Shown in pieces: positions 1-29,854 of a stretch of DNA of 29,854 nt. Position 1 is the stretch's first letter; every line of letters begins with the position of its first letter. The position numbers were made by a program, and so were the translations under genes. The DNA comes from a virus. The notes beneath the pieces were generated by a model. It made no database searches. It was given only the letters and a program-made list of their open reading frames with translations, and was not told where the DNA came from. The DNA is taken from positions 1 to 29,854 of IMG/VR virus record IMGVR_UViG_3300011416_000030; one strand, given 5' to 3'.

Positions 1-497
1 ATTCTCGCACCACCTACCACATACCACAAATGCACCCCACACCACAACGCCACAAATGCCGTGCGAACATTCTGCGCGCCGTACACCGCACCACGCGTTT
101 TTGGGCCCGCCGGCGCACCACCTATGAACATTTCGGCCGCCGCAGACGGCGGGAAGTTCTGGGAACTTGAAAGCACTTCTTCACCCTGTCCGCACTTTTC
201 CCTAACGAATTCGCGACGTTACACGGGTCGTTCGTGGCGGGCTTGTCCATTCTCGCCCAAATATCCCCGCCTTTTCACATAGTTACACAAATCGCGGACA
301 CCTCAAATTTTAGCCCTATAAGAGAGTGATGTCCGTAAAAATTTGCGGACATGCGGACATGGGGCGTCGGTCGGGGAAACCGACTCACCTGTCGGGCGGC
401 GGCCATTAGGGCCGCACGCCCTCGGGTGAAGCAGTGCACGTTACGGACAGCCCCGAGCCCCGAGGATGGGGCCGAGGGCCATACCACCAGAGACCCA
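1..497. other. Non-coding leader with repeats, upstream of the small terminase gene
   Basis: No convincing gene is visible here. The open frames present (a GTG-start frame at 61-282, and a short Arg-rich frame from the ATG at 30) lack a ribosome binding site and have low-complexity translations. The stretch holds two copies of CCACAAATGC (24-33 and 50-59), four GCGGACA/TGTCCGC heptamers (187-193 reverse, 294-300, 345-351, 353-359) and a near-perfect palindrome at 329-352. A weak promoter-like pair, CGGACA (295-300) and TATAAG (317-322) with a 16-bp spacer, is also present. Its place directly before terS makes it a candidate packaging (cos/pac) or operator region, which is inference. Confidence 0.6.
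329..352. promoter_or_regulatory. Near-perfect palindrome, candidate operator or terminase recognition site
   Basis: The arms ATGTCCGTAAA (329-339) and TTTGCGGACAT (342-352) are reverse complements except for one T/G wobble, leaving a 2-nt centre. A further CGGACAT follows directly at 354-360. The perfect 7-bp ends (ATGTCCG/CGGACAT) recur as single heptamers elsewhere in the leader. The shape fits a dimeric protein binding site. Phage TerS binding sites often lie within or just before terS, so TerS or a repressor are candidate binders. Nothing in the sequence decides between them. Confidence 0.45.
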
Positions 498-526
498 TTG
501 ACATGCCACGCCGCGCATGCTATTCT
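498..526 (+). promoter_or_regulatory. Sigma70-like extended -10 promoter for the terminase operon
   Basis: TTGACA (498-503) is followed by a 17-bp spacer and TATTCT (521-526). The spacer ends in TGC, so an extended -10 TGn element is present. The expected start point is about 533, which is exactly the ATG of one candidate TerS start. If the promoter is active, TerS starts at 434 or 503 are excluded. The architecture matches the promoter at 5271-5299. Confidence 0.7.
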
Positions 527-532
527 GGCCGT

Positions 533-1159
533 ATGGGTAGGATACGTCGACCGCCACGGCCGCAGGCGCCGCTCGTACCACATACGCAAGCGACGCCCTA
601 TTCTATGGACGCGCGGACGTACGAACGCGAGGAGTTGGGGGAACAAGAACTTGAAATCCTTCGTCGCCTTCTCGAACGACAAGAACCTAAGAGCATATGT
701 GTCGACATGGGGCTTGCGCGGCAGACTCTGGATGCACTGTCCCTTCAACCCAGGTTTCAGCGTGAGTACGAACTTCAGGCGAAGATTGCCGATCGAAGCA
801 TTCGAGTACGCATGGAACGCCTCGCAGGTGAGGCTCTTGACGTTGTCCGAGACGTTATGCGTACTGCGGTATCTCCCGGTAACCGCCTTCGAGCTGCGGT
901 GGAGATACTTGATCGAAGCGGCTACGTCAAAATTGAGAAGCGACTCACGGTTACCGCCGATGCTGAATCGATCATTCGCGAACTCAATCGTCTGGGAGCC
1001 ACCGACGCTGTGCCGTCTGACCCAGTGACCGTACCACATGCCACACAAGTCGTACCTACTAATGAAGGGGGAGAAACATTTGAAGACGCGGAATTTGAGG
1101 AAATCGGCGCGGCCGTCGCCAACGCCGTCGCCGAAGGGCGACTCGATCAAGACGCTTAA
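533..1159 (+). CDS. terS: Small terminase subunit (TerS-like)
   Basis: This 208-residue protein probably binds the packaging site and hands the DNA to the large terminase. A helix-turn-helix-like segment lies near residues 51-75 (EPKSICVDMGLARQTLDAL). A helical block follows at 91-133, ending in ILDRSGYVK, a pattern common in TerS oligomerisation regions. An acidic tail (residues 178-190) precedes the stop. The gene comes first in the cluster, just before the large terminase. The frame stays open up to a GTG at 434, but a consensus promoter at 498-526 makes 533 (nearly leaderless) or 605 more likely. No Shine-Dalgarno is visible at either. The assignment rests on position plus helical character and not on a diagnostic motif. 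Confidence 0.65.
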   Translation: MGRIRRPPRPQAPLVPHTQATPYSMDARTYEREELGEQELEILRRLLERQEPKSICVDMGLARQTLDALSLQPRFQREYELQAKIADRSIRVRMERLAGEALDVVRDVMRTAVSPGNRLRAAVEILDRSGYVKIEKRLTVTADAESIIRELNRLGATDAVPSDPVTVPHATQVVPTNEGGETFEDAEFEEIGAAVANAVAEGRLDQDA

Positions 1160-1181
1160 GAAACCTCGCCGCAAGGCGCGG

Positions 1182-1379
1182 GTGCCCCGGGCGCTGCCGC
1201 CCGTCGATCTGGACGCACAGGAGTGGCGCTGCATTCTCACGATCCATCGGGCCAACGAACTGACCGACCAGCAACGCTACGTTATCGTCAATTGGCTGCG
1301 GGCCAAGATCAATGAACTCGGGACCGATGAGTTCGGCCGCAACCTCGCACCGACATATCGCGCACGGACCCTGGTGTAA
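1182..1379 (+). CDS. Small protein between small and large terminase, function unknown
   Basis: I do not recognise this 65-residue protein. The C-terminal part looks like folded helical protein (QEWRCILTIHRANELTDQQ and the following WLRAKINELG). Its stop overlaps the start of the large terminase ATPase ORF by one base (TAATG), which implies translational coupling. The chosen GTG at 1182 has a weak AAGG eight bases upstream and avoids overlap with terS. Longer versions starting at ATG 1038 or 1062 would overlap terS by about 100-120 bp and add a Lys/Arg-rich head that may simply shadow the acidic tail of TerS. The end is secure; the start is not. Confidence 0.55.
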   Translation: MPRALPPVDLDAQEWRCILTIHRANELTDQQRYVIVNWLRAKINELGTDEFGRNLAPTYRARTLV

Positions 1380-2014
1380 TGGCCACACTGACCAAAGACC
1401 AAGAGATCGCCCGCACGATGAAGCGGTGGTACAGTGACCCGTGGGCCGCCATACGCGAGGGCAAAATCTTTACGCTTGACCAGACGGACGCGCGGACGCC
1501 GGTAAAACAGTTTCCCCCGAAACAACACCTCGAACAGATCACGCGGATATGGGAAGCAAACCCCATGTTGCTTGTACCCAAGAGTCGGCGCATGATGCTT
1601 TCGTGGTTGATGTGCTACCTGCATTTGTGGTATGCTATGTTTCACCCAGGACGTGCGATCTTTATCGTCAGCGACAAGGAGCAAAAGAGTGATGGTCTGG
1701 TCCGTATGTGTGAATTCATGTACACGAATATCCCAGACGGGACAATTCTTAAACCGATCATGCGCTCAAAATATTGCGCGCTGGAGTTTCCCGGACTGGA
1801 TTCCTACATCATGGGCCTTCCAAGCGGGGCCGCTCAGCTTCGACAGTACACCGCTTCTGCGCTACTTTTTGATGAATTTGCATTTTGGGGTGACGCCATG
1901 GAAACGCTTGGTGCTGCTCGGCCCACTATCGAAGGTGGGGGGCGTCTCACCATCGTCTCTTCAGCACAAGATGGTCCATATAAAAAACTCGTGTTCGATG
2001 AAACCCTGGCTTAA
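1379..2014 (+). CDS. terL: Large terminase, ATPase half (split gene)
   Basis: This is the N-terminal packaging-motor ATPase domain of a large terminase, 211 residues long, where an intact TerL usually has about 450-600. Visible motifs are a deviant Walker A (VPKSRRMMLSW, residues 66-76, no GK[ST]), a Walker B with catalytic acid (ALLFDEFAFW, D165/E166) and a coupling-motif-like TIVSSAQ (191-197). The ORF ends with TAA at 2012-2014, exactly where the linker to the nuclease domain would begin. The nuclease domain is a separate ORF at 2235-3203. The intervening ORF at 2030 is in the same frame as this one, separated by a single TAA and five codons. The start is coupled (TAATG) to the preceding small gene. 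Confidence 0.9.
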   Translation: MATLTKDQEIARTMKRWYSDPWAAIREGKIFTLDQTDARTPVKQFPPKQHLEQITRIWEANPMLLVPKSRRMMLSWLMCYLHLWYAMFHPGRAIFIVSDKEQKSDGLVRMCEFMYTNIPDGTILKPIMRSKYCALEFPGLDSYIMGLPSGAAQLRQYTASALLFDEFAFWGDAMETLGAARPTIEGGGRLTIVSSAQDGPYKKLVFDETLA

Positions 2015-2029
2015 CATAGCGGAGGAATA

Positions 2030-2245
2030 ATGTTTGACGAAGGACAGCATCATCCCAAGTGGTCGTTTGTACGCGGGTGGAACGAGCGGCGTTGCACATG
2101 CGCCGCCTGCTTACCGGCGTTGCAGTTCCGACAGCAGCCTACCATGGCGCCATACCTGCCGGTAATGCAGCCACAGCCAGCGCCCTCCCCCTATTTTTAT
2201 GGTGACATAGTCCGAACCACCAGCGGCACCACCAATGTCAAGTAA
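2030..2245 (+). CDS. 71-residue ORF inserted between the two terminase halves
   Basis: I do not recognise this protein. It has a strong ribosome binding site (GGAGGA five bases before the ATG), and its end overlaps the nuclease ORF start by 11 bp, so it sits in the operon like a real gene. The first half is aromatic and charged with a C-x-C-x2-C motif near residues 22-27 (RCTCAAC). The second half is proline-rich (MQPQPAPSPYFY). It is in frame with the upstream ATPase ORF, so readthrough of one UAA would fuse them. It could be a motor accessory protein, a linker brought in by readthrough and frameshift, or a small inserted cargo gene. The sequence alone does not decide. Confidence 0.6.
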   Translation: MFDEGQHHPKWSFVRGWNERRCTCAACLPALQFRQQPTMAPYLPVMQPQPAPSPYFYGDIVRTTSGTTNVK

Positions 2246-3203
2246 CGTCTCGCCACTCGCGGCCGTACTACTGGGCAACCCGGGCGGCATCGCATACGTC
2301 CCGGACCTACCCCAGGGCGCCGTCGTCACCAACACCACGCGCGGCATATGGGAGTGGACCAATGTACAAAACGGCTTTCACGTCGCGCTCGTTCATTTTT
2401 CAAGCGACCCTTCCAAGGACAGTGACGCATTCGTCACGGAAGCACGCAAAGGAACTTCGGTCGCTAACTACGAACGCGAGTACAATATTCGCTGGCAAAG
2501 TTTTCGAGGCAAGCCGGTTTTCTCGGAAGACTTCAAGCGTAATTTCCACGTTTCTACCGCGCCACTCGTGGCCCAGTCACAACTACCTATTATTCGTGGA
2601 TGGGACTTCGGTCTATATCCCGCATGTGTGTTTACCCAATTATGGCCGGGGATGCGATTGGTGGTGCTCCGAGAGATATGCGAATCGGGCATGGGTCTCG
2701 AACGGTTTCTCGAAGAGGTTGCTGCGAAATCCATTGAGTGGTTTCCGGGGTCGCGCAAGTACTACGAAGTAGTAGACCCCGCAGGTTTCGCCCGCTCGGC
2801 GAACGACGAACGTACCGCCGTGTCGATGCTCGCGAACACGTCGACATACCGCATGAACGTCACTCCCGGGGTGCAGGTTCCGGCGGAGCGTCTCAAGGCC
2901 GTACGCAAATTCCTGAGTCGCGTGGTGCGCGGCGAGCCCGCGATGCTGATCGACCCATCGTGCCCCATGGTCATCGGTGGCATGGACGGCGGCTACCACT
3001 ATTCCTATAATGTATCTGGACAACTCAGAGAAAAGCCCGAGAAAAACATCTACTCACATCCGGCCGACGCCCTACAGTATGTGGCCACGCGAGTCCTGGA
3101 AATGGACCTGAGTGGTACTGCGGTGCCCGAAATCAAATCTCCCAGTTATGGTTTCAGAAATGCTAACTCAATAAAGGAACACACCCAACATGGCACAAAA
3201 TAG
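2235..3203 (+). CDS. terL: Large terminase, nuclease half (split gene)
   Basis: This is the C-terminal RuvC/RNase H-fold nuclease domain of a large terminase, 322 residues, which cuts concatemeric DNA during packaging. Candidate metal-binding acids are D124 (RGWDFG, 121-126), D181 (VVDPAG, 179-184) and D278 (HPADALQY, 275-282). The stretch around residues 37-60 (GIWEWTNVQNGFHVALVHF then SSDP) looks like the usual TerL linker between motor and nuclease. The first roughly 25 residues have no evident counterpart in other terminases that I know. Translation is probably coupled to the 71-codon ORF, which it overlaps by 11 bp. The 3' end overlaps the portal start by 14 bp. Confidence 0.9.
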   Translation: MSSNVSPLAAVLLGNPGGIAYVPDLPQGAVVTNTTRGIWEWTNVQNGFHVALVHFSSDPSKDSDAFVTEARKGTSVANYEREYNIRWQSFRGKPVFSEDFKRNFHVSTAPLVAQSQLPIIRGWDFGLYPACVFTQLWPGMRLVVLREICESGMGLERFLEEVAAKSIEWFPGSRKYYEVVDPAGFARSANDERTAVSMLANTSTYRMNVTPGVQVPAERLKAVRKFLSRVVRGEPAMLIDPSCPMVIGGMDGGYHYSYNVSGQLREKPEKNIYSHPADALQYVATRVLEMDLSGTAVPEIKSPSYGFRNANSIKEHTQHGTK

Positions 3204-5178
3204 TTCTACCTATACCGGCGTACAACTCGCCCAAGACGAGGTAAAAGAAGGTGCAAAGCAAAAGACCAAAACCGCCGTGGTGGACGATGAGACCGCTCTC
3301 GCCTTTTTCACGCATGTCTACACGGCCGCTGATGAGGCGCGGCGGCCTCGTGAGGCCGTCTGGAAGCAGTCTTGGGATTTGTACAACGGTCAGTACGACT
3401 GGAGCGGCAAAGCGAACTGGCAATCAAAGGTCAACATCTCACTGGTACGGCAAGCCGTCGACCGCGCAGCAGCGACCTTTCGTCGCGCGCTCGTTCGCAT
3501 GCGTAACTTTTTTGGGGTCGAAGCGGAATCCCGGGTTGGTTATCAGCAGGGTTTGTTCACGCGTTCCCTTTTGGATTACTGGCTCGACCGCGCCGGATTT
3601 GTGCGAGAGTTCACTTCGGCACTTAAGGTGGGTCTCATCACTTCAACGATCATAATGAAAGTGTGGTGGGAGTACTGTTGGGTCAACGACTTGACCGTCG
3701 AAATGCAAGAGAGTAAAGTTCCTACAGAGTCGTTCGGTCTGGAGACAGGATATGAAACCAAGCAAGTTGCTAAACCAAAACGCGGCCAGAGGCTTGTTGG
3801 TAAACTGGGACTTCGAGCTGTCGATCCGTTCAAGTTTTGGGTGGTCCCAGGGAGTGAAGGTCGATACGTCATCGAGCGTACCGAAGCTTTGCTTGCAGAT
3901 TTGGAAGCCATGGCAAAAAAGGGTATTTATGACATCGAGGCCGTTGCGCGGCTCGTACCTAATGCAGGTTCCGCTGACGTAAACTCCCAGGAAGACGCCG
4001 AGCGCAAGGGCGAACTTCCGGCGACCAATAAAAACTCGTTCATGAAAAGCGTCAATCTTTACCACTACTGGGGCGACATCTTCGACGAAGAGGGCAAGAT
4101 TCTGATGCGCGACGCGACGTTCACCGTGGTGTGCAGCGCGAACGGTGACCCCGTCGAGATCATTCGCAAGCCCCGGGCGAATCCCTTCTTTCACGGCTGC
4201 GCGCCCTACGTCGTCGGTACGCCCTACGTGGTACCATTCTCGACTTACAATCGCGGCATCGTCGAAGACGTGGCGGGCGTCGCCTGCATGATTACGGAAC
4301 TCTCGAACCTCATTGCGGACGGCGCCATGTTCGACGCCATCAAGGCATTCGAAATCGACATTGACCAACTTTACTCTCAGGCGGAGGCAGCCGATGGTGT
4401 GTATCCCGGGAAGACATTTCGTAAAAGTGGACTCAAATCAGGACCCGTGGACAAGCCCCTTGTACGGGCTGTTGACGTGGGCAAAATGCCACACGAGGCC
4501 ATCCATGCGCTGGCATACTTCGACAGTATCTTCCAGAAAGGGACACAGATCACTGAATTCGTTTCTGGATTCGGGGGGAGCGGAAGCAAGACTGCCACTG
4601 AGGTCTCTACAAAGACATCGCAGGCTCTCGAAGGGCTCGATGATGCCGCTCGTACCGTGGAAGAAACCGTCATTGAGCCGCTGCTGGAGCTGGGAGCAAA
4701 GACGATTTACCAGTTTCACACGAACTATACAATGCCCCGTCTGGTCGAAAACTTCCCTCAAGCCTCGATGATGCTGCAAACCCTCTCACCGGCCGAGCGT
4801 TACATCCTGATGGCGGCCGACGAGGGCTTTCAGTTCAAGGCGCGTGGCATAAGCATCATGCTGGACAAACAAAAATCCCTTGAACAAGTAGGGCAGTTCT
4901 TGCAACTCGCGGGCCACATCCCCGGGATGCTCCAGCGCCTCAACGTCGACTACGTCCTCGAAGACATCTCCATGGCCCTCGGCTGGAACCCCGAGCGCGC
5001 GCTACTCCGGCCCGCACCTTCGGTCCAGGTAATGGGCCAACAGGGCGCCCAGGGCGGCCAAGGCTTTCCACAACAGGGCACCGGTCCCACCCCAGCGCAA
5101 CAGGTCGCGGGTGAGCAGGGAGCCGAGCAGGGTGGAGCACAAGGGAATCCCATGGCAATTATGGGAGCTTTAGGGTAA
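3190..5178 (+). CDS. Portal protein
   Basis: This 662-residue protein forms the dodecameric ring at the head vertex through which DNA enters and leaves, and which binds the terminase and the adaptor. The length and position directly after the terminase are typical for podovirus portals. The N-terminal part contains a WDLYNGQYDW segment and a long helical stretch (RQAVDRAAATFRRALVRM). The middle has the mixed alpha/beta stem region. The last 50 residues are Gln/Gly-rich and low complexity (VMGQQGAQGGQGFPQQG), a common feature of portal tails. The ribosome binding site is AAAGGA, and the start lies within the end of the nuclease ORF. Confidence 0.85.
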   Translation: MAQNSSTYTGVQLAQDEVKEGAKQKTKTAVVDDETALAFFTHVYTAADEARRPREAVWKQSWDLYNGQYDWSGKANWQSKVNISLVRQAVDRAAATFRRALVRMRNFFGVEAESRVGYQQGLFTRSLLDYWLDRAGFVREFTSALKVGLITSTIIMKVWWEYCWVNDLTVEMQESKVPTESFGLETGYETKQVAKPKRGQRLVGKLGLRAVDPFKFWVVPGSEGRYVIERTEALLADLEAMAKKGIYDIEAVARLVPNAGSADVNSQEDAERKGELPATNKNSFMKSVNLYHYWGDIFDEEGKILMRDATFTVVCSANGDPVEIIRKPRANPFFHGCAPYVVGTPYVVPFSTYNRGIVEDVAGVACMITELSNLIADGAMFDAIKAFEIDIDQLYSQAEAADGVYPGKTFRKSGLKSGPVDKPLVRAVDVGKMPHEAIHALAYFDSIFQKGTQITEFVSGFGGSGSKTATEVSTKTSQALEGLDDAARTVEETVIEPLLELGAKTIYQFHTNYTMPRLVENFPQASMMLQTLSPAERYILMAADEGFQFKARGISIMLDKQKSLEQVGQFLQLAGHIPGMLQRLNVDYVLEDISMALGWNPERALLRPAPSVQVMGQQGAQGGQGFPQQGTGPTPAQQVAGEQGAEQGGAQGNPMAIMGALG

Positions 5179-5225
5179 CAGCTAGTACCCACGGCCTCCT
5201 CCCCGTGCGGTACGATCGCCCATTT

Positions 5226-5260
5226 ACCAGGGGGCGGCGATTCATAAATAGCCCCCCGGT
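5226..5260. other. Hairpin between portal gene and internal promoter
   Basis: ACCAGGGGGC (5226-5235) pairs with GCCCCCCGGT (5251-5260) with one A-C mismatch around a 15-nt loop. No T-run follows, so it is not a classical intrinsic terminator. It may slow or process the transcript arriving from the portal gene before the promoter at 5271. Confidence 0.4.
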
Positions 5261-5270
5261 GCCAACCCTC

Positions 5271-5299
5271 TTGACACGTGACTCCACAAATGGTATCTT
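5271..5299 (+). promoter_or_regulatory. Sigma70-like extended -10 promoter for the head gene cluster
   Basis: A perfect TTGACA (5271-5276), a 17-bp spacer ending in TGG, and TATCTT (5294-5299) form a strong host-type promoter with an extended -10 element. It lies in the 142-bp gap after the portal gene, 22 bp upstream of the next ATG. It would boost transcription of the small genes, scaffold and capsid genes up to the terminator at 8952-8986. Confidence 0.75.
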
Positions 5300-5320
5300 T
5301 TAAGGAAAGGTAACACACAT

Positions 5321-5632
5321 ATGGCAACCGAACGCGTAGCATCTCGCAACGAATGGCTCGACAAACATGCCGAGCACGATGACTTTGACCCGACCAAAAT
5401 AACGATTTCACCCAAGGCCAAGGGCCAACTGGCAGACGGCTACTCGAAGCTCGACGCTGGCAAAGACGCCACGGGCAAACCGCTCCAACTCAAGAGTGAG
5501 CGCGAGCGCGTTGGCAGCAAGTGGCCCGGCCCCAAAGGTCGCGTCGGCACCGTGCTGCACGGCAAAGCATCACCTTCGAGCGCCGAGTCGTTTCTACATG
5601 TCGCCAAGAACAAAGAGTTCCAGGCGAAGTAA
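5321..5632 (+). CDS. Small hydrophilic protein, function unknown
   Basis: I do not recognise this 103-residue protein. It is highly charged and Lys/Asp-rich with no membrane segment (for example EWLDKHAEHDDFDPTKITI). It begins after an AAGGAAAGG ribosome binding site directly downstream of the 5271 promoter, so it should be expressed strongly. Its C-terminal part (WPGPKGRVGTVLHGKASP) is Gly/Lys-rich and may be disordered. Its position between portal and scaffold suggests a minor head or morphogenesis role, by position only. Confidence 0.75.
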   Translation: MATERVASRNEWLDKHAEHDDFDPTKITISPKAKGQLADGYSKLDAGKDATGKPLQLKSERERVGSKWPGPKGRVGTVLHGKASPSSAESFLHVAKNKEFQAK

Positions 5633-5848
5633 ATGCCCGGCAAACTGCCCCGACTCGGGGCGCATGTCGAGTATTTGGGCCACTTCCAGGGGTGCTTACG
5701 TGAAGGCCACAATACGATCCGAGGCAACGCCCGGGGGTCATACGACGTGTACAGCGAAAGCGGCCGCCGCATGGGCAAAAATCTTTCGCGCGCGGGAGCG
5801 CACAAGCGAATCGGTCAGATCGAATATTTCAAGCACCACAAGGGCTAA
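5633..5848 (+). CDS. Small basic protein, function unknown
   Basis: This 71-residue protein is Gly/Arg/His-rich and strongly basic (GKLPRLGAHVEYLGHFQG; RMGKNLSRAGAHKRIGQ). Its ATG follows the previous stop with no gap (TAAATG), implying co-translation with the 5321 gene. The composition would fit nucleic acid binding, but no known fold is recognisable. Confidence 0.7.
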   Translation: MPGKLPRLGAHVEYLGHFQGCLREGHNTIRGNARGSYDVYSESGRRMGKNLSRAGAHKRIGQIEYFKHHKG

Positions 5849-5854
5849 TCACCA

Positions 5855-6040
5855 ATGAAAATTTTTCTTCTACTTGTTTACTTGTTCGCAGGCGACCTGA
5901 AGGTCGAAAAAACCGAAATGAAGTCACTCGATGCTTGCATGGCCAAAGGCAACGAGCGCCTCGTCGAAATAACCACTGATCCTCGCTTCGTGCGCGGCGT
6001 ATTCGCCGATTGCATCGAAGTCGAATCAAGGACGATCTAA
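5855..6040 (+). CDS. Small exported or membrane-anchored protein with two cysteines
   Basis: The 61-residue product begins with a short hydrophobic stretch (MKIFLLLVYLFAGD) that could be a weak signal or anchor. A small hydrophilic domain follows with two cysteines (in LDACMAKG and FADCIEV) that could form a disulfide in the periplasm. No spanin-type coiled coil is clear. The stop overlaps the start of the lipoprotein gene by one base (TAATG), so the two are probably made together. The function is unknown; an envelope role is inferred from the N-terminus and neighbour. Confidence 0.65.
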   Translation: MKIFLLLVYLFAGDLKVEKTEMKSLDACMAKGNERLVEITTDPRFVRGVFADCIEVESRTI

Positions 6041-6279
6041 TGAAAAATGCGATACGTTTTCTGGCAGTTATGTATCTGGTTGTGGGACTTAGTGGCTGTA
6101 GCACTTTTGGTCTCGACAAGCTTAACGCAGAGGGTTCTGCGAGCGGTGCGTTTTGTGTTGAGGGTAGTGGGCCTCCGATGACCGGCTCGGGCCACGTCGC
6201 CGCCGCCCACACCAATGACGGCTTCAAGGGCCAGATAACCATTACACCCGAGTGTGGTGTACAAATCATAAGCGAATAA
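6040..6279 (+). CDS. Small outer-membrane-type lipoprotein
   Basis: The 79-residue precursor has a short basic start, a hydrophobic core (FLAVMYLVVG) and a clear lipobox LSGC with the acylated cysteine at position 20. The mature part is about 60 residues, Gly/Ser/Thr-rich, with two further cysteines. The start at 6040 is chosen over an upstream ATG at 6010 because it gives a proper signal peptide and a TAATG junction. Lipidation by host enzymes would place it in the envelope. Phage lipoproteins of this size include o-spanins and superinfection-exclusion proteins, but neither can be assigned here. Confidence 0.75.
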   Translation: MKNAIRFLAVMYLVVGLSGCSTFGLDKLNAEGSASGAFCVEGSGPPMTGSGHVAAAHTNDGFKGQITITPECGVQIISE

Positions 6280-6566
6280 TGGCCGCACCACGCCGGATAC
6301 ATACACCCGAGGCACTCGGGATTCTTAACGATGAGTCGCTCGCCGGTGCAGGCGCCGCGACCATCATGCGCTCGCTCGCACCCGTGCTCGACACGCGACT
6401 TGCGTACTTTCTCAAATGCCTCGAAGATGCACCACCGGACCTTAACGTGCTTCTGGACCTGCGGTCCAAGATTGCTACGATTCGCAATCTACAGCGCGAA
6501 CTCGAAACCACCATGCAACGTGGCCACGAGGCAGCCGGTGAACTCGAATCGCAATATCGTCAGTAA
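6279..6566 (+). CDS. Small helical protein, possible head assembly factor
   Basis: This 95-residue protein is mostly helical. The C-terminal half has a coiled-coil-like run (LRSKIATIRNLQRELETTM). It is coupled by TAATG to the lipoprotein gene and lies just before the scaffold gene. The downstream 89 bp before scaffold hold no gene. A role in capsid assembly is suggested only by context. Confidence 0.7.
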   Translation: MAAPRRIHTPEALGILNDESLAGAGAATIMRSLAPVLDTRLAYFLKCLEDAPPDLNVLLDLRSKIATIRNLQRELETTMQRGHEAAGELESQYRQ

Positions 6567-6655
6567 CCCCCAGGCCCCCGCGCAGCGGGCACAACCTCGG
6601 GCAGATAAACAACGGCCCCGCATACGACGTGCGGCACAACCGAAGGAGTCGTAAA

Positions 6656-7348
6656 ATGGAAGTCACAGAGACGCAGGTTACCCCACAACTCGAAGGCACC
6701 GAGCCGGGAACCCAGATCGAAAAGTTCAAGAGTGCCGCCGACCGTGACAAAGCATACCTCGAACTGGAAACCCAGAACCGAGATCAGGCTCGTAGACTCG
6801 CCGACATTGAGGCAAAGCTCGACGCCTACGCAACAATGGCCCCAGCGCCCCAGGCCCAGCCTGAGCGCAGCTTTACGGACCTGTATCCGTCGCAAAAGAG
6901 CGACAACGAACGTGAAGCCGAACTCGCCGCAAAACTGCTCACCCGACCCTCTGAGGTCCTACGCGACATCGAACGCCGCACTCGGGAGCAGGTAATGAGC
7001 GAGGTCAGGGCACACTCAGCCAACGAGGCCGTCGTGAACCGCTTTCGAGCGGAGCATCCCGACCTGGCGCGGCATGAAGAAATCGTCGCGATGTACGTCC
7101 GCAAACAGCCCGAAAATCTCTCTAGCGAACAGCGTCTCAGACTAGCTATCCCCGAGGCCCGCAAATACATTGCGTCCATCGTGGGGCAACCATCTACCAC
7201 TACGCTCGACCCTGCTGCGTATGTAGAGTCGCCGACCCAACGTTCCAGTGCCGCGCCCGCCGTAGCGGCGGAGCCGTCCGACGAGGACGAACTCAGCACA
7301 CTGATCCGGGAACGCGCCACTCTTATGCAGAAAAAGATGCGAGTGTAG
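6656..7348 (+). CDS. Scaffold protein (capsid assembly)
   Basis: The 230-residue product is acidic, Glu/Gln/Arg-rich and largely helical, with a coiled-coil region near residues 30-55 (AYLELETQNRDQARRLADIE) and low-complexity acidic tail segments. It ends with a basic C-terminus (TLMQKKMRV), a typical capsid-binding end of scaffold proteins. It lies immediately upstream of the major capsid gene, the usual position. The start at 6656 follows AAGGAG; the frame is open further upstream without a better site. No protease signature is visible in it. The identification rests on composition and position. Confidence 0.75.
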   Translation: MEVTETQVTPQLEGTEPGTQIEKFKSAADRDKAYLELETQNRDQARRLADIEAKLDAYATMAPAPQAQPERSFTDLYPSQKSDNEREAELAAKLLTRPSEVLRDIERRTREQVMSEVRAHSANEAVVNRFRAEHPDLARHEEIVAMYVRKQPENLSSEQRLRLAIPEARKYIASIVGQPSTTTLDPAAYVESPTQRSSAAPAVAAEPSDEDELSTLIRERATLMQKKMRV

Positions 7349-7371
7349 TTCACCACTAAAGGAGTATCCCA

Positions 7372-8340
7372 ATGGCAGGTCAAGTTTGGTCTATGAACGC
7401 GACGGGTGGCTATCTCGCCAACCCGAAGCTGTCCAAGACCCTTCGTAATGCCACCCAGCCGATGTACAAATTCCGTCAGTTTACCCGCATGGAAAAAGCC
7501 ATCGGTAAAGGACGCGGCGACACCGTTGATTTCAACAAAGTGTCGAACGTACAGACCACGGGTGGAACAATCTCCGAGGCTAGTCGCATTCCTGAAACCA
7601 ACATTCTGCTCCGTCGGGGCCAGTTGGTTATGAGCGAGTACGGCAACTCGATTCCCTATACCGGCAAGCTCGACGACCTGAGCGAATTCAGCGTCGACAA
7701 CATGATTACCGTCGCCCTTCGTAACGATATGGCGCGCGTCATGGACACGGCCGTCGCTACTAAGTTCAAGGAAAGCGATGTTTCGTACACGCCTACGTCC
7801 GCCAGCGCGGGAACGTTTGACCTTGACGGCACGGTCAACACCTCCGCCACCGCGAACCTCAACGTGTTCCATGTGAAAGAAATCGTCGATGCCATGAAAA
7901 CGGGCATTTACGGCGCGATCGGTACGGGCAATCCCGTTCCGCCTTGGGACGGTGAGAACTATGTCGCGATTGCGAGCGTCAAGGCGCTGCGCGGCATCAA
8001 AGACGACCCAGATTTCGAAGAGGTAGTGAAGTACGCTGATCCCGAACGTCTCCTGACGGGCGAAGTCGGCCGCTTCTACGGTGTGCGGTTCATCGAAACG
8101 AACAACACCTCTGCCCTATCCAATGGGGTGGGTTCTTCCAGCGTTCTCGGCGAGGCGATTTTCTTCGGCGCTGATCCCGTCATCGAGGCGGTTGCGGTTG
8201 CGGAAGAGATTCGGGCCAAGATTCCCGAGGACTACGGTCGTTCCAAGGGCGTGGCCTGGTATGCGCTCTTGGGCTTTGAAAACGTGTGGGATTTCTCGAC
8301 CGACAGCGAAGACCATATCGTTGTCGTGCGCAGCACCTAA
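7372..8340 (+). CDS. Major capsid protein, N4-gp56-like family
   Basis: The 322-residue protein fits the N4-gp56 type of HK97-fold coat protein. Supporting features are the N-terminal pattern LSKTLRNATQPMYKFRQF, the GKGRGDTVDFNKVSNV block (residues 45-60) and the late motif TGEVGRFYGVRFIET (229-243), which is characteristic of that family. The C-terminus (YALLGFENVWDF) also matches the family style. The ribosome binding site is AAAGGAG. It lies between the scaffold gene and the gene at 8367, in the most strongly expressed-looking segment, which is flanked by a consensus promoter upstream and a terminator downstream. Confidence 0.9.
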   Translation: MAGQVWSMNATGGYLANPKLSKTLRNATQPMYKFRQFTRMEKAIGKGRGDTVDFNKVSNVQTTGGTISEASRIPETNILLRRGQLVMSEYGNSIPYTGKLDDLSEFSVDNMITVALRNDMARVMDTAVATKFKESDVSYTPTSASAGTFDLDGTVNTSATANLNVFHVKEIVDAMKTGIYGAIGTGNPVPPWDGENYVAIASVKALRGIKDDPDFEEVVKYADPERLLTGEVGRFYGVRFIETNNTSALSNGVGSSSVLGEAIFFGADPVIEAVAVAEEIRAKIPEDYGRSKGVAWYALLGFENVWDFSTDSEDHIVVVRST

Positions 8341-8366
8341 TCCCAAGAAAGGAAAGGAATACACAA

Positions 8367-8891
8367 ATGGCTTATACTGATGGACTAATGATCCTCGGCT
8401 CGCAACTTACTGCGGTCGAGGTTGAAACGGCAGCGGCCGACATCGAGGACTTCGTTATCCCGTGCAACGCGACGATCTTACAGCTCGGCGTGTTAGTTAC
8501 TGAGGATTTCGTGGTTCACTCGGCGGCTTCGCCTGTCGTTTCGATCACCAAGAAAAGCGCGATCGGCGGAGCCGATACAGCCGTGGTATCTCTTACCATG
8601 GACTCCTCGGCGACCTCGTCTCTCAAGGCCGGCAACGGCGTGAAAGAGGCCCAGACGGCGATTACCGCCTCCACTGACATCGACAACGGTGACGTGTTGC
8701 TGGCCTTCCCGGGCAGTTTCCCGATTACCGTAAAACAAGGCGAGGTGTTGACCCTCCAAGCGACCATCGACACGGTCTCTGCGGGCGGCGCCTACATCCC
8801 CTTCATCATCCTACGCATCGACGGCGAGGTAGATGGTCGGCCGGATAACGTCTGGACCGCCACGGTTGCCGAGACGGCGCAGGCGATCTAA
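8367..8891 (+). CDS. Structural protein, possible head decoration protein
   Basis: The 174-residue protein is rich in beta-forming residues, Ala, Thr and Val, with a hydrophobic C-terminal strand (YIPFIILRI). It follows the major capsid gene by 26 bp with a GAAAGGA ribosome binding site. It is the last gene before a strong terminator, so it is probably made in amounts like the coat protein. That fits a decoration or stabilising protein. The start at 8367 is preferred over an in-frame upstream ATG inside the capsid gene. No family was recognised. Confidence 0.75.
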   Translation: MAYTDGLMILGSQLTAVEVETAAADIEDFVIPCNATILQLGVLVTEDFVVHSAASPVVSITKKSAIGGADTAVVSLTMDSSATSSLKAGNGVKEAQTAITASTDIDNGDVLLAFPGSFPITVKQGEVLTLQATIDTVSAGGAYIPFIILRIDGEVDGRPDNVWTATVAETAQAI

Positions 8892-8906
8892 CGAACGAAC
8901 TTACCA

Positions 8907-8938
8907 CCCCGCTGTGGCCGTACCACAACACATCGGGG
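8907..8938. other. Compound hairpin upstream of the terminator
   Basis: CCCCG (8907-8911) pairs with CGGGG (8934-8938). Within it TGTGG (8913-8917) pairs with CCACA (8923-8927) around a 5-nt loop. It lies between the end of the 8367 gene and the intrinsic terminator, so it may protect the 3' end of the head-gene transcript. Confidence 0.35.
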
Positions 8939-8951
8939 AGCAATGCAACGA

Positions 8952-8986
8952 GGGGGCTCGGGTGACGGCCCGGCCCCCTTTCTTTT
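8952..8986 (+). terminator. Rho-independent terminator after the head gene cluster
   Basis: GGGGGC (8952-8957), a bulged T, and CGGG (8959-8962) pair with CCCG (8969-8972) and GCCCCC (8973-8978) around a 6-nt loop, directly followed by TTTCTTTT (8979-8986). It is a strong, near-ideal intrinsic terminator. The genes from 9025 onward would need readthrough or an unrecognised promoter. Confidence 0.85.
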
Positions 8987-9024
8987 ACACCTGCCCCCAT
9001 CGGGCGGAATAGGAGAACAATTCG

Positions 9025-9636
9025 ATGGCTTTTATAGTACCAAATCATGGTATTCGCATCTCGCGCTACCGACGCCTCAAAGAAGGCGACAACGTCAACA
9101 CGCAAATCAACTCGCATCGCGATAACCGCACCGTTGCGATCAACTCTCGCGATTACACTCAGGCCACGGGCGACAGCATCGGCATGCAGGTAACACCGAA
9201 CCAAACCGTCACCACAACGGGTGAGGTGTTTGGGGCGCAGTTCAAGCCCCGCCTTGCTGCCGGCATCAGCGGCAACACCGTCAACGGCCTCGGCATCGAC
9301 TCTGAAGTAAAGAGTGGCGCCGGCAACCTGAGTGATGATCTGCGCGGCATTAACGTGTATCTCGGGGCCACGGGCTCTGGGACCATCACCGGCAACGCCG
9401 CGATTATACGCGCCCGCGCCGAAATCGCTGCGACTGTCACGGGTCAAGTGTGTTTTGCGGACATCGAAAACAGTGAGGGCGCGGTGGGCTGGGAAGCATT
9501 CGTGAACTTCAGCGCGGCCCTCGGCACCCATACGATGACCACGAATACCGACAAAACAGGTAACGCAAAGAGTGGTACCATTAAAGTGGTGGCCAGCGGC
9601 ACCCTGTACCACATCCAGCTCTACGCAAATGCCTAA
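9025..9636 (+). CDS. Structural protein, Ala/Gly/Thr-rich, function unknown
   Basis: The 203-residue product begins after AGGAG. A polar N-terminal part (EGDNVNTQINSHRDNRTVAI) is followed by repetitive beta-type sequence (GSGTITGNAAIIRARAEIAA). The ending TLYHIQLYA is common in phage structural proteins with beta-sandwich folds. It is the first gene after the terminator. It is most likely a virion component, but no family is recognised. Confidence 0.7.
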   Translation: MAFIVPNHGIRISRYRRLKEGDNVNTQINSHRDNRTVAINSRDYTQATGDSIGMQVTPNQTVTTTGEVFGAQFKPRLAAGISGNTVNGLGIDSEVKSGAGNLSDDLRGINVYLGATGSGTITGNAAIIRARAEIAATVTGQVCFADIENSEGAVGWEAFVNFSAALGTHTMTTNTDKTGNAKSGTIKVVASGTLYHIQLYANA

Positions 9637-9847
9637 CATTAGCGTTCAGCACCTGGAAAAACGCCTCACGGGTTTGCGAGAGGGTCGTCAGGGCCTTCTC
9701 GCCGACCTTGCGGCAACCGACGGGGCCATTCAGGAATGCGAGCACTGGCTTGCATTCGCGCAAGATGCCGTAACGCTTGGAGAGTTGCAGAGCGCCGTCG
9801 CCACAGGAGAATCGCTCGATGTCCCAGTTACCCGAACTGACCAATAA
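9629..9847 (+). CDS. Small coiled-coil protein
   Basis: The 72-residue protein is dominated by a helical coiled-coil-like stretch (LEKRLTGLREGRQGLLADL, then IQECEHWLAF). It overlaps the previous gene by 8 bp and the next by 29 bp. An in-frame upstream GTG at 9572 would give 91 residues but lies deep in the previous gene. The function is unknown. Confidence 0.7.
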   Translation: MPNISVQHLEKRLTGLREGRQGLLADLAATDGAIQECEHWLAFAQDAVTLGELQSAVATGESLDVPVTRTDQ

Positions 9848-10238
9848 CGACATCATCTCGCTCGTTCGCAAGAACTTCGCGCACCGCACGGACCTGGGGC
9901 CGCTCTCAGGTCGCGTGCGACTGCCGGGCGAGCCCGCCGAGTACGACGTTACCGACACCGTCGAGGACATCACGCCTCAGCGGGCCATGGAACTAATCGC
10001 CGCGTGCTGGGAGCAGTACTCCAACGGACGTAATTTTTACCCCACGCGCCTCGACAAGATCATGCGCTACGCTCGCGCCATGGAGTCTGGGCAGTGGGTC
10101 TATGACGCGACCGGCGATCCAATCTCCGTCACTGATGGCCTAGTTACTGGGGGCCGCCACAGGCTCCACGCCATCCTTTTGTCACACCACACCATACGAG
10201 CGAACGTCCAGTACAAAACCACAAAGGAAAAACTCTAA
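9819..10238 (+). CDS. ParB/sulfiredoxin-like fold protein within the virion gene cluster
   Basis: The 139-residue protein contains GLVTGGRHRLHAILL (residues 107-121), which resembles the nucleotide-binding box of ParB/Srx-like domains, where phage versions usually read DGQHRLxA. The preceding segment (IMRYARAMESGQW, then GDPISV) matches the usual helix and strand before that box. In ParB proteins this fold binds CTP, and in other members ATP or DNA. Here the box has GGRHR, so nucleotide binding is plausible but catalysis is unknown. Its position between structural genes and its TAATG coupling to the next structural gene are unusual for a partition or regulatory protein. Confidence 0.65.
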   Translation: MSQLPELTNNDIISLVRKNFAHRTDLGPLSGRVRLPGEPAEYDVTDTVEDITPQRAMELIAACWEQYSNGRNFYPTRLDKIMRYARAMESGQWVYDATGDPISVTDGLVTGGRHRLHAILLSHHTIRANVQYKTTKEKL

Positions 10239-10570
10239 TGGCTTCATCTGCCGTTCACGTAAACAACGTGCGTTGTGTCGAAACGATCACCGTGACCTTC
10301 ACTACGGCCACAACGTACACCTTTCGCCCAGAACATCCCATACGTGCCATAACGCTTCAAGGGGACGGCAATGACAATGGTGGCACCCTAAGTCTCCAGG
10401 GCTCCAATGATGGCGTGAACTTCTTCGCGTTGCCGACGGCCGTTGCCCTTACGGCGGCGGGTCTTGCGTCGACGGTTGTGACTGATATGGGGTACCTCTG
10501 GTACCGAGTCAATCTCTCCAATATCACCGGCACGTCCGTCGCTGTCGTCAACATCGCCTATAATCAATAG
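10238..10570 (+). CDS. Small beta-rich structural protein, paralogue A
   Basis: The 110-residue product is beta-rich with conserved blocks YTFRPEHPIRAITL, GSNDGVNFFALPT and MGYLWYRVNLS. All three recur in the next gene, so the pair arose by tandem duplication. The composition and neighbours suggest a virion surface or head/tail accessory protein. The start is coupled by TAATG to the ParB-like gene. Confidence 0.75.
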   Translation: MASSAVHVNNVRCVETITVTFTTATTYTFRPEHPIRAITLQGDGNDNGGTLSLQGSNDGVNFFALPTAVALTAAGLASTVVTDMGYLWYRVNLSNITGTSVAVVNIAYNQ

Positions 10571-10578
10571 GAGAACCC

Positions 10579-10938
10579 ATGGCCTTTGCAACAATCGTTC
10601 ATTCTAATCCGCTCGAAGCGATCGAGACGGTCACGGTCACGGCAACTACCACGACCGATGACGACGTGTACAACTTTCGCCCCGAATATCCAATTCGCGC
10701 CATGACTATTCTGGCCATCGGCGGGGGTGGTAATAACTTCGGCTCGGGTACCGTCGAACTCAAAGCCTCGAACGACGGCGTTACCTTTTTTTCCCTGCCG
10801 ACGGTCAAAACCATCACCTCGGACGGCATCAAGAGCGTTGCCGTGTCGGACTGTGGGTTTTTGTGGTACCAAATCTCGCTTTCTGGTTCTACCGACCCCA
10901 CGCTCACAATCGTGGTCAGCTTCTCGTGTAATCACTAG
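10579..10938 (+). CDS. Small beta-rich structural protein, paralogue B
   Basis: This 119-residue protein is a diverged copy of its upstream neighbour: YNFRPEYPIRAMTI, ASNDGVTFFSLPT and CGFLWYQISLS align in order and spacing. It has an added Asp/Thr-rich N-terminal loop and a Gly-rich loop. It has its own AGGAG ribosome binding site. No function is recognised; the two copies may form a heteromer or bind different partners. Confidence 0.75.
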   Translation: MAFATIVHSNPLEAIETVTVTATTTTDDDVYNFRPEYPIRAMTILAIGGGGNNFGSGTVELKASNDGVTFFSLPTVKTITSDGIKSVAVSDCGFLWYQISLSGSTDPTLTIVVSFSCNH

Positions 10939-10960
10939 GACCTAACCGTCGAGCAATAAC

Positions 10961-11122
10961 ATGGACCCTGAAAAATTCCTCGTGTTCTGTAAGGCCGTGG
11001 GTTTCCCCGTCGCCGTCTCGATATGGTTCCTGTGGAAAATCCAAGTGTTTATGGACGCGCTGCTTGTGTCTCAAACCACCATGACAGAACTTTTGCGCCA
11101 ACTGGTAGAGCTACACAAATAA
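10961..11122 (+). CDS. Holin-like single-span membrane protein
   Basis: This 53-residue protein starts MDPEKFLVFCKAVGFPVA, has one hydrophobic span at about residues 12-30 ending FLWKIQVF, then a short amphipathic, mildly charged helix (TMTELLRQLVELHK). This is the pattern of small BhlA/UviB-type holin-like proteins, in which one membrane helix is followed by a coiled helix. Such proteins permeabilise the cytoplasmic membrane so the endolysin can reach the wall. The gene is separated from the endolysin, which lies on the other strand at 24179-24679. It lies snugly between structural genes. The ribosome binding site is weak. Confidence 0.65.
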   Translation: MDPEKFLVFCKAVGFPVAVSIWFLWKIQVFMDALLVSQTTMTELLRQLVELHK

Positions 11123-11131
11123 GGAGCTTGC

Positions 11132-11851
11132 ATGAACTTCGGTGAAATCAAGGACTCGGTACGCGAGCACTTCGGTCGCATTGGCTGGCCGTCAGTGATG
11201 CTCGACCTTGCGCTCGGGAGCGCGCGCCGCGAAATCGAAAAGAACTCGAACGGCGGTTACTACTGGATGCGCGCCACAAAGACCTTCAATAGCGTTGCAT
11301 CACAACAGGACTACTCTATCACAACGTCCACCTCGAACGGCCTTAACCTGCCGAACTTCAAGGACCTGCGCGCACTGCGCGTCAAGGAGAGCGGTGACAC
11401 CGTATGGACGGACGTAACCGTCGGTGACGTAACCCAGGAAGAGGCCGAGACGATGTTTGCGACCGACGAAGAAAACATGCCCCTGATCGCTATCGTCGAC
11501 AACACGACTCTCAAACTGTTCCCAACGCCCGACGCCATCTATAACTTCAAGTTGTGGCATTATGAATGGACCAGCAACCCCACGACCAACACTGGCGCCA
11601 CCGGGACCGACGAACTGACGGAGCGCTTTCCTGAGGCCCTAATCTATGGGGCGCTAGTGTGGGGCTGCGAGCAGTACGAAAAATCGTACCCCGACGCCGA
11701 TCGCTGGGCCGCGAAGTTTCGCGAGCAGCAGTCGCAGCTGCATCGCCACTCGCTCGAACGCGAGCGCCAAGATCGCCTGACCTGGGTACCCATGGGCGGC
11801 GCCTTTGACTTTCGACGGCGCACCCGCCTCGGGCGCCAAATCTGGGTATAA
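11132..11851 (+). CDS. Head-tail adaptor protein, SU10/gp11-like
   Basis: The 239-residue protein matches the podovirus adaptor pattern. A short helical N-terminus (MNFGEIKDSVREHFGRIGW) leads to a region with the strand pair SQQDYSITTS and KDLRALRVKES. It ends with the alpha-helical bundle FPEALIYGALVWGCEQYEK followed by WAAKFREQQSQLHRHS. In SU10- and T7-like particles this protein forms the ring between portal and nozzle. The position before the nozzle gene fits. The ribosome binding site is AAGGAG. Confidence 0.75.
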   Translation: MNFGEIKDSVREHFGRIGWPSVMLDLALGSARREIEKNSNGGYYWMRATKTFNSVASQQDYSITTSTSNGLNLPNFKDLRALRVKESGDTVWTDVTVGDVTQEEAETMFATDEENMPLIAIVDNTTLKLFPTPDAIYNFKLWHYEWTSNPTTNTGATGTDELTERFPEALIYGALVWGCEQYEKSYPDADRWAAKFREQQSQLHRHSLERERQDRLTWVPMGGAFDFRRRTRLGRQIWV

Positions 11852-11860
11852 GGAGCACAT

Positions 11861-12175
11861 GTGCACGAAGTTCTCTACAAACACCCTAATGACGAAACCT
11901 CGTACCCAGTGGACTTTGTCAACGATCTTACGGGGGATACCTCCATTTCCAGTGCAAGCGTCGTCACTGCTGTGGACTCTGGGGGCACGGATGCGAGCAG
12001 CACTATTGTTACGACACCCACACGCTCTGGCATGGTCCTTACGTCTATTCTTAAAGGCGGGACTGACGGTGAGGACTACCGGGTCACTTTTACTGGTCGC
12101 GGCACTACCACGTCGAACGACTCTACCCGTATGGTCGAGCTGCGTGTTCGCATCAAGGGCTTGGGGAACATTTAA
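11861..12175 (+). CDS. Fibre/tail adaptor-like Ig-fold protein
   Basis: The 104-residue protein starts at GTG, five bases after AAGGAG. An overlapping ATG at 11859 opens another frame and is not used. The sequence YPVDFVNDLTGDTSISSAS, followed by LKGGTDGEDYRVTFTG and a final strand MVELRVRI, is a recurrent small Ig-like domain in phage virions, usually named fibre-tail adaptor. It probably links fibres or the nozzle to the connector. It is coupled to the nozzle gene by TAATG. Confidence 0.65.
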   Translation: MHEVLYKHPNDETSYPVDFVNDLTGDTSISSASVVTAVDSGGTDASSTIVTTPTRSGMVLTSILKGGTDGEDYRVTFTGRGTTTSNDSTRMVELRVRIKGLGNI

Positions 12176-13704
12176 TGCCATCACCCGCAAAAACACTTTG
12201 GCTCCAAGACTTCAAGGGCCTTAACGACGCGAATTCGCCGGGGCAGCCCCCGACCCACACGCCCGACGAACTTAACGTCAAGCACCGTTTTGGGCACGTT
12301 ATCGCGCGCGGTGGCCTCACCAAGTACCTTGCGATCTCGACGGCGAGCGATACCACACCCATCCTCGGACTGTTTCACTACGCCAAAGCATCGGGCACGA
12401 ACCTACTCGTACGCATGACCCCGACGAAACTGCGTGTGCTCAACACCGGCACCGTCGCCTGGGATGACATCACAGGTACGGACCTTACCGGCGCCTCTAC
12501 CACGCGCCCCCAATTCACCATCATCGACGACACTCTCGTATTTACCAACGAGGGCGAGGACCTACCACGCAAGTACACAGGAACGGGCAATACTGCCTCT
12601 ATCGCCTCGGGAACGTCACCCTACGCCAAGTGCATAGAGTCGTACCTCGGGTTTTTGTTCCTGGGCAATGTGAGCGACAGCGGCGCCTTCACTGATGTAT
12701 TCGACGGACATCGCATGATTCGCTACAGTGACGACTGGGACAACGACTGGTCACTCTGCGAGGGCAACGAACTGGTACTCGACGAAACCCCCGGGAATCT
12801 CGTAGCCATGAAACGTCTCGGGCGCGATCTCATTTGCTACAAGGACGACGGTATCGTCAAGGTGCGGTTCATCGGCGGCCAGGTCCGCTTCCAACAAGAG
12901 AAAGTTCCCATCGACACCGGCTGCATCGCGCCCCTGAGCGTCGCTGCGGTTGCAGATGCGGCGCACATTTTCCTGGGGAGTGACGCCGTTCTTTACCTAG
13001 TGACACCACAAGAGGTTAAACCGATCTCTTATGAACATCTCTCAAATACTCTCTCCCCAACGTTTTCCCTGGGGAAGCTCAAATATGCCCGTGCGGTCGT
13101 CGATTCTGTCGCGGACACCTATTACCTCCTGTATGATCGAACTGGGCAGTCTGGGCAGCTTCTCGATTCTTACGTGGCATATAACTTTCGGTCCGGTGAG
13201 TTTTCTCGTGGGCGAATGGGAACAACGGTTATTGCTGCGGTCGAACATCGTCCCACCGCCCTCGTATCCCCGACTGTCCTGCTTTCGACTTCTACCCTCG
13301 TGGAGGAGTTTGATGTTGGCTCGGACGACGATGGGACTTCCATCTCACGTTACGTCACTACTAATTGGCAGGGGTTGGGAGAAGAGGGCATTCTTCAGGG
13401 AGCACGTCTCGTCTTTAAAAAAGTTCCTGCCGGGACTATACGGGTCTCAGTAGCCCGGGACTTCAGCGAAACCTTTGAGTTTCCCCAACACTTCCACCTT
13501 AAGGGAGGCGCGACCGATGACCTTTACACAGAGATTTTTTACCGCGTGCCGAATCTGTATGCTGATTGGTTTAATCTTAAGGTTTCTTTGCACCCCTCGA
13601 CGACGGGTGAAATCTCGCTGCGACGAATCGGCCTGGAGATAATCCCCGTGCACGATGATCGGAACTTGCCTGAACGTGGGGGCAGTAAGGCGGCCGTAGT
13701 CTAA
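12175..13704 (+). CDS. Tail nozzle protein (beta-propeller type)
   Basis: The 509-residue protein begins with a typical nozzle start (LQDFKGLNDANSPGQPP) and continues as repeated beta-strand blades (IIDDTLVFTNEGEDLPRKY; YLGFLFLGNVSDSG; LGRDLICYKDDGIVKVRF; AHIFLGSDAVLYLV). This is the style of podovirus nozzle and stabilisation proteins of the gp10/gp12 kind. It would close the tail channel below the adaptor. The C-terminal third looks like a separate beta-sandwich (LVFKKVPAGTIRVSVARD). It is coupled by TAATG on both sides. Confidence 0.7.
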   Translation: MPSPAKTLWLQDFKGLNDANSPGQPPTHTPDELNVKHRFGHVIARGGLTKYLAISTASDTTPILGLFHYAKASGTNLLVRMTPTKLRVLNTGTVAWDDITGTDLTGASTTRPQFTIIDDTLVFTNEGEDLPRKYTGTGNTASIASGTSPYAKCIESYLGFLFLGNVSDSGAFTDVFDGHRMIRYSDDWDNDWSLCEGNELVLDETPGNLVAMKRLGRDLICYKDDGIVKVRFIGGQVRFQQEKVPIDTGCIAPLSVAAVADAAHIFLGSDAVLYLVTPQEVKPISYEHLSNTLSPTFSLGKLKYARAVVDSVADTYYLLYDRTGQSGQLLDSYVAYNFRSGEFSRGRMGTTVIAAVEHRPTALVSPTVLLSTSTLVEEFDVGSDDDGTSISRYVTTNWQGLGEEGILQGARLVFKKVPAGTIRVSVARDFSETFEFPQHFHLKGGATDDLYTEIFYRVPNLYADWFNLKVSLHPSTTGEISLRRIGLEIIPVHDDRNLPERGGSKAAVV

Positions 13705-15137
13705 TGGCCGCGCCAACAAACGTCCGAGTCGAGGCAGTGTCGCAAACTGATGCGGTACTGCGCTGGACCTACGCCGGCAGCAGCGGGCTTAGTATCTATC
13801 GCAGCACGAACGGCTCGTCATACTCTGTCTTGACCCAGGACATCGTACCCACTGCTACCAGCTACACCGATGCGACACTTGATCCCGGGACCAAATACTG
13901 GTACAAGATGAGCGACGACCTTGGGTCGACTTTTTCATCCGCCGTTACGGTATGGGCGCATTCGTGTAGCGCGGCGCGCGGGCAGCTCTCGCCCGTGGTG
14001 ATGCCGCGCGTAGACCAAGAGGTTACACCAGAGTCATTCAACGAACTTGCAGACCGCATCGAAGTAGGACTCAATCGCTTCATTTCGCCCAACGGCCAGA
14101 CCTGCACCGCATGTATCAGTGATGGTGCCCTGGTGGTCGATTGCATTGATTACGAGGGTTGTGCCTCGATCGACATTGTGACTGACGAAGACGTCAACTC
14201 AATCTCGCTACCCAACTGCGATGACACAACCGTCGAACTTAACTTTGTTATTCCCCCAAACACCACGGTAGGCATCGGGGGATGGCCCAAGGGCATAGGC
14301 TTTACGGGCGACGAGGCGTTCTCTAGTCCTGTGAGTGGCGGCACCAGCGGCAGCAGCATCAGGGAAAGAATTGTCCCTGGGGGTATCAACGATAACTCAA
14401 ACTCAGGCAAGAGTCGTCCTGGCACACCTGGTGGTTCAGGTGAACAGCGCGGCGCGGGCGGCCGCTCCAGTACCACGGGCAACGGCTGTACCTGTACACC
14501 CGGCACTAATGGCGAGCTTACCATCATAGTCTGTAATCCTAACGGCTCCGCCAATCCCACAAAATCCCTTAACTGCTCGGCGGCTACCCAGGGCGCCCAG
14601 TTAATGGCATGTGGCGGACGCGGCCCCTACACCTGGAGCAACACAGGAAGCGTCTCACTTTCTGGGACTTCGGGCAGCAGTACTCGTGTGGCACCACCCG
14701 CCAACGCAGGCAGCGGCACAGCTGGGGTCGCCTACATAAAATCACTTGAAAGCGTCGGCTGTGGACATGCGATCGGCACCACTCACGCCATTGGAGGTAC
14801 TGAAAACTCCTATGGTTGCAACGACGCATTGATCCAGTGTGGCTCGCTTTTGGGCGGGGGCACAGCCGCCAACTTTGTTTTTGCTGATGCCGCCTGCTCG
14901 TGTGGCACCCATTCAGGCCATGCCATCAGTGGCAGCGGATTCTTTACCACCGTGTCATGCGGTGCGACCGTAGCAGCGCCAGACTGCGCGGCCGTCAGCG
15001 CCTATGGTGCGGTCAACGACAAACGTACCGCACCCATGATCGCGGCGGGTTGTGTTCCATGTGGACTAAGTGACGGCAATACGGTAAGTGTTACGGATTC
15101 TCTGGGCACTGTCACCACTGTAATAATGAAATCATAA
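13704..15137 (+). CDS. Cysteine-rich virion protein with N-terminal fibronectin type III domain
   Basis: Of the 477 residues, 1-85 form a clear FN3 domain (PTNVRVEAVSQTDAVLRWTY through KYWYKMSDD). Residues from about 88 onward contain 20 cysteines, often as CxC or C-x2-C (TCTAC, CTCTP, CSCG, CVPC). Around 230-265 is a Gly/Ser/Arg-rich linker, and at about 300 an Ig-like GGRGPYTWSNTGS motif as in phage surface domains. The protein is probably a surface-exposed tail or fibre component that binds host or matrix. The number of cysteines is high for a virion protein made in the cytoplasm and may bind metal or form disulfides after release. Confidence 0.65.
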   Translation: MAAPTNVRVEAVSQTDAVLRWTYAGSSGLSIYRSTNGSSYSVLTQDIVPTATSYTDATLDPGTKYWYKMSDDLGSTFSSAVTVWAHSCSAARGQLSPVVMPRVDQEVTPESFNELADRIEVGLNRFISPNGQTCTACISDGALVVDCIDYEGCASIDIVTDEDVNSISLPNCDDTTVELNFVIPPNTTVGIGGWPKGIGFTGDEAFSSPVSGGTSGSSIRERIVPGGINDNSNSGKSRPGTPGGSGEQRGAGGRSSTTGNGCTCTPGTNGELTIIVCNPNGSANPTKSLNCSAATQGAQLMACGGRGPYTWSNTGSVSLSGTSGSSTRVAPPANAGSGTAGVAYIKSLESVGCGHAIGTTHAIGGTENSYGCNDALIQCGSLLGGGTAANFVFADAACSCGTHSGHAISGSGFFTTVSCGATVAAPDCAAVSAYGAVNDKRTAPMIAAGCVPCGLSDGNTVSVTDSLGTVTTVIMKS

Positions 15138-15139
15138 CC

Positions 15140-15451
15140 ATGGCTTGTATCATTTGGAAATTGCCCTCCGGCGACGAATACAAGGTGCCCGAAGGCCAGG
15201 CCCATCGGCCCTCGCCGGGCGCCCTCAACACCGGCAAGATCGACTGGACGTGTGACGGCGCCGTTGCACGCCACGAAGTCGACGCGATGATAGAACGTAA
15301 CGGCATCATGTGGGGCAGTGCGGTCAAGTGGGTCACAAACAAGATCGGCGTAAAGCAGTGTAGCGCCTGCAAGGCGCGCGAAACAATTCTCAACAGTGCG
15401 AAAGAACTAGGCTGGCCCGAAGTCGTACGACAACTTAAGGAAACATTCTAG
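15140..15451 (+). CDS. Small protein with C-x2-C motif, function unknown
   Basis: The 103-residue protein has an N-terminal beta-like segment (MACIIWKLPSGDEYKVPEG) and a helical C-terminus with KQCSACKARETIL (about residues 72-84). It is three bases downstream of the cysteine-rich virion gene and overlaps the next gene's GTG start by one base (TAGTG). Its role is unknown; it may assist its cysteine-rich neighbour or be a small virion component. Confidence 0.7.
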   Translation: MACIIWKLPSGDEYKVPEGQAHRPSPGALNTGKIDWTCDGAVARHEVDAMIERNGIMWGSAVKWVTNKIGVKQCSACKARETILNSAKELGWPEVVRQLKETF

Positions 15452-16494
15452 TGCTTGAAGTCGGCCAAGAGTGGGTTCTACATATATCGCCGTTTCGTCT
15501 CAAAGAGACGACGACGCCGACGAATGCCCAGGTGCCTGCTAATGTCGTGGCATTCTACGCCAAAGATAACGGCAGCGGCGTCTCCACACTCTGTTACAAG
15601 AACGACGCCGGCACCGAAGTGTGCATGCCGACGAGCGGCTCGTTTGTCACGGGTACAGGCGTTGCAAATCGCCTCGCCTATTGGACTGGCACCTCGACCC
15701 TGGATGATGTGCCGCGCACCTTCACGGCGGGTAGTGTGCTCTTTGCCCATAGTGATTTTCTGCCCCAAGAAGATAACACCAATTTCTTTTGGGACGATAG
15801 TAACAATTGCTTAGGCATAAAAACCAATGCCCCTGCCATGGAACTGCATGTCATCGGGACTATTCGCAGCGACTTTGCTAGCGGCCAAGCCTATGATATT
15901 GCTCGCCGTGCGGGTGATCTACGGCTTTTGAGTATTCAGTCACAGACAAGCGGGGCTCCTCACAACATCGAACTTTACACCAAGGATGGAGATGGCACCG
16001 ACGCCATGTCCATCAACATGTTCGCCAAGGGGACGCCAGCGAGCGTCACGAACCGTGAACTGCTCCAGTTTACTTACGATACCGGGGGACCACACTTTGC
16101 GCTCGTGAGCAATGCGGACGGCACGGGAACCGTTAGGCCCTTAAAGCTGTACACCGGGGCCAACACATCGCAACTAATACTCAATATCGACGGCACCACT
16201 TCAACGGCGGGAGCGGCCTCGTTGGCCACAGGCGGCGGAAACATCATCATTGGTGGCGGGGCAACGGCCTCGCGCCTACGCCTTCTTGAGGCCAGTGGCA
16301 GTGGCACCAACTACACTGAGTTTGTGGTGCAGCCCCAGGCGGGAAACATCACCTACACGCTACCTGCGGATGATGGCGATCCGGGCGAAGTGCTTTCGAC
16401 AGATGGTTCGGGAGTACTTGATTGGATAGCTTCAGCGGCGTCTTTTAATTACGGCCTGCACATCGCAGTGCCACAAATCGCATATAGGTTGTAA
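15451..16494 (+). CDS. Tail fibre-like protein
   Basis: The 347-residue protein carries the phage fibre signature FFWDDSNNCLGIKTNAPAME followed by LHVIGTI, a variant of the common motif WDxxNxxLGIGTxxP. Gly/Thr-rich beta repeats follow, including GGGNIIIGGGATASRLRLLE, and the ending is EVLSTDGSGVLDW. Such proteins form trimeric shafts. The GTG start overlaps the preceding TAG (TAGTG) and lacks a strong Shine-Dalgarno, so translation is probably coupled. There is no intramolecular chaperone or peptidase at the C-terminus, so the tip may be supplied by the next proteins. Confidence 0.7.
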   Translation: MLEVGQEWVLHISPFRLKETTTPTNAQVPANVVAFYAKDNGSGVSTLCYKNDAGTEVCMPTSGSFVTGTGVANRLAYWTGTSTLDDVPRTFTAGSVLFAHSDFLPQEDNTNFFWDDSNNCLGIKTNAPAMELHVIGTIRSDFASGQAYDIARRAGDLRLLSIQSQTSGAPHNIELYTKDGDGTDAMSINMFAKGTPASVTNRELLQFTYDTGGPHFALVSNADGTGTVRPLKLYTGANTSQLILNIDGTTSTAGAASLATGGGNIIIGGGATASRLRLLEASGSGTNYTEFVVQPQAGNITYTLPADDGDPGEVLSTDGSGVLDWIASAASFNYGLHIAVPQIAYRL

Positions 16495-16496
16495 CA

Positions 16497-16919
16497 ATGG
16501 CAGCAAACACAGTACCGATTTTTAGCAAAGCACCCCTTATTGGTTTAAGTGATGCGACGCCAATTCTTACCGCCAATACCACCACGGACCTCACGGCGGG
16601 CACCATTTACCTTCTATTCACGGCTGATGCTACCAATGGCTCGTATGTTGACAAAGTTATCCTTCAAGCCCTGGGTACCAACACCGCTTCGGTGGCTAGG
16701 CTTTGGATTAACAACGGCGCGACAACGGCCACTGCCACCAACAACACTCAGTTTAAAGACAAAACCATGGCTGCGACAACGGTCAGCCAAGTAGCCGAAG
16801 TTGGTACGACAGAAATCACGGTGGGTTTTGCTTTGCCGGCAGGCTATCGAATTTACATGACCCTTGGGACCACGGTGGCGGCAGGCTTCAAATCTACCGT
16901 AGTGGCGGGGCAATACTAA
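16497..16919 (+). CDS. Small beta-rich virion protein, function unknown
   Basis: The 140-residue protein is Thr/Ala-rich and beta-type (LTAGTIYLLFTADATNGSYV; TTEITVGFALPAGYRIYMTL). This style is common among small phage tail proteins next to fibres. It has no visible enzyme motif. It lies two bases after the fibre gene stop and ends in a TAATG junction with the jelly-roll gene. Confidence 0.7.
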   Translation: MAANTVPIFSKAPLIGLSDATPILTANTTTDLTAGTIYLLFTADATNGSYVDKVILQALGTNTASVARLWINNGATTATATNNTQFKDKTMAATTVSQVAEVGTTEITVGFALPAGYRIYMTLGTTVAAGFKSTVVAGQY

Positions 16920-17437
16920 TGGATAATTTTGGGGTTCCGGGCCTGGACATAATTCAGCACCCTGGCGGGCGGTTCCGTATGCAGGGCCAGAACCGCTGCC
17001 GGTATCTTAACTCGACCGCAGCAGTCTATAAGCTAACTACGGATCAAACCATCACTACCGCAACCCGTACCAATGTTACCTTTAACACTGAGCAGTTTGA
17101 TACTGACAATTTGCACAGCATCATCACACTGACAGACAGGCTTTTCGCACCCATTGCCGGTAAATACATTGTTTCGGGTAGTGTTCGTTGGGAAAATATT
17201 GCTGCGGCGTTTGGGCGCTTAATTAACATCGTGGCAAATGATGTAACTTTAACTTCGGAAAATGACGAAACACGCGAATTTTCTGGTAATTGGCTTTTTA
17301 TGACGGCTTCGCCTGTCGTTGTATCACTTGCGGCGGGAGACTATGTGACCCTTCAAGTGTACCACGAACGAGGCTCGGATGCCAAGATAGTCGCTGACAC
17401 GCGCACTCAATTTTCAATGGCGTACGTAGGTGAGTAA
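16919..17437 (+). CDS. C1q/TNF-like jelly-roll protein, candidate receptor-binding tip
   Basis: The 172-residue protein fits the C1q-like fold. The key run is FDTDNLHSIITLTDRLFAPI then AGKYIVSGSVRW, with later strands VVVSLAAGDYVTLQVYHERG and a final FSMAYVGE. Phage fibre tips often use such trimeric jelly rolls. Its position directly after the fibre-like genes supports a role in host recognition. It is coupled by TAATG to both neighbours. Confidence 0.7.
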   Translation: MDNFGVPGLDIIQHPGGRFRMQGQNRCRYLNSTAAVYKLTTDQTITTATRTNVTFNTEQFDTDNLHSIITLTDRLFAPIAGKYIVSGSVRWENIAAAFGRLINIVANDVTLTSENDETREFSGNWLFMTASPVVVSLAAGDYVTLQVYHERGSDAKIVADTRTQFSMAYVGE

Positions 17438-18054
17438 TGAAAACATATCCTATGCCAAATGTATTTGACGGCGCGAAATTCGCAGTTCGTTATGGACTGA
17501 GTGCAATCCATGGGGATTTCTGGAGTGATGGGGTGCTGCTACATGTACCGGATGGATTGCCCGACGACCCACCGATCTTCGAGGCGCCCGACCTGCCCCA
17601 GGACCAGGGTCAGATCACCTGGGAAAATAGCAGCATACCCGGCGCGCTACGTTTGGTCGTAACTCACAACAACCGAAAGACAATAATTGCAGGCGCCATC
17701 GGGGCTGATCCCTCGTTAGCTGCCATGTACCAGTCGCCGGGACCGATTTCACCTTTCCCTCCTGCGGGACCCAGGCGCGAGTTTCATGTCGCCTCGAAAG
17801 CAGACATAGTAAATATCCCTGTGCCCGTGGTAGACGGCGACACGCTCTACGTGTTCGGCGACGGCGAATACCGCTTCAGCAATGGAGCCTGGCACCGGGT
17901 GTTGTATGGTCCTGCCCTCGATAGCCCTGCGGATCAAGTCGACCTATATGCCTCGCTCGATGCCAAGCTCGACCTGGCCATCAACCCGCCCCAGGGGCCG
18001 CAAATAGACCCTAGGATCAAGGCCGTACTCGTGGAGTTGCGTAAATTGGTGTAA
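17437..18054 (+). CDS. Virion protein of unknown function, fibre cluster
   Basis: The 205-residue protein has a folded-looking N-terminal half (FAVRYGLSAIHGDFWSDGVL), a proline-rich linker (SPGPISPFPPAGP), and a small C-terminal domain (DGDTLYVFGDGEYRFSNGAW) reminiscent of short carbohydrate- or peptide-binding phage tail domains, ending in a helix (RIKAVLVELRKL). No specific family is recognised. It is coupled by TAATG to the jelly-roll gene and is the last of the fibre group. Confidence 0.65.
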   Translation: MKTYPMPNVFDGAKFAVRYGLSAIHGDFWSDGVLLHVPDGLPDDPPIFEAPDLPQDQGQITWENSSIPGALRLVVTHNNRKTIIAGAIGADPSLAAMYQSPGPISPFPPAGPRREFHVASKADIVNIPVPVVDGDTLYVFGDGEYRFSNGAWHRVLYGPALDSPADQVDLYASLDAKLDLAINPPQGPQIDPRIKAVLVELRKLV

Positions 18055-18055
18055 T

Positions 18056-18214
18056 GTGGTATCCTTATCCCTAGAATGCGTTGAGGGCAAACACGAGTTC
18101 ATGCGGGAGTTTCCCGATCCCGTCGACTGGTCGCAAGTTAGTGCGGCCATAAAAGACTCCGAACCCCGGTGTCCCGAACATCCCGACCGCATGCAATACT
18201 GGTACGACGAATAG
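18056..18214 (+). CDS. Small Cys/His-containing protein with GTG start
   Basis: The 52-residue frame starts at GTG 18056, which overlaps the ATG of a six-codon frame (MWYPYP) at the preceding TAATG. The translation begins VVSLSLECVEGKHEFMREF and ends RMQYWYDE; C8 with H13 and a later RCPEH could bind a metal ion. A shorter start at ATG 18101 gives 37 residues. No ribosome binding site is strong. The acidic, aromatic end looks like real protein, but the function is unknown. Confidence 0.5.
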   Translation: MVSLSLECVEGKHEFMREFPDPVDWSQVSAAIKDSEPRCPEHPDRMQYWYDE

Positions 18215-18222
18215 GAGAACCC

Positions 18223-18363
18223 ATGATCTCAATTGACGAATTAGCGGATTTCACCTTGCGAGCCAACAGCACGATCGAGGCACTCAAGCGGCGAATCCAG
18301 GAACTCGAAACCGAAAACAAGATTCTCAAGGAAACGTTAGCGCGCCAGGCGCCCAAGGAGTAA
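18223..18363 (+). CDS. Small coiled-coil protein
   Basis: The 46-residue protein is nearly all leucine-zipper-like helix (STIEALKRRIQELETENKIL). It begins eight bases after the previous stop with AGGAG upstream. The end carries the ribosome binding site of the next gene. It may be an oligomerising accessory protein of the internal virion proteins. Confidence 0.65.
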   Translation: MISIDELADFTLRANSTIEALKRRIQELETENKILKETLARQAPKE

Positions 18364-18366
18364 CCC

Positions 18367-19296
18367 ATGGCATTTTCCGCAGGCTTTTATGATCCCTCGG
18401 CCCAAGTACAGGAGGGCCGGTCTTCCCAACAAATATACATGTCTCAGCCGGGAGTAACGAACCCTCTGGCGGCTGCCCTTGCTGGCCTTCAGCAGAGCCT
18501 CGCGGGGCAGTACCAGGGCCTACTCCAAAACCCTACGGCATCACCCCTATTCCAGGGCCAGTTGGGACCCCTGCTCCAGTCCATGCAGCCGAGCGAAGAA
18601 CGTGCACGAACGTCACTTACGGATACGTTTCGGGCGGCTGGCGGATTGCGCAGCGGCGCGTACGGCAACTCGGCCGTACAACTCGAAGGGGACATCCTGG
18701 GACGCCGGGAAGAGGCTGCGGGCAAGCTCCTGGGTCAGGCGTTTCCTCAACTAATGCAGGCGCTTCAAAATCCACTGGGCCAGGTCTCATCACTTATCGA
18801 CGCTCTCAAACTCTCACAGGGTCAAGGGGCACTCACCAGTTCGGGTGGAGGGGGCGGCGGCTTCAGCGGCGGGGGCATTTCCGATCCCTTTGGTGTACTT
18901 AGCCAACGGCCCTATACCGGCCCACAGCAAGGTGGGGGCAGTGCGCTAGACAAACTATTTTATGGCGGTGGGGGTGGCGGCGCCACAACTGGCGTCAACT
19001 CATCGCCCTATGGCGGAACGTCCACAGGCGGGGCTCCTGCTGCGTCTAATGCGGGCTCCTATGACCTTTTAAGCCGCATTCTCGGGGGCGGATCAGGTAC
19101 CACATATAACCCCGTAAACGGTTACTACGAAAGCGCTCCGTCCGCAGGACTCGGGACCTTCTCGCCCCCACAGGGCGGCCCCTCGTACCCGGCACCGACG
19201 GCCGAATATAACCCCGTCACGGGTGCGTACCAGGGTGGCTACAATGAAGGCGACTACTCATCCTGGGCTCAGGCCCCCACCGGCTGGGAATATTAG
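18367..19296 (+). CDS. Internal virion protein with glycine-rich tail
   Basis: The 309-residue protein has a helical N-terminal half (LAAALAGLQQSLAGQYQGLL; MQALQNPLGQVSSLIDALKL) and a C-terminal half rich in Gly/Ser/Tyr (GGGGGGFSGGG; YNPVNGYYESAP; YNPVTGAYQGGYN, two related YNPV-G-Y repeats). It has no membrane span and no cysteine. It is first of four large genes at the end of the late region, the usual site of ejection proteins that leave the capsid ahead of the DNA. The assignment is by context and composition. Confidence 0.65.
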   Translation: MAFSAGFYDPSAQVQEGRSSQQIYMSQPGVTNPLAAALAGLQQSLAGQYQGLLQNPTASPLFQGQLGPLLQSMQPSEERARTSLTDTFRAAGGLRSGAYGNSAVQLEGDILGRREEAAGKLLGQAFPQLMQALQNPLGQVSSLIDALKLSQGQGALTSSGGGGGGFSGGGISDPFGVLSQRPYTGPQQGGGSALDKLFYGGGGGGATTGVNSSPYGGTSTGGAPAASNAGSYDLLSRILGGGSGTTYNPVNGYYESAPSAGLGTFSPPQGGPSYPAPTAEYNPVTGAYQGGYNEGDYSSWAQAPTGWEY

Positions 19297-19305
19297 GAGA
19301 CCCAC

Positions 19306-20163
19306 ATGGCAGACATCTATGATGCAATAACCGAAGCGCTTCGCTCGGGCGGCCCCGCGCCCCAAGGCGCGACCTTCGATCCCCGGGCGCCCCAGGGCGT
19401 CACCATTAGTGACCCAGCGCAGCAAGATGCGTATCTGGCACACCAAGGGCGTCTCGCCGCTGGCGTGGCCCAGCAGAACATCCTGGATGCTCAGGCGGCG
19501 AACCAACTGAAACTCCTGGCGCCGCTACTCCAGCAAGTCCACGGACTTGACCCCCAGCTCCAAGGATTCCTTTTGAGTAAGCTGGGCTTCTCGGGCGCGC
19601 CCAACGTCCAAGACAAGCAGGCCACGCAATTCCAAAACCAGGCCGCACTTGCGCAGTTCAAAAACGAAATGGGGCAGGGACAGCGGGACATCCAAAACGA
19701 AGGCATGAAACAACGCCTCGAAATCTCCCAGGCGCAGCTTGGGGCGCTCACCCAACAACGCCAGGCCGAGAACCAGATGCGCCAGCAAGCCCAGGCGCTC
19801 AACACCGAGTCGCGCCGCATGCCCTCCACACCCTTCAAAGAAGCCAATGCCATTATGCTTGAGATGGCTAAAGCCGGGGCCACCCCAGAACAACTACAGC
19901 AGGCAGCAAGCGCCATGGGCTACGACGTGGCGGGAACCAGACCCACAGGCGGCTTTCTAGGAATTGGCCAGACACAAACACCCGTACTGGGCATTCGGCA
20001 CCCAAGCGGTGCGGTGCCTCAACTCGGGACGGCCCCCGCTCCCGAGCCCACAGGCGGGGCCACGCAGGGCGAAGTGGTCGTGGAAAAGGGTGGACAGCGA
20101 TTTGCAATTTCACCGAACAAACTCCAGGCCGCAATCAAACGCGGCTATAAACTCGTGCAATAG
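19306..20163 (+). CDS. Internal virion protein, Gln/Ala-rich
   Basis: The 285-residue product is mostly helical and rich in Gln and Ala (QFQNQAALAQFKNEMGQGQR; ALTQQRQAENQMRQQAQALN), with a disordered Pro/Gly region before a short folded C-terminus (KGGQRFAISPNKLQAAIKRG). It has an AGGAG site and lies between two other putative ejection proteins. Such Gln-rich helical proteins are common as podovirus internal core proteins. No enzymatic motif is visible. Confidence 0.65.
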   Translation: MADIYDAITEALRSGGPAPQGATFDPRAPQGVTISDPAQQDAYLAHQGRLAAGVAQQNILDAQAANQLKLLAPLLQQVHGLDPQLQGFLLSKLGFSGAPNVQDKQATQFQNQAALAQFKNEMGQGQRDIQNEGMKQRLEISQAQLGALTQQRQAENQMRQQAQALNTESRRMPSTPFKEANAIMLEMAKAGATPEQLQQAASAMGYDVAGTRPTGGFLGIGQTQTPVLGIRHPSGAVPQLGTAPAPEPTGGATQGEVVVEKGGQRFAISPNKLQAAIKRGYKLVQ

Positions 20164-20170
20164 GTAACTC

Positions 20171-23100
20171 ATGGCTGACGAAGACTTAGGGTTGCGCCCC
20201 CTCGAAGCCGCGACACAAACCGAAGATTCTGACTTAGGGCTTCGACCACTCGACGAAACCGCAGGTATGCGACCCGTAGGCCCAGAGGCCACATCGGCGC
20301 ATCCATATCTTGCAGCTGCGGCACGAGTGGTGCCCGCGCTCGTGGGCGGCATTGGAGGGTCCGTACTGGGGCCGGGAGGTACGCTCCTTGGTGGGGCGGC
20401 CGGAGGCGCGTTGGGGGAGGTAATTGCCCAGCTGATGGAGAAGCGAAACTCACCAGGGCAGGTTGCTTTAAGCGCAGCCCTCGGTGCCATCCCGGGCATC
20501 CCCCTTGCCAAAAGCCTAGGCACAGTTGCGCGTGTAGGACTGCGCACAACTGAAGCGGCCGGTATTGGTGCTGCCGGGCAAGTGGCGTCAAACATGATTG
20601 ATGGTCGGCCTGCGCTTGAAAATGTTCCCACCGCTGCGCTCGTTGGCGCACCGTTCGGCCTGGCCGGGGGCCTCGTAGAACGTGCCCTGCATATCCGTGC
20701 GGCAAAGGCTGCATCACCATTCGAAGCCCTTGTTTCCCAGGCTGAAGCTGCACCGCGATCGCACGTGACCGAGCTTCTTGACGTTTTGCCGCGAACGCCC
20801 GAAAGACATCTTTCCATTGCCCCTGCCCAAGCCACCGAAGAGGAACTCCTTGCCCAGCTCATGAGTCGTGAGACCCCGGAACAGGTGCTGGCTCGGCGTG
20901 GCGTTGCCGGATTTGAGCCCGTTGCGCGACCCACCACATCGCCGCGCGGAGTCTACGAAACCCCTCAAGGACAGAATCGTTTTAACGAAGAGGCAGCCGC
21001 CGAGGCGCTGGCCATGGGGCGCCAACCGCCCCAAGGTAAGTATGGGACATATGATCTCGCGCCCGCACTGCGAGAGCAAGGTGCTATTGATGTAGAGGCG
21101 TTGCGTTCTCATGCCATTCAAATGCAAAAGGTCTATAATCCCGAGGGCTTAGCCGAACGTCTTATTGAACGGTCGGCCATTCCCGCTAAGGGTGAGAATA
21201 ATATCCCGGACGCACTTTATCCCAAGCTCGCGACAAAGGAATACGAGACGTTGGCTCTGACCGGCAAACTTCCAGGGGCGCGCCCGGCACGCCGCACCAC
21301 CGAGGTTGGGGCCAAACTCATGGGTATGACACCCGATCCACGCGCCGCCGATCCCACGCTTCCTCCCGGTGCACCGACGTTTCGCAAAGAGCTTGGTCCC
21401 TTGCAGGCCCTCTGGAATTATGTCGGTAAGAACTCCACCCGCGAGATAGCTGGCTACGGTAAGTTTGGCGACGCTCTTGCGAAGGACGTGCGAACCGCAG
21501 CCGATCGCACCGAGGCGGACTACGCACGCGTGTTCGTGGGTGATCCCGTTGCCAATGTCAAGCCACATGATTATCTCGACCGCCTTCGTGCTCTCTCGAC
21601 CGACGATGCGACCAACCTGGGCCACGTTCTCAATGACGGGGCCGCACCCCGTAACCCCACGGTCGCCCAACTGGCCGCTGAGACTCAAGTCCGAACCCGT
21701 GAAGTGGGCCTTCGCGCGGCCGATGCCAAGCTAAAAATACGGAATCGGGCGACGGGCGAAACTTATGATTGGGTTCCACTTGAGGGTTCGTACTACCCCA
21801 ATCGCCCAGACTTTGATGCCATCGAACGCGACCCATCGGCTCGCACCCGGACCATTCAGGAGATACAGGCCGACGTATCGGGTAAACTAGCACGACAGGG
21901 AAAAACCGGAATTTCCGTGGGGGAAGCAACAAACATTTACGAACAGATGCGCCGCAACTCGCGCATGGAATACGGCAATCTAGAGAACGCTCGGCTTGTC
22001 AAACTCTCAACCATTGACTATGACGCACGTAAAGTTTTACCAGATTATTTCGAGAAAGCATATAAACGTATCAACGAAGCCGAAGTTTTTGGTGCCCAAA
22101 ACGAACGGGCATACAATAAGGTTAATGCCGTGGGCATCGAATACGGAGACCTTGCCGCCACTCGTGCCAAGAACTATATTGATCGCATCACAGGCCGTTC
22201 ACAACTCAATGCCAATGAACAAGCTGTAGCCCGTTTGTATCCATATGGCAACGCCTTCGAGGTAGTGACCAAACTCCCGCTTGCGTTCATCAACAATGCG
22301 TCGCAGTCGTCGCTCACGGCCATGAAAATCGGGTACGGCAACACGCTTAAAACCTTCCAAGGACTCATGACTGAGGGAGGCCAGGACTTCGCGAAACTTG
22401 CGGCCGGAACCCTCGACCAGATTATGCGGGACATCCAGGGTATCGCCGGTCCTTCAAAGGTGGCTGATGTAGTGTTGCGGCGCGCCACGCCCTTTGCTAC
22501 CATCGAATCATTCAACCGGCGCTTCGCTGCTCTGGGTGGCAAGATATACGCTGAAGACCTACTCGCGCGGCTACGCGACCCCAGTGTCTCGCCCGTCCAG
22601 GCGGAGCGCCTGCGCCGAGGCATCCGCGAGATGGGCATCGAACCCATGGAGGTACTGGGCCGGGGCGCCTACACACTTGACGAACTCTACAAAGCCGGCC
22701 GTTACCTCAAGAACACGACTCAATTCCAGACCAACGTGAAGGACCTGCCCCTCGGCTGGACCGCGCCCTACGGTCGCTTTCTCGCGCAGCTATCGAACTT
22801 TGGATTCAAGAGCGGCGAGTTTATCTGGAACGACATCTTTAAAGAAGCGGGTCGATACGCCGCGAGTGGCGGTAAAACGGGAAATATCCAACCCTTTGTA
22901 AGATACCTTCTGACGGCGCCCGTAGTGGGTGAAGTATTTGCGGATGTGTCATCCGCCATAAAGGGTACGGATCGCCCCGAGAATGTCGCCTTAAGGCAAC
23001 TAGAGAACGTCGCGTACATTGGGGGACTGGGAATTGCATACGATGCGTGGCGCGCTGCGCTGTATGGCACCACGTCACTATATCGGCGACTTGTGGGGCC

Positions 23101-23242
23101 ACAGCTGAGCGATGTGATTGAGACCGTCGGGGCCGGTGTAACGGCCGCAAAGCAAGGTAGCGCCAAGCCCTTACTTCGTCAGGCGAAGGCCCTATCACCT
23201 GTGGCCGGCATGATAATTCGTCGCACTGAGGAGAAGCCATAA
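20171..23242 (+). CDS. Large internal virion (ejection) protein
   Basis: At 1023 residues this is the largest protein in the window. Residues 3-10 and 20-27 repeat DLGLRPL[ED]. Residues about 47-170 are Gly/Ala-rich with glycine-zipper spacing (VGGIGGSVLGPGG; LLGGAAGGALGEV), suitable for insertion into the host membrane. The long remainder is helical and hydrophilic, without a recognised lysozyme or transglycosylase motif. Large proteins of this layout in podoviruses are stored in the head and form a conduit for DNA entry. It is coupled by TAATG to the metallopeptidase-like gene. Confidence 0.7.
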   Translation: MADEDLGLRPLEAATQTEDSDLGLRPLDETAGMRPVGPEATSAHPYLAAAARVVPALVGGIGGSVLGPGGTLLGGAAGGALGEVIAQLMEKRNSPGQVALSAALGAIPGIPLAKSLGTVARVGLRTTEAAGIGAAGQVASNMIDGRPALENVPTAALVGAPFGLAGGLVERALHIRAAKAASPFEALVSQAEAAPRSHVTELLDVLPRTPERHLSIAPAQATEEELLAQLMSRETPEQVLARRGVAGFEPVARPTTSPRGVYETPQGQNRFNEEAAAEALAMGRQPPQGKYGTYDLAPALREQGAIDVEALRSHAIQMQKVYNPEGLAERLIERSAIPAKGENNIPDALYPKLATKEYETLALTGKLPGARPARRTTEVGAKLMGMTPDPRAADPTLPPGAPTFRKELGPLQALWNYVGKNSTREIAGYGKFGDALAKDVRTAADRTEADYARVFVGDPVANVKPHDYLDRLRALSTDDATNLGHVLNDGAAPRNPTVAQLAAETQVRTREVGLRAADAKLKIRNRATGETYDWVPLEGSYYPNRPDFDAIERDPSARTRTIQEIQADVSGKLARQGKTGISVGEATNIYEQMRRNSRMEYGNLENARLVKLSTIDYDARKVLPDYFEKAYKRINEAEVFGAQNERAYNKVNAVGIEYGDLAATRAKNYIDRITGRSQLNANEQAVARLYPYGNAFEVVTKLPLAFINNASQSSLTAMKIGYGNTLKTFQGLMTEGGQDFAKLAAGTLDQIMRDIQGIAGPSKVADVVLRRATPFATIESFNRRFAALGGKIYAEDLLARLRDPSVSPVQAERLRRGIREMGIEPMEVLGRGAYTLDELYKAGRYLKNTTQFQTNVKDLPLGWTAPYGRFLAQLSNFGFKSGEFIWNDIFKEAGRYAASGGKTGNIQPFVRYLLTAPVVGEVFADVSSAIKGTDRPENVALRQLENVAYIGGLGIAYDAWRAALYGTTSLYRRLVGPQLSDVIETVGAGVTAAKQGSAKPLLRQAKALSPVAGMIIRRTEEKP

Positions 23243-24186
23243 TGCCCATAGGAAACACGGAGGGACTTTCTTCACCCTCACCCCTTGACATCCTGATGCG
23301 TGTGTTGAATGTTGGGCGCTCTACGGGTTCGTCGCCCGCCGACGCCGCACTCAACCTCGAAGGCAGTCTCATGGGCAGCGCTCGTGCCCAACCTCGTGAG
23401 GCCGCGCAGGCCCAGGGTCCGCTCGGGGCCACGCTCAACGACGTAGTAAATGCACTCAACCCCATCAACTGGATGGGCGGATTCGGGGGCGCAAGTGGCG
23501 CCGTCCTGGGTCCTATTCGCACAGCGGCCCAAAAGCAGGCCGTGCAGGGGCTTCGTCGCTTCGATCCAGCGCTGCTGGAGGCGGTCGTGAAATCGCCCAA
23601 ACAATTCAACATCACTGTGCCTGGAGCCGCAACCGACACCCTGTCCGGTGCCATGGTAGCGAAGGCGGCGCCCGACACCGTGGACCGCCTACTTAGTAGC
23701 CTTGGCCTAGACATCGCTGAAAACTACGGCACGCATCGCCAGGTCAATCCGGTACTTAGCCAAGTTAATATTCATCCCAACACGCTTCGCGGCCGCGCGC
23801 CCTCTGGCGCCATTTTTGGGTCGGAAGCGGTCGGCATTAACCCTAATCTCCCGGGTACAGTAGGCCATGAAGTGCTTCATGGATTCAATAAACAGTTTGC
23901 CGCCGATCTTTCGCCTGACATGCAGGCACGTCTCTTGCGCACCATCCTGCCTCAACTTCACCCCGAGGCCAAGGGCGCCGTCGCATCATACATGTCTGAG
24001 GGCGAAGGCGGACTTTCCAGGGCCCTCGCCGAAAGCCTGAGTTACCTTGGCGAAGCTGCACGAACTCCGGGCATTGGAGGCGGCCCTGACGCCCGAGGGC
24101 TTTACGAAGCCCTATTGCCTAAGATGATACAACATACCGACGAAACTGGGCGACGGTTCATTAACAATCTCACCGCACCTAGATAG
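23242..24186 (+). CDS. Internal virion protein with HExxH metallopeptidase motif
   Basis: The 314-residue protein contains GTVGHEVLHGF (residues 205-215) with H209, E210 and H213 as a zincin-type zinc site, and a downstream E264 in LAESLSYL as possible third ligand. The preceding strand AIFGSEAVGIN fits the edge strand of zincins. The N-terminal 90 residues are low complexity and glycine-rich and may be a packaging or membrane segment. As the last gene of the ejection cluster it may travel into the host and cleave envelope or host proteins. The end overlaps the convergent endolysin gene by 8 bp. Confidence 0.65.
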   Translation: MPIGNTEGLSSPSPLDILMRVLNVGRSTGSSPADAALNLEGSLMGSARAQPREAAQAQGPLGATLNDVVNALNPINWMGGFGGASGAVLGPIRTAAQKQAVQGLRRFDPALLEAVVKSPKQFNITVPGAATDTLSGAMVAKAAPDTVDRLLSSLGLDIAENYGTHRQVNPVLSQVNIHPNTLRGRAPSGAIFGSEAVGINPNLPGTVGHEVLHGFNKQFAADLSPDMQARLLRTILPQLHPEAKGAVASYMSEGEGGLSRALAESLSYLGEAARTPGIGGGPDARGLYEALLPKMIQHTDETGRRFINNLTAPR

Positions 24187-24679
24187 GGACCACCTGAATT
24201 CGCTTCAGCCATCCTCGTGCGTACTTTTGACGCTGTGGATCGTCACGCACAAGCCCAACGTATCGGGCCAGTTGTAAACCGTTAAGAACTTTGAGAAGGT
24301 CGGGACTAGCAATGCGGTTGAGTGCGGACGCTGTGAGGTATCCCATTTGACCGTCAACCTTGAGCGACGCGCCGAGATAGTTCCCCGCCTCTTGGGCAAT
24401 TTGCACAGCAGCCGCCCGCCCCATATTGACCGCAGTGTCAAAGACTTCGGCTGCGACATCGCCCCGTACCAGGTCCAAAGAAAGCCTAGTCCAGAAGTCG
24501 CGGTAATATATCTCTTTAGCGCGTTCCATGGATAGGTTTGCGATGTCCTCGCCTGGATAGGACCTTTTCGAAATACCATATTTCGTCTCACCGCCTGGGT
24601 CATCGGGGTCTGATACATAACCACCTTCCTCGCCCAGCGTTCGCTCGAACGCATTTTCGAATTGTGCTGAGTATTTCAT
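24179..24679 (-). CDS. Endolysin, GH108-type muramidase
   Basis: The 166-residue enzyme probably cleaves the glycan chain of peptidoglycan at the end of infection. The N-terminal motif TLGEEGGYVSDPDDPGGETK with E18 as catalytic glutamate in EGGY, then KYGISKR, is the hallmark of glycosyl hydrolase family 108. The C-terminal half (KVDGQMGYLTASALNRI onward) matches the family's putative peptidoglycan-binding domain. The start at 24679 is chosen over upstream ATGs because AGAGGG lies just before it and the ATGA overlaps the previous stop. No signal peptide or SAR helix is visible, so export depends on a holin. Confidence 0.9.
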   Translation of the reverse strand: MKYSAQFENAFERTLGEEGGYVSDPDDPGGETKYGISKRSYPGEDIANLSMERAKEIYYRDFWTRLSLDLVRGDVAAEVFDTAVNMGRAAAVQIAQEAGNYLGASLKVDGQMGYLTASALNRIASPDLLKVLNGLQLARYVGLVRDDPQRQKYARGWLKRIQVVPI

Positions 24680-24945
24680 TTTTTTCCCTCTCGCCATTTG
24701 TGTTCCGCTACTTCGGCGCGACTCCACGGATTGACCATCTCTTCACCACCCAACTCATGTAGGGTCTCGTGCTGCGTCTTGCAGTGCACGCACAGCAGTA
24801 CTCGGCACTCGATGCATCCGCATGCCCGTAGGTGCTGATTGTGAATGTCAACTTTCGCAAGTTGCTGCGTGGTACGACGGCACTCAAAGCAACACATGAG
24901 CGCGCGATCGGCGTACAATTTGCCAGTGACCCTACGTATCTGCAT
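24676..24945 (-). CDS. Small zinc-binding protein, B-box-like pattern (copy 4)
   Basis: The 89-residue protein has C19-x2-C22, C44-x2-C47, C52-x2-C55, H59 and H63, followed by LHELGGEE. The order C-x2-C, C-x2-C-x4-C-x2-C-x3-H-x3-H-x-L resembles a B-box zinc finger and recurs in three other small genes of this operon. The start at 24945 overlaps the previous gene's end; longer starts up to 25107 would overlap that gene almost completely. The end shares ATGA with the endolysin. The function is unknown; metal binding is likely. Confidence 0.65.
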   Translation of the reverse strand: MQIRRVTGKLYADRALMCCFECRRTTQQLAKVDIHNQHLRACGCIECRVLLCVHCKTQHETLHELGGEEMVNPWSRAEVAEHKWREGKK

Positions 24946-25132
24946 CGTGCGACCAGCCGCCGTTGAAAGGCTCACTATCTCGTAGCCAGCGCTGAATTCG
25001 TGCGAATTCACTTGGATGCATACGAGCCGCATGGGTACGTAGTCGAGTCTGGCTCGTGTTGAGTTTACTACCCACCTTGGTAATCGCATTATCAGTGGTC
25101 CACTCACAGCGTTTACACTTTATTTTTTTCAT
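24932..25132 (-). CDS. Small C2H2-type zinc finger protein
   Basis: The 66-residue protein shows C6-x2-C9 and H34-x4-H39 (KCKRCEWTTD; LRTHAARMH), a C2H2-like finger with a long loop, followed by a charged helix. This could bind nucleic acid and regulate transcription. It overlaps the previous gene by 20 bp and the next by 14 bp, which implies coupling. It lacks a clear Shine-Dalgarno of its own. Confidence 0.65.
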   Translation of the reverse strand: MKKIKCKRCEWTTDNAITKVGSKLNTSQTRLRTHAARMHPSEFARIQRWLRDSEPFNGGWSHDADT

Positions 25133-25346
25133 TGTCTCGTGCCAGTATGTCCAGAACGCCTTCGTAGTTTACATCGTAATAGGGGTACTGCGTGGCGATG
25201 TTGTTGGGCGTACGCGTTTCGCGGCTTCCCCGAGAGACTGCCGTGACTTTAACTGCACCACGAAATACATTTACCTGAATGAAATCACGGACCAGCGCAT
25301 CAATCTGTTCCGCGAGCGCCGCGTCGATTCGAATTGAACCTGTCAT
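25113..25346 (-). CDS. Small protein, function unknown
   Basis: The 77-residue product begins after a strong AGGAGG site, eight bases after the phosphoesterase gene. Its N-terminal half is helical (IDAALAEQIDALVRDFI) and a beta segment follows (VNVFRGAVKVTAVS). It has no cysteine, in contrast to its neighbours. No family is recognised. Confidence 0.65.
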   Translation of the reverse strand: MTGSIRIDAALAEQIDALVRDFIQVNVFRGAVKVTAVSRGSRETRTPNNIATQYPYYDVNYEGVLDILARDNEKNKV

Positions 25347-25354
25347 GCTTCCTC

Positions 25355-26200
25355 CTATATGCTTACGTGAAAGTCCTTACGCCACTTACCACCACGTTTT
25401 TCGATCCTGACTTCAACGACCGCAACGCCCAGCTCACTCGGTTGCAACGCTGCCTTTTCGATATACGAGCCGCTAGCGCGGCCGGGAATATATCCTCGCA
25501 TGAAACTTCCTGTGCCAACATAGTAGCGTTTGACTGCGCGAATGCCATCTGGCGACGTTGGGTCCAGCACCAAACCCTGGTCACACCCCACGATTTTGTC
25601 GTGGGAGTGTCCAGTGAGGACCACTTCAGCCTGCGGGAAGGCGGCGCCGACCTTCTTACGCGTGTTGAGTCCAGGTGAGCCCTTGCCGTGGAACACAGCC
25701 AGATCGAGGCCCAGGTTGTGGGGCAGTACCATGCGCCCCAGTGCGATCTCACCCAGATACTGTGTGCCCAGCCATTTGCAGAGGAATTGAGTATTTGTCT
25801 CACCTTTCACTCCTACTTCGTTAGTTGCGAACCGCATGTAATGGTGCCCCTCCACGAGCCCCACGATCATGTGCCGCACGGGCCACAACACGCTACCGAT
25901 CTTATATGCCATCTCGGCGGCCACGCCATCGAACAATTCGAGCGTCGTGTCGTGGGCACCCTCACCGCCTTTCATGCTGGCAAATGCCGCGCGCTCGCTC
26001 GTAGACAGTGGGTCCGTGTAGTCGCCCAGCCCCACGATCCGCACCACATCGCCCGCCTCCTCGCGCTCCAACAGCCACGCAATCAAACGATGGAAACGAG
26101 GCTTGTCACAGTCCTTCACATTATAGTGAACGTCGCCAATTGGTACGAGCAAAAGCCGTCTCCTTTCGGATAATTTCACTGTATTCTGAAACACGATCAT
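25355..26200 (-). CDS. Calcineurin-like metallophosphoesterase
   Basis: The 281-residue enzyme shows the metallophosphoesterase metal motifs in order: IGDVHY (D23, H25), GLGDYTD (D60), EGHHY (118-121, in place of the usual GNH[DE]), H171 in VFHGKGS, and GHSH (197-200). Such enzymes cleave phosphodiesters, and phage relatives act on nucleic acid or nucleotides. It lies in the replication operon after the RecA-fold ATPase, which would fit DNA processing. A very strong ribosome binding site (AAGGAGGGG) fixes the start at 26200, inside the end of the preceding zinc protein gene. Confidence 0.85.
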   Translation of the reverse strand: MIVFQNTVKLSERRRLLLVPIGDVHYNVKDCDKPRFHRLIAWLLEREEAGDVVRIVGLGDYTDPLSTSERAAFASMKGGEGAHDTTLELFDGVAAEMAYKIGSVLWPVRHMIVGLVEGHHYMRFATNEVGVKGETNTQFLCKWLGTQYLGEIALGRMVLPHNLGLDLAVFHGKGSPGLNTRKKVGAAFPQAEVVLTGHSHDKIVGCDQGLVLDPTSPDGIRAVKRYYVGTGSFMRGYIPGRASGSYIEKAALQPSELGVAVVEVRIEKRGGKWRKDFHVSI

Positions 26201-26438
26201 AGGTCCCCTCCTTTGTTCTGCGCACGTAGATTCGTTGTACTCGTTCTTCTTTATACTTCTCGTCTTTGAGCCCGTGCATTACCTTGTCGGCCTTATTGCA
26301 CCTGCCACAAAAGGCCCTAAACGGTACACACACATGACACACAGCATAGAGTTGTGTGGTGCAATTGCACTCATCGCACGTTCCATCAAACCCCCTCATG
26401 TCATCCACCGCCAGGCATAACGACTTCGTGGTGTCCAT
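26121..26438 (-). CDS. Small zinc-binding protein, B-box-like pattern (copy 3)
   Basis: The 105-residue protein carries C21-x2-C24, C34-x2-C37, C44-x2-C47 and H55 followed by GLKDE, the same order as the other three zinc proteins in this operon. The basic C-terminal half (RVQRIYVRRTKEG) may bind nucleic acid. It has an AAGAGGAG site. The last 80 bp overlap the phosphoesterase gene and encode its ribosome binding site, so the C-terminal end may be constrained mainly by that. Confidence 0.65.
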   Translation of the reverse strand: MDTTKSLCLAVDDMRGFDGTCDECNCTTQLYAVCHVCVPFRAFCGRCNKADKVMHGLKDEKYKEERVQRIYVRRTKEGTYDRVSEYSEIIRKETAFARTNWRRSL

Positions 26439-26620
26439 GCAAACTCCTCTTTCCCCGCCAGTTTATCCAGGGTAAAGTGCGCTTTGTCCAGGGCACAAAG
26501 GTCACACAACCACGCCAGGCAAAATGGGCAGCGCGCCATGGTTCGACTGTCGTCATTTCGGCCGCCACACTCCGCGCAGTGAACTACGGCAGCATCTGAT
26601 ATTTCGTTCGTATGATCCAT
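26396..26620 (-). CDS. Small zinc-binding protein, B-box-like pattern (copy 2)
   Basis: The 74-residue protein has C15-x2-C18, C31-x2-C34, C39-x2-C42 and H48, followed by LDKLAGKEEF. It is shortest and cleanest of the four related zinc proteins. The start at 26620 is chosen over 26758, which would lie far inside the ATPase gene. It overlaps the ATPase gene by 37 bp and the next zinc gene by 43 bp. The function is unknown; a zinc-stabilised adaptor or nucleic acid binder is possible. Confidence 0.6.
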   Translation of the reverse strand: MDHTNEISDAAVVHCAECGGRNDDSRTMARCPFCLAWLCDLCALDKAHFTLDKLAGKEEFAWTPRSRYAWRWMT

Positions 26621-27510
26621 CGTCGTACCGTACGTCCTGTTATAGGCGGCGTCAGTAAGGTCCCAATGACATCGTGACGCTCGACCATCGATTTTTTCGT
26701 GTACGCAGGGTCCAGGGCGACGGCGCTTTGTTCGGCCCGACTCAAGCGCAGCAGCCACTGCGTTGCATCATTGGGCAAGTACGGCAACACGCGACATCCC
26801 ACGTCGTCTACATATACGTCGTCGCCTTCATTCTCAGGCGCCACTTGGGACTTGACTATTTGCAAATGCGCTAAATGGTTCCCCTTGAGGTACATTTGCA
26901 GCTCCGACTGGACCATAGCCATCCATAGATTGGAGCCAAGAGCGTCTTCCCTGTGGGGCGGGATAGGCCCAAACTGCCCTATTGTTTGCTTGCGAGAGTG
27001 ATGGAGAAGTATAATAGCCTGGTGTGGAAAAAGGCCCCTTAGGGCGGCGACGGTTAAGCCGGGGACCCAGTCGTCCTTTAGCGACAGTCCATTGGTGATC
27101 GTACTCAGTGAGTCGATCATAACCACTTGGTAGCGTCTCGCCTTGTATGCCAATGCCTGAAAAACGCCAGGGTGATTGGCTTGTAAGGTAGTAATATTCA
27201 GGTGGTTTGCAAAGTCGCATATGTCAAACCTCGGCTCGTAGTTCGCATTCTTCATGCGATTGTAAATTTGGATGCTCGGCATATCAAGATTACAGAGTAG
27301 CGTCAGGGCCTTCGACGTGCGGTACTTGCCGAGGAACGGCGTGCCCTTGCGAATCGACTCGGCCATTGTCCAAAGCAGCGTGGATTTGCCGCACGACGGC
27401 GGGCCAAATACCAATGTGATGCCCTGCGCCGGAACGAGTTGGTCAACGAGAAACGACGGCCCCGTATGGGGCTCCCTCATGAATCTTTTACCAGTTCTCC
27501 AAGTGAACAT
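26584..27510 (-). CDS. RecA-fold ATPase, RepA/AAA_25-like
   Basis: The 308-residue protein has Walker A GPPSCGKST (36-44), Walker B VVMIDS (129-134) and a sensor-like LLHHSRK (168-174). The N-terminal LVDQLVPAQGITLVF leads into the P-loop as in RepA/AAA_25 helicase-like ATPases. A C-terminal winged-helix-like part (MVERHDVIGTLLTP, then GRTVRRWI) may bind DNA. It is the best candidate here for the replicative helicase or a recombination ATPase working with the polymerase. The start at 27510 follows AAAGG; an ATGA-coupled start at 27480 is also possible and would remove ten residues. Confidence 0.85.
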   Translation of the reverse strand: MFTWRTGKRFMREPHTGPSFLVDQLVPAQGITLVFGPPSCGKSTLLWTMAESIRKGTPFLGKYRTSKALTLLCNLDMPSIQIYNRMKNANYEPRFDICDFANHLNITTLQANHPGVFQALAYKARRYQVVMIDSLSTITNGLSLKDDWVPGLTVAALRGLFPHQAIILLHHSRKQTIGQFGPIPPHREDALGSNLWMAMVQSELQMYLKGNHLAHLQIVKSQVAPENEGDDVYVDDVGCRVLPYLPNDATQWLLRLSRAEQSAVALDPAYTKKSMVERHDVIGTLLTPPITGRTVRRWIIRTKYQMLP

Positions 27511-27710
27511 CTGCGCCTTTCTAGGTCTAGTGCAATGACCTTATAGTAAGGTTGCACTATGCCACTTTCGTTTCCGGCCGCCAACACGTGCATGGCCAGG
27601 TGTGCATCCCAGCACGCAGTGCATGGATGATCCCAGCATTGTGTCCAGGGACAGACCGGAATACCGTCATCAAAACCCATTTCCTTATGACACTCGGGAC
27701 AAAGTCTCAT
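27477..27710 (-). CDS. Small zinc-binding protein, B-box-like pattern (copy 1)
   Basis: The 77-residue protein has C4-x2-C7, C20, C25, C30-x2-C33, H37 and H41 (TACWDAHLAMHVL), the same order of metal ligands as three others downstream. Its ATG overlaps the polymerase stop (ATGA), and its end overlaps the ATPase start region. The C-terminal part (YYKVIALDLERRRCSLGELV) is separate from the zinc part. The function is unknown. Confidence 0.7.
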   Translation of the reverse strand: MRLCPECHKEMGFDDGIPVCPWTQCWDHPCTACWDAHLAMHVLAAGNESGIVQPYYKVIALDLERRRCSLGELVKDS

Positions 27711-29854
27711 GCCATCTCCGCAGCCACGTGTTCGTATGTCATTTCTTCTGCGACATGTGTTTCGTACCCCGCCAGTAGTGGCGTAGCATCGCGCTCACCT
27801 TGCCACTTAACCATCGGGTGCCAATATCGGCCCCACGCAATTTCCGTGGGAATAACCAGCGTAGCAAAACCCATAGGGATAGGGATAGCAAGATTGGCAA
27901 CCAGCCGCTCACAACACTCGCCGAGGCGATCATAAGGTACAGAAACAAGGCAAGAGTCATGGCCCTGGTGATGCAACCAAAGATAGTCCAGCTCAGCCCA
28001 CGTACGCAGCATGCCCTGGTTGAGCACGTCGGGCACCGTAGCTTGTGGGATATAGGCGATTGCGTTTCGCCAACTTTCGCCAGATAACGAACCCGTGAGT
28101 AGTACCTCCGCCCGTGCATGATAGAATATCCTTTCCCGCCCTAGTGGTGTGATGAGTTTGCCGACCTGAAGAATCGCTTCCCGGGTGCGTGCATGCCAAG
28201 CCTGTAGTTCAGGATAGCGCGCGTAATATGTACCCAATATCTCTTGGGCGCGAGCTTTCGAGATACCAGCCTCGATTGCAAATCTATCCGGTCCCATTTT
28301 GTAATTTGCAGCATGCAAGCATTGTTTCGCGATGACATAATTCTTCGAGTCCTTGACCACCTCGTGGCCAAAAATTGCTAGGGCGTTTTCCATGTGGACG
28401 CTGCGCTTAGGGTCGGCGAAGAGGGCGATAAGGTCGGGGCAACGCGCAAGATAGGCAGATACCCGAGCTTCGGCTTGGGAGAGATCGGGTTGAATGAAAA
28501 CGCGGCCCGGCGGCGCCTCATACGAATATCGAAGAAGCTTTGGCACTGTCTGGAGATTGAGACCACGTCTATGAGCTGACTTACCACTACTCCATCGTCC
28601 GGTTTCCGTGCCAGCAATGTTCCACGCGCAGCCCAAGTATCCATCGGGATCAATCGTTGTGTCAAGATAAGAGGACAGCTTTTTGCGTAGATGACGTTCC
28701 TTGATGATAAGTTCGAGTTCCTGGCAATCTGGGTACTTTGTACGAAGGGTTTTGAGCGCATTCTCATCCACGCTTTGCTTGTGGTCAACAATAATTGGTG
28801 TAAGTTTTTTGTGGCCGTAGAGAAAGTCCTTGACTTGCTTGGGTGAGTTGATGTTGACGATAATGCCAGACGCCAACTCGCGAAAGGCTCGTGTAGCCTC
28901 GGCCTCCCTCCGTGCGATGTCCCGAAGAAGCTCATGATTTACCTCGTTCCTCTTGAGTCGCGTGCGCTGCATCTCCAGCGCCGCAAAGATTTCTTTGTTG
29001 ATGTAATCATGAACGAAACCCAGGCGCCCTTGCAGGAACAACTCCTTCTCAATACCGATCGCCGCGCGCAGCGTGTAGAAACAATCTTGGGCATTATAAT
29101 ACCAGAGCCTTTCGTCGGGTTGCTTCCAGCCCCACGTTTTTCCGTCGTCTTTGTAGTAGGGCGCATCCGTGTATAAACTCACTATCATGTCCAAACCCTT
29201 TGAAAACTCGGGATAAAGGAGAGCGAACCCAAGCATCGTATCCAAACGTACTGCCGTAGGTAAAATGCCGTAGTCGAGAAGCCATTCCAGGTCGAAAGTC
29301 AGGTTCTGTCCTACGAGGTTTGGATTGCGGCGCATGAGGCGACCAAGGGCTTGCCATACTGCGAGTTCTTGGGCGGGTGTGAAATATGGGCCGACCGTAG
29401 TTTGTAGAGGGATACATAAGGCGGTAGAACCAAAACCCACCCCCACACACGTCAGCGAATCCGCTCGTGTTTCGATATCTAGGGACCATAACTCATCACT
29501 CCTTATGGCATTAAGACAACCCACAGCTATCTCGAAAGATGGCTTGGTGATAGGCGTCCATACCTCGCGGCGTATGTCCGGGAATGCTGACTCACTCAAG
29601 ATACGCTTTGCGTCGTGCTGCGCGATGAACAAATCACCGAAGTTACCGCGCATGATGTACTCAGGAGCGAATGTCGGCACGACCTTAAGTCCGGGCACCA
29701 GCGTCGAAGGCAGCACGCTGCCCCGGTACTTGGTAAGTCTGTGTACGTCACATAGTTTTACAAGCGCAGCCTCGCCTATAGGCACTACAACATTCGGCCG
29801 TAGCCCCACACGGGTGAGATGTGTGACCAGATCAACATCGTCCGCATGCATGAG
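27707..29854 (-). CDS. polA: Family A DNA polymerase with uracil-DNA-glycosylase-like N-terminus, partial
   Basis: The gene runs off the right end; the codon before the first in-window ATG (29851) is open, so the N-terminus is missing. Numbering from that Met: residues 19-70 resemble the C-terminal half of a family 4-type uracil-DNA glycosylase (PNVVVPIGEAAL; TKYRGS; LKVVPTFAPEYIMRG). The 3'-5' exonuclease has D125/E127 (SLDIET), N183/D187 (GQNLTFD) and Y252/D256 (YNAQD). Polymerase motifs are TETGRW (415-420), motif A DLSQAEARV with D456, motif B K509 to NYKMG, and motif C GHDS with D632. It should replicate and proofread the phage genome. SPO1 polymerase is a known precedent for a UDG-polymerase fusion. 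Confidence 0.92.
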   Translation of the reverse strand, partial: LMHADDVDLVTHLTRVGLRPNVVVPIGEAALVKLCDVHRLTKYRGSVLPSTLVPGLKVVPTFAPEYIMRGNFGDLFIAQHDAKRILSESAFPDIRREVWTPITKPSFEIAVGCLNAIRSDELWSLDIETRADSLTCVGVGFGSTALCIPLQTTVGPYFTPAQELAVWQALGRLMRRNPNLVGQNLTFDLEWLLDYGILPTAVRLDTMLGFALLYPEFSKGLDMIVSLYTDAPYYKDDGKTWGWKQPDERLWYYNAQDCFYTLRAAIGIEKELFLQGRLGFVHDYINKEIFAALEMQRTRLKRNEVNHELLRDIARREAEATRAFRELASGIIVNINSPKQVKDFLYGHKKLTPIIVDHKQSVDENALKTLRTKYPDCQELELIIKERHLRKKLSSYLDTTIDPDGYLGCAWNIAGTETGRWSSGKSAHRRGLNLQTVPKLLRYSYEAPPGRVFIQPDLSQAEARVSAYLARCPDLIALFADPKRSVHMENALAIFGHEVVKDSKNYVIAKQCLHAANYKMGPDRFAIEAGISKARAQEILGTYYARYPELQAWHARTREAILQVGKLITPLGRERIFYHARAEVLLTGSLSGESWRNAIAYIPQATVPDVLNQGMLRTWAELDYLWLHHQGHDSCLVSVPYDRLGECCERLVANLAIPIPMGFATLVIPTEIAWGRYWHPMVKWQGERDATPLLAGYETHVAEEMTYEHVAAEMA

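What the first reader, a model, noticed from the sequence alone, without database searches (positions are those of the whole stretch)
1379..3203. Large terminase encoded as two ORFs with a 71-codon ORF between them
The ATPase motifs (Walker A-like, DE, coupling motif) and the RuvC-like nuclease acids are on separate ORFs, each complete and each with its own plausible initiation site, split exactly at the domain linker. A third ORF with a strong GGAGGA site lies between. It is in frame with the ATPase ORF (one UAA plus five codons apart) and overlaps the nuclease start by 11 bp. Possible explanations are a two-polypeptide motor with an accessory linker protein, programmed UAA readthrough plus a frameshift giving a fusion, or a removed insertion (intron-like). 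A simple sequencing error is unlikely because about 220 extra bases separate the halves.
Basis: partly seen in the sequence, partly recalled or inferred. Interest (0 to 1): 0.72.

Follow-up and report, generated by a model that had tools for sequence, protein, structure and literature searches.

The report
Phage DNA-packaging motor in two pieces
The phage's DNA-packaging enzyme, normally one protein, is encoded here as two separate proteins cut inside the motor domain. Related phages carry the same cut, some with the two halves on opposite DNA strands kilobases apart, so the enzyme is probably assembled from two chains.

Summary
ORFs 1379-2014, 2030-2245 and 2235-3203 encode a TerL ATPase piece, a 71-residue protein and a nuclease piece. 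The same three-ORF order occurs in relatives with up to about 8% protein divergence, and all three ORFs are under purifying selection. UAA readthrough is excluded as a conserved mechanism: in relative L009 the 71-codon ORF is in another frame. No intron or intein signature was found. The split lies inside the ATPase domain, after the coupling motif, not at the ATPase/nuclease linker; the last two core strands and the lid region are on the 'nuclease' ORF. Single-ORF relatives bridge this site with a short linker and lack the 71-residue protein. Many relatives are cut at the same residue with nothing, unrelated small ORFs or HNH genes in between. In a 47-locus clade the ATPase piece ends at this site; in ten contigs the lid+nuclease piece lies on the opposite strand about 5-11 kb away, where cis explanations fail. 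Best explanation: a genes-in-pieces TerL whose two polypeptides assemble into one motor subunit. The 71-residue ORF is a lineage-specific insert that may couple translation of the second half. Assembly itself is inferred, not shown.

The parts
434..1159 (+). small-terminase-like ORF upstream of the ATPase piece
   Evidence: PHROG phrog_2538 terminase small subunit E 6e-6; the start codon is not certain
1379..2014 (+). TerL piece 1: ATPase core, 211 aa (Walker-A-like VPKSRRMMLSW, Walker-B LLFDE, coupling motif SSAQ); ends right after LVFDE-TLA
   Evidence: 41% identity to the N-terminal part of single-chain TerL L206/L047; dN/dS 0.04-0.10
2021..2026 (+). GGAGGA, Shine-Dalgarno-like site of the 71-codon ORF
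   Evidence: sequence; retained as GGAGGA in L007 and L009, largely deleted in L001
2030..2245 (+). 71-codon ORF in the split; conserved N-terminal 27 residues with CxCxxC, fast-evolving Pro-rich tail; no family match
   Evidence: length changes inside it keep its frame, the one frame-breaking indel falls in the spacer before its ATG; dN/dS 0.29-0.39
2235..2245 (+). 11-nt overlap ATGTCAAGTAA of the 71-codon ORF stop and the nuclease-piece start; likely termination-reinitiation
   Evidence: conserved in L007 and L009; mechanism inferred
2235..3203 (+). TerL piece 2, 322 aa: lineage-specific N-terminus and linker (about 1-36), last ATPase core strands and lid region (about 37-91), RuvC/RNase-H-like nuclease (about 92-289; GWDFG, DPAG, SHPADALQY)
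   Evidence: dN/dS 0.06-0.10
3190..5178 (+). portal protein next to piece 2
   Evidence: Pfam SU10_portal E 8e-15, PHROG phrog_332

Best explanation
This is a 'genes-in-pieces' large terminase. Two polypeptides are translated independently: an ATPase-core piece, and a piece carrying the last core strands, the lid and the nuclease. They associate non-covalently to rebuild one TerL subunit of the packaging motor. The cut lies in a loop of the ATPase domain, after the coupling motif, where single-chain relatives have a short flexible linker. The 71-codon ORF is a lineage-specific gene inserted at that site, like the HNH genes and other small ORFs found there in relatives. In this lineage it probably keeps the nuclease piece translated by termination-reinitiation. 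Shown: the split, its conservation, selection on all three ORFs, the common cut site, and opposite-strand encoding of the pieces in a related clade. Inferred: physical assembly, activity, translational coupling, and HNH insertion as a cause of splitting.
For: Three-ORF layout and purifying selection in three diverged lineages. Single-ORF homologues align to both pieces collinearly with a short linker and no 71-aa part. The predicted fold of the single-chain homologue places the cut (residues ~219-240, low pLDDT) before two strands within the range aligned to the T4 gp17 ATPase domain (2o0h Z 23.3, model 3-260 = gp17 97-315; nuclease = P22 4dkw Z 17.2). Same cut site in L210, L211, L212, L229, L230, L274 and 47 further loci (46 end exactly 2 residues after it). 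In nine contigs with nearly complete nuclease pieces plus one truncated, that piece is on the opposite strand 4.8-11 kb from the ATPase piece (one only if the contig is circular); where annotated it lies next to a portal gene, with one ATPase and one nuclease hit per contig where found. Both pieces are under purifying selection there (dN/dS 0.05-0.22). Precedent: split NrdA of phage Aeh1 and split polymerase 43A/43B of phage 25 are active (PMC2988022).
Against: No protein, interaction or packaging data. All relatives of this family are metagenomic contigs; none is cultured. Neither piece alone looks like a full ATPase domain, so assembly must be efficient, and it was not modelled (no multimer prediction was available). 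The contigs may be fragments, so an additional intact TerL elsewhere cannot be fully excluded. The trees do not settle whether splitting happened once with later fusions or repeatedly (3 changes minimum on both trees).
Confidence: 0.8

Rival explanations
1. Self-splicing intron: the ~250-nt segment is removed from the mRNA and one TerL is made, as in phage ICP1 terL.
For: terL introns exist: ICP1 terL is spliced (PMC10448857); terL of phage IBB_35 has an intron and an intein (PMC3322345). The site carries HNH genes in L274 and L243.
Against: No Rfam match even at E 5; RNA fold no better than shuffles (z -0.16); codon-level selection and frame-keeping length changes inside the segment; in the related clade the pieces are on opposite strands, so cis-splicing is impossible.
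Confidence: 0.05
2. Recoding: UAA readthrough at 2012-2014 joins the ATPase piece to the 71-codon ORF, and a frameshift near 2240 joins the nuclease piece, giving one long protein.
For: In the window the ATPase and 71-codon ORFs share a frame; L001 has a natural 24-nt deletion that fuses those two in frame, so such a fusion may be tolerated.
Against: In L009 the stop is UGA and the 71-codon ORF is in another frame relative to the ATPase ORF; each ORF has its own start, with a strong SD for the middle one; relatives lack the middle ORF or have an unrelated one.
Confidence: 0.03
3. Three-protein motor: the 71-residue protein (conserved CxCxxC head, Pro-rich tail) is a structural adaptor joining the two TerL pieces.
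For: Conserved N-terminal 27 residues under purifying selection; found only between the two pieces in the window lineage; fused to the ATPase piece in L001.
Against: The closest split relatives manage without it: L210 has only a ~50-nt spacer and L211 an unrelated ORF. The fast-evolving tail and low-confidence model (pLDDT ~30-38) give no sign of a conserved interface.
Confidence: 0.07
4. Split-intein trans-splicing ligates the two pieces after translation.
For: Split inteins with endonuclease genes between gene halves are known in phages (Dassa et al. 2009, as cited in PMC10448857; a DNA polymerase example in PMC6892783); the L212 nuclease piece contains a LAGLIDADG-type insertion that looks like an intein.
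Against: The ATPase ORFs end a few residues after the homologous region and the nuclease ORFs have only ~20-36 extra N-terminal residues, too little for intein halves.
Confidence: 0.01
5. The split gene is decaying and packaging relies on another TerL not seen in the contig.
For: The window is a linear contig of 29.9 kb and may be incomplete.
Against: Strong purifying selection on both pieces in two separate clades; catalytic motifs kept; position next to the portal gene; no other TerL hit in the related contigs searched.
Confidence: 0.04

Closest known systems
Genes-in-pieces ribonucleotide reductase of phage Aeh1 (nrdA split by mobE; PMC2988022)
   Same: One essential enzyme encoded as two ORFs with a small gene between; pieces expected to reassemble; HNH genes at the same site in relatives
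   Different: Other enzyme; no endonuclease in the window's own gap; in one related clade the two pieces are dispersed to opposite strands
Split DNA polymerase 43A/43B of Aeromonas phages 25 and 44RR (PMC2988022)
   Same: Split phage enzyme; in 44RR the halves are separated by a sequence without an endonuclease gene, and in phage 25 they copurify with activity
   Different: Not a packaging motor; halves adjacent
ICP1 terL with intron (PMC10448857); IBB_35 terL with intein and intron (PMC3322345); Mic1 terL with two inteins (PMC7156551)
   Same: Interrupted terL in phages
   Different: There one continuous TerL is restored by RNA or protein splicing; here no such element was found and relatives encode the pieces in trans
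T4-type TerL (gp17; Pfam Terminase_6N, PHROG phrog_2)
   Same: ATPase fold and motifs; the ATPase piece matches T4-like and jumbo-phage TerLs
   Different: Single chain; the Walker-A-like KSRRM motif and the nuclease type differ
BcepC6B / Pmp11 / Rollin-type TerL nuclease
   Same: Nuclease residues 92-289 are 35-41% identical
   Different: Their ATPase domains show no BLAST similarity to the window ATPase; single chain

Membership tests
Large terminase subunit (TerL) | ATPase domain of the terminase type with Walker A/B and coupling motif | tested here: met
   PHROG phrog_2, Pfam Terminase_6N below cut-off; fold of the homologue L206 matches T4 gp17. Motifs read from sequence; activity not testable
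Large terminase subunit (TerL) | RuvC/RNase-H-like nuclease domain with acidic residues | tested here: met
   30-41% identity to TerL nucleases; invariant D124, D181, D278 across relatives; the homologue's fold matches P22, SPP1 and G20c nucleases
Large terminase subunit (TerL) | Both domains in one polypeptide | tested here: not met
   Two ORFs in window and relatives
Genes-in-pieces enzyme | Single-ORF homologues exist that align collinearly to both pieces | tested here: met
   L206, L207, L213-L228, L231, L271
Genes-in-pieces enzyme | Pieces assemble into an active enzyme | not testable with these tools
   Needs co-purification and activity assay
Genes-in-pieces enzyme | Mobile endonuclease gene at the split site | tested here: inconclusive
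   Absent in the window; HNH_3 genes next to the same site in L274 and L243
Group I/II intron-interrupted terL | Intron RNA in the interrupting segment | tested here: inconclusive
   No Rfam match at E<=5 in 1850-2450, fold z -0.16; lack of a match does not exclude an unknown intron
Split intein | Intein halves on the facing ends of the ORFs | tested here: not met
   ORF ends too close to the homologous region

The most novel reading that the evidence does not exclude
A family of tailed phages builds its packaging motor from two-chain TerL subunits cut inside the ATPase domain. In one clade the ATPase core and the lid+nuclease are expressed from opposite strands, so motor assembly and the switch between translocation and cutting could be regulated by when each chain is made.
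Probability: 0.65. Interest if true: 0.8.

Novelty: new variant of a known kind. Interest (0 to 1): 0.7.

Why it matters
TerL is normally a single-chain ATPase-nuclease and is a standard marker gene for tailed phages. A natural two-chain TerL cut inside the ATPase domain, with the halves even on opposite strands, would show that ATP hydrolysis and the lid/nuclease need no covalent link. It offers a ready-made system for dissecting how the motor couples translocation to cutting. It would also explain some phages that seem to lack a complete TerL in automatic annotation.

Tried and rejected
(1) Domain chimera as cause of the split: the ATPase half resembles T4-like TerLs and the nuclease half BcepC6B-type TerLs, suggesting a recombination junction near nuclease residue 91. 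Single-ORF relatives have the same domain combination, so it is independent of the split. (2) Rfam intron search and RNA folding: nothing. (3) PDB sequence search with both pieces: no meaningful hit. (4) Family search for the 71-aa protein in Pfam, PHROG, phages and IMG/VR: only the same lineage. (5) Structure of the L001 natural ATPase+71-aa fusion: no confident fold for the added part. (6) Bacterial and archaeal genomes: no relatives found, so hosts are unknown. (7) Literature for a TerL encoded by two non-spliced genes: none found in the held open-access library; subscription papers were not searchable. (8) L229 and L212 splits (short stop/start overlaps, single contigs) could be frameshift errors and are not relied on.

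Full report
WHAT IS THERE. The three ORFs are exactly as described: 1379-2014, 2030-2245 and 2235-3203 on the + strand, with an in-frame UAA and five codons between the first two and an 11-nt overlap between the last two. The first carries a Walker-A-like VPKSRRMMLSW, LLFDE and SSAQ; the third carries GWDFG, DPAG and SHPADALQY. PHROG phrog_2 (terminase large subunit) matches both, Pfam Terminase_6N the first weakly; a small-terminase-like ORF lies upstream and an SU10-type portal follows. The middle ORF matches nothing.

CONSERVATION WITHIN THE LINEAGE. IMG/VR holds several contigs with the same layout, most nearly identical, three diverged (L007/L008 and L009, 91-93% protein identity in the two TerL pieces). 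L009 has a UGA stop after the ATPase piece, and its middle ORF is in a different frame relative to the ATPase piece because one extra base lies in the spacer before its ATG; the other length changes, inside the middle ORF, keep its frame. That pattern is what three separately translated ORFs give, and it excludes readthrough as a conserved mechanism. Nei-Gojobori dN/dS is 0.04-0.10 (ATPase), 0.06-0.10 (nuclease) and 0.29-0.39 (middle ORF; 0.13-0.24 in its first 30 codons). L001 carries a 24-nt deletion that fuses the ATPase and middle ORFs in frame while the nuclease ORF stays separate; it rests on one contig. The GGAGGA site precedes the middle ORF, and no such site precedes the nuclease start, so termination-reinitiation across ATGTCAAGTAA is likely (inference).

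WHERE THE CUT LIES. L206/L047 and L207 encode single-ORF TerLs homologous to both pieces (41% over ATPase residues 4-208, 34% over nuclease residues 41-307) with a short linker and no middle part. The AlphaFold2 model of L206 (mean pLDDT 80.6) has a low-confidence loop at 221-240; two strands (241-247, 254-260) and two helices follow before the nuclease begins near 297. VIA-align matches model residues 3-260 to T4 gp17 97-315 (2o0h, Z 23.3, rmsd 2.6 A) and 3-307 to 97-359 (2o0j), and the nuclease to P22, SPP1 and G20c TerL nucleases. The window's cut corresponds to this loop. The second ORF therefore carries the last core strands and lid region of the ATPase as well as the nuclease. (That gp17 residues up to about 360 form the ATPase domain is from general knowledge and the titles of the 2o0h/2o0j entries.)

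THE CUT IS SHARED BY MANY RELATIVES. A scan with an ATPase alignment kept 80 loci. Seventeen distinct relatives in the tree have a single ORF. L210 and L211 (56-58% ATPase identity, grouped with the window lineage at 100/100 support) are split at the same place: L210 has only a ~50-nt spacer, L211 an unrelated ~82-codon ORF. L230 has 1.3 kb of small ORFs there and L274 2.5 kb with HNH genes at both ends. L212 and L229 show stop/start overlaps but could be frameshift errors. In 47 further loci the ATPase ORF ends at this site, in 46 of them exactly two residues beyond the equivalent of the window's residue 208; an HNH gene directly follows in L243.

THE PIECES CAN BE FAR APART. Searching whole contigs of that clade with a profile of the second piece found it on the opposite strand in nine contigs plus one truncated case, 4.8-11 kb away (one of them only if the contig is circular). 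The other contigs tested gave no second piece, but most are short fragments. The piece starts at the same point of the alignment and keeps GWDFG, DAGDP and VDA. In the contig annotated in detail (G003) it sits just upstream of a portal-like gene and a major head protein gene of the window's type. At most one ATPase place per contig was found with phrog_2, and no further TerL with two Pfam families in the contigs tested. Both pieces are under purifying selection there. No cis-acting RNA or translational event can join these halves, so separate polypeptides that assemble are the simplest reading for the family. Trans-splicing is possible in principle, but nothing points to it and the ORF ends leave no room for intein halves.

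EVOLUTION. ATPase and second-piece trees each need at least three changes between one-ORF and two-ORF states (trees). The second-piece tree groups the dispersed clade with L274, whose gap holds HNH genes, at 100/100. Whether a mobile endonuclease caused an early split or invaded a site already split is open; both are discussed for T4-type phages (PMC2988022).

MECHANISM. Most likely the two polypeptides fold together as one TerL subunit. In the window lineage the middle ORF is an inserted gene retained under moderate selection; its clearest role from the anatomy is to bring ribosomes to the nuclease start. A role as structural adaptor is less likely because the nearest split relatives lack it.

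RELATION TO KNOWN SYSTEMS. It works like the split NrdA of Aeh1 and split polymerase of phage 25 (PMC2988022). Interrupted terL genes are known, but with introns or inteins that restore one protein (PMC10448857, PMC3322345, PMC7156551). I found no report of a TerL encoded by two unspliced genes, dispersed or adjacent, in the library searched. The claim is therefore a new variant of a known kind, limited by the absence of any protein data and by the metagenomic origin of all members.

Noticed in passing
window 1379-3203: The TerL family joins a T4-like ATPase to a BcepC6B-type nuclease; sequence similarity to the latter starts sharply at residue 92 of the second ORF, which suggests an old recombination inside TerL.
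   Followed up: partly
window 1571-1610: The P-loop is a KSRRM-type motif without the usual glycine-lysine; KSRRM is kept in the window, L206, L207 and the dispersed clade.
   Followed up: no
L001 around 1605-1610: A natural 24-nt deletion removes the stop and Shine-Dalgarno site and fuses the ATPase piece to the 71-aa ORF in frame.
   Followed up: partly
L212 1507-3369: LAGLIDADG-containing, intein-like insertion in the nuclease motif GWDFGL|...|TPA of the second TerL piece.
   Followed up: no
L230 4760-5900: Several small ORFs with a repeated motif (IEHFKPLAHRIATAIEEKIRKLRFPGEPE and variants) fill the 1.3-kb gap between the TerL pieces.
   Followed up: no
L232, L243, L270, L276 downstream of the ATPase ORF: Different unrelated small ORFs directly follow the ATPase piece in different members (HNH, sigma-like HTH, Cys-rich), as at an insertion hotspot.
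   Followed up: partly
window 27707-29854 (minus): DNA polymerase ORF runs off the window end (PHROG phrog_17, E 1e-77), on the opposite strand to the structural genes, next to a primase/helicase-like ORF 26584-27510.
   Followed up: no
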